Positions 1 to 36,164 of a stretch of DNA of 36,164 bases are shown here, piece after piece. Below the pieces are notes generated by a model. That model was not told where the DNA came from and did not search any database. It saw only the letters and a list, made by a program, of their open reading frames with translations. Positions within the stretch are counted from its first letter, which is position 1; every line of letters begins with the position of its first letter. This DNA is from a virus: positions 1-36,164 of the IMG/VR virus record IMGVR_UViG_3300049595_002293. One strand, written 5' to 3'. A program made the translations under genes and the position numbers.

Positions 1-104
1 TGAGTCCATACATCCTGGCAGAGTTTGGAAACAACTTCCGGATTGATGAAAACCCTTGGTTTGATTTTAACGACCAAGAAGCAGATCTTCTGTCCGCCAG
101 CTAG
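1..104 (+). CDS. 3' end of an unidentified gene (partial)
   Basis: An open frame enters from the left edge, read from base 3, and gives 33 codons before TAG at 102-104. The visible residues are mixed polar and aromatic (FGNNFRIDENPWFDF, then a C-terminal LLSAS). It lies on the same strand as the NblA-like gene and stops 24 bases before it, so the two may be co-transcribed. Too little is visible to name a family; it could be the end of a structural or early gene. Confidence 0.5.
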   Translation, partial: SPYILAEFGNNFRIDENPWFDFNDQEADLLSAS

Positions 105-128
105 CATTAGAATAATTGCAACACGCAA

Positions 129-434
129 ATGAAGGCTGGAATGGAGAGATCAGTCGAGCCCAGGGAATTTGAACTCCCGTTGGAATTGCAGTTCTCCATG
201 CGCAAGGCAGAACTTGCAGCGCAAGAGATGACATGGGACGAATTGCTGTACGCACTTCTGAACCTCTACCACCAGCGCCTGATGGAGTGGTATGCCATCA
301 AGGATATCCTTGCAGCAGAAAACATCTCGATTGACTTCGACATTCCCACCGACTTGGAATTAGCAGAACTCGCCGCCGCTTGTATTGGCGACGACGAGGA
401 TGACGAAGACGAAGATGAGCTTCAACCGTTTTGA
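129..434 (+). CDS. nblA: NblA-like phycobilisome degradation adaptor with acidic C-terminal tail
   Basis: NblA is a helical-hairpin adaptor that binds phycobiliproteins and delivers phycobilisomes to the Clp protease. Residues 14-62 align without gaps to NblA as I remember it: F-x-L-x-x-E-x-Q-F opens helix 1 (16-33), a short E-M-T turn corresponds to the usual I/M-S, and helix 2 (35-62) keeps LLxLYxQ and a lysine near its end. Typical NblA proteins are about 55-65 residues; this one has 101, with an extra C-terminal segment ending in ten consecutive acidic residues (88-97). The ATG at 141 (Met5) has GAAGG five to nine bases upstream and is an alternative start. NblA genes are known in some cyanophages. 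The 3' end overlaps the convergent DUF3310 gene by 13 bases. The family assignment is from pattern matching, not a search. Confidence 0.6.
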   Translation: MKAGMERSVEPREFELPLELQFSMRKAELAAQEMTWDELLYALLNLYHQRLMEWYAIKDILAAENISIDFDIPTDLELAELAAACIGDDEDDEDEDELQPF

Positions 435-652
435 GCTTCGTCCAAATCAATAAGGCGGTTGAGGTACCACTGTGCCTTCTTCAGTGATTCTGTCCCGCCT
501 TTATGCTTCTCACGCCAGATATACTTCATGCAGTTGGCCTTGCAGAAACCACGGAATTCTTCGGTGGTTAAAGCTGCCTCAATGGCTTCAATGCACTCAA
601 TGCCCCCATCAGTGTAGTGAGAAGGATGATTAACCACATCCTCCTGGAGCAC
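422..652 (-). CDS. DUF3310 family phage protein
   Basis: The 76-residue product holds the core of the small phage DUF3310 family: a VNHPSHY motif, then GGIECIEAIE, a FCKANCMKYIWR segment and a final LKKAQWYLNRLI helix. This family is common in phage genomes and is sometimes labelled nucleotide kinase, without firm biochemical support. I chose the GTG at 652 because AAAAGG sits five bases upstream. The in-frame ATG at 913 would add a low-complexity Gly/Thr/Ser-rich stretch that overlaps the upstream gene (718-1059) by almost 200 bases. No ATG lies between the end of that gene and the DUF3310 core, so translation from GTG or by frameshift from the upstream gene are the options. Confidence 0.7.
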   Translation of the reverse strand: MLQEDVVNHPSHYTDGGIECIEAIEAALTTEEFRGFCKANCMKYIWREKHKGGTESLKKAQWYLNRLIDLDEAQNG

Positions 653-717
653 CGGAGCCTTTTCTTTCGTTAGCCAGGGCACAGGACAAATACCGTCCTT
701 GCAGCCAGAATCGTCTG

Positions 718-1059
718 TTACCGGCTCAAACCACGACGTTTGCGTGACTGCTCCAGCATCTCCTCGCTGGGCCCCTCCAGGTCCAACACTAACGCCCTGG
801 GTTTCGGTGATGCGCCCATCTGCAGGCCCTCCTCCATTGACGGAATGTACCCCGTCGTTCCAGGCCGTTGCCCCTCGAGATTTAGTGGATTCCTTTCCCG
901 CCCCTGTTGACATGCGACCAAGCCTCGGTTGTACATATCCATTAATGGTACATCATTCGCTTCATTGTCGAGCGGTGCACCAAAATCTTCTTCGCTGAGG
1001 CAGCGGGACTTCACTTCGTCTTGAATGAAGCTATCTAAGAAACCTGCGGCGCCATGCAT
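718..1059 (-). CDS. hypothetical protein upstream of DUF3310 gene
   Basis: A 113-residue protein I do not recognise. It has an N-terminal acidic part (IQDEVKSRCLSEEDFG), a proline/glycine-rich middle, and a charged, probably helical C-terminus (LDLEGPSEEMLEQSRKRR). The composition looks like a real protein, unlike the overlapping frame. The start codon sits in a 14-bp perfect palindrome shared with the divergent gene at 1101. It reads toward the DUF3310 gene and is probably co-transcribed with it. Function unknown. Confidence 0.5.
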   Translation of the reverse strand: MHGAAGFLDSFIQDEVKSRCLSEEDFGAPLDNEANDVPLMDMYNRGLVACQQGRERNPLNLEGQRPGTTGYIPSMEEGLQMGASPKPRALVLDLEGPSEEMLEQSRKRRGLSR

Positions 1060-1063
1060 GGCG
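1050..1063. promoter_or_regulatory. 14-bp perfect palindrome between divergent genes
   Basis: CGCCATGCATGGCG is a perfect palindrome that includes the start codon of the minus-strand gene (1059) and lies 37 bases before the plus-strand start at 1101. Its place between divergent genes suits an operator, but this is inference from symmetry and position only. Confidence 0.3.
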
Positions 1064-1100
1064 AATACCCTGGTTGATTTATTGCTTCTACAATGATACT

Positions 1101-1472
1101 ATGGCAAAATTCTTTGACCTTAATTACGATCCAACGGCTGACGCTGGTACGTCAGGGGCTGAGGTTACTGACCTTAATCCTGAACAGGCGTACGATACAG
1201 ATTTACGTCGTTTCCCGTCAGAAGAAAGACAAGCTGTTGAATCGTTAAACAATAATCAAGACCGCGTTGGTAAGTTCTTCAGGGCAGCTAAAACCGCTGG
1301 GGCATACCGACAAAGAGCAGGTATTGCTGAACCGACCATCCGAGGTAAAACCCCAAGAACAGAAGCAACAATGGACGGTGTTACACTGCCAAGTATGGGG
1401 GATACAGTAGGACGAGCCGGAAGTACCGGCTACGCCCGTAAACCTGGACCAAGCTTTGGTAAGCAATACTAA
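1101..1472 (+). CDS. hypothetical protein, low-complexity and glycine-rich
   Basis: The product from the ATG at 1101 has 123 residues; an earlier ATG at 1074 would only add an odd hydrophobic stretch. The N-terminus (MAKFFDLNYDP) is followed by a polar central part and a basic Gly/Pro/Ser-rich C-terminus ending GPSFGKQY, which looks disordered. There are no membrane segments or catalytic motifs. It faces away from the 718-1059 gene and overlaps the convergent dCTP deaminase gene by four bases. Such proteins are often virion-associated in phages, but nothing here shows that. Confidence 0.5.
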   Translation: MAKFFDLNYDPTADAGTSGAEVTDLNPEQAYDTDLRRFPSEERQAVESLNNNQDRVGKFFRAAKTAGAYRQRAGIAEPTIRGKTPRTEATMDGVTLPSMGDTVGRAGSTGYARKPGPSFGKQY

Positions 1473-2056
1473 ACCTGGGAGAACACAACGTTCTTTGGTT
1501 GGTCTTGATACTTACCTTTCCGGTCCTGGTAAGTAACTTCACAACGGCTACCAGTGTGGAACAACAGCTGAGTAATTCCCTCATTCGCATAAATGCGATT
1601 GAATAAACCAGTGCAGTTACTGATTTCAAGTGTAAGGTAACCCTCCCATCCGGCTTCGGCAGGCGTGATGTTTACCATGATCCCCGACCGTGCATACGTA
1701 GATTTACCAACAGCTACAACACTGATGTTGTCAGGTAGCTTCAAACGTTCATGCGCTACGCCAAGACAGTAACCGTACGGCGGCAGCAAGAAATATTGAC
1801 CACGTTCATCCTCCCGAAGATCGGCAGGCTTCAAAATATCGGGATCAAAATTCTTGGGGTCACAATCCCCTGCTTGTACACGGCCAAAAATCAGGCACTG
1901 ACTAGGTGACAGGCGAATGTCATATCCGTACGAACTGAGGCCGTAACTGAGAAGCTTCCGTCCATTCTCCTTGCTTACCAAATGATCCACAAATGGATCA
2001 ATCATCCCATGTTCAAGGGCCTGCTCACGAATTTCCCAGTCGGCAAGGATGCTCAT
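1469..2056 (-). CDS. dcd: dCTP deaminase
   Basis: Dcd converts dCTP to dUTP, the precursor of dTMP, so it supplies thymidine nucleotides for phage DNA synthesis. The 195-residue protein has the family's full length and motifs: SSYGYDIRLS (41-50), GKSTYARSG (117-125), then TPAEAGWEGYLTLEISN (131-147) with the expected catalytic Glu at 134, and a trimer/nucleotide-binding region NRIYANEGITQLLF. It uses the TPxExGWEG form of the motif. It is the last gene of a minus-strand run starting at 3941, 32 bases after the methyltransferase-like gene. It could in principle also carry dUTPase activity, as bifunctional relatives do; the sequence alone does not decide this. Confidence 0.93.
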   Translation of the reverse strand: MSILADWEIREQALEHGMIDPFVDHLVSKENGRKLLSYGLSSYGYDIRLSPSQCLIFGRVQAGDCDPKNFDPDILKPADLREDERGQYFLLPPYGYCLGVAHERLKLPDNISVVAVGKSTYARSGIMVNITPAEAGWEGYLTLEISNCTGLFNRIYANEGITQLLFHTGSRCEVTYQDRKGKYQDQPKNVVFSQV

Positions 2057-2088
2057 AATTCCTTTTAATCCTTTTCACTCTAGAGAAA

Positions 2089-2676
2089 TTAACAGAGAAT
2101 GTGCCCCCTTGGCTCGTAAATATCCTTAAAACGTTCGATTGCTTTCCCCGTATCTTCCATGGGGGGCAGGTACACCAATAGTGAGGTGCACGTTTTATGC
2201 ACGCCAACGCCTGTGCTCTTGCGAACTGTTAACGTCGGTGGCGTCCGCAAGATGCAGATGGGAAAATCAAAAATCTTAAACTCGTAACGAATCATGTCCG
2301 GGCAGTTGGTAAAGTACAAGCCCTGACTTACTTCTCTCGCTAACCAGCTGCGGTAAAGTTTTCGGAACCACACCGCATGTGACGATGTCAAAGTTGGAGA
2401 AGAAGACCGTGTCATCTTCCAACGTTCATTCTTCTTGTCCCAGAAGTATGCACCACTGGGAGGAAAGACGTAAACCTTGCCGTACCACGTTTGGCAGTTC
2501 AATCCATCGTCAGATGGAGTGAAATACTTCTTGGCATCGACGTATTCATTTGCAAAATCCGAGCTGGCAACATCAAGATCAATACCCTCCATCAGGGCGT
2601 GCGCTGCTGAAACCAGGTCAGAACTTGTGATTAACTCACGATCTTCTGCGTGAGCCTTGATGTTTTCAATTGCCAT
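2089..2676 (-). CDS. Dam-like DNA N6-adenine methyltransferase relative, atypical active site
   Basis: The central part matches phage N6-adenine methyltransferases of the Dam type: DLDVASS (33-39) corresponds to their LDVAAS strand, and YFTPSDDGL (51-59) followed by WYGKVYVFPPSG corresponds to the YFTxxDDGL...W.GxVxxNPPY segment. The catalytic N/D-P-P-Y is replaced by F-P-P-S at 71-74, so the protein may be inactive, have altered chemistry, or only bind DNA or SAM. The 195-residue length fits the family. Its start overlaps the stop of the upstream gene by one base, indicating translational coupling. A role in modifying phage DNA against restriction would be the usual inference, weakened by the motif change. 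Confidence 0.6.
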   Translation of the reverse strand: MAIENIKAHAEDRELITSSDLVSAAHALMEGIDLDVASSDFANEYVDAKKYFTPSDDGLNCQTWYGKVYVFPPSGAYFWDKKNERWKMTRSSSPTLTSSHAVWFRKLYRSWLAREVSQGLYFTNCPDMIRYEFKIFDFPICILRTPPTLTVRKSTGVGVHKTCTSLLVYLPPMEDTGKAIERFKDIYEPRGHILC

Positions 2677-3062
2677 CAGTTTTCTGACACTTTGGTATAG
2701 TCGATCTCCAAGTAACGCATGCCCGCTGCATCATTGATGATGTAACCAGCTTTTTCCGCTGGATCAATCTTCTGTGCGGCACTGAGGATACGCCTGAATG
2801 TCTCAGCTAAATCACCATCATTACCGCGTTCACACTCCTCTTGCGCTGAGTGCATCTCTTTTAGCGTCATGAAGAACATCGAACGGTCGGAATTGTCAGG
2901 TTGAAACACCATCACCCCTGGACCTTCATGCTCCCACATTTTGCAATAATGCTGCCCCATGTCACCAAGGATCAACTTGATAGTGGCATCAAGCATCTTG
3001 GCTTTCGTTTGATCAAGTTCAGGACCGATTACCGATGCGATCAACTTTTCACGACGGCTCAT
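2676..3062 (-). CDS. hypothetical protein
   Basis: A 128-residue, soluble, mostly helical protein I do not recognise. The N-terminus is basic (MSRREKLIAS), the middle contains HYCKMWEHEGPGVMVF, and the C-terminal part ends in a short strand-like MRYLEIDYTKV. No zinc ligands in pairs, Walker motifs or membrane segments. It overlaps the preceding gene by 14 bases and the methyltransferase-like gene by one base, so it is made from the same transcript as these two. An accessory role with the methyltransferase is only a guess from position. Confidence 0.6.
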   Translation of the reverse strand: MSRREKLIASVIGPELDQTKAKMLDATIKLILGDMGQHYCKMWEHEGPGVMVFQPDNSDRSMFFMTLKEMHSAQEECERGNDGDLAETFRRILSAAQKIDPAEKAGYIINDAAGMRYLEIDYTKVSEN

Positions 3063-3516
3063 TTTTAATCAACCCCTGCTTGATTAGTGCTTCCAGTAGT
3101 TTATTGGTTGGTTTGTACAAGACAACCATCTTGCCCAGGATACCGCGTTTTTTTACGAGGCGTCCAGTATCGTCCTTCAGTTTTTCAAATTCTCCTGAAC
3201 GGATCAGATATTCTGCCACACAACGTAACCGTCGTTTAAGTGGCAATTCGGCTTGCGGGAATTTGCCGCAGATCGTATCAGGTGTTAAGTCCTGGAACGC
3301 AAGACGCAAACGATTGGCAAGTGTCATACCAAAGTTCGCATCCTCTTCTTCATAATTTTTTAAGTTTTCCAGGTATCTTTGCAGGCACCCGTCATCGAAA
3401 GATCCTTCGGGTGGCAAGAACATCTCCACTTGATCCGCCAGTGATGCTGGCAATACTTCCCTGTAATTGACCAGGGTTACAACCTCAGTTTCAATCCCGT
3501 GAAATCTGTGCGGCAT
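3049..3516 (-). CDS. hypothetical protein, possible winged-helix C-terminus
   Basis: A 155-residue protein. The first half is acidic with FLPPEGSFDDGCLQRYLENLKNYEEED; the second half is basic and could form a small helical/winged domain (LKRRLRCVAEYLIRSGEFEKL, then GRLVKKRGILGKMVVLY, then a final helix). That pattern suggests DNA or RNA binding but is not a named family to me. The start codon shares one base with the stop of the helix-turn-helix gene (TAATG junction). Its 3' end overlaps the next gene by 14 bases. Confidence 0.55.
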   Translation of the reverse strand: MPHRFHGIETEVVTLVNYREVLPASLADQVEMFLPPEGSFDDGCLQRYLENLKNYEEEDANFGMTLANRLRLAFQDLTPDTICGKFPQAELPLKRRLRCVAEYLIRSGEFEKLKDDTGRLVKKRGILGKMVVLYKPTNKLLEALIKQGLIKNEPS

Positions 3517-3941
3517 TATACGAGACGATCGGGGTTGGTTGTTTTATATTTGGTCGACCGTGCACCGGTATTGCCAATAAAATCCCAGAGATCACTTTGG
3601 CGATTCTTGCAGAATGCGTGGATCATCTGGTTCCATGGGATGCGAATAACCGCTTTACGATTGGGATCTGGCGAAATATTGACGTAGTGAACACCTTCTA
3701 CCCAACCTTTGTCAGGAGTCTTACGTCCAATAGAAATCCAATTTCTGATCGTTTGATCGGATACGCCCAACCGCTTGGCACACTCCTCAGTTGATACGTA
3801 TTCATCTGCGTAAATCTGGGGATTCAAGATATTTGTCTCGTCTTCTCCGTAACGACTGTGCCACATTGACGAAAGGATGTTGCGAATACCCTTGAGTTCG
3901 GTGGCAATATCCTCCAAACCTTTTCGTAAGCCGTAGTTCAT
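3516..3941 (-). CDS. helix-turn-helix DNA-binding protein (MerR/excisionase-like)
   Basis: Residues 48-69 (YVSTEECAKRLGVSDQTIRNWI) form a clear helix-turn-helix of the MerR/excisionase type, followed by a wing-like part (EGVHYVNISPDP, then AVIRIPWNQMI). The N-terminal 45 residues are helical and may oligomerise. It heads the minus-strand operon running to dcd, so it may regulate that operon or the divergent late genes that begin at 3993. The 51-base gap to the plus-strand gene would hold both promoters. No integrase is visible nearby, so a true excisionase role is unlikely on present evidence. Confidence 0.7.
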   Translation of the reverse strand: MNYGLRKGLEDIATELKGIRNILSSMWHSRYGEDETNILNPQIYADEYVSTEECAKRLGVSDQTIRNWISIGRKTPDKGWVEGVHYVNISPDPNRKAVIRIPWNQMIHAFCKNRQSDLWDFIGNTGARSTKYKTTNPDRLV

Positions 3942-3992
3942 GGCGACAAATCCTCTCTATAGATGCTAGTGTGTGTGAAAAGGTTTTGCATC

Positions 3993-4304
3993 ATGGAAGA
4001 ACAAATTCCCCCTAGTCAGTTTCCGGGTCAACCCACTGGTCAGGACTATTTCATGAATGAGATCAGTCCTGAAAATCTTGCAGCAATGAAAGCAAGAGCA
4101 AAAGAACTAGCCATCCAACAAGCCTTGGCCCAGCAAGCGAGCTTTCAACAGCAACCGCCGCAGGTGATGTATGTTCGGCGCAACCTTACCGTTGCAGAAT
4201 TACTGGTTGTATTCCTCATTTCCTGTGGAATTGTAACAGGAATCCAATTTGTTTGGCACGGTGTTTCCAACCTGCTGCCAAGGATTGAGGTAAGGGTTAA
4301 GTGA
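3993..4304 (+). CDS. small single-span membrane protein
   Basis: The 103-residue product begins at the ATG at 3993, which has AAAAGG nine bases upstream; an in-frame ATG at 3963 would add an implausible Cys-rich lead. The first half is hydrophilic and Gln/Pro-rich (KELAIQQALAQQASFQQQ). One membrane segment follows around residues 65-90 (VAELLVVFLISCGIVTG), then a short basic tail. It is the first gene of the late plus-strand module and precedes the first tail fibre. It could be a virion membrane-interacting protein or a lysis component; the sequence does not decide. Confidence 0.55.
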   Translation: MEEQIPPSQFPGQPTGQDYFMNEISPENLAAMKARAKELAIQQALAQQASFQQQPPQVMYVRRNLTVAELLVVFLISCGIVTGIQFVWHGVSNLLPRIEVRVK

Positions 4305-4315
4305 GCAAAGAGAAC

Positions 4316-4331
4316 TATAATTAGGTATAAT
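4316..4331 (+). promoter_or_regulatory. tandem TATAAT boxes upstream of the first tail-fibre gene
   Basis: TATAAT occurs at 4316-4321 and again at 4326-4331, ten bases apart. The second copy ends 18 bases before the GTG start at 4350. No good -35 hexamer is visible. Similar boxes precede several other genes in this window at 18-22 bases. Confidence 0.45.
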
Positions 4332-4349
4332 ACTGCGCAGTATAAGTAG

Positions 4350-6626
4350 GTGGCCACCAATAGAAGAATCAGCGAGTTTCCGTCGATTGACGGCACCGCG
4401 ATTGTTGATGAAGACCTCATGACGCTGGTCCACGTTTTTGAAGTGGACCCCGTACTGCGCAACAAAAAAATTACCTTCAGTCAGTTCCGTACCTACCTAG
4501 ATCAATACTATGCAAATGTCACTGGCGAAACAATCAGTGGCAATGTTGTAATTCAAGGTGGTTTAACCGTTAGTGGTGCAACAAGCCTGAGCACAGTAAC
4601 GAGTTCGGGCCTTGGAACATTCAGCGGTGTTATCATCCAGAACAATTTAAATGTCAGCGGTACTACCAGTGGAACAACCTTCACTGGTTCCATGGCAAAC
4701 TTTGTGTCCGGACAATTTACGGACAGAGTATCTGGCGCCACGATCACCGGCAATAACATCCAAGCAACCACAGGTAACTATCAGTCCCTTACTGGTGTAA
4801 CCGGTGTTTTTACAACCAGTCTCTCTGGTGCGACAATTACCGGCAACGTTGGTCAATTTACCACGGTCTCAGGTCAATCAATTTCTGGTGCAAACATCAC
4901 CGGTGTTTCTGGCGTATTCACCACCCAGTTATCCGGCGCCACAATCACAGGCAATACAGTTCAAGCGACAACTGTTACCGGCATTACCGCTAACGTCACC
5001 ACAGGAAACTTCCAGACGCTTACGGCTGTCACTGGAATCATTCAGTCGACACTTACGGTCACTGGCGTCAGTACGTTTGTCAGCTCAGGTTTTTTCCAGG
5101 GCAACGTCAATGTCACTGGTACGCTCAGCGGCAACACAATTACTGGTGCAACGGGAGTCTTTACATCTGTAACAGGTGTATCCGGTGTCTATACAACACA
5201 GTTATCGGGTGCCACGATTACTGGCAACGTTGGGCAATATACGTCTCTTACTGGTGTTACTGGTGTATTTACAACATCTGTTTCTGGTACCACCGTTACA
5301 GGTAATACGGGACAATTTACGACCGCAAATGCTGTCACAGGAAACTTTACGTCACTTACCGGTACAACCACAACTGGTACCCTGGCTCGATTTACAACTG
5401 TTACTGGCATAAGCGGTGCATTCACATCGTTAACAGGACAAACAATCACAGGTGTTAGTGGTGCATTTACGTCACTGACCGGCGTAACAGGCGTCTTTAC
5501 TACATCGTTATCAGGCGCAACCGTAACCGGCACCACGGCTCAGTTTACGACCGTCACTGGCATCAGTGGAGCATTTACTGTTCTTACTGGTGTTACCATA
5601 ACCGGCACAACGGCCAACTTTGCGTCAGGCGTATTCACAACTCAGCTTTCAGGTACGACCGTCACTGGTACAACGGCTAACTTCACAACTGGTGTTTTCC
5701 AGAACTTAACGGCAACCAACCAGACGTTTGGCGGCAACCTTACATTCTCTGGTAATACAACAACACTTGGATCCGGCTTTATTGCTTCTGGTCTTAGTGT
5801 TACTGGAACAATTAGTGGCATCACTGTTACCGGCACTGCAGGTCAATTCACAACTGCAACTGCTGTCACCGGTACGTTCACGTCATTAACCGGTACAACA
5901 ACGACCGGTACTACTGCCAACTTTGCATCTGGCGTATTCACAACCGTAGTCTCTGGTGCGACGGTTACCGGTAATACCGTTAACGCAACCACTGGTAACT
6001 TCCAATCAATTACTGGTGTCACTGGCGTATTCACTACGTTACTGTCTGGCGCCACCGTAACCGGCACAACAATTCAAGGTACAACAATCACTGGCGTAAG
6101 CGGTGCATTCACTGTTGTTACTGGTGTAACTGTCACAGGTACAACCGCTAATTTTGAAAGTGGCGTATTCACGACACGAGTCTCTGGCACAACGGTAACC
6201 GGTAATACGGGTCAATTTACAACTGTCACGGGTATCAGCGGTGCATTTACTGTTGTAACAGGCGTAACCGTTACCGGCACTACGGCCAACTTTGCATCTG
6301 GTGTATTTACCACCGTCGTTTCAGGTACAACCGTTACTGGCACAACGGCTAATTTCACAACTGCAAATGCTGTCAGTGGTAACTTCACATCACTAACTGG
6401 TACGACAACCATTGGTACTACCGCTAATTTTGTCAACGGTAACTTCAGTACACAAGTCTCTGGCGCCACAGTGACCGGTGCTACGGGTGCATTCACCAAT
6501 ATCACCGGTAGTATTCTTCGGGTAACAACTCCTTCTGGGGGAACACCAGCCATTGTTTGCTCCGGTGTTGTTTCTGGTAGTACATCTGGTTTTGTAATTC
6601 AAGGACCATTAATCATCCTTCCTTAA
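4350..6626 (+). CDS. giant repeat-rich tail fibre
   Basis: A 758-residue fibre protein starting at GTG. Residues 1-50 (ISEFPSIDG, then FSQFRTYLDQY) form a distinct N-terminal domain typical of phage fibres that attach to the tail. Residues from about 60 to 725 are almost entirely short repeats of the type TGVFTTxLSGATVTGTTAxFTTVTG, rich in Thr, Gly, Ser and Val, which should fold as a long trimeric beta-structured shaft. The last 35 residues (SGVVSGSTSGFVIQG, then PLIILP) differ and may be the tip or a trimerisation element. The repeats are mirrored at the start of the following fibre gene, so the two may assemble end to end. The assignment as a fibre rests on architecture, not on a specific named family. 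Confidence 0.8.
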   Translation: MATNRRISEFPSIDGTAIVDEDLMTLVHVFEVDPVLRNKKITFSQFRTYLDQYYANVTGETISGNVVIQGGLTVSGATSLSTVTSSGLGTFSGVIIQNNLNVSGTTSGTTFTGSMANFVSGQFTDRVSGATITGNNIQATTGNYQSLTGVTGVFTTSLSGATITGNVGQFTTVSGQSISGANITGVSGVFTTQLSGATITGNTVQATTVTGITANVTTGNFQTLTAVTGIIQSTLTVTGVSTFVSSGFFQGNVNVTGTLSGNTITGATGVFTSVTGVSGVYTTQLSGATITGNVGQYTSLTGVTGVFTTSVSGTTVTGNTGQFTTANAVTGNFTSLTGTTTTGTLARFTTVTGISGAFTSLTGQTITGVSGAFTSLTGVTGVFTTSLSGATVTGTTAQFTTVTGISGAFTVLTGVTITGTTANFASGVFTTQLSGTTVTGTTANFTTGVFQNLTATNQTFGGNLTFSGNTTTLGSGFIASGLSVTGTISGITVTGTAGQFTTATAVTGTFTSLTGTTTTGTTANFASGVFTTVVSGATVTGNTVNATTGNFQSITGVTGVFTTLLSGATVTGTTIQGTTITGVSGAFTVVTGVTVTGTTANFESGVFTTRVSGTTVTGNTGQFTTVTGISGAFTVVTGVTVTGTTANFASGVFTTVVSGTTVTGTTANFTTANAVSGNFTSLTGTTTIGTTANFVNGNFSTQVSGATVTGATGAFTNITGSILRVTTPSGGTPAIVCSGVVSGSTSGFVIQGPLIILP
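4540..6500 (+). repeat. tandem degenerate repeats encoding the fibre shaft
   Basis: About 2 kb of in-frame degenerate repeats. Recurrent DNA words include actggtgt, accggtgt, ggcgtattcac and gccaactttgc. Units are variable in length and order, mostly built from phrases encoding SGATVTG, TANF.SGVFTT and VTGISGAFT. Synonymous codon variation between copies shows that the protein phrase is selected and that this is not a recent exact expansion. Confidence 0.85.
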
Positions 6627-6664
6627 TTTTTTGGCTTAAAATAAGTAAAAACAGGTAAGCAACA

Positions 6665-9007
6665 ATGCCGTACGGAATTATTAAGATTGATACGATTACG
6701 TTTACGGATGCGGGCGTAGATAAGAGTGTCGCAATTTCGGGCTTAGTTCAAAACCCTACCTTTACTGGTAACGTAACAGCAACAGGTACCATCTCTGGTT
6801 TAATTGTTCAAGCCCCAACGGTAACTGGTACGACTGCCAACTTTGCATCAGGTGTTTACACCACACAAATTTCTGGTGCAATTGTTAAAGTTCCAGCAGG
6901 AAGCGCTGGTGCCCCAAGTATTCAAGTAGGTGTTGGCGCAAGTGTGGCACCTGGTTTATATGGTGCTGGTACTGACCTTCTAGGTATTAGCACTGGTGGT
7001 GCAGGAAGAATTTTTATTGATTCAACGGGGCAGCTGGGGATTGGGACAAGTAGCCCAAGTCAAGCGCTTGAAGTGGCAGGGAACATTTCCTTTACTGCTA
7101 ACGCAGCTTCCGCACGCATATTTGGACCCCCTCCTAGCAGCGACACAACACTTGTGCTGAGGGGTGGCAGTTCTACCGGCGAAGGTGCAAACATTGAGCT
7201 TGGGCGAGATGAAGTTGTTTACATCGATGCAACGCAGCATCTATTCCGCTCGCTTGCTGGCACCGAACGCGCCCGCATCGACAACTCCGGCAGGCTGCTG
7301 GTGGGGACGAGTAGTAACAGGCCCTCGCGCATTGGCACCAGTAGTTTTAATTCACTTTTGCAAATTGAATCAGATACAGAAGCTGCCCAGTCAATTACGA
7401 GATGGGCGGCGGACAGTAATAGCTCTAGACTCCACCTTCAAAAGGGACGTGGGACCGGCGCATCCCCCACCATTGTCGCTGCCGACGATAACCTAGGAGA
7501 TTTTACTTTTAGCGGCTACGACGGCGCAAACATGACAAACGGCGCCCGCATCACCGCCGCCGTAGACGGCACTCCCGGCACCAACGACATGCCAGGCCGC
7601 TTGGTGTTCAGTACCACAGCAGATGGAGCAATCACACCAACAGAACGTTTACGCATTGACAGCTCCGGCCGCGTGGGGATTGGGACGAATGCGCCTGTAT
7701 ATTCGCTTGACGTAACCGGACGCATACGAGGTGTTGGATCCAGTACCGCGCTTATAGCTTCCAATGGAAGTGGAACAGACCAAACTTCAATCAGTCTTAT
7801 TAGAGAAGGCGCAGCAACTAATCAAAAAACATGGGAGCTACTTACTGGCTCAGGCGGTGATTTTAGAATCCGCACGATTAACGATGACTATACAGCATCA
7901 CAGGATGCCATAGTAGTCAATCGAGGTAGCGGTTTTTCTGTAGATAACGTCCAGTTACATGCCAACGGCAGCGAGCGCCTCCGCATTGACAGCTCCGGCA
8001 GGCTGTTGGTGGGGACTTCGACTACGATTGGAAGTGCAGGTGGTGGAGTCAACAATCTCCTGCAGATTGTAAATGGCAACCAAGCTATTGGCCAGTATTC
8101 CGCTAATTTAAATGGCGGATTTCTTGAGCTAACAAAGAGTCGCAATACAACCGCAGGCTCTCACACCGTAGTACAAGCTAACGATCAGCTAGGTATTCTT
8201 CGTTTTTCTGGCTCTGACGGCAGTGCTTTTATTGCCGGTAGCGAAATTCGTTCTGAGGTAGACGGCACCCCCGGCACCAACGACATGCCAGGCCGACTAG
8301 TGTTCTCCACTACCGCCGACGGAGCGAGCAGCTCGACGGAACGGATGAGAATTACAAATGATGGATTTGTTCTTTTTGGTAAAACAAGCACAGATATTAA
8401 TGTTGCCGGATCTTTAATAAATAGCCTGGGAACTTCTGCATTCGCCAGGGATAGTGACATCGGTTTATTTGTAGGCAGAAATACAAATGACGGAGGATTG
8501 GTTGTATTTAGACAAGATGGAACCGACGAGGGAAGTATTTCCGTATCTGGCACAACTGTCAGTTACAATGGTGCTCACCTTTCGCGTTGGTCTCAACTCC
8601 CTGGTGGTGCTGAGCGTACTGAAATTTTACGCGGGACCGTTCTTAGTAATATTGATGAAATGTGCGGCTGGGGCGAGGAAGACAACGAGCAACTCAATCG
8701 TATGCAAGTAAGCGACGTTGAGGGAGACCCTAATGTGTCCGGTGTGTTTCAAGGCTGGGATGATGACGACGACACCTACACCGATGACTTCTACTGCGCG
8801 ATGACGGGTGACTTTATCATCCGCATTGCAGAAGGCATCACGGTGCAACGCGGTGATTTACTGATGTCCGCTGGTGATGGCACCGCCAAACCTCAGGGCG
8901 ACGACATTGTTCGCAGCAAGACTGTTGCCAAGGTGACTTCAACTCACGTCACCTGCACCTATGACGATGGCAGCTACTGCGTGCCCTGCGTGCTGATGGC
9001 TTGTTGA
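6665..9007 (+). CDS. second large tail fibre with repeated GIGT/LVGTS modules
   Basis: A 780-residue fibre. The N-terminus (MPYGIIKIDTITFTDAGVDKSV) is a recognisable fibre start. It is followed by a short stretch of the same repeat as the previous fibre (VTGTTANFASGVYTT, residues 55-70). The middle carries at least four copies of an ER.RIDSSGRLLVGTSS-type module found in phage fibres, and two nearly identical DGTPGTNDMPGRLVFST blocks. The C-terminal 140 residues form a different, acidic, cysteine-containing domain (GWDDDDDTYTDDFY, ending VPCVLMAC). That domain resembles C-terminal folding or autoproteolytic domains of some fibres, but I cannot assign it firmly. It probably makes the distal, receptor-binding part of the fibre begun by the 4350 gene. 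Confidence 0.8.
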   Translation: MPYGIIKIDTITFTDAGVDKSVAISGLVQNPTFTGNVTATGTISGLIVQAPTVTGTTANFASGVYTTQISGAIVKVPAGSAGAPSIQVGVGASVAPGLYGAGTDLLGISTGGAGRIFIDSTGQLGIGTSSPSQALEVAGNISFTANAASARIFGPPPSSDTTLVLRGGSSTGEGANIELGRDEVVYIDATQHLFRSLAGTERARIDNSGRLLVGTSSNRPSRIGTSSFNSLLQIESDTEAAQSITRWAADSNSSRLHLQKGRGTGASPTIVAADDNLGDFTFSGYDGANMTNGARITAAVDGTPGTNDMPGRLVFSTTADGAITPTERLRIDSSGRVGIGTNAPVYSLDVTGRIRGVGSSTALIASNGSGTDQTSISLIREGAATNQKTWELLTGSGGDFRIRTINDDYTASQDAIVVNRGSGFSVDNVQLHANGSERLRIDSSGRLLVGTSTTIGSAGGGVNNLLQIVNGNQAIGQYSANLNGGFLELTKSRNTTAGSHTVVQANDQLGILRFSGSDGSAFIAGSEIRSEVDGTPGTNDMPGRLVFSTTADGASSSTERMRITNDGFVLFGKTSTDINVAGSLINSLGTSAFARDSDIGLFVGRNTNDGGLVVFRQDGTDEGSISVSGTTVSYNGAHLSRWSQLPGGAERTEILRGTVLSNIDEMCGWGEEDNEQLNRMQVSDVEGDPNVSGVFQGWDDDDDTYTDDFYCAMTGDFIIRIAEGITVQRGDLLMSAGDGTAKPQGDDIVRSKTVAKVTSTHVTCTYDDGSYCVPCVLMAC
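7562..7631 (+). repeat. copy A of a ~70-bp repeat within the second fibre
   Basis: Encodes DGTPGTNDMPGRLVFSTTADGA. The DNA is closely similar to 8258-8327 (shared words include ggcaccaacgacatgccagg). The pair would allow in-frame deletion or duplication of the 700 bp between them. Confidence 0.75.
8258..8327 (+). repeat. copy B of the ~70-bp repeat within the second fibre
   Basis: Second copy of the block at 7562-7631, encoding the same DGTPGTNDMPGRLVFSTTADGA segment with some synonymous differences. It sits in the equivalent position just before the next ERxRI module. Confidence 0.75.
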
Positions 9008-9056
9008 TTAACAATCTTCATTAATAACCCTGTTAAACTAAAAGAAAACATTTGTT

Positions 9057-9380
9057 ATGGCTAACACCACTTGGGATATTGCACAGCTTGAGCGTCGTCT
9101 TCCCGATGGCGATACTTGTCCTGATGGCGCTATCTACACAGTACACTGGACTGCTTCCCTGGAAGAAGACGGCGAAACTGCAGGTGCATATGGCAGCATT
9201 GGCCTTGGCGCCCCCAACCCTTCCTCCTTTGTTCCTTTCAATCAACTGACCAAAGAAGAAGTTGTTGGTTGGGTACTGTCTGCCCTTGGCGTCGATCAAG
9301 TTGTTTCTATTGAAGAAGGTTTGAACAACCAGATTCAACAAAAGCTCAACCCGACATCAGCAGCTGGCATCCCCTGGTGA
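9057..9380 (+). CDS. small conserved phage tail-associated protein (DUF7936-like)
   Basis: A 107-residue acidic protein with an N-terminal MANTTWDIAQLER, a beta-strand YTVHWTAS, then FVPFNQLTKEEVVGWVLSALG and a Pro-containing end GIPW. This matches, from memory, a small family widespread in phages and often encoded next to tail-fibre genes, listed as DUF7936. In this family the Leu-Thr-x-Glu-x-Val-x-Gly-Trp-Val helix is the most constant part. It sits directly after the second fibre, supporting a virion or fibre-accessory role. No enzymatic motif. Confidence 0.65.
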   Translation: MANTTWDIAQLERRLPDGDTCPDGAIYTVHWTASLEEDGETAGAYGSIGLGAPNPSSFVPFNQLTKEEVVGWVLSALGVDQVVSIEEGLNNQIQQKLNPTSAAGIPW

Positions 9381-9388
9381 TTATTTGC

Positions 9389-9394
9389 TATACT
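9389..9394 (+). promoter_or_regulatory. extended -10 promoter element (TGcTATACT)
   Basis: TATACT preceded by TGc, ending 22 bases before the ATG at 9417. No -35 hexamer is visible, as expected for an extended -10 promoter. Confidence 0.4.
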
Positions 9395-9416
9395 TTACGC
9401 AAGCTAACTGACTGAC

Positions 9417-9608
9417 ATGGCTTGCAAAAAGTCTCAATTGATCTCTGCCATCAATTCCTTTGGCTCTGCACGTGCCACAGGTGACGGCAACCTTATTACG
9501 TTTGCCGCTGAACTCATTGGCAAACTGGTTGATACCCTGGAGTTTGAACCGGAATCCGAAGAAGAAGCCATTACTCCCGAAGTTGTGGCAGAAGAAACTG
9601 CTGAGTAA
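9417..9608 (+). CDS. small acidic protein of the tail/lysis region
   Basis: A 63-residue protein: an amphipathic helical N-terminal part (KKSQLISAINSFGSARATGDGNL), a helix around FAAELIGKLVDTLEF, and a strongly acidic C-terminus (EPESEEEA...VAEETAE). Short proteins of this shape are frequent between fibre and endolysin genes of cyanophages in my recollection, but no function is known to me. It has its own -10-like element 22 bases upstream. Confidence 0.6.
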   Translation: MACKKSQLISAINSFGSARATGDGNLITFAAELIGKLVDTLEFEPESEEEAITPEVVAEETAE

Positions 9609-9649
9609 TTGACACACCTGATCTAAAGTTAGTAAAAAGCTTTAGGTCG

Positions 9650-10657
9650 ATGTCAATAAAACTTGTTGAGGCAGCCGAGTTTTTCAAAGGACTGCCACAT
9701 CAAATTGACGCATTTAACTGGCTCCAGGATCAGGTTTCCTCTTCGGTCCTGGAGACTTTTGCGTCCATGTACCGAAAAAAACCAACACCTCCCCAAAGTT
9801 TTGACAACACCTGGGACGGTGTATTTGCAGCAGCAAAAGCAGCGGGCAGTAAATACCCGGAAGTTGTTGCGGCTCAGTGGGCGCTGGAATCAGGTTGGGG
9901 TAAGCACACGTCAGGTACTCACAACTACTTTGGATTAAAAGGAAGTGGATCCAACGTCAACACCCAAGAATTTCTCAACGGTAAATGGGTCACGATCAAA
10001 GCCGGATTCATTGATTTTCCCGACCTTTACACCTGTGTTTGCTACCTAGTCGAGCGCTGGTACAAAGACTTTGGTCGCTACCAAGGTGTTAATCGCGCCA
10101 AAAATGCTGAAGAGTGCGCCAAGCTTTTGGTTGCCGAAGGGTATGCAACAGATCCAAACTACGCAACAAAACTAATTGGCATCTTATCTAAACAAGACAA
10201 ACCCATAACGCCAGCAGTAAAACCTAAAACGCCAGCTAACTTTCAACCCTGGAGCCCATTCACAACCAAAGTCACGGAACACATCACCTACGGTGAATTG
10301 ACTTTGAATCAAGAAGCTCGTCGTTTCACCAAGCAATATCAGTGTGAGACAGCCTTGGAACTGTGTAAGTTCTTAGAAAAAGCACGTGCTGCATTTGGAA
10401 ACAAGCCGTTAATAATCACCAGTGGTTCACGACCGGAACCAATTAATTCACAAGTTGGTGGCGCAAGAAACAGTGAGCACACCTACGACACACCCTCTAA
10501 AGGTGCCGTTGACTTTTACATTGATGGTGTCAGTGTCTACACACTGCAAGACTGGTGTGACAAAAATTGGCCATACTCAGTTGGTTTTGGTGCTAAAAAA
10601 GGATTTACACATCTTGGGATGAGAGAAAGTAAAACGCGAATTCGCTGGGACTACTGA
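9650..10657 (+). CDS. bifunctional endolysin: glucosaminidase plus M15 D,D/L,D-carboxypeptidase
   Basis: The 335-residue protein degrades host peptidoglycan at lysis. Residues 54-180 match the glucosaminidase family, with AAKAAGSKYPEVVAAQWALESGWG carrying the expected catalytic Glu at 80 and HNYFGLKG. After a Pro/Lys linker (184-198), residues 205-335 form an M15 (VanY-like) metallopeptidase with zinc ligands His277 (SEH), Asp288 (VDFY) and His321 (THLGM). There is no signal peptide, so export would rely on a holin; a candidate is the small membrane protein at 10825-10989. The stop codon overlaps the start of the next small gene (TGATG). Two catalytic domains in one endolysin are known, and both active sites look intact. 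Confidence 0.9.
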   Translation: MSIKLVEAAEFFKGLPHQIDAFNWLQDQVSSSVLETFASMYRKKPTPPQSFDNTWDGVFAAAKAAGSKYPEVVAAQWALESGWGKHTSGTHNYFGLKGSGSNVNTQEFLNGKWVTIKAGFIDFPDLYTCVCYLVERWYKDFGRYQGVNRAKNAEECAKLLVAEGYATDPNYATKLIGILSKQDKPITPAVKPKTPANFQPWSPFTTKVTEHITYGELTLNQEARRFTKQYQCETALELCKFLEKARAAFGNKPLIITSGSRPEPINSQVGGARNSEHTYDTPSKGAVDFYIDGVSVYTLQDWCDKNWPYSVGFGAKKGFTHLGMRESKTRIRWDY

Positions 10658-10824
10658 TGGCTAAAGTAAAAAACAAAGATCCACACATACGTGTCAATAT
10701 GTGTTGGCAAGTTGGGGATGAAAAAAAATGCGCCACACTCTCGAAAAAGGCGGCGTATGCAACACGAGATTGGGTAGAGCAACAAGGCGGATGCACTTGG
10801 TGGTTTCAAGCGTTGCCCGATTGA
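10657..10824 (+). CDS. small basic Trp/Cys-containing protein coupled to the endolysin
   Basis: A 55-residue product starting at the ATG within the TGATG junction with the endolysin stop, so translation is coupled. It is basic with a lysine-rich start (MAKVKNKDPH), a central KKCATLSKKAAYATRDWV helix and a C-terminal GGCTWWF. The three cysteines are not spaced like a zinc ribbon. Its end abuts the convergent gene at 10825 with no base between the two stop codons. A lysis-regulating role is conceivable from position only. Confidence 0.6.
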   Translation: MAKVKNKDPHIRVNMCWQVGDEKKCATLSKKAAYATRDWVEQQGGCTWWFQALPD

Positions 10825-10989
10825 TCAGCGATCTTTGGCGCGACCAACCAACAGAGCACCGGCTTCAAGGAAACGATAGAGATAACCAATAAACGTGTCG
10901 TCTTTGCGCGTCGGAGTCAAAGCACAAACCAACGAACAAAAAGCGTGGAAAGCAAACAAGATTTCCAGGTAACGCTGAAATTGGGACAT
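10825..10989 (-). CDS. small hydrophobic protein, candidate holin
   Basis: A 54-residue protein with a hydrophobic stretch at 8-25 (EILFAFHAFCSLVCALTP), a charged turn (TRKDD) and a second, shorter hydrophobic part at 35-49, ending in a basic GRAKDR. Two short membrane segments, a basic tail and location beside the endolysin fit a small holin. It is however on the opposite strand from the endolysin, which is unusual for a lysis cassette. The two convergent stop codons meet in the palindrome TGATCA. Alternative: an unrelated small membrane protein. Confidence 0.5.
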   Translation of the reverse strand: MSQFQRYLEILFAFHAFCSLVCALTPTRKDDTFIGYLYRFLEAGALLVGRAKDR

Positions 10990-11006
10990 GATCAATACCT
11001 TTTTCC

Positions 11007-11453
11007 TTATTCTAAATTGCTAGGCTTATAAATATAGAAAGATTTAAGATCTGGATTTATTCTCCACCTTGGATCTTCATGCGTTTCAAACCAACGTCGC
11101 CACACCTTGAATTGTTTGTCTGGTACTGCAGACTCACACCTTAAACACAAAGAATCACCAGGCGGTAAACTGACTACCCAATGGCGAACTTGACGGATAG
11201 CTAAAGCTTGTATCTTGTTCCCTTCTTGCCCTGTTAAAGATGCCGACAAGGAACGCACCGACTTTTTGTTGCGTCTATTAAACCAGTCATTGAGTTGACG
11301 TTTTGATTTACCGACTGCCAAGCTGGCCAGCCAAATGCAACCAGCATCCGTCCTTAACCACGGCATCAGGCGCATCTTAAAGATGTACCCGTTTTTTAGT
11401 TGATACGTTGTTGTTTTTTTGCGGCGTCTAAAGCGTTTAGCTTCATACGTCAT
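11007..11453 (-). CDS. hypothetical basic protein
   Basis: A 148-residue, highly basic protein (RFRRRKK near the start; KSKRQLNDWFNRRNKKSVRS in the middle; many Trp). The composition suggests nucleic-acid binding. The segment LTGQEGNKIQALAIRQVRHWV may be helical, and CLRCESA holds a single CxxC without a partner pair. I do not recognise the family. Its start overlaps the end of the 45-residue gene upstream by 11 bases, placing it in one transcript with the structural-type gene at 11577-12521. Confidence 0.55.
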   Translation of the reverse strand: MTYEAKRFRRRKKTTTYQLKNGYIFKMRLMPWLRTDAGCIWLASLAVGKSKRQLNDWFNRRNKKSVRSLSASLTGQEGNKIQALAIRQVRHWVVSLPPGDSLCLRCESAVPDKQFKVWRRWFETHEDPRWRINPDLKSFYIYKPSNLE

Positions 11454-11580
11454 ACATCTTGCAGCAACTAGCGTGTGGATTTTCCTGGCAGTACTGATAC
11501 CAACGATGTTCCTGAGTTTTTGTTTTGGTTGGCCCTTGTTTTGTAAGACGAGACCAAAACGAAAGCAATCGGTAAATCAT
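11443..11580 (-). CDS. 45-residue protein, coupled to neighbours
   Basis: The frame starts at an ATG that overlaps the stop of the upstream gene (ATGA junction at 11577-11580) and ends 11 bases inside the next gene. Overlap at both ends is the pattern of translationally coupled phage genes. The product is basic at the N-terminus (SRLTKQGPTKTKTQ) and ends in a Trp/Tyr/Cys-rich HRWYQYCQENPHASCCKMYDV-type tail, with paired cysteines. Similar short proteins with a WxxxCxENPxxxxCxxYD end occur in cyanophages as I recall. Function unknown. Confidence 0.6.
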   Translation of the reverse strand: MIYRLLSFWSRLTKQGPTKTKTQEHRWYQYCQENPHASCCKMYDV

Positions 11581-12521
11581 GGTCTGTTGGTGAGAGGGAT
11601 AAAGATATCAGGGAACTTGTCCGTGTCCTGGTGCTCAGACTCCCATGCTTGCTGCCATTCTGACAGAGAGTGATCGTGAATGGCAAGAAAATATTCTTGA
11701 TCATTTGCAGTGTCAACGTTTACCCAATATTGATCACCTTGTTCAGATGGAATTTGGTCACCAATAAACCAAGTGGAACCATCGAGCACGGTAACGGTAA
11801 TGCCTGAGTTAATAGCGCAGAGTAGTTCGGTAAATCCATTCGGCTGTTCTACGCTGCTGGAAATGACAGTGTTAACAGAAACAGGAGAAATGACATTGAT
11901 TGTACGGCTGAAATCAATTGAGGTCTCCTGGAGCAAGTAAGCAATATCACCCTCATCCTCCAGGGCGATAAACATTTCGGTTGGAGGAAACTCAACAACA
12001 AGACCAAGCTCGTAATCAAGTGGTTCATTGCGAGTAGTCGAAACACAAATCAGGTATGCGCCAGCTTCCAGGGCGTAGTAGCGATCGTCGCCACGGTCAA
12101 CGCGAAACCTTGAGAAGAAGTTGTATAAATTCGATTGTGCGCCCATAACCGTACCAAGGTACGGATGTGAGATTTCGTTGTCACTAATGATGGACACAGA
12201 GTCATCATCAAAAACTCCACGTCCTTGGATCGGAATTGAATCTAAGTCGTACGCAGAAACTTGAATGTAGTTTGGACGCGGTGGCCCTTTGGTAACAACA
12301 ATCCAACCAGGAATTACAAGATTAATTTGAAACCAATGGTTGTAGGTGCCGCCGCCGAAGCCACCGTTTGACGTTTGGTTGGTATCTTTGTAACCAATGA
12401 CTTTATTTTGCGGACCCAGCTTGCCCTTTAGATAGCGCAGTGAAGTTGTACTAAAGGTACCAAGTACCAATGGATTTGCTTTACTGCGATTGGCTTGGGC
12501 GATAGCCGGGTTGCGCGACAT
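11577..12521 (-). CDS. probable virion structural protein
   Basis: A 314-residue protein dominated by predicted beta structure, with Gly/Asn/Thr-rich loops (TSNGGFGGGTYNHWF) and strands such as WIVVTKGPPRPNYIQVSAYD and LDYELGLVVEF. No catalytic motifs, membrane segments or signal peptide. The N-terminal MSRNPAIAQANRSKANPLVLG could be an attachment segment. Size, composition and absence of motifs suggest a tail or capsid-decoration protein, but the neighbouring genes are small unknowns and HNH genes, so context gives limited support. Confidence 0.5.
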   Translation of the reverse strand: MSRNPAIAQANRSKANPLVLGTFSTTSLRYLKGKLGPQNKVIGYKDTNQTSNGGFGGGTYNHWFQINLVIPGWIVVTKGPPRPNYIQVSAYDLDSIPIQGRGVFDDDSVSIISDNEISHPYLGTVMGAQSNLYNFFSRFRVDRGDDRYYALEAGAYLICVSTTRNEPLDYELGLVVEFPPTEMFIALEDEGDIAYLLQETSIDFSRTINVISPVSVNTVISSSVEQPNGFTELLCAINSGITVTVLDGSTWFIGDQIPSEQGDQYWVNVDTANDQEYFLAIHDHSLSEWQQAWESEHQDTDKFPDIFIPLTNRP

Positions 12522-12563
12522 TATTTGATATAATTCCTTTTCCTTATTGTAAGTGCGCTCAAT

Positions 12564-13235
12564 TCAACCCTCATCGTATTCAGGTGGTGGTCCTGCTTCC
12601 CGTGGATTGGTAATCGTTTGTTTGTACTGCGTGGCAGCCAGAGCGTCAGCCTGTACTTTCTTCCGTGCCCTGGCATAGCACATCAATTTACTTGGCTCAA
12701 ATTCCAAAACGAGTGGGTGAATGCGACCAGGGGGATAGTCCCTGTTCCAGCTGGACAGCATGTGGACAGGATTAAAACATTCCGGATTGCCACACACGCG
12801 AGTCACAAAAAACTTACCAACGTCTCCCCATGCGCACTGGTAGACAGCTTTATGGAGCGAGACGTATTCAGATGATTGCTTGGCGTAGTGAGAACGGTAA
12901 GAAGGAAGGCACGCACGTTTGGAATTGCCACGTATGTGCCAGCACTCATCCATGGTTGTGACATTGATTCGGTTCCAGATCGCAGCGTATTTATGCTTGT
13001 AGTTGGGATCCAGGTAGTTGATGTCAAAACCACAGACGTTCTTCCAGATTTTCTGGACACAGTAGTAACACCAGTGGTTTTCCTGGTCACGTATGTCGTG
13101 GTTGTGCGGACACACATAGCCCCGGTAGTAGCCGTACTCATCGAGGGTTTTGTCGTCACATTGATTTGCATTTCGCAAATAACGAATGTTGAGCCGAGCG
13201 TTGAGTTCGGAAACTTGAGCGATCAAATTAGCCAT
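12564..13235 (-). CDS. HNH/His-Me finger endonuclease with zinc ligands
   Basis: A 223-residue protein of the HNH/His-Me finger type. A Cys/His pair region (YVCPHNHDIR, then WCYYCVQKIW) looks like a zinc-binding N-terminal part. The nuclease core has a catalytic-type His in SLHKAVYQ and the characteristic RVCGNPECFNPVHM segment, where the CGNPxCxNPxH pattern supplies zinc ligands and the final active-site residues. Such enzymes are usually free-standing homing endonucleases in phages. It is encoded one base downstream of a second HNH-like gene (13237-13572), so the two look like a pair. Confidence 0.72.
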   Translation of the reverse strand: MANLIAQVSELNARLNIRYLRNANQCDDKTLDEYGYYRGYVCPHNHDIRDQENHWCYYCVQKIWKNVCGFDINYLDPNYKHKYAAIWNRINVTTMDECWHIRGNSKRACLPSYRSHYAKQSSEYVSLHKAVYQCAWGDVGKFFVTRVCGNPECFNPVHMLSSWNRDYPPGRIHPLVLEFEPSKLMCYARARKKVQADALAATQYKQTITNPREAGPPPEYDEG

Positions 13236-13236
13236 G

Positions 13237-13572
13237 TCAGTTTAAGTCCAATATGAGATTGGTGGTAGGGGATCTGGAGCGAAGGATCAGTTCCTTGCGG
13301 TTGTCACGATCAGATGCGACGTGAATGACAGAGGACTCCAGGGGGTCCTGGCCGGTGCGTAGGAAGTAGACAAGCCTGTGGGCCTGGTACTGCCCTCCCC
13401 CCAGTCTCACCACGTAGTAGCGGGTGGATGGGACGTATTTCCCGGCCATGTCTCCTTCAGCGTGCCAGCCCGTTGTACAGGCCCACTCCAGGCCCGATGG
13501 GTACTGAGTCGACAACCGAAGCTGGGACTCCAAGTACCAGAGAGGTGGCAGTGGTGCGCCTGGTCTAGCCAT
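13237..13572 (-). CDS. HNH/His-Me finger endonuclease-like protein, partly degenerate
   Basis: From the ATG at 13572 the product has 111 residues; the frame remains open to an ATG at 13647, but that extension runs through a hairpin and inverted repeat and is less likely. SGLEWACTTG, then GDMAGKY and a YQAHRLVYFLRTGQDP segment follow the layout of phage HNH proteins, whose AHRxVY and following DHxDG provide the site. Here the second element reads VIHVASDRDNR, with Ile in place of the usual Asp before His, so activity is uncertain. It sits next to another HNH gene and directly beside the inverted-repeat region, which could be relevant if it acts as a mobile element. Confidence 0.6.
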   Translation of the reverse strand: MARPGAPLPPLWYLESQLRLSTQYPSGLEWACTTGWHAEGDMAGKYVPSTRYYVVRLGGGQYQAHRLVYFLRTGQDPLESSVIHVASDRDNRKELILRSRSPTTNLILDLN

Positions 13573-13577
13573 AGAAC

Positions 13578-13793
13578 CCGATAAAACCCCCTGTTTATCT
13601 TTATTAGATCCAAATGACACTTTGCCGAAAGTGTCATTATTTGTCAAGGAATCTCAAGTGAGATTGTACTTGAGACACTAAGCACAACCCACCAATCCCA
13701 CCGTCTCATTCCTGTCTCACCATGACTCAAATAATGACACTTTACTGAAAGTGTCATGTGCGTCACGTAAAGATAGGAAGGGGGTTTTATCGG
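13578..13793. repeat. 216-bp symmetric inverted repeat with two internal hairpins
   Basis: Outer arms are perfect 14-mers: CCGATAAAACCCCC at 13578-13591 and its complement GGGGGTTTTATCGG at 13780-13793. Exactly 22 bases inside each arm lies a 24-base hairpin: ATGACACTTT, four loop bases, AAAGTGTCAT at 13614-13637 (loop GCCG) and again at 13734-13757 (loop ACTG). The 22-base spacers match in inverted orientation at 13 positions, including TATCTTTA. The whole structure is thus a 60-base imperfect inverted repeat around a 96-base centre. It lies in the non-coding region beside the HNH-like gene. It may be an origin, a recombination site or a mobile-element remnant; no transposase is present. Confidence 0.85.
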
Positions 13794-13914
13794 ATTTCAC
13801 CCGTACCCCACCTCCTCAATACGTACACCTTGCTACAAAAAATCCCCTGTTTCCAGGGGATCCATCACCTTGGCACCAATTAAGCCTCAGTCGTCTCACA
13901 TGAGACCAGTCTCA
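13650..13914. promoter_or_regulatory. cluster of GTCTCA/TGAGAC elements, operator-like
   Basis: GTCTCA or its complement occurs at 13671, 13703, 13714, 13893, 13901 and 13909, with two more just inside the glycosyltransferase gene at 13985 and 14027. Two are arranged as palindromes with a two-base spacer: AATCTCA-AG-TGAGATT at 13650-13665 and GTCTCA-CA-TGAGAC at 13893-13906. The copies at 13703 and 13714 are one helical turn apart. This looks like a multi-site binding region for a dimeric protein, or iterons. The binding protein is unknown. Confidence 0.5.
13836..13861 (-). terminator. rho-independent terminator after the glycosyltransferase gene
   Basis: On the minus strand, ATCCCCTG, a four-base loop and CAGGGGAT form an 8-bp stem followed by six T residues (A-run at 13837-13842 on the plus strand). 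It lies 50 bases past the glycosyltransferase stop codon and separates that operon from the inverted-repeat region and the HNH genes. Confidence 0.85.
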
Positions 13915-15174
13915 CGCCGCAGCCCCAACCGTGCGTTTTTCCTTCTTCTCCTTCTTTTTCTTCTTTGGTTTCTCTTCCACTTCCGTCTCACCAGCCTCCA
14001 TCACCTCCTGGAACACCCCGCCAAACTGAGACGCAACTGAGTCCCAACTAAATTGAGGATCCGTCACTCGCTTGTAGCAGGCATCAGCCACACTGTTCAG
14101 GTACTCCCGATCGTCGTAGAGGTTGGCAAGGATCTGCGCTAGGTGTTGGTCGGAGGGGCAGGGCATCTCCCGTGCCATGTTGGTGTCCACATCCACGTGG
14201 TCGCAACGAATCAGCGGGGCATAACCCTCAAAAATCTCTTTGGTGCTCGTATGATCCGGCACCACCTGCGCCACACGACAGGCAGCATTCTCAAAGTTGA
14301 CCAGCTCCCAGCCACCTCCCTTGGTGGTATTGATCCCAATATCAGCCGCGTTATAGATGCAATTCAGGAACTCCACTGAAACGTTCGGCGGCCCCTGGTT
14401 GTTATTGGTCATGATGATGCGACCGTTTGGATCAAGTCCGTTCTTACTCATCTCCCGCCCAAAGAGCGGCATGATATCCCACCCCTGATCCTTGGTACCG
14501 CAGTGCATATACAGTTGCGTATCCGGGCGACCGACTGCGAACTTGGCAAAGGCTGCAATCGTAATGTCCATCCGTTTGCGGAACTGATTCCTGTTGGCAT
14601 TCAGGCAGATGAAGATGTCATCCGACAGCCCCAGCTTCTTGCGTGCCTCCTTCTTATCCATGGGATAAAAGAGATCCGTATCCAACCCATGTGGAATTAC
14701 AGTGACCGGCTTGGTGATACCCGCCTTAAAGAATTCGTATGCACCAAATTCCGTAAACGCAATCAACGCATCCCATTCATTGATGTGTGCATCAATGCCA
14801 CCAATCCAGTTGTAGCTATCCATCGTGAGGTAGCCACAGAACTTAAACTTCTTCTGCTGGTGCAGATCTTGAATACGCCTGTACTGTTCACTAACAATCC
14901 AAGGATCATTCAAGCTGAACACAATATCCGGCTGTTCCTTCTCAACAATCTCCCGAATGCGATCCTCACCAAAAGGCGCCTGCTGGAATCGGTTTGACGC
15001 AGGATACATCTTGAAATCTTTCTGCTCATCCGTTGGATCCCCATGCCAATTACATGCGAGCACCACAATTTCAAAGTCATCCTTCAGTCGCGGCAGTACC
15101 GCACCACTGACACGGCCGAAACCAGTCATTGCTGCAAAGTCAGCAACCCAAAGGATCTTAGTTTTTTTAGCCAT
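13912..15174 (-). CDS. GT-B fold glycosyltransferase (family 4/1-like)
   Basis: A 420-residue glycosyltransferase that would transfer a sugar from an activated donor to an unknown acceptor (phage DNA, virion protein or host surface glycan). The N-terminal Rossmann half starts with KILWVADFAAMTGFG; the linker and second half begin at IPHGLDTDLFYP (160-171), a GT4 hallmark, followed by LNANRNQFRKRMD (donor phosphate region). The usual E-x7-E motif is altered: the second Glu is at 295, but the position eight residues before it is Gly287 within GGGWELVNFE. The C-terminal 25 residues are a Lys/Glu-rich tail. A TATAGT box lies 22 bases upstream, and a terminator follows the stop. Confidence 0.85.
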   Translation of the reverse strand: MAKKTKILWVADFAAMTGFGRVSGAVLPRLKDDFEIVVLACNWHGDPTDEQKDFKMYPASNRFQQAPFGEDRIREIVEKEQPDIVFSLNDPWIVSEQYRRIQDLHQQKKFKFCGYLTMDSYNWIGGIDAHINEWDALIAFTEFGAYEFFKAGITKPVTVIPHGLDTDLFYPMDKKEARKKLGLSDDIFICLNANRNQFRKRMDITIAAFAKFAVGRPDTQLYMHCGTKDQGWDIMPLFGREMSKNGLDPNGRIIMTNNNQGPPNVSVEFLNCIYNAADIGINTTKGGGWELVNFENAACRVAQVVPDHTSTKEIFEGYAPLIRCDHVDVDTNMAREMPCPSDQHLAQILANLYDDREYLNSVADACYKRVTDPQFSWDSVASQFGGVFQEVMEAGETEVEEKPKKKKKEKKEKRTVGAAA

Positions 15175-15196
15175 TTAAGACGGATTATCTCGTTTT

Positions 15197-15202
15197 ACTA
15201 TA
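15197..15202 (-). promoter_or_regulatory. -10-like TATAGT box upstream of the glycosyltransferase
   Basis: Read on the minus strand, TATAGT ends 22 bases before the glycosyltransferase ATG, the same spacing as other boxes in this window. It lies in the 29-base gap after speD. No -35 hexamer seen. Confidence 0.35.
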
Positions 15203-15203
15203 C

Positions 15204-15557
15204 TCAATTCGACGGAGTAGTCGACCGTACCAACTCTTTTTGCTCTACAGTTTTAGCCTTTAACTTCTTCTTGAGGAATTCTGCCGCCCGATGTGTCTGC
15301 GTGGTATCACCACAAGTGTAAAGATCTATGGCGCAATACCCAATCTCAGGCCACGAATGAATGGATGCGTGGGATTCAGCCAGCAGCGCCAATAGCGTGA
15401 CACCTTGCGGCTTAAATTTCTCGCCAATAATGCGCAAGATAGTTGCTTTGGCCATTACCAAAGAAGCCTCAAGCAATCGTTGAAGCTCCTGGTAATCATC
15501 CAAAACCTCTGGATCACAATCGTATAGATCCAGTATCAGATGCCGGCCATTTCCCAC
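15204..15557 (-). CDS. speD: S-adenosylmethionine decarboxylase proenzyme
   Basis: This pyruvoyl enzyme makes decarboxylated SAM, the aminopropyl donor for spermidine synthesis. The 117-residue protein is the short prokaryotic (SpeH-type) form. The LLAESHASIHSWPE segment contains the self-cleavage site Glu61-Ser62, with Ser62 becoming the pyruvoyl group, the processing His67, and Cys82 in LYTCG as the expected catalytic acid, all correctly spaced. Translation starts at a GTG overlapping the TAG stop of the primase-helicase gene, so it is coupled to replication genes. SpeD genes are known as host-derived metabolic genes in cyanophages; polyamines could help DNA packaging or host physiology. 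Confidence 0.92.
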   Translation of the reverse strand: MGNGRHLILDLYDCDPEVLDDYQELQRLLEASLVMAKATILRIIGEKFKPQGVTLLALLAESHASIHSWPEIGYCAIDLYTCGDTTQTHRAAEFLKKKLKAKTVEQKELVRSTTPSN

Positions 15558-18187
15558 TACATTATTGCATCATTCTCTATTGTCTCACCAGTAGGTACAA
15601 AAAGCTCAGGGTATTGATCCTTATAACGGTCAGGGTTTGCTGCAAATTCCACAACCGAAGGCAGTTGCAAGTACCTGTCAATATTCGACTCCTTGATGGC
15701 AATGTTAAAGACCTGCATACCAGACGCCGCCTTCTTGGAGTAGACGTTCAGTTTGAGCTGGTGCCTGCAAATGTCCAGGAACAAGGGCTCAAACCTGCCG
15801 CGTGACATGATGCCCACGTTGCAGTTGCGACAGAACTCCGCATAGCTGGCATACAACCAACGCGTATTGTCCTTGTAATAGCCGCCAGTTCCATTCGGAT
15901 TCTGTTGACAGAAGCCAACGTGCGTCATCACATTTGGCTGGAACACCAACTTGTGATCCATCCAATCCAACAGTGGATTAGAACGCAGGCTTTGCTGCTT
16001 CTCATACTTACGAAAGAAATCAATCTTCTTGCCGGTTTCCATAAGGCAAGCACGCATGTCATCCTCAGTCATATCCAACAACCAGTTCACCAACCCTGGC
16101 AGCAAAGGAGCGAACACACCCTGAGGAACACCCTTGGAATCGAACTTAATCAGTTCCTTTTGTTCTGCCTGACCGCCCTCAAACGGACGGTCGAACGGAA
16201 TAGTAAGGCGGCGACGCGCAAGGCCAGAAGTGTAATCAGTCGATTGAATAGCTTCATTAGCTGTAATCATCACAACTCCATGATACTGAAACGGATCTTG
16301 ACCTTCGCTTTGATACTTGCGTTCACTACGGATCCAATCATTACCGGTAATTGCCTTCAGCTTTGATACCGATCCGCCCCACCTATCCGCATCCTGGAAC
16401 AGCAGAAGCTTCTTACCCATGTAGCTTGCAGCTTCAAACCTATTCTTCTCCAGATTCTCAAAGTCTGTTGAGTAGGTGTTCTGCTTACCAACCAATGCCA
16501 CAGCCAAGTTTGCATAGGTCGACTTACCGGACTTACCAGGGCCAACAATCTCCACAAACTTCTGGATCTCATAACGCCCCAGTAGCGTGGCACGCAACCA
16601 TGCACGTAACACCTGAACACGTTCCCAGCTACCGTGCTGCACATGCTTCAGCCACTTAATGATGTCTTCACACCCAGCCGCTGGATCATACCGATAAGGC
16701 ATTTGCTGGGTCAGGTGCATCCCCCGATTGAATGGAAGCAACTCCTTCTTCTCAATATCCAGCACCCCATTGGTAAACAACAGGTAGTTGGAACCGTCAT
16801 ACCAATCATCAAACACCAACACCGCCTGGAGCTGCAGGTAGATGTCATTCATCAAATTAGAAGTGAATCCACCGGGAAGGTGCAGTACTTGCAGCTTTTC
16901 CCGAATGTCACCCATCATTTCGATCTTCGTGAGAGGCGACCAAAGCCCATCACTTTCTTTAGCATAAATAAAGAATTGACCGTGGGCTTGACTAAAGCGC
17001 AGATCTCCGTTATATGTTGAGCGCAAATGATCTACAATTTGGCTGGATGACGGGTTCTTTGTCGTTTTCTTCTCTTCTTTTGATTTCATGTTTTTTGTGT
17101 CCAGCTCCTGCGACTGCCATTGATTTGTCTGAGTGGCATCGTAAGCAGCACATGGAGCGGTTACGGGAGTCATTTGAGATTCTTCCAGATCAATTTCAGC
17201 CAATAATTTTGAAGCATGCTCTACTGTCGCATCATCAACACTCAGCCCCCTATACTCCTGGGACGGCTGCCACCCCTGCTCACGGGCAACGTGAATCAGT
17301 GAGCCAATGCTGCGACCAGAGCCACGAGTAAACGACAGCCACCGCCGGTGACACTCCCCCTCCCTATACTTGTCCGACTGCTTGGACCATTCTTCCCACT
17401 GATCAAGGAGTGATTCATCGAGATTATGGAGTGATTGACCGACCGTAATCCAGATGTCATAGTCATCCGCCGCCTCTGGAGGCATACCCCACATTGCCTC
17501 TGCGGCAAGCTTCATATCCCGGTCAAGGTCCACAACACTGTTGATCGCAAACCCTGGACCGATAACACGCGTTGTTTCCTTCGCCGGAATCCCTTGCTTG
17601 ACATTTTTGTTGATGATGGCATTCAACAAGAAGTCCGGCACTTCAGGCACAGATTTTGCCCACTCAAACCCAAGGCCTGGAGCTGTGTAGTACCCATCCG
17701 TTTCCGGATGCAACCCCATTAACACACCCTGGTGCCGCTTCCAAAGAATCTCAAGCTTTTCTTTGTCTACTGCTGCGTGCCACGTGTACTTATTCCGAAC
17801 GATGTGCTTATGCTTCTCACGACTAACCCGGTATAACCTACGCTCCCTACCTTCCTTCCCACTGAAAATTGTCAGTGTGGGCGGCATCACCTCAATAAAA
17901 GGTGCATCGGCCAACTCCTCCACCAGCTGGTACACCGATGGCCCATCAATGTCAATCCAGATGAAACCGTACGGATGGTTGTAGACGGGACCACCGAGCA
18001 GGCCGATAGCCTTACATTTCCCGCTTGTCAATTCATCTTCAATTTCCTTGACACTAAACGGTTTGTTCTGCCATCCAGCAACGTACGGATCCTTGTTGGC
18101 ACCCAGCGGAGTGAGTGGCCAATCCGCTGGGATGTAATCAAAACGAATTTCGCCGGGCCGGAGCGAGAGCTGAGAAGTATTAGTCAT
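15557..18187 (-). CDS. primase-polymerase / SF3 helicase (D5-like replication protein)
   Basis: An 876-residue protein combining primer synthesis and unwinding. Residues 15-190 form an archaeo-eukaryotic primase-like (prim-pol) domain with WIDIDG at 77-82 supplying catalytic acids Asp79 and Asp81. Residues 228-306 match a PriCT-2 domain (DDYDIWITVGQSLHN). After a Ser/Lys linker, a D5-type N-terminal region leads into a superfamily 3 helicase: Walker A GPGKSGKST (549-557), Walker B LLLFQDAD (594-601), sensor VMITANE (639-645) and ARRRLTIPF with likely arginine finger (657-665). It is overlapped by the genes on both sides. It presumably works with the family A DNA polymerase encoded at the right edge. 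Confidence 0.9.
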   Translation of the reverse strand: MTNTSQLSLRPGEIRFDYIPADWPLTPLGANKDPYVAGWQNKPFSVKEIEDELTSGKCKAIGLLGGPVYNHPYGFIWIDIDGPSVYQLVEELADAPFIEVMPPTLTIFSGKEGRERRLYRVSREKHKHIVRNKYTWHAAVDKEKLEILWKRHQGVLMGLHPETDGYYTAPGLGFEWAKSVPEVPDFLLNAIINKNVKQGIPAKETTRVIGPGFAINSVVDLDRDMKLAAEAMWGMPPEAADDYDIWITVGQSLHNLDESLLDQWEEWSKQSDKYREGECHRRWLSFTRGSGRSIGSLIHVAREQGWQPSQEYRGLSVDDATVEHASKLLAEIDLEESQMTPVTAPCAAYDATQTNQWQSQELDTKNMKSKEEKKTTKNPSSSQIVDHLRSTYNGDLRFSQAHGQFFIYAKESDGLWSPLTKIEMMGDIREKLQVLHLPGGFTSNLMNDIYLQLQAVLVFDDWYDGSNYLLFTNGVLDIEKKELLPFNRGMHLTQQMPYRYDPAAGCEDIIKWLKHVQHGSWERVQVLRAWLRATLLGRYEIQKFVEIVGPGKSGKSTYANLAVALVGKQNTYSTDFENLEKNRFEAASYMGKKLLLFQDADRWGGSVSKLKAITGNDWIRSERKYQSEGQDPFQYHGVVMITANEAIQSTDYTSGLARRRLTIPFDRPFEGGQAEQKELIKFDSKGVPQGVFAPLLPGLVNWLLDMTEDDMRACLMETGKKIDFFRKYEKQQSLRSNPLLDWMDHKLVFQPNVMTHVGFCQQNPNGTGGYYKDNTRWLYASYAEFCRNCNVGIMSRGRFEPLFLDICRHQLKLNVYSKKAASGMQVFNIAIKESNIDRYLQLPSVVEFAANPDRYKDQYPELFVPTGETIENDAIM

Positions 18188-18369
18188 TCGTTAACTGATG
18201 GCATGAGTTCCACTTTAAAGTCTTTATTGGCAAATGCCTGGTCCTTCACCAAGAAAAAAGCATGAAGATGCATGGTGGTGGGCAGATAAAAACAGTCCCC
18301 ATCCATCGCACTATTCATGCGATTCTGAAGACTATTCATCCACTCACCAACGGAAACGTAGATTTCCAT
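18184..18369 (-). CDS. small hypothetical protein coupled to the primase-helicase
   Basis: A 61-residue protein whose stop overlaps the start of the primase-helicase by four bases (ATGA). It begins MEIYVSVGEWMNSLQNRMNSAM, has a beta-like DCFYLPTTMHLHAFFLV and ends acidic. No known motifs. The tight coupling implies co-expression with the replication protein; a role in replication is a guess. Confidence 0.55.
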   Translation of the reverse strand: MEIYVSVGEWMNSLQNRMNSAMDGDCFYLPTTMHLHAFFLVKDQAFANKDFKVELMPSVNE

Positions 18370-18423
18370 CGGAGGGTTGCTTGGTTGTTTACTTATCCTA
18401 GGGCCACCAATCCAAGGACAACC

Positions 18424-18600
18424 TTACGACTTTCCAGAGTTTTGAGACTCATTAGACCCACTTATATTTTTATAATCTTCCATGATTCTGTTGTAAATAT
18501 CAACAGGATCTTGCCTGCTTTCTATAGCGCAAGACGTTGCAACAGACCACGCAATACGCTTTTGCTGTTCTTCAGGCGTCAACTCTTTCCACTTTTTCAT
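18424..18600 (-). CDS. 58-residue hypothetical protein
   Basis: A short frame from the ATG at 18600 immediately after the exonuclease stop (three bases apart). The product starts MKKWKELTPEEQQKRIAWSV and is mostly helical and charged, with a polar Ser/Asn-rich C-terminus. It resembles small helical phage proteins, without a named family. It fills the gap between exonuclease and the next small gene on the same strand, and 54 bases separate it from the start at 18369. Confidence 0.55.
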   Translation of the reverse strand: MKKWKELTPEEQQKRIAWSVATSCAIESRQDPVDIYNRIMEDYKNISGSNESQNSGKS

Positions 18601-18603
18601 GAC

Positions 18604-19458
18604 TCAGATAAGATCCTGGTCCTGCTGACCATACTCTTCAATTTGTGTGTAGTACTCTTCAACCAGCTTGTGCCAATCCGCATGCAAAGCATTAAGAAAA
18701 TTCCTGGAGATCTTAAAGACTTGTGTACGCACCGGTGTTGATACCAAGATGGCTGCCTGCTGGACCTTCAACCCCAAGGTCTGCGTAATGGCAATGTCAT
18801 ACGCTGCCAACTGCTTCAAGGTTTTTTTAAATTTCATGTGACCACCCAAGAGATCACGCCATTCAGGCGACCCCTTCTCCAGGTCTTTAGGCCACTTGCG
18901 ACTGTAGGGTTTGACGCTGGTCTTCAAATCAGCGAGAGTAAGCTTGTTATTAACCACACCGATAATGTCGGGAGCACCAGCCCAAGCTCGCCCGTTAGGA
19001 TCGCAACCCCAAACGCGAGCAACGTCATCAGCGCCAATAGTGAATTTAAACCGATCAACCACAGGCGTCTCTGCCCATAAGACTTCGTCAAACTGATCCA
19101 AAATTGACGGCATGCCTTGCCAAAAGTCTTGGTACTCATCAGCGATCTTCGGGGTTTTGTTCCCTTTCAGGTACTGCTCCATACCATAGTGGATGGCAGT
19201 CCCCCTTTCGGCAGCGGCCTCCTTAACACCTGGATTATTTTTTGACCACATTTCGAGCTTCCGTTTGTTTGCTTCGGAAGCAGTCTCAGATATGATTGTA
19301 GTTACAGACGGGGCTGGGCCAGTAGGTAACGGCGTGGTGTAATGCCTTTTGCCGTTAAGCGTAATTCTGGTTGCGGCCCTGTTTAGGTTCCGCATGAGAT
19401 CCGGTTGCTTATCCTGGACCTTAATCCAAGGATCCGATAAATCTATCTTAGCAACCAT
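18604..19458 (-). CDS. PD-(D/E)XK exonuclease (RecB/Cas4-like)
   Basis: A 284-residue nuclease of the RecB/lambda-exonuclease type, expected to process DNA ends in recombination or replication. The motifs are in order: GTAIHYGMEQYL with His90, WAETP with Glu130, GAPDIIG with Asp164, LADLKTS with Asp177 and Lys179 (the D-x-K core), and KQLAAYDIA as the final Q-x3-Y element. There is no Cys cluster of the Cas4 iron-sulfur type. It is the first gene of the minus-strand block that leads to the primase-helicase, divergent from hli. A 52-base gap to the plus-strand membrane peptide holds both promoters. Confidence 0.85.
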   Translation of the reverse strand: MVAKIDLSDPWIKVQDKQPDLMRNLNRAATRITLNGKRHYTTPLPTGPAPSVTTIISETASEANKRKLEMWSKNNPGVKEAAAERGTAIHYGMEQYLKGNKTPKIADEYQDFWQGMPSILDQFDEVLWAETPVVDRFKFTIGADDVARVWGCDPNGRAWAGAPDIIGVVNNKLTLADLKTSVKPYSRKWPKDLEKGSPEWRDLLGGHMKFKKTLKQLAAYDIAITQTLGLKVQQAAILVSTPVRTQVFKISRNFLNALHADWHKLVEEYYTQIEEYGQQDQDLI

Positions 19459-19510
19459 TGAAGCTTTTGTATATTATCCTCAAGTTACCACACTAATTAT
19501 CAAAGTGCGA

Positions 19511-19615
19511 ATGAACGGTTTTGTGTACGCAATCTCCAGCATTCTCCTGGCTTTATTGACAGTTGTGGCCATTGATGCTTACCTGATCTTTATTGCCTCT
19601 ACTCCAGGACAATGA
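19511..19615 (+). CDS. 34-residue single-span membrane peptide coupled to hli
   Basis: The frame ends in an ATGA overlap with the hli start at 19612. The product has one hydrophobic segment covering nearly its whole length (residues 4-29, SSILLALLTVVAIDAYLIFI) and a short polar end (STPGQ). In size and layout it resembles the tiny one-helix subunits of photosystems, with a vague similarity to PsbX, but 34 residues are not enough to assign it. Coupling with hli suggests a thylakoid-membrane role. Confidence 0.5.
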   Translation: MNGFVYAISSILLALLTVVAIDAYLIFIASTPGQ

Positions 19616-19860
19616 CAGGACTCGATAAGTTCTGGTACTCAATCCGTGGATGGTACAGCTGCACCTCCTGGATCATTACTGAAATTGTCAAGGAGTATCT
19701 CCCAGACTTAGTCTTCTGGAAACCACCCACTCACCCAGATGATTTCACCTGGTATGCAGAGCGTGTCAACGGAAGGCTCGCTATGCTAGCAGTAACCATC
19801 ATCTTAGTCACCGAGTTAACCACCAAATCTTCCATTTGGAATTTTGTCCATGTCCTGTAA
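19612..19860 (+). CDS. hli: high-light-inducible protein (Hli/HLIP)
   Basis: Hli proteins are one-helix relatives of light-harvesting proteins that bind chlorophyll and carotenoid in thylakoids and protect photosystem II under stress. The C-terminal half has the diagnostic segment FTWYAERVNGRLAMLAV, where Glu50, Asn53 and Arg55 are the pigment-binding ExxNGRxAM residues, followed by one membrane helix (57-69) and TELTTKSSIW. The N-terminal 40 residues (with a hydrophobic WYSCTSWIITEIV) are longer than in minimal phage Hli. The gene is coupled to the 34-residue membrane peptide upstream and overlaps the next small gene by 11 bases. Such genes are common in cyanophages. Confidence 0.9.
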   Translation: MTGLDKFWYSIRGWYSCTSWIITEIVKEYLPDLVFWKPPTHPDDFTWYAERVNGRLAMLAVTIILVTELTTKSSIWNFVHVL

Positions 19861-19987
19861 TCTCACCCGTTTTTACTACGATCTTGACGGCTGGCCCGTA
19901 GTGGAAGACATTGAAACCACTGAAGCCGACGAATTTGAGCAAAGCTTACAGAACGAAGATATCTCTTATACTCGGGTTGATTTGTAA
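19850..19987 (+). CDS. 45-residue acidic hypothetical protein
   Basis: A short frame beginning inside the end of hli and ending six bases before the methyltransferase. The product is very acidic (EDIETTEADEFEQSLQNED) after an aromatic start (TRFYYDLDGWPVV). Its fit between two coding genes and the lack of any other gene in the space favour a real gene. Function unknown. Confidence 0.5.
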   Translation: MSCNLTRFYYDLDGWPVVEDIETTEADEFEQSLQNEDISYTRVDL

Positions 19988-19993
19988 AACGCC

Positions 19994-20575
19994 ATGACTA
20001 GCTGGGACGACTACTTTACCGAAGTAAAACCAAAGCTTGGCGCCAGGTCACGAGGCTTTGAAAAAATCTTTGCCTACCTGGATGAAACTACCAATCCAAC
20101 CATTATTGAAACTGGCACATACCGCGAGGAGAATAACTTCACCGGAGATGGTTGCTCGACCCTCCTCTTTGACAACTACGTCAACGATCGTGGTGGCAGC
20201 GTAATCTCTATTGACAATGACCCCAAAGCCTGCGCCCTGGCATCGGCAAACACCAGTAATCTCACCGAAGTTGTCGAGTCCGACTCAGTTGAATTCCTTG
20301 GCACGTTACGGGGAAACGTCACGCTCCTCTACCTGGATTCCTACAACATTCAAAATTGGCACGATGATTGGGCACCGGCTGCACATCATCTTAAGGAATT
20401 GTTTGCAGCTAAGGACATCATTCAGCATGACACCCTTATTGTCATTGATGACAACATCAAGCACGAGGGTAAGCGCCTGGGCAAAGGACGCCTGGTCTAC
20501 GAACTGATGGAGTCCCTGGGCATCGAGCCATTCCTTGACGACTATCAAGTTGGCTGGGTGTGGCAGGAGCTGTAA
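19994..20575 (+). CDS. SAM-dependent methyltransferase-like protein (class I, Methyltransf_24 type)
   Basis: A 193-residue Rossmann-fold protein. ETGTYR at 39-44 corresponds to motif I (E-x-G-x-x), SIDNDP at 72-77 to the acidic end of strand 2 that binds the SAM ribose, LLYLDSYN at 111-118 to motif IV, and LIVIDDN at 148-154 to the strand after the next helix. The order is that of class I methyltransferases acting on small molecules, such as the Methyltransf_24 group. The substrate is unknown. It belongs to the hli cluster and is followed by a hairpin terminator. An inactive homologue is possible because the glycine-rich loop is short. Confidence 0.7.
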   Translation: MTSWDDYFTEVKPKLGARSRGFEKIFAYLDETTNPTIIETGTYREENNFTGDGCSTLLFDNYVNDRGGSVISIDNDPKACALASANTSNLTEVVESDSVEFLGTLRGNVTLLYLDSYNIQNWHDDWAPAAHHLKELFAAKDIIQHDTLIVIDDNIKHEGKRLGKGRLVYELMESLGIEPFLDDYQVGWVWQEL

Positions 20576-20594
20576 CCCCTACCTCATAGCAGTG

Positions 20595-20625
20595 AATGCC
20601 GTATTGCAAAAGTTGATACGGCATT
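20595..20625 (+). terminator. hairpin terminator after the methyltransferase gene
   Basis: AATGCCGTAT and ATACGGCATT form a 10-bp perfect stem with an 11-base loop, 20 bases past the stop codon. Only a short T-run follows, so termination may be partial. Confidence 0.6.
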
Positions 20626-20672
20626 TCATACTGTTTGGGTTAGTCCAAAAGGCGCATGTACACCAACACGTT

Positions 20673-20678
20673 TATACT
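20673..20678 (+). promoter_or_regulatory. TATACT -10-like box
   Basis: TATACT ends 22 bases before the ATG at 20701 and lies downstream of the terminator at 20595, as expected for the start of a new transcript. Confidence 0.4.
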
Positions 20679-20700
20679 TAGAGGACCCCGTACTTCTGAA

Positions 20701-20913
20701 ATGTCTTTATCCAGTCAGGTCAAAGAAGCAGTTAATCAAGCCGCCGAACATCTTCGTGACGCGCTTGCGTTTGCCGCCAGATCTGAACATCCAATGACCA
20801 TTGCAACTATCTCTGATCTTCTCGTACGTTTAGAATCAGTTGAATCCATGGATCAGATCTTAGAGAAGTTTGGTCATGGTCACAAACAAAAAGAGGACAG
20901 TCCCTTCGGATGA
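20701..20913 (+). CDS. small helical hypothetical protein
   Basis: The 70-residue product from the ATG at 20701 is helical: VKEAVNQAAEHLRDALAFAARSEHP, then IATISDLLVRLESVESMDQIL, ending in a polar KQKEDSPFG. An upstream in-frame ATG at 20656 would precede the -10-like box and is unlikely. I recall similar short proteins in cyanophages with no assigned role. Its 3' end overlaps the next gene by 38 bases. Confidence 0.6.
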   Translation: MSLSSQVKEAVNQAAEHLRDALAFAARSEHPMTIATISDLLVRLESVESMDQILEKFGHGHKQKEDSPFG

Positions 20914-21040
20914 AGAACGGTTAAACCGTTACTTTGCATGGTTGAGTTATCAAATTCCCAAGCCACCCCTTGGGTGGGAGTTGAGTATGAAACCATGTAA
21001 GTGGGTTAAAATATTAGAAGAAAAACAAAAACAATCCTGA
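20876..21040 (+). CDS. 54-residue basic hypothetical protein
   Basis: Begins inside the previous gene and ends in a TGATG junction with the next, so it is likely coupled at both ends. The product is basic (MVTNKKRTVPSDEERLNRYF), has a Pro-rich centre (IPKPPLGWEL) and a lysine-rich end. No known family. Confidence 0.5.
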   Translation: MVTNKKRTVPSDEERLNRYFAWLSYQIPKPPLGWELSMKPCKWVKILEEKQKQS

Positions 21041-21324
21041 TGGCTCAGGACGATAGCAAGTATTCAAAACCAGAGTTACGCGAGCGCATCAAAGATCGAG
21101 TGATGGCTGGCTCCAAAGGTGGCAAGCCGGGGCAGTGGAGTGCACGCAAGGCTCAGCTTGTTGCACAAGAGTACGAAAAAAAAGGAGGGGGATATAAGGG
21201 AGGCAAGGGAGAAAAGCAGAAGTCTTTGGAGAAGTGGGGTAAAGAGAAGTGGATGACAAAGGATGAATATGAAAAGCGTAGTAAAGCCAAAGCTGCTGCT
21301 AAGAAATATAAGGATAACAAGTAA
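21040..21324 (+). CDS. lysine-rich protein, DUF5872-like
   Basis: A 94-residue, very basic protein. SKGGKPGQWSARKAQLVAQEYEKKGGGY is followed by LEKWGKEKWMTKDEYEKRSK; the W-(G)-x-E-K-W-T/M-T core with the GGGYK lead matches a small family I know as DUF5872, present in cyanophages and large algal viruses. The lysine content suggests binding to DNA or to virion components. It is the first of three consecutive lysine-rich genes. Confidence 0.65.
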   Translation: MAQDDSKYSKPELRERIKDRVMAGSKGGKPGQWSARKAQLVAQEYEKKGGGYKGGKGEKQKSLEKWGKEKWMTKDEYEKRSKAKAAAKKYKDNK

Positions 21325-21348
21325 ACGGTAATTATTAAGAATCCTGTT

Positions 21349-21555
21349 ATGGCAGACAAGGCGATACAGAAGGGATACACCAAGCGATACCTACCGGAGA
21401 GCGCCTGGGCCTCACTGTCAAAAGAAGAACGTCAGGAGACCGACCAAAAGAAACGCACTGGTAGCCAAAAAGGAAAACAGTTTGTTTCCAATACAGAAGC
21501 AGCGGAAAAAGCTGGACGTGCGGCGCGTGCAGCCAAGCGTTACAAAAACAAATAA
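21349..21555 (+). CDS. lysine-rich protein related to the DUF5872 group
   Basis: A 68-residue basic protein: YTKRYLPESAWASLSKEERQETDQKKR, then GSQKGKQFVSNTEAAEKAGRAARAAKRY. The KRYLPxxAWxxLSxEE pattern commonly accompanies DUF5872-type proteins as I recall. It is likely a small nucleic-acid-binding or virion-internal protein, by composition only. Same strand, 24 bases after the previous gene. Confidence 0.6.
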   Translation: MADKAIQKGYTKRYLPESAWASLSKEERQETDQKKRTGSQKGKQFVSNTEAAEKAGRAARAAKRYKNK

Positions 21556-21561
21556 CTCACT

Positions 21562-21567
21562 TATACT
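21562..21567 (+). promoter_or_regulatory. TATACT -10-like box
   Basis: TATACT ends 21 bases before the ATG at 21589, immediately after the previous stop codon. The spacing repeats that seen at 9389 and 20673. Confidence 0.4.
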
Positions 21568-21588
21568 TAATAAAGATTCCTGATTATC

Positions 21589-21738
21589 ATGGAAAAGAAA
21601 AAGCCTGTTCCCCCCAAGAAAGCTGTGCCTCCCGCCAAGGGAAAAGGTGGCGCATCTGCCAAGCAAACCGAGGCTCGCGATAAGTTCAAAGAGATGATTG
21701 CCAAGAAAAAAGAAGCTGCTGCCAAAAAGAAAAAGTAA
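21589..21738 (+). CDS. 49-residue lysine/alanine/proline-rich protein
   Basis: The product (MEKKKPVPPKKAVPPAKGKGG at the start, a short KQTEARDKFKEMIAKKK helix, and an AAAKKKK end) is about one-third lysine and resembles the tails of histone H1-like proteins. It could condense phage DNA or be packaged with it; this is inference from composition. Own -10-like box upstream; directly followed by the structured leader at 21739. Confidence 0.6.
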   Translation: MEKKKPVPPKKAVPPAKGKGGASAKQTEARDKFKEMIAKKKEAAAKKKK

Positions 21739-21838
21739 CGCTCTTGTTGTGATATCCTAACAGCGGAGCAATTCCGCTCTAAGGGTAATAGTCGAAACCC
21801 TTTCCACGTTACGAATGTAGTGTTCCCAAAAGAGCGGT
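21739..21838 (+). ncRNA. candidate structured RNA leader with competing stems
   Basis: This 100-base stretch has no gene and can form several stems. AGCGGA/TCCGCT (21762-21778), AAGGGT/ACCCTT (21781-21802) and CAC..TAC-GAAT-GTA-GTG (21805-21822) are local hairpins. AGAGCGG at 21831-21837 can pair either with CCGCTCT at 21774-21780, which would break the first hairpin, or with CGCTCTT at 21739-21745 (using AAGAGCG), which would enclose all three. A strong terminator follows 12 bases later and the next start codon directly after it. Competing stems before a terminator suggest an attenuator or riboswitch-like leader, or a small RNA. No known family matched. Confidence 0.45.
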
Positions 21839-21849
21839 AAGGAAGCTAT

Positions 21850-21877
21850 AATCCCGGTATAACAACCGGGATTTTTT
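21850..21877 (+). terminator. rho-independent terminator in front of the 21878 gene
   Basis: AATCCCGGT, a six-base loop and ACCGGGATT form a 9-bp GC-rich stem, with the run of six T residues at 21872-21877. The GTG start of the next gene follows with no space, so transcripts entering from upstream would end exactly at that gene unless termination is prevented. Confidence 0.85.
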
Positions 21878-22546
21878 GTGACGACTCTTGTTGCCAACGT
21901 ACCGCCAACCAAAGTGTGGGTGCGGCGAGAGTACCTGCGTGATTTAAAGGATGGTCATGGTGAATACACGCCTGGTTATTGGGTAACCTGCAAATCATTG
22001 ACAGGCCGTGCTTTGTATTTTGAAACATACCTTACCGAGTATGGTGCGCTGTATGACAAGCTTCCCATCAGTGCATTCCTTGCATGGGACCCTAACCATC
22101 CGGAAAAACCAGAAAGTCCAACCCCTGACCTGGAGCTGACTGATCTGCAGTTCTGGAACGGGTTTGATCACGGGCTTACGGTGATTGAAAAAAACTTGAT
22201 CTTCAACATGCGTTTTGAAGTCATGACAAGAAGCGCAGGTGTAATCAGCGGCACATACTTATTTACAATTGACAATTACCATGCACATCGGAACGAACCC
22301 GATTTTTATTTTGCGGAATTTCCCGATGAACACAAATCTCATAACATCGTTGCTTTGGACAACGGTCAAATTGGCGCTTATCCCAATAATCGCTGTCGAA
22401 TGGTTGATCCATCACTGACCAACCACGACCTTAAGACACCTGACTTCAAGGTTTCTACACGATACTTTGATGTTGAATGCGCCCACAAATGGGGTCGCCT
22501 TGGAGAATGCGACGATTACTTTTGGAAAACTCCAAACGAGGAATAG
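21878..22546 (+). CDS. conserved hypothetical phage protein
   Basis: A 222-residue protein starting at GTG right after the terminator T-run; the first residues (TTLVANVPPTKVWVRREYLRD) look native, so the start is credible. Strand-rich middle (GYWVTCKSLTGRALYFETYL, then LYDKLPISAFLAW) and conserved-looking aromatic segments (LTDLQFWNGFDHG). The second half, MRFEVMTRSAGVISGTYLFTIDN, also looks like beta structure. I recall homologues in cyanophages without assigned function. No enzyme motif, no membrane segment. No Shine-Dalgarno sequence is visible because the terminator hairpin occupies that place. Confidence 0.65.
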   Translation: MTTLVANVPPTKVWVRREYLRDLKDGHGEYTPGYWVTCKSLTGRALYFETYLTEYGALYDKLPISAFLAWDPNHPEKPESPTPDLELTDLQFWNGFDHGLTVIEKNLIFNMRFEVMTRSAGVISGTYLFTIDNYHAHRNEPDFYFAEFPDEHKSHNIVALDNGQIGAYPNNRCRMVDPSLTNHDLKTPDFKVSTRYFDVECAHKWGRLGECDDYFWKTPNEE

Positions 22547-22579
22547 CTGTTATATTTACAACAGTTATTCACTAGCTTG

Positions 22580-22828
22580 GTGCCCACTTCCAGGCAAAAG
22601 CTTCAAGAAAACCGAAAGAAATTCTTGGAATACAAGAAAACTCTTAAGTGTGAGCACTGCGCCCTGGAAGACCATAGAGTCCTTGAGTTTCACCATGTAG
22701 GTGACAAGGATTTAAATGTGTCAAGTATGGTCAATCATGGATACGCCTGGCGCCGCATCCAAGAAGAAATCAATAAATGTATTCCGCTATGCTGCAACTG
22801 CCACAGGCTTGAGCACTGGAATGATTAA
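22580..22828 (+). CDS. HNH endonuclease (small, CxxC zinc type)
   Basis: An 82-residue HNH nuclease: CEHCALEDHRVLEFHHVGD has the first CxxC and the catalytic HH, followed by SSMVNHGYAWRRIQEEINKC and IPLCCNCHRLEHW with the second CxxC and final His. This is the compact form typical of free-standing HNH enzymes. The GTG at 22580 is preceded by a TTG; either may start, and TATATT lies 23 bases upstream of the GTG. The 3' end overlaps the convergent dps gene by four bases. Probably a homing-type endonuclease; a role in DNA packaging, known for some phage HNH proteins, is less likely here. Confidence 0.85.
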   Translation: MPTSRQKLQENRKKFLEYKKTLKCEHCALEDHRVLEFHHVGDKDLNVSSMVNHGYAWRRIQEEINKCIPLCCNCHRLEHWND

Positions 22829-23379
22829 CCATTCCGCAACGTAGCCTTAATAAACCAAGCAGCTTTAAATGCCTGGCCAACAAGATCAGCCATGTAGTTC
22901 TGGATGTCAATTGCACCAACCTTTTGTGCTACCGGCTCAAGCTTCTTGGCTTTCATGCCCAGCTCTTCAAGGTTTTTGTAGTACACGCCAAGCATGTCAG
23001 TGCCTTTGTAAGAAGTCACCGCTTGCATGGGAGGAGCAGCATCTTTAAGCCCACAGCCACACATTGGCATCAGGTAGTCCATGCTGCGAACAAACTCAGC
23101 AAGGGTATCGAACTGTTCCAGGTGAGCTTCGTATTGATCTTTTAGGAATGCATGGACCCCAAAGAAGTTTGATCCCTCATAATTTAAATGGCAAAGGTGT
23201 GATTGGGTCTCAAGTTCTTTGAGGTAAGCGCAAAGTGAAATGCACTGCTGGATAAATGCACCCACATCACCACCAGCCTTGGATTTAGCAGGAGTTTTAG
23301 GTTTGTCCTGGGGCTGAGGAACAGGTTGTGCCTGAGGAGTTTCCGCAGCCTGGTACTGTTGAGGGGCAGGAGTATACAT
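22825..23379 (-). CDS. dps: Dps-like ferritin (DNA protection during starvation protein)
   Basis: Dps proteins oxidise and store iron, remove peroxide and may bind DNA. The 184-residue protein begins with a Gln/Pro-rich extension (1-34), then the four-helix core. HLNYEGSNFFGVHAF carries His64 and His76, and FDTLAEFVR carries Asp91 and Glu95, which correspond to the ferroxidase ligands shared between subunits in Dps. LMPMCGCG adds cysteines not usual in the family. The N-terminal extension is Pro/Gln-rich and might be the DNA- or virion-contacting part. Phage-encoded Dps homologues exist, but function in infection is not settled. Confidence 0.8.
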   Translation of the reverse strand: MYTPAPQQYQAAETPQAQPVPQPQDKPKTPAKSKAGGDVGAFIQQCISLCAYLKELETQSHLCHLNYEGSNFFGVHAFLKDQYEAHLEQFDTLAEFVRSMDYLMPMCGCGLKDAAPPMQAVTSYKGTDMLGVYYKNLEELGMKAKKLEPVAQKVGAIDIQNYMADLVGQAFKAAWFIKATLRNG

Positions 23380-23428
23380 GGTTACTTATCAATAGTTCTA
23401 GTTTATCAGCTGTCAATACCTCAACGGC

Positions 23429-24763
23429 TCACCTCGAGATTTCCTCCCAATCCAATGCAGCATGCACAGTCTCCGTGTTTGTACTGGCAGACAAAACAAG
23501 AGACAGTTCATAAGGAGTACCAGTTAAACCATTACGCTCCAACTGAAATTTGAACAATGCTTCTTTCAAAATGTCGGTTGCAATACGGACTTGATTGCTG
23601 CTAGCAAAATATCCTTGAGCAAGAACGCGTCCGCCCGTAGTTGCAGTACCAGTTAAGTTGTATTCCACGGCAGAGTCAGTACCTGCACTTACCCAAGTAC
23701 CAGCCGTAGTAGTTGGGCTGACCACCACACGCCACACATAGTTTGCAGTACCTGCTGCCGACATAATTGAGATGGCAGTCAAGATGACAATTGCATCAAG
23801 CATTGTTGTTTTTAACCGCAGCGAAATCACTGGATAAAATGTGCCAGCCGTAGTCAGACTATAAGGTGCAGTAATTGTAGTGCCAATGGCTTGCTGGAGG
23901 CCACGCAACTCATAGCCACCTTCTGAAATAACACTTGAACAAATTTGTTTCAGTGTACTGCTACTTGCAGTAGCAGCAGTATTTTTAATTTCATAACGTA
24001 AAGGTAACGATGCAGTTGTGATGTAAGTAGACGTAATTAAGTTGGCATGATGGAATGAATGGCAGTGAATTAATTTACCGTCAATAACAAAACCTACGCG
24101 TACAGTGCCAAGACCCAGCCACTCAATATCCATAAACAGGATTTGAGCTTTAGCTAGGTCAAGCGTAATACCGGATACGCCTGTGCCATCAAGCTTGTCA
24201 ATGTTCCAGTCCGATTGAGCAACTCTGGTTTCAGTTACAGAACCAGTTACAAGACTGCGCTCAACAAATGTTGCCGCACTAGTCCCGTCCTTTTCTATAT
24301 AGATGCCATTGTCGGCGCCATAGTAGCCAATACGTTGACGCAACCCAGCTTTAAATTCATTCATTACAAAGGTTGACAACATCAACAGAGACTTGCCTGG
24401 TTGGTATGAAAACACTTTGGTTGTTTCTCTGATAATTTCAGAGCCAGATGTAGTTGTGACGTTGAGGTTTACAAGTCCAGCATTAGCATTAAATGAAGTA
24501 GTACCACCAGTACCGCTGGTTGTAGTCCACAGTCCATTGTCTTTATAACGATGGCTGGAATCAAACAGCGTTAAGGGTGTGGAAGAACGCAATCGACCAA
24601 AAGCATCAGAAGCAACACCTGCGGGCTGGATATTAACCACCCCACTGGACGTATTAGTTACTTCAATTGGTTGACCACTTGCAGTGGTTACAACAATTCC
24701 AGAACCGTAATCTAAGTATCCCGAGGTTCCATCGCCGTAATCATTGGTATAACGAATAATCAC
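23429..24763 (-). CDS. probable virion structural protein
   Basis: A 444-residue, beta-rich protein with the notable start GTG at 24763, the only start between the divergent gene at 24840 and the conserved body. The N-terminal part (VIIRYTNDYGDGTSGYLDYGSG) precedes DAFGRLRSSTPLTLFDSSHRYKD, then KVFSYQPGKSLLMLSTF and RIGYYGADNGIYIEKDG. This order is shared with large structural proteins of cyanophages (sometimes called VrlC-like) as far as I recall. No membrane segments or enzyme motifs. It is probably a tail or capsid-fibre protein; which one cannot be told. An earlier in-frame ATG at 24892 would overlap the divergent gene and is rejected. Confidence 0.6.
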   Translation of the reverse strand: MIIRYTNDYGDGTSGYLDYGSGIVVTTASGQPIEVTNTSSGVVNIQPAGVASDAFGRLRSSTPLTLFDSSHRYKDNGLWTTTSGTGGTTSFNANAGLVNLNVTTTSGSEIIRETTKVFSYQPGKSLLMLSTFVMNEFKAGLRQRIGYYGADNGIYIEKDGTSAATFVERSLVTGSVTETRVAQSDWNIDKLDGTGVSGITLDLAKAQILFMDIEWLGLGTVRVGFVIDGKLIHCHSFHHANLITSTYITTASLPLRYEIKNTAATASSSTLKQICSSVISEGGYELRGLQQAIGTTITAPYSLTTAGTFYPVISLRLKTTMLDAIVILTAISIMSAAGTANYVWRVVVSPTTTAGTWVSAGTDSAVEYNLTGTATTGGRVLAQGYFASSNQVRIATDILKEALFKFQLERNGLTGTPYELSLVLSASTNTETVHAALDWEEISR

Positions 24764-24839
24764 TTTGCCAACACAGATACTTTCTATTAGTTTAGTTGAG
24801 AGAACCTTTGTTAGACTTGTAAAAAATAGGTCATAAACA

Positions 24840-25472
24840 ATGCCTTTAGTACGCGAGAACTCACAGCTGTATGAAGTCATTAAGGTCGGCACAATTTCTG
24901 GTCAAACTTTAAATACTTCAATTTCAGGTGTAACTCCTTCGGGCGGCGCACTTCCCGTCAGTGATAGCGGCAGCAGCCTTACCGTGGATGGCAGGGCATT
25001 TCGTGCCGCAGTAACTATTACTCGCCCTAGCAACACCACTGCTTATACCGCTGGTGATGTTGTTGGTAGTACTAGCGGCAGCGCAATTATTACACTGCCT
25101 AGTATTGGGCCTAGCGGTGGTTATGTGTTATTTCAATCAGTGCGTCTTTTGATTGGTAGCACTAGTGTTCCCAGTGGTATGGCTGCGTTCCGTCTCCATT
25201 TATATACTGCAACTCCCACTGCTATTGCAGACAATTCTCCCTTTGATTTACTTAGTGGTGACGTAGCCAATTACGCTGGTTATATTGATTTACCTGCACC
25301 ACAAGACTTAGGCAGTACATTGTTTACACAGGCTGATTACTGTGGTACAGCCATTAAATTAGCTACTGCAAGCACTAGTTTGTTTGCTGAACTTGAAACT
25401 CGTGGTGCATTTACACCCGCCAGTGCTACTGTGTTTGATCTTCGTGTAATGACGCTGGAGGCTGGACTTTGA
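24840..25472 (+). CDS. probable fibre or virion protein, first gene of second adhesin module
   Basis: A 210-residue beta-rich protein: MPLVRENSQLYEVIKVG, then a Ser/Gly-rich part, and a jelly-roll-like body with AFRAAVTITRPSNTTAYTAGD, AIITLPSIG and GYVLFQSVRLLI. It ends LRVMTLEAGL. Proteins of this type occur in phage tail modules as small structural or fibre-associated proteins. The stop codon overlaps the start of the large adhesin (TGATG), implying coupled synthesis and probably joint assembly. Confidence 0.6.
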   Translation: MPLVRENSQLYEVIKVGTISGQTLNTSISGVTPSGGALPVSDSGSSLTVDGRAFRAAVTITRPSNTTAYTAGDVVGSTSGSAIITLPSIGPSGGYVLFQSVRLLIGSTSVPSGMAAFRLHLYTATPTAIADNSPFDLLSGDVANYAGYIDLPAPQDLGSTLFTQADYCGTAIKLATASTSLFAELETRGAFTPASATVFDLRVMTLEAGL

Positions 25473-27802
25473 TGCGAGGCTCTGGAGCGTTCCGGGCAGT
25501 AGTAGCACCTGGTGGCGTACTAGCTGGCCCATGGGTACGTAATGAACTATGGCGTCGTGCTCGTGCAGTGCCGTCACTGGACCTGCGCTTTGCTGATGAC
25601 AAGAGCCTGACGGATGCAGTTACTGGCCAATCGCTGGTGACCTTCACCCGCGCCAGCAGCGGCACGTACGTGGGCAGCGACGGGCTGATTAAGACCGCGA
25701 CGACGAATCTGCTGCTGAGGAGTGAAGATTTTGCAACTACTTGGACACTGGTTACAGCTTCCATTAGTTCTGACGTCACCATTGCCCCAAATGGTACGAA
25801 TACAGCCGATAAGCTCATTGTAAACAATGGCCAGAGCGCTGGATACGCTGCGCAGACTACTTCTTTCGTTAACGGACTGACCTACACCGCTAGCTGCTAT
25901 GCCAAGGCTGGAGAAGTTAGCGATTTTCGTTTTGTATTTGAGTCTGCCGCATTTTCCTCAAACCTAAACGCAGTCTTTAATCTTGCGACTGGCACAGTCT
26001 CTTCTTTCACTGCTTCGTCTGCCAGCATCCAGCCTGTTGGAAATGGCTGGTATCGCTGTATTGCAACGGCAACAGCGACTATTTCTGCATCAGCCGGTGT
26101 TCAATTTCGGTCTGTTCATGCAGGTAATGGTGCCAACGGGATATTTCTCTTTGGCGCCCAACTAGAGCAGTCCAGCACGGTCGGTGAATACGTCCCCACC
26201 ACCGGCACGATCAACTCGGCCCCACGCTTTGATCACAACCCCACGACCGGCGAGAGCCTGGGGCTGTTGGTGGAGGAGCAGAGGACGAATCTTGCGCTTT
26301 ATAGCCAAGCAATCAATTTAACAAACTGGGGTACTCAGCAAGCAACAACTCAGACTCTTAATGCGGCAACATCACCAGATGGCAGCTTAAATGCCACGTT
26401 GCTGGCTGAGAACACACAAACAGCACCACGGTTTATTGCCCAAACAGTAGCCGTAACCAACGCGGCGTACACTGTTTCAATTTTTGCAAAGGCAAAAGAA
26501 CGCAAGCGGGTAATGTTCCGAGAAAATACCACATCAGGAACAAGCGCGACGTTCGACCTACAGTCCGGAACAGTTGCAGGATCTGAAGGCAGCCCAACGA
26601 CAAGCATCCAGCCATACGGCAACGGATGGTATCGGTGTGTAATGACGTACACGCCGTCGTCGTCTTCTAGCAGGATTCACGCAGTTTATTTAATGCCAGA
26701 TTCCGGCGTTTCGTTTGCGACTGCAAGCTACACCGGAGACGGAACTTCGGGATTGTATTTGTTCGGTTTTCAAGTTGAGCTTGGCGCCTTCCCCACCTCC
26801 TACATCCCCACCACCACCGCAGCCGCCACCCGCGCCGCAGATGTGGCCAGCATCACGGGGTCGAACTTTGGGACGACTAGGACGAACCTGTTGTTGCGGA
26901 GTGAGGCAATAGCAACATCCCCTTGGTTTACTGGAGCTAACACTACGCTGACCAACAACACAAGTGAAGTGCTAGATCCAGCGGGCGGATCGACAGCAAC
27001 AAAAGTACTTGTATCAGGGGGAACTGGCGCATTTGGACAAGGCGCAACGCTTACCGCCGCTATTCATACAGGAAGCATTTGGCTAAGGTGTTCTACTGGC
27101 ACCATATCAGCAAGCTTAATTGTTTACCTATCAGGATCTCCTTTTACAAACATAGGTACAGCAAACGTAACAATTACAACATTTTGGCAGCGCTTTACCG
27201 TTGTCACATCTACGGCAACTGCTGTTGCTTATAACTTGCAGCTCAACAACATTGCCGTAGGAACTGTCTACGCCTGGGGCGCCCAACTAGAAGTAGGCTC
27301 TGCTGTAACGCCATATATTCCTACAACAACCGCTGCTGTTAGCGTGTTTGAAAGCTCCTGGTATCGGCAGGATGAGGGGACGGTGTTTGCGGATGTGCTG
27401 CGCTCTTACTCTGGAAATTTTCCTATATTTTCAAATATCGTCTCTTTTAACGATGGCACCGCTAATAATCTATTCGCAATGTACGGCGTTTTAGGTAGTC
27501 AATTCGCAACCAACTTCTCGGTCCAGTCTGGCGGGGTGGGGCAAACAGACTACGTTCAGGTAGCTACAAATGTTCCTGGCCCAAACCGCATTGCGCAAGC
27601 TTTGGCTGTTAATTCATCTACGTTGGCAGCCAACGGAGCACTTACGCTACAGGATAGCTCCGTTGCAATGCCTGTTGGCATAAACCGTGTAGCCATCGGC
27701 GCTGATCGCTTGTCTCAGTCTCAATGGGGAGGCCACATCCGCCGCCTCACCTTCTTCCCCCAGCGCCTCCCGAACAGCACTTTGCAGGCAATCACGCAAT
27801 GA
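25472..27802 (+). CDS. large tail adhesin with three carbohydrate-binding-like repeats
   Basis: A 776-residue protein from the ATG at 25472. After an N-terminal LDLRFADDKSLTDAVTGQSLVTFTRAS segment common in phage head-spike/fibre proteins, three similar units follow, each opening with TNL-L/A-L-x-S (near residues 78, 272 and 474) and each about 170-200 residues. They contain a jelly-roll pattern with GNGWYRCxxT and a closing FGAQLExSxxxxxYxPTT. The C-terminus (GHIRRLTFFPQRLPNSTLQAIT) is a known fibre end. The repeats suggest a triplicated carbohydrate-binding module that recognises host surface glycan. Its GC content is higher than that of the surroundings and its relatives appear widespread in phages of other bacteria, which suggests acquisition by exchange. 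Confidence 0.75.
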   Translation: MRGSGAFRAVVAPGGVLAGPWVRNELWRRARAVPSLDLRFADDKSLTDAVTGQSLVTFTRASSGTYVGSDGLIKTATTNLLLRSEDFATTWTLVTASISSDVTIAPNGTNTADKLIVNNGQSAGYAAQTTSFVNGLTYTASCYAKAGEVSDFRFVFESAAFSSNLNAVFNLATGTVSSFTASSASIQPVGNGWYRCIATATATISASAGVQFRSVHAGNGANGIFLFGAQLEQSSTVGEYVPTTGTINSAPRFDHNPTTGESLGLLVEEQRTNLALYSQAINLTNWGTQQATTQTLNAATSPDGSLNATLLAENTQTAPRFIAQTVAVTNAAYTVSIFAKAKERKRVMFRENTTSGTSATFDLQSGTVAGSEGSPTTSIQPYGNGWYRCVMTYTPSSSSSRIHAVYLMPDSGVSFATASYTGDGTSGLYLFGFQVELGAFPTSYIPTTTAAATRAADVASITGSNFGTTRTNLLLRSEAIATSPWFTGANTTLTNNTSEVLDPAGGSTATKVLVSGGTGAFGQGATLTAAIHTGSIWLRCSTGTISASLIVYLSGSPFTNIGTANVTITTFWQRFTVVTSTATAVAYNLQLNNIAVGTVYAWGAQLEVGSAVTPYIPTTTAAVSVFESSWYRQDEGTVFADVLRSYSGNFPIFSNIVSFNDGTANNLFAMYGVLGSQFATNFSVQSGGVGQTDYVQVATNVPGPNRIAQALAVNSSTLAANGALTLQDSSVAMPVGINRVAIGADRLSQSQWGGHIRRLTFFPQRLPNSTLQAITQ

Positions 27803-28098
27803 CGCACTACCTCCGCTTCCCCGACGAATCCACCGGCATGGCTGCGCTGGATGCTGCTTGCCTTACCACCACCAATGAAGACGGCGACACCGTGGTGCTC
27901 ACCGCCAGCCACACGCACGCCCTGGATGTCATCGGCCCCATCTACAAAGGCGGCACCTACGACCCCGAGACCGGCGAGGTTATCACCCCGCCCACGTTAC
28001 TGAGCGGCTGGCACGTCAACTACATTGGTAAGTTGCCTGAGGGGTGGGACGCCTATGTCGTCACGCCAGAGCAGCCTGTGAGGGTGTTTGCAGCATAG
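27799..28098 (+). CDS. small fibre-associated protein downstream of the adhesin
   Basis: A 99-residue protein whose ATG overlaps the adhesin stop (ATGA). It has MTHYLRFPDE, a central acidic part, and the segment LLSGWHVNYIGKLPEGWDAYVVTPEQP, which is the recognisable signature of a small protein encoded after tail spikes in many phages. The function is unknown; tail-fibre accessory is the best guess. High GC like the adhesin, so the pair probably moved together. Confidence 0.65.
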   Translation: MTHYLRFPDESTGMAALDAACLTTTNEDGDTVVLTASHTHALDVIGPIYKGGTYDPETGEVITPPTLLSGWHVNYIGKLPEGWDAYVVTPEQPVRVFAA

Positions 28099-28128
28099 TT
28101 GTTGTTTACAGTTACGTGCTGTTGATTT

Positions 28129-28350
28129 TTAATTTGATTTTTCTTGCCTCCACTCAGCACGTAAGTGGCCGTAGTCCCGTGGCTCAGTAACGCTTACATC
28201 AGTTGCACCACACACACCACAAGTTCCCATGTGGTGTGCAGAACAATTCTCCGGCCCAATATAAGTTCCGTTCTTGTACCAGGCGCCATACTTTACACCA
28301 CACTTGTGGCATATCCAAGCCGGATAATTAACTCGTTTTTGTTTCTTCAT
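28129..28350 (-). CDS. small zinc-ribbon protein
   Basis: The 73-residue product from the ATG at 28350 holds CHKCG (Cys14, Cys17) and CGVCG (Cys44, Cys47) with further Cys36 and His residues between, a clear zinc-ribbon pattern. It ends VSVTEPRDYGHLRAEW. Small zinc ribbons of this type are frequent in phages, with no assigned role; nucleic-acid binding is likely. The start overlaps the end of the gene upstream by 23 bases. Confidence 0.65.
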   Translation of the reverse strand: MKKQKRVNYPAWICHKCGVKYGAWYKNGTYIGPENCSAHHMGTCGVCGATDVSVTEPRDYGHLRAEWRQEKSN

Positions 28351-28741
28351 TGCTTTCAATAAGATCAACTAATGTTTTACACTTGAGGTAATCATCTTGT
28401 GCACTCTTGGCTACATTTGTAGCTGCAATCAAGAATGCTTTGTAGAACTGTTTGGCACTTAGTTCATGCGCAAATTCGCAAAGCGTATCACTAAAGTGTT
28501 CAATTGCTTTCTGTAGATAAATGTTGTCATCTACCTCGGTAGGCTCAATATCAACCTCGGCAAGTTCTTTGTAAAACGACCGCCAGTCTGGCATCTCATA
28601 CGTAGCCTTGGAGGTGTCATGCAAATTCTCGCGTGAGTCTTTAGATACTAAAGGTTCTTCCATGGAAGCGACAACAGCATGTTTGCGGTACCATTGCTGC
28701 CATTGCTTAATGGCATCAAGAGGTTCGTGGGGATGGTCCAT
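28328..28741 (-). CDS. hypothetical acidic helical protein
   Basis: The 137-residue protein starts at MDHPHEPLDAIKQWQQWYRKH; an in-frame ATG at 28783 would run through the hairpin at 28742-28776. It is acidic in the middle (EVDIEPTEVDDN), with helices such as LQKAIEHFSDTLCEFAHELSAKQF. No motif. A transcription hairpin lies directly before its start. Confidence 0.55.
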   Translation of the reverse strand: MDHPHEPLDAIKQWQQWYRKHAVVASMEEPLVSKDSRENLHDTSKATYEMPDWRSFYKELAEVDIEPTEVDDNIYLQKAIEHFSDTLCEFAHELSAKQFYKAFLIAATNVAKSAQDDYLKCKTLVDLIESNEETKTS

Positions 28742-28776
28742 AAAAGAAAAAGCACACCCGCATTGTGATGTGCTTT
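28742..28776 (-). terminator. rho-independent terminator or attenuator within the early operon
   Basis: On the minus strand AAAGCACA and TGTGCTTT pair over a 12-base loop and are followed by a T-rich run (TTTTTCTTTTA). It ends one base before the ATG at 28741, so it separates the 28802 gene from the 28328 gene. Confidence 0.65.
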
Positions 28777-28801
28777 GAAACAACTGTGTTCAATATAAAG
28801 C

Positions 28802-29128
28802 TTAAGATATAACTACCATAGGTTCTGTGTCAAGCGCAACTGCTGGCAGCAAACCAGCTTCGTATTGACGCACTGCTTCCACCATCTGGAAGTATTTTTC
28901 CCGACAGTACGGACCTGCTTCATTCAAGCAAAAGGCTTCCCACAGGCCGGTGTAGAGGCCGTGCATTGGATGCTGTGGGTGCTGGCGTCCAGAGCACTCA
29001 TACATGTGCTCAGTAAAGTCCGCTTTCTTTTGCTCAGCAATAACATTCCAGTTGCGGAGTTGTTCTTTGAGCCAAGGGGTATCAAAAGCCCCAGCAGTTT
29101 TAAGTTTGATTGCGAGGTCGTCAGTCAT
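28802..29128 (-). CDS. hypothetical protein
   Basis: A 108-residue protein from the ATG at 29128, with helical segments (LAIKLKTAGAF, WLKEQLRNWNVIAEQKKADF) and His/Tyr-rich parts (GRQHPQHPMHGLYTGLWEAF). Its start overlaps the end of the next upstream gene by eight bases. An earlier in-frame start at 29281 would overlap that gene almost entirely and is rejected. No motif. Confidence 0.55.
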   Translation of the reverse strand: MTDDLAIKLKTAGAFDTPWLKEQLRNWNVIAEQKKADFTEHMYECSGRQHPQHPMHGLYTGLWEAFCLNEAGPYCREKYFQMVEAVRQYEAGLLPAVALDTEPMVVIS

Positions 29129-29318
29129 TGGAATCCAGTGCGGTAATGGAAGTGAATACAGAAGACACAGTGGGGCTTGCTTCGTAGAGGAGATCATCAA
29201 TCTCATCCTGGAGCGCAATCGCAATATCTTGCGGCGTTTTACCACCGAAAGAGTCATACTCCACTTCAATGTCAATTGCAAATGACACCGTTAGTTTTGG
29301 CACAGTAACTGGTTCCAT
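29121..29318 (-). CDS. small hypothetical protein
   Basis: A 65-residue acidic protein from the ATG at 29318: a strand (TVPKLTVSFAIDIEVEY), then KTPQDIAIALQDEIDDLLYE and a Ser/Thr-rich end with SSVFTSITALDSND. The SF.IDIEVE start followed by GKTPxDIA is a pattern I remember from small cyanophage proteins of unknown function. A GTG at 29342 is another possible start. Confidence 0.5.
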   Translation of the reverse strand: MEPVTVPKLTVSFAIDIEVEYDSFGGKTPQDIAIALQDEIDDLLYEASPTVSSVFTSITALDSND

Positions 29319-29346
29319 CAATAACTGGAAGGACCCAGTCACTATA

Positions 29347-29610
29347 TCAGTTATTTAGAAGTCGTTCCAGTGAATGGGCTTGATGTTGCTGGTAGTAACC
29401 AAGACGTTCTTGGATTACGTTGTAGTAATTGATAGAAGCGTCTACCATTTCTTCTGCACTCATAGAAGCAGCTAGGTTTTCATTTGCAAGCATAGCGGCA
29501 GTAAGAATGACAATTCCAAACTCTTGCTTGGAACCAATCAACGCAGAAAGAGGTGTCCCATCCTGAGTAAAACCAGCAATCAAACCATTGAGAACTGAAT
29601 CACCACCCAT
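29347..29610 (-). CDS. hypothetical helical protein
   Basis: An 87-residue protein: GLIAGFTQDGTPLSALIGSKQEFG, then a hydrophobic helix (IVILTAAMLANENLAAS) and a helical C-terminus ending SLERLLNN. The hydrophobic part is too short and polar-flanked for a confident membrane segment. Located between two small genes of the minus-strand early operon. No family recognised. Confidence 0.5.
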   Translation of the reverse strand: MGGDSVLNGLIAGFTQDGTPLSALIGSKQEFGIVILTAAMLANENLAASMSAEEMVDASINYYNVIQERLGYYQQHQAHSLERLLNN

Positions 29611-29633
29611 GGAACACCCCGTATAGCCTTAAG

Positions 29634-29951
29634 TTATTTACCCATCTTAGCCAAGTAATACCAATAAGCATTCATAGCATTTTGATGGAACCTCTTACCG
29701 AGGAGCAACTTAAGTTTCTTTTGGTCTAATTCATCCGCACGTGTTTCGTTGTACGGCAGTACCTGATCCTGATCTTTGAGCATATCGATCTCAAGATCAT
29801 TCATTTCCAGCTGAAGATCAAAGTCTTTTACTGCGTGTTGATGGCAGTTCATTTTGATCTTGGCATCATCTACATTGGATGGCGCTTCAATCTTCAGGTA
29901 GAAATTGTCCTGGATACTCGGATGCTTGTAGTTCCACACGTGGTTCGACAT
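29634..29951 (-). CDS. hypothetical protein overlapping the Gp157-like gene
   Basis: A 105-residue protein from the ATG at 29951, which lies 65 bases inside the 3' end of the Gp157-like gene. It has an N-terminal beta-rich NFYLKIEAPSNVDDAKIKMN, a helical acidic middle (LQLEMNDLEIDML) and an aromatic C-terminus (AMNAYWYYLAKMG). Another possible start is the ATG at 29855, entirely outside the overlap. The extension to 30209 in the same frame looks like a non-coding shadow. Confidence 0.5.
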   Translation of the reverse strand: MSNHVWNYKHPSIQDNFYLKIEAPSNVDDAKIKMNCHQHAVKDFDLQLEMNDLEIDMLKDQDQVLPYNETRADELDQKKLKLLLGKRFHQNAMNAYWYYLAKMGK

Positions 29952-30588
29952 AGATTCGCTTAGAACGGATGCTGTACTCTTGGCAGACCTTGACCCCACT
30001 TGGTAAAAGTTGTCCGGCTTGGTAGGCGTCGCGGATGGCATCGAGGTTTGGGAGTACTTTAGTTTTGGTGGCAGGTTCTGTTCTTGTGGAAAGAACTTCT
30101 CCTGACATTGAACGTAGCACAATTTCTTTAGTTGTGGTGACTTGTTCTTCGATGCAATAGAGTTGCCTGTGTTCAGGACTCCAAACGTCTGGATCCGACG
30201 AGATTTCAACCGTTAACTCCCTCTTCTTTACAAGTGTAAACTGATAGTTGCGGCCAGTAATTTTGTTGGTATTAAATGGCAGTGACCGCTTCAACCAGTT
30301 TAACAACCCCTTGAGGGACCGCAGCTGGGATTCGTGGTGACGCTTGGCTTGCGTGATAAGTTCAGTTTCTTTCTTGATACGTTCCAAGGCGTCGTCATGC
30401 GCCGCCATGGCGTAATAAATACGATCAACCTTTTCAGACCGTAGGTTGGCGCAACTCTCAAGCTCTGCTTTTGCCAAGTCCTGGGACTCAGGAGTAAGTA
30501 GAGGCAGTGATTTTTCAAGAGCATTGTAGTGCTCGTAAAGTTTGATGACACTAAGCTCGTTGAGTTTAGTTGATGTGATTTGAGTCAT
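29887..30588 (-). CDS. Gp157-like phage protein
   Basis: A 233-residue protein matching the layout of siphovirus Gp157-type proteins: a long coiled-coil N-terminal half (about 60-100: KVDRIYYAMAAHDDALERIKKE, then TQAKRHHESQLRSLKGLLNWL) followed by a beta-rich part (YQFTLVKKRELTVEI). Gp157 has been linked to phage resistance and to a recombination context, but its activity is not established. The C-terminal 60 residues (YQAGQLLPSGVKV to GQFLPED) complete the domain. The first codons overlap the HicA-like gene by 23 bases. Confidence 0.7.
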   Translation of the reverse strand: MTQITSTKLNELSVIKLYEHYNALEKSLPLLTPESQDLAKAELESCANLRSEKVDRIYYAMAAHDDALERIKKETELITQAKRHHESQLRSLKGLLNWLKRSLPFNTNKITGRNYQFTLVKKRELTVEISSDPDVWSPEHRQLYCIEEQVTTTKEIVLRSMSGEVLSTRTEPATKTKVLPNLDAIRDAYQAGQLLPSGVKVCQEYSIRSKRIYVEPRVELQASEYPGQFLPED

Positions 30589-30778
30589 GCTTCAAAAGAA
30601 TGTGTTTGATGTTGGCTTCAACATTTTTAAGCGCACGCCAGTCACCAGTGGTACCTGATGTTACAAGCGTGGCACCAGACGGATGCTTAAAAATCAAATG
30701 CTTCTTTTTCCTGATCAGAATAAAGTCGTAGGTTTTAGCTAGTGCAATGATTTGTTTTGTTGCATCGTGTTTAGTCAT
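30566..30778 (-). CDS. HicA-like small protein (toxin-fold, solitary)
   Basis: A 70-residue protein resembling the HicA/YcfA fold of type II toxin-antitoxin RNases: YDFILIRKKKHLIFKHPSGATLV shows the strand-loop-strand with a conserved His (KKKH in place of the usual G-S-H), then GDWRALKNVEANIKHILL as the helix. No HicB antitoxin is next to it, so it may be a phage adaptation or an RNA-binding protein. The ATG at 30778 overlaps the stop of the membrane peptide (ATGA), favouring it over the ATG two codons earlier. Confidence 0.6.
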   Translation of the reverse strand: MTKHDATKQIIALAKTYDFILIRKKKHLIFKHPSGATLVTSGTTGDWRALKNVEANIKHILLKHDSNHIN

Positions 30779-30948
30779 GCCCAACTATGTTGAACTTTGT
30801 TAATCAAATAGGTCAGCGCCATGCCTGCCGCTGCCCACAACAAATCTTTAATGACGGGAAGAACAATACCAAGGATTGATTCAAACATGAGTTGATTAAC
30901 AAGTTTGGTTAAGGTCAGTTTAACGTCATGACCAGGACGCTTAATCAT
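30775..30948 (-). CDS. 57-residue single-span membrane protein
   Basis: Starts at the ATG overlapping the previous stop (ATGA at 30945-30948) and ends in an ATGA overlap with the HicA-like gene. The N-terminal 20 residues are basic and polar (MIKRPGHDVKLTLTKLVNQ), and residues 24-49 (SILGIVLPVIKDLLWAAAGMALTYL) make one amphipathic membrane helix. An internal ATG at 30888 would give just the helix (37 residues). Coupling on both sides suggests a shared regulation with the HicA-like protein. Confidence 0.6.
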   Translation of the reverse strand: MIKRPGHDVKLTLTKLVNQLMFESILGIVLPVIKDLLWAAAGMALTYLINKVQHSWA

Positions 30949-31274
30949 TTTTCTGCTTTAAGCAGAATAGAAATGTAATCAGTTAATGACTCAACCTTGG
31001 CATTGACAGACTTAATCTCAAGCATCATATCCTCACGGGAGATAAACATCTTGGGACTATAAGGATCATCTTTGCCTTCAGGATCAACAATGTCCCGTGC
31101 TTCCGCTTCAGCAGCATAGACACATTCCTGGAACATTTCCCAGGCAATCTTCTCATCCATGATGGTCTGCGTCCCTGGATGAAATGTTGTTAATAGTTTG
31201 CCTAAAAACTGGGCTTTCTTTTGGAAGATCTCAATGAATTGATCTTCTGGTAACCCGCATGAATCAAGTTTCAT
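30945..31274 (-). CDS. hypothetical protein
   Basis: A 109-residue, mostly helical protein: EDQFIEIFQKKAQFLGKLLTTF, MDEKIAWEMFQECVYAAEAEA, and a C-terminal helix (VNAKVESLTDYISILLKAEK) that could be a coiled coil. Overlaps upstream by 11 bases and couples downstream at ATGA. No family recognised. Confidence 0.55.
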   Translation of the reverse strand: MKLDSCGLPEDQFIEIFQKKAQFLGKLLTTFHPGTQTIMDEKIAWEMFQECVYAAEAEARDIVDPEGKDDPYSPKMFISREDMMLEIKSVNAKVESLTDYISILLKAEK

Positions 31275-31458
31275 TGTCGTTTAGTGCGTCAGATACAGCA
31301 AGAGTAAGCGCATCAAGAATAAATTGTTTTTGTTTTTCTTCACTCCATGACGTCCATTGTTCCAGTGAGCAGTCGTTTTCATCCCACTCAATGACAATTG
31401 TACGGGAACCATCAAACTCTTCTTTGTATTCAATTTGTAGGTTGTTGACCCAGCTCAT
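31264..31458 (-). CDS. small acidic hypothetical protein
   Basis: The 64-residue product begins at the ATG overlapping the end of the SWIM-type gene (ATGA at 31455-31458). A longer frame from 31548 overlaps that gene heavily and is not credible. Trp-rich and acidic: IVIEWDENDCSLEQWTSWSEEKQKQFILDAL. Unknown. Confidence 0.55.
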   Translation of the reverse strand: MSWVNNLQIEYKEEFDGSRTIVIEWDENDCSLEQWTSWSEEKQKQFILDALTLAVSDALNDNET

Positions 31459-32426
31459 GATTTCTTGACGGCCTCCTTGAGTTGTGGGAGTGAGGTTCCA
31501 GGGAATGGAATGTAGCCCGCCTCCATCATATTGAAAAACAAGTCCCATGCATTATGCTGTGTCAGGACCTCCTGTGGTTTGTAGGTACGCCAGTGGCTAA
31601 GCGGTGCTTGCGCACCTGACTTGGTGTGAAGCAATACGAAACGTCCGTCACTGTTGGAGTCAACAGGAGGTGCGTACCACCAAGCCACGCACTTGTCAGA
31701 CACACCACTATGTGCAGCATTGCGAATCTCAGTACGTTTGCAAAGCAGTTCCCTATATTTCTGAAACCAAGTCAGGTGAATACACCACGGTTTAAATCCC
31801 TGGATCTCTTCTTGGAAAGCAGATAGGTTGTTGAGCTGACGTTGAAACGACCCACACGAGCAACTAGGTTCATTAAGCACCTGCTGTTGTTCTTTGTCGT
31901 TGTCCAACTCAGAGTCCATATCAAACGGCCGATTCGAAAACCGAAATCCGTCTGGCGCCACCAAATGGCCCAGGTCCGTTTGGTCAGACTGAAGCAACGT
32001 GGTGAGCTTAACGGCATCTGATAAGTGTATAAATTTGTCTGCCCAGTGGGCTTGGAGTTTTGCATGGGATGTTGTGTGTCCAAGGGCGTGAGTGTAGGTC
32101 CATCCTTTAAACAATACGTAAGCATTGTTACGCCATACACTAGGGCCACGGTAATGAGGGCCAAGGTACGAGAAGAAATCTTTTAGACGGTGAGTATAGG
32201 AGCTAAACGCAGTCTTAATCAACTGCCTGTCATAAGTCTGCTCACTACCATCGCGACGCACAACAATACAATTGTCGCCTCGCACACCAATGCCAGCAAT
32301 CTCGGAGTCATCAAAATCCTGGTACGCACGACGGATGTTAGTACGAGTGTAGATGCTGGCTTGTGCAGCGTTGAGTTCAAGAACAGTCTGAGTAGTCATG
32401 GTTGAGTTGAGGGTTGAGTTAGACAT
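31455..32426 (-). CDS. SWIM-type zinc-finger protein of unknown function
   Basis: A 323-residue protein with a C-x-C-x(n)-C-x-H SWIM-type arrangement: Cys189 and Cys191 in PSCSCGSFQ, then Cys215 and His217 in KPWCIHLTW. The N-terminal half includes IAGIGVRGDNCIVVRRDG and FFSYLGPHYRGPSVW; the C-terminal part is rich in Trp/His. SWIM domains bind nucleic acid or protein and occur in recombination and transposase-related proteins. The rest of the protein is not a family I recognise. An ATG nine codons later (32399) is an alternative start. Confidence 0.6.
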   Translation of the reverse strand: MSNSTLNSTMTTQTVLELNAAQASIYTRTNIRRAYQDFDDSEIAGIGVRGDNCIVVRRDGSEQTYDRQLIKTAFSSYTHRLKDFFSYLGPHYRGPSVWRNNAYVLFKGWTYTHALGHTTSHAKLQAHWADKFIHLSDAVKLTTLLQSDQTDLGHLVAPDGFRFSNRPFDMDSELDNDKEQQQVLNEPSCSCGSFQRQLNNLSAFQEEIQGFKPWCIHLTWFQKYRELLCKRTEIRNAAHSGVSDKCVAWWYAPPVDSNSDGRFVLLHTKSGAQAPLSHWRTYKPQEVLTQHNAWDLFFNMMEAGYIPFPGTSLPQLKEAVKKS

Positions 32427-32619
32427 GCCAAGAATCTTCTTCTTGGATGTTGGAGTTAGTGCGGTTTTGGGCCAGGCGGTGAGCTTGTTTGCTCATGCGG
32501 TAGGTCCCGTATGCCAGTGCAGCCCAGGCAACGGGAGTGCTGCCGACCGCAATGATAGCAGCACCAACCAATGCCGTGGCGCCACCAGCAATAATAGCAG
32601 CCGCGTCAGCCTTGTGCAT
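32419..32619 (-). CDS. small membrane protein, two-span
   Basis: A 66-residue protein from the ATG at 32619 (MHKADAAAIIAGG). Gly/Ala-rich hydrophobic segments at about 6-22 and 28-40 suggest two short membrane helices; the C-terminal part is polar and basic (KQAHRLAQNRTNSN) with an acidic end. It could be a holin-like or stress-type membrane protein. An upstream ATG at 32658 would add a polar lead. Overlaps the next gene by eight bases. Confidence 0.5.
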   Translation of the reverse strand: MHKADAAAIIAGGATALVGAAIIAVGSTPVAWAALAYGTYRMSKQAHRLAQNRTNSNIQEEDSWHV

Positions 32620-32700
32620 TGTGTGTTCCTTAATACATTGTGAAGGTTGACGTTGCATTTAACTATGGAAGTACAATTGATTTGTAACAACTGAATACCT

Positions 32701-32967
32701 ATGGAAGAAATTCAGTACATACCCCTGAACAAGTTTCAGATTGAACCATCGCTTGACGATAAGTTCTGGTTAGAAAAAATCAAACGTTCAATTCAAGACT
32801 GTAACTCCGTAAGTGAGTTAAAAGAAATGGCGACCTTGCTTGCGCAGATCGCCACTAATCGTCAAGGTTGTATCCGAGGGTTAGTCCAGGATATGTTCAT
32901 CTTTAATAATGTTTCCATTAATCAAGATGACCTGGCTAACCCCAAGGTTGAACCTACATCAAAGTGA
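32701..32967 (+). CDS. isolated plus-strand hypothetical protein
   Basis: An 88-residue protein (MEEIQYIPLNKFQIEP, then WLEKIKRSIQDCNSVSELKEMATLLAQIATNRQGCIRGLVQD). It is helical and charged with no motif recognised. It lies alone in the plus orientation inside a long minus-strand operon, overlapping the DUF5895-like gene by nine bases at its 3' end. A TACAAT box precedes it by about 30 bases. The orientation suggests its own promoter and perhaps a regulatory role. Confidence 0.5.
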   Translation: MEEIQYIPLNKFQIEPSLDDKFWLEKIKRSIQDCNSVSELKEMATLLAQIATNRQGCIRGLVQDMFIFNNVSINQDDLANPKVEPTSK

Positions 32968-33963
32968 AGAGTCTTCCCCTGTCAACTCATCGCGAGAAGG
33001 CAGGGCTTTGACATCTACTGGATCCATGGTGCGGGACACAGGCAGAATCTCAACACCTTCTTTGATGCCATAAGCACCACCGAGTTTGTCTGAGTCCTGC
33101 TTGGCATGGACGTTGATGTAGTCCTGGAACATATCTTGATACTTCCAGGTTGATTCCCGATCTTCATCAGGAATTGACAGACGATTCAAAGATTCGACTG
33201 CATCTTCCCGGGAGCTGTAATCAGGAATGTCAAACGATTCAATGGCGCAGATCTCAACGTTGTTGGCACCGCGCATTTCATTTGCCAGTACAGGGCAGAA
33301 CACCGTGGTGGCATAGAACTTTTCATTGAATGCCAGGGGTACCTCAGAGTCCAGTGCTTTGCTCAGGCACTTAGACATTTCCTTTTCATACAGACGAATC
33401 TTCTCAGAAACGTCTGTACCATTCAAGCCTTTCAGCGTCAGCACCATAGGGATCTTATGGGCACGCTTGTTGTCCTGGGTCAGCACATACACCAGGTATT
33501 TGGTACGCACGCTGTACCTGCGCTTGTACATTTCACCTTTGCTGTTGGCAAGATCGGACGCAATCTTGTCAGCCTCAAACAGTTCTTTGACATTTGGAAT
33601 GTCAAACGAACCAATCACCTGGCGCATCCCAGAGGTTTCTTCAACCATTAGGGGAGAACGCAACAGCACTTGAAGGCGAGGCTCAGTGAAGTTCAACCCC
33701 TCTTCAATCGAAGTGTTGGGAGCCATACCAAAGGTTTGCTTGTAGTTCCAGATGACTGAACTCTTTGCAAACTGATCTTCAGTTGCGGTCCAACCGCAGG
33801 TATCCAGATCAGACTTACGCACGAACCAACCACGAGTCTTGGACTTGTTCAGTGGTTGGATAGTGACCAGGTTCTGGTAACCCGATACAAATTCTTTGGA
33901 CTGGAACATCTTGAAAGATTCCAGACCGCGTGTAGCAAGAGCAGAAGTTTTCTTCGTAGCCAT
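32959..33963 (-). CDS. DUF5895-like protein, possible single-strand DNA-binding/recombination factor
   Basis: A 334-residue protein from the ATG at 33963, which has AGGA nine bases upstream. The segments RGWFVRKSDLDTCGWT and EEGLNFTEPRLQVLLRSPLMV recall DUF5895 proteins of cyanobacteria and their phages (GYFV...GW and PRxxVL patterns, from memory). The end is acidic (RDELTGEDSSL). It neighbours the single-strand binding protein in the early operon, which suggests a role in replication or recombination, but there is no direct evidence. In-frame ATGs at 33999 and 34038 are alternatives. Confidence 0.55.
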   Translation of the reverse strand: MATKKTSALATRGLESFKMFQSKEFVSGYQNLVTIQPLNKSKTRGWFVRKSDLDTCGWTATEDQFAKSSVIWNYKQTFGMAPNTSIEEGLNFTEPRLQVLLRSPLMVEETSGMRQVIGSFDIPNVKELFEADKIASDLANSKGEMYKRRYSVRTKYLVYVLTQDNKRAHKIPMVLTLKGLNGTDVSEKIRLYEKEMSKCLSKALDSEVPLAFNEKFYATTVFCPVLANEMRGANNVEICAIESFDIPDYSSREDAVESLNRLSIPDEDRESTWKYQDMFQDYINVHAKQDSDKLGGAYGIKEGVEILPVSRTMDPVDVKALPSRDELTGEDSSL

Positions 33964-34051
33964 TGTGTTGATGTCCTTCAAAGACGGAAGTTGGGTCATG
34001 GTCAGTTCGTAGTAAACGATGGATGCTTTTAACGCCATCCCAAGGCGTGAC

Positions 34052-34285
34052 TCAGTCTACATCAAAAAGCAGCCGAGCTTTTTCTTTGTCAAGATTCTTC
34101 AAGTAATCGTCGTGTTCATCAACGATTTCTTGCATAGCCGCATGAATACTTTCACGGGCATACCCCATTGCTGAAAGAAACTGGATGAAGTGAGACATCA
34201 CCTCATCCGTAGTAACAGCTTGGGACTCAAATAAAATACTCAGATCTTCATCCGAGTGAGAAAACCGAATGCAATTAGTTGTCAT
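34052..34285 (-). CDS. small hypothetical protein
   Basis: A 77-residue acidic protein from MTTNCIRFSHSDEDL at 34285, overlapping the upstream gene by 11 bases. It is helical in the middle (VMSHFIQFLSAMGYARESIHAAMQEIVDEHDDY) with a charged end. No family recognised. Confidence 0.5.
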   Translation of the reverse strand: MTTNCIRFSHSDEDLSILFESQAVTTDEVMSHFIQFLSAMGYARESIHAAMQEIVDEHDDYLKNLDKEKARLLFDVD

Positions 34286-34496
34286 TGAAAGAATCTTTGT
34301 GTAGTTGTTCAAGCTTTGCTGTTCTTGTTTCGCAAAACAAAACAGCAAGATCATATGCAGCGCTAGCAAGCAAAGCTATGTTTTTTGCATAGTCTCCATC
34401 TTGGTTAGATGCATCAAGAACTTCAATAGCATTGCCAATAAAGATTGCAGATGCTATGTCATCTATACGTTTAACTACAGGTTCAGTTAGTAACAT
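34275..34496 (-). CDS. small hypothetical helical protein
   Basis: A 73-residue protein (MLLTEPVVKRIDDIASAIFIGN, then ALLASAAYDLAVLFCE), probably two or three helices, with no motif. Its start is three bases after the stop of the SSB gene, indicating one transcript. Confidence 0.5.
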   Translation of the reverse strand: MLLTEPVVKRIDDIASAIFIGNAIEVLDASNQDGDYAKNIALLASAAYDLAVLFCETRTAKLEQLHKDSFNDN

Positions 34497-34498
34497 AA

Positions 34499-35314
34499 TC
34501 AAAAAGGAATCTCGTCGAGGTTGGGGGCTTGTCCGTATTGACCAGGGATTTCAGGCAGACCGCCACCTGATGCTTGGTTCCAGGGATCGTTGTTCTCCTC
34601 AGCGGTGCGGCCACCCCAGAGGGATGTTACCTCACCTGCCGATGCCACAGTTGTTTGCGGTGCTACAGGTTTAGGCGTACTGCCGTCTGCCCCCTTGGGA
34701 GCCAAGGTCATATTGACCAGTTGGAGTTTGGAGATGTTACGAATCTCCTGGGTATTGGCATCTTTAAAACGATCAGTAACCAATCGCCCGTGGATCGTAA
34801 TACCCGTACCTTTCCTGGTGAAATTCACCAGAAGTTCGGCTTGATTAAACTTGTCTGTTGCATTGTTGATTGCATAGAAGTTAAACAGATCTGCCTGACC
34901 TTTGCCTGTATTAACTGAGATACTTTGATTGGCAATCATCAAACCATCAGCGGTTGTTTTAAATGCACGTGCATCAGACTGATCAATGTCTTTAACACAA
35001 CGGCCAGTCAATACGATTGAGTTGAGGATTGGGAATGTATCCGTAACTTCTGCAACAACTCCTCCATGTAGCGAATACGTTTTGGATTCGAGATCATAAC
35101 GTAGCTTGGCGCCGTGAATGTAGATGAGGTTTCCTTTATGCAGTCGCTGGAAACGCTCGGATTGTTTTCCGTAAATATTGTATTCAATTGTAGTAGGTGC
35201 TTTGTTTCCAACGGGAGGAAGGATGACGGAGCAACGAATTGCAGTTGAGGATGCACTGGTAAAAACTTCGCGTGGGTTTTCACCCAGCTGTGCGCAGATG
35301 CAACAAAAGTTCAT
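34499..35314 (-). CDS. ssb: single-stranded DNA-binding protein with two OB-like folds and DEIPF tail
   Basis: A 271-residue protein that looks like two OB folds in tandem: residues 1-95 (TTIEYNIYGKQSERFQRLHKGNLIYIHGAKL) and about 96-210 (ADLFNFYAINNATDKFNQAELLVNFTRKGTGITIHGRLVTDRF). Both have the SSB signature of an NxxxFG/YGKQ-type strand followed by a basic loop and IHGxL. After a Pro/Gly/Asn linker it ends in NLDEIPF, the acidic peptide by which SSB proteins recruit partners. Tandem OB folds are unusual for a phage SSB, which normally has one. It lies between DNA polymerase and the DUF5895-like gene. Confidence 0.8.
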   Translation of the reverse strand: MNFCCICAQLGENPREVFTSASSTAIRCSVILPPVGNKAPTTIEYNIYGKQSERFQRLHKGNLIYIHGAKLRYDLESKTYSLHGGVVAEVTDTFPILNSIVLTGRCVKDIDQSDARAFKTTADGLMIANQSISVNTGKGQADLFNFYAINNATDKFNQAELLVNFTRKGTGITIHGRLVTDRFKDANTQEIRNISKLQLVNMTLAPKGADGSTPKPVAPQTTVASAGEVTSLWGGRTAEENNDPWNQASGGGLPEIPGQYGQAPNLDEIPF

Positions 35315-35348
35315 TGGATCAAAAGGATAGTGTTACAGCAGTTTAGCG

Positions 35349-35522
35349 TCATGCTTGGGACGTGGAACCAAATACCCTGCGAGCTTCTCCAAGAACTGTT
35401 ATGTACTTGCTGTTTAATTCTTCGTCGTTCCAGCAAGAACTATCAAACATTGAACAAAAGAAATGATCAGCAGCCAAGTACAAGTCTTTAGCCAGAAGCT
35501 CGTAATCAACTTGAGGGTCCAT
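35349..35522 (-). CDS. small hypothetical protein next to DNA polymerase
   Basis: A 57-residue acidic helical protein (MDPQVDYELLAKDLYLAADHFF) from the ATG at 35522, five bases after the polymerase stop. No motif; probably co-transcribed with polymerase and SSB. Confidence 0.5.
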   Translation of the reverse strand: MDPQVDYELLAKDLYLAADHFFCSMFDSSCWNDEELNSKYITVLGEARRVFGSTSQA

Positions 35523-35527
35523 GATAA

Positions 35528-36164
35528 TCAATGGGTTTCAGACCAGTTGAATCCTACACGAGAGTCGCCTTCAATCAAACACTTGAATCCAAAGAATTCC
35601 TGTGCTTGTGGGAATGCAGCCATTGCTTGCTCCTGGATCTTTAAAATGTGTTCCGGCTTGGCAGCCAACTGAACTTCGTCATGAATCATCAACATTTGTT
35701 CCCAGTCTTCTCCATACACCAGGCCTAAGTTATTGGTAATGTTGTTTTGAATTGTAATAACAACTTGCTTCATGAGGATTGCACCTGCCGATTGCAACAG
35801 CACATTCAATCCTTTAAACGCTGAGCGACAATACAAATGACGACCATCGAGCCCAATCAAATACGTGCGTTCTGCAAGTGTATTCTCAATTTGTTCTTTG
35901 AGGTGACGCAATGCAGGTACACCTTTCATGAATGAATTGATTGCAGTCCTTCCTAGTTGACGCAGAACTGTTTCATCTTTTTCATTCGGATCCACAATCG
36001 TACCAGCCTTTAGTGCCCCAGCTCCATACAACAATCCATAAAGCAAACGCTTAGAAATATCCCTGGTAGCCACGCCAAATAGTTCCTGGTTGATTGTATG
36101 GATATCTGATTCAGGATTAACAACAAGTTTGGCGTACTCACCGCCATCCCAAATGGCTAGATAT
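35528..36164 (-). CDS. family A DNA polymerase, T7 type (C-terminal part, partial)
   Basis: The frame runs off the right edge; 211 codons plus the stop are visible. It matches the palm and fingers of T7-like polymerase: IWDGGEYAKLV, then DIHTINQELFGVATRDISKR (motif B helix with the dNTP-binding Arg/Lys and Tyr in LLYGLLYGAG), GLDGRHLYCRS, LLQSAGAILMK and the catalytic motif C IHDE in MLMIHDEVQL. The end FKCLIEGDSRVGFNWSETH has the T7-like C-terminus. The exonuclease domain lies outside the window. It probably uses host or phage processivity factors and works with the primase-helicase at 15.6-18.2 kb. Confidence 0.93.
   Translation of the reverse strand, partial: YLAIWDGGEYAKLVVNPESDIHTINQELFGVATRDISKRLLYGLLYGAGALKAGTIVDPNEKDETVLRQLGRTAINSFMKGVPALRHLKEQIENTLAERTYLIGLDGRHLYCRSAFKGLNVLLQSAGAILMKQVVITIQNNITNNLGLVYGEDWEQMLMIHDEVQLAAKPEHILKIQEQAMAAFPQAQEFFGFKCLIEGDSRVGFNWSETH

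Follow-up and report, generated by a model that had tools for sequence, protein, structure and literature searches.

A probable stand-alone structured small RNA adjoining the phrog_3704 gene in S-EIV1-like cyanophages

Sequence comparison among uncultured cyanophages suggests that a conserved element of about 113 nt most likely encodes a structured small RNA that stands alone, with promoter and terminator signals of its own, rather than being a switch of the gene next to it. The element was analyzed in a 36,164-nt stretch of viral DNA (IMG/VR record IMGVR_UViG_3300049595_002293, positions 1 to 36,164; hereafter the window), where it occupies positions 21765–21877 of the plus strand, immediately before a phrog_3704 gene starting at 21878. 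This reading is favored by the finding that the RNA is intact in units and records without phrog_3704. The window belongs to a phage related to Synechococcus phage S-EIV1: the protein encoded downstream of the element shows 86% identity, and for a large ORF elsewhere in the window S-EIV1 was the only match in the phage collection. Among the phage records searched, this isolate is also the closest relative of the uncultured phages carrying the RNA.

The conserved unit and its distribution

A protein scan together with pattern scans of IMG/VR yielded 50 distinct sequences of the element, counting that of the window, from uncultured S-EIV1-like cyanophages. A covariance model built from 46 of them found one strong copy per RNA-bearing record searched, and had no match in the whole S-EIV1 record or in several relatives of 58 to 84 kb. 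Given these full-length relatives without the RNA, S-EIV1 included, the RNA is not essential to the S-EIV1-like group. Searching 50,697 phage records with the RNA gave no match, and blastn of three variants against cultured phages returned nothing or only short chance matches at E = 5. Regarding a host origin, a pattern scan of genome_contigs was empty, and the single match in 300 Cyanobiaceae genomes (G113) was rejected as a terminator look-alike. At the gathering threshold, no Rfam 15 family, glutamine riboswitch included, matched the window; a loose threshold gave only three matches, far below gathering scores, with E of 0.25 or more. Neither ARAGORN nor Rfam found a tRNA or tmRNA in the window. 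An earlier note on this DNA, which stated that the element resembles neither a tRNA nor the glutamine riboswitch, is borne out by these searches.

The sequence common to the relatives starts with TGATATCCT or a variant of it (21750–21758, plus strand). Upstream of it lie several unrelated kinds of small gene, in the window one that by its sequence encodes a 49-aa lysine-rich protein (21589–21738, plus strand). The pattern TGnTAnnnT, with three variable middle bases, is found 6–8 nt before the first stem in 48 of 48 distinct sequences; it is that of an extended −10 promoter, with TATCCT (21753–21758) as the hexamer in the window, and at the level of the motif it represents the RNA's own putative promoter, as expected of a small-RNA gene. 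From the position of the −10, the 5′ end of the RNA is placed at the first stem, at 21764–21766. In many relatives the TG overlaps the stop codon (TGA) of the upstream gene, which partly explains its conservation there; in the remaining relatives, the window included, the TGA is not that stop codon. Defined by the covariance model and the homologues, with the 3′ end taken from the terminator, the predicted RNA thus covers 21765–21877. The earlier note had drawn the unit at 21739–21877; its end at the terminator holds, whereas the conserved unit of the homologues begins only at about 21750.

Comparison of the relatives further points to the following fold of the unit (all features on the plus strand). 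Stem P1 (21765–21780) pairs GGAGC (21765–21769) with GCTCT (21776–21780) around the loop AATTCC; 97.8% of its cells are paired, and two pairs are altered on both sides, in one sequence each (L179). In stem P2 (21781–21802), formed by AAGGG (21781–21785) and CCCTT (21798–21802), each of the five pairs is altered on both sides in some sequences (64 cells), with 98.2% paired. The conserved P2 loop reads AATAGTCGAA (21787–21796), in which AATAGTCG and AAUAGUCG are invariant. A putative hairpin, P3 (21806–21818; ACGT 21806–21809 with ATGT 21815–21818) is conserved in sequence with an invariant TTA, 97.1% of it being paired and no pair altered on both sides. Before the terminator lies a conserved purine-rich stretch, AAGGAAG (21839–21845), with AGGA invariant. 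Finally, the unit has its own predicted intrinsic terminator, another feature expected of a small RNA (21850–21877; stem 21850–21858/21865–21873, U-run 21872–21877). It tops the list of terminator-like sites within the surrounding 4 kb and is found in 46 of 46 sequences of the model alignment, with one pair altered on both sides.

Covariation over the whole structure reached 0.211, against 0.132 for shuffles (none of 500 reached it) and no more than 0.091 for slid versions, although related sequences can exceed shuffles without any structure and the alignment was fitted to the model. The region also folds better than its dinucleotide shuffles (z = −3.4; 1 of 200 equally good), the terminator contributing part of this excess. 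Two further pairings, a long-range closing stem (UUCC/GGAA) and a hairpin P4 whose split point, set by eye, may not be right, are plausible in single sequences and were set aside, as neither showed covariation in the test used. Four short leaders (L052, L054, L066 and L067) were likewise rejected as members, matching chiefly through the terminator. At 2846–2960 of L045, the P2 loop core AGUCGA is accompanied by UUCCACCUUAC and AGUGCU, although P1 is not clear and the terminator stem differs; it is a probable distant member of the family.

Retention of the RNA without the phrog_3704 gene

The phrog_3704 gene of the window (21878–22546, plus strand; 222 aa, GTG start) begins on the first base after the U-run, which confirms the strong terminator, ending at 21877, and the gene start on the next base that had been described earlier. 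Its start is correct, as alignments with the homologues of other cyanophages begin at residue 1. No Pfam domain was found in its product, and annotations of the homologues vary (PurM, ferredoxin, transcriptional regulator or hypothetical protein). On the minus strand at 22825–23379, the window also encodes a possibly Dps-like protein, matched to a PHROGs DNA-binding protein and a Pfam ferritin-like domain.

Directly after the RNA, about four fifths of the distinct units have a phrog_3704 homologue or, in L040, an unrelated HNH gene that abuts the terminator, starting on the base after the U-run, so the RNA may have some role in cis. The HNH endonuclease gene separates the RNA from phrog_3704 in L040, L041 and L042 (about 2479–3000), and 144 codons were read in L040.

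Nine distinct units have no gene abutting the terminator (L085, L092, L096, L120, L154, L161, L193, L212 and L232); they represent a few lineages and are not independent of one another. All of them except L096, which fell outside the search, were searched for phrog_3704, and it was absent from eight of eight records; three of these measure 82.6, 85.7 and 84.0 kb, and the rest are fragments in which absence is less telling. The RNA is intact in all eight. After the terminator, eight of the nine units carry a −10 element (TATAAT or TATGAT) and then a GTTCCC hairpin accompanied by tRNA-Leu or other material, and L232 carries a different gene, again with a −10 between. In many other relatives the unit led by the GTTCCC hairpin sits after the phrog_3704 gene; most simply, two elements were retained and the gene that separates them elsewhere is missing. 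This second conserved unit consists of a −10 hexamer and a GTTCCC-CTCT...GATGGGG hairpin, after which come tRNA genes or other sequence, as seen on the minus strands of L092 and L212 and near 3688 of L095; one pair of the hairpin differs among relatives (C-G or G-C).

The linkage to a regulated gene that is expected of an attenuator or riboswitch was therefore not observed. As far as these sequences tell, the structure is conserved independently of the neighbouring genes, as expected of a small RNA.

Competing explanations and a candidate promoter in the terminator arm

The earlier note had interpreted the region as mutually exclusive stems, fitting transcription attenuation or a ligand-responsive leader of the 21878 gene. 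The complementarity that it pointed out is present in the sequence: AGAGCGG (21831–21837, plus strand), its proposed switching strand, can form seven Watson–Crick pairs with CCGCTCT (21774–21780), which as described also contributes the 3′ strand of a local hairpin, and AAGAGCG (21830–21836) is complementary to CGCTCTT (21739–21745). The exclusivity of the stems is unsupported. The first CGCTCT copy (21739) lies upstream of the inferred promoter, outside the conserved unit, and is not conserved; the pairing with the second copy scored 13.9 within sequences versus 13.6 between them (p = 0.06). Covariation in the homologues favors P1 and P2 but not, at a significant level, the alternative pairing. 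The region of AGAGCGG is variable in sequence and length, and in relatives it often forms a local hairpin.

We consider it unlikely that the RNA from about 21765 is the 5′ UTR of the gene, in which a ligand, a protein or the ribosome decides between termination and read-through. Such a leader resembles known attenuators and riboswitches with terminators in having stems and then an intrinsic terminator at the start codon. Indeed, the terminator ends on the start codon or a few bases before it in two branches of the gene family that have diverged to 31% identity, the strongly conserved loops are aptamer-like, and most distinct units directly precede a phrog_3704 homologue. Against it stand the RNA left intact where the gene is absent, the HNH gene abutting the terminator in L040 and the insignificant covariation of the alternative pairing; moreover, inspection of the alignments by eye revealed no anti-terminator sequence. 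We also rejected a small ORF that would run across the terminator, with an SD-like AAGGAAG, an ATG and a stop in the loop: judged by eye it lacks conservation, its start or stop being absent from several relatives and the window itself having ATA.

The gene probably has a −10 of its own within the 5′ arm of the terminator, as suggested by the sequences of the units. The six bases before CCCGG in this arm read TATAAT in the window (21847–21852, plus strand) and TATGAT, TAAGAT or TAGGAT in all other gene-abutted units. TAnnnT occurs here in 39 of 39 units with an abutting gene versus three of nine without (Fisher p = 7e-6, a lead rather than a probability, the sequences being related and not independent; 42 units were first classed with a gene, and L161, L212 and L120 were moved on reading, their "genes" being short frames in a tRNA or hairpin unit). 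From this hexamer (TATAAT/TATGAT), the mRNA of the 21878 gene is predicted to start 6–8 nt downstream at 21858–21860, in the terminator loop. In the RNA-less relatives L006, L020, L026, L031, L033 and L034, another conserved leader is found about 50 nt before the phrog_3704 start; it reads TTCTAATTTGYTCCTAATTTGAA...ATTAGGAGTTCATT(C)AGGA and has repeated and inverted CTAATTT motifs.

Quite improbable, in our view, is a combination in which a free small RNA is made by default and regulated read-through yields part of the gene mRNA; the adjoining positions of RNA and gene in most relatives would suit it, yet we found no element specific to such a dual role, and the gene already has a candidate promoter. 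That the region merely punctuates adjacent genes with a terminator and promoters, with no functional RNA, is very improbable: the terminator and both −10 elements cover part of the conservation, but both P1 and P2 show covariation, and sequences that otherwise differ share an invariant P2 loop.

Predicted action and relation to known RNAs

We return to the stand-alone small RNA, for which we propose a putative model. The host RNA polymerase would initiate at the extended −10 promoter (21750–21758), and about 113 nt (21765–21877) would be transcribed and fold into P1, P2 with its fixed loop AAUAGUCGAA and the third conserved hairpin. The intrinsic terminator would then halt transcription. A separate start from TATAAT (21847–21852) would serve the abutting phrog_3704 gene, and its mRNA, starting in the terminator loop, would be unable to form the terminator. 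The RNA would most likely act in trans, targeting an RNA or a protein of host or phage through the P2 loop and the purine-rich AAGGAAG. Crude duplex predictions gave no clear candidate for a P2-loop target in the window, where, apart from the reverse strand of the RNA itself, the exact 8-mer complement CGACTATT occurs once, at 26076 of the plus strand inside an ORF. The fuller proposal, of a previously undescribed phage RNA family acting in trans on the cyanobacterial host through AAUAGUCGAA, with the promoter of the next gene inside the terminator of the RNA, is put forward tentatively as a possible scenario.

Phage-encoded small RNAs include PreS of lambda and CfrI of cyanophage S-PM2 (reviewed in PMC12197685). 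The present RNA would resemble them as a small RNA encoded by a phage, here with promoter and terminator signals of its own; it differs in being unmatched in Rfam and in the phage records searched, in its placement between genes, not against one, and in its structure with a fixed loop. Structured RNAs before cyanophage genes are also known as cis-regulatory motifs, namely wcaG, manA and PhotoRC-II (PMC2864571) and glnA (PMC12197685), all described with the genes that they are thought to regulate. Unlike them, this RNA matches none of these motifs in Rfam and persists without the gene; in contrast to attenuators and riboswitches, it has no supported exclusive pairing and no visible anti-terminator, and is conserved where the gene is absent.

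In summary, the covariance model makes this RNA family searchable. The −10 inside the terminator arm, if confirmed, would be a compact way of separating two transcripts with zero spacer. An RNA that is retained without its neighbouring gene offers a handle on how these uncultured phages act on picocyanobacteria.
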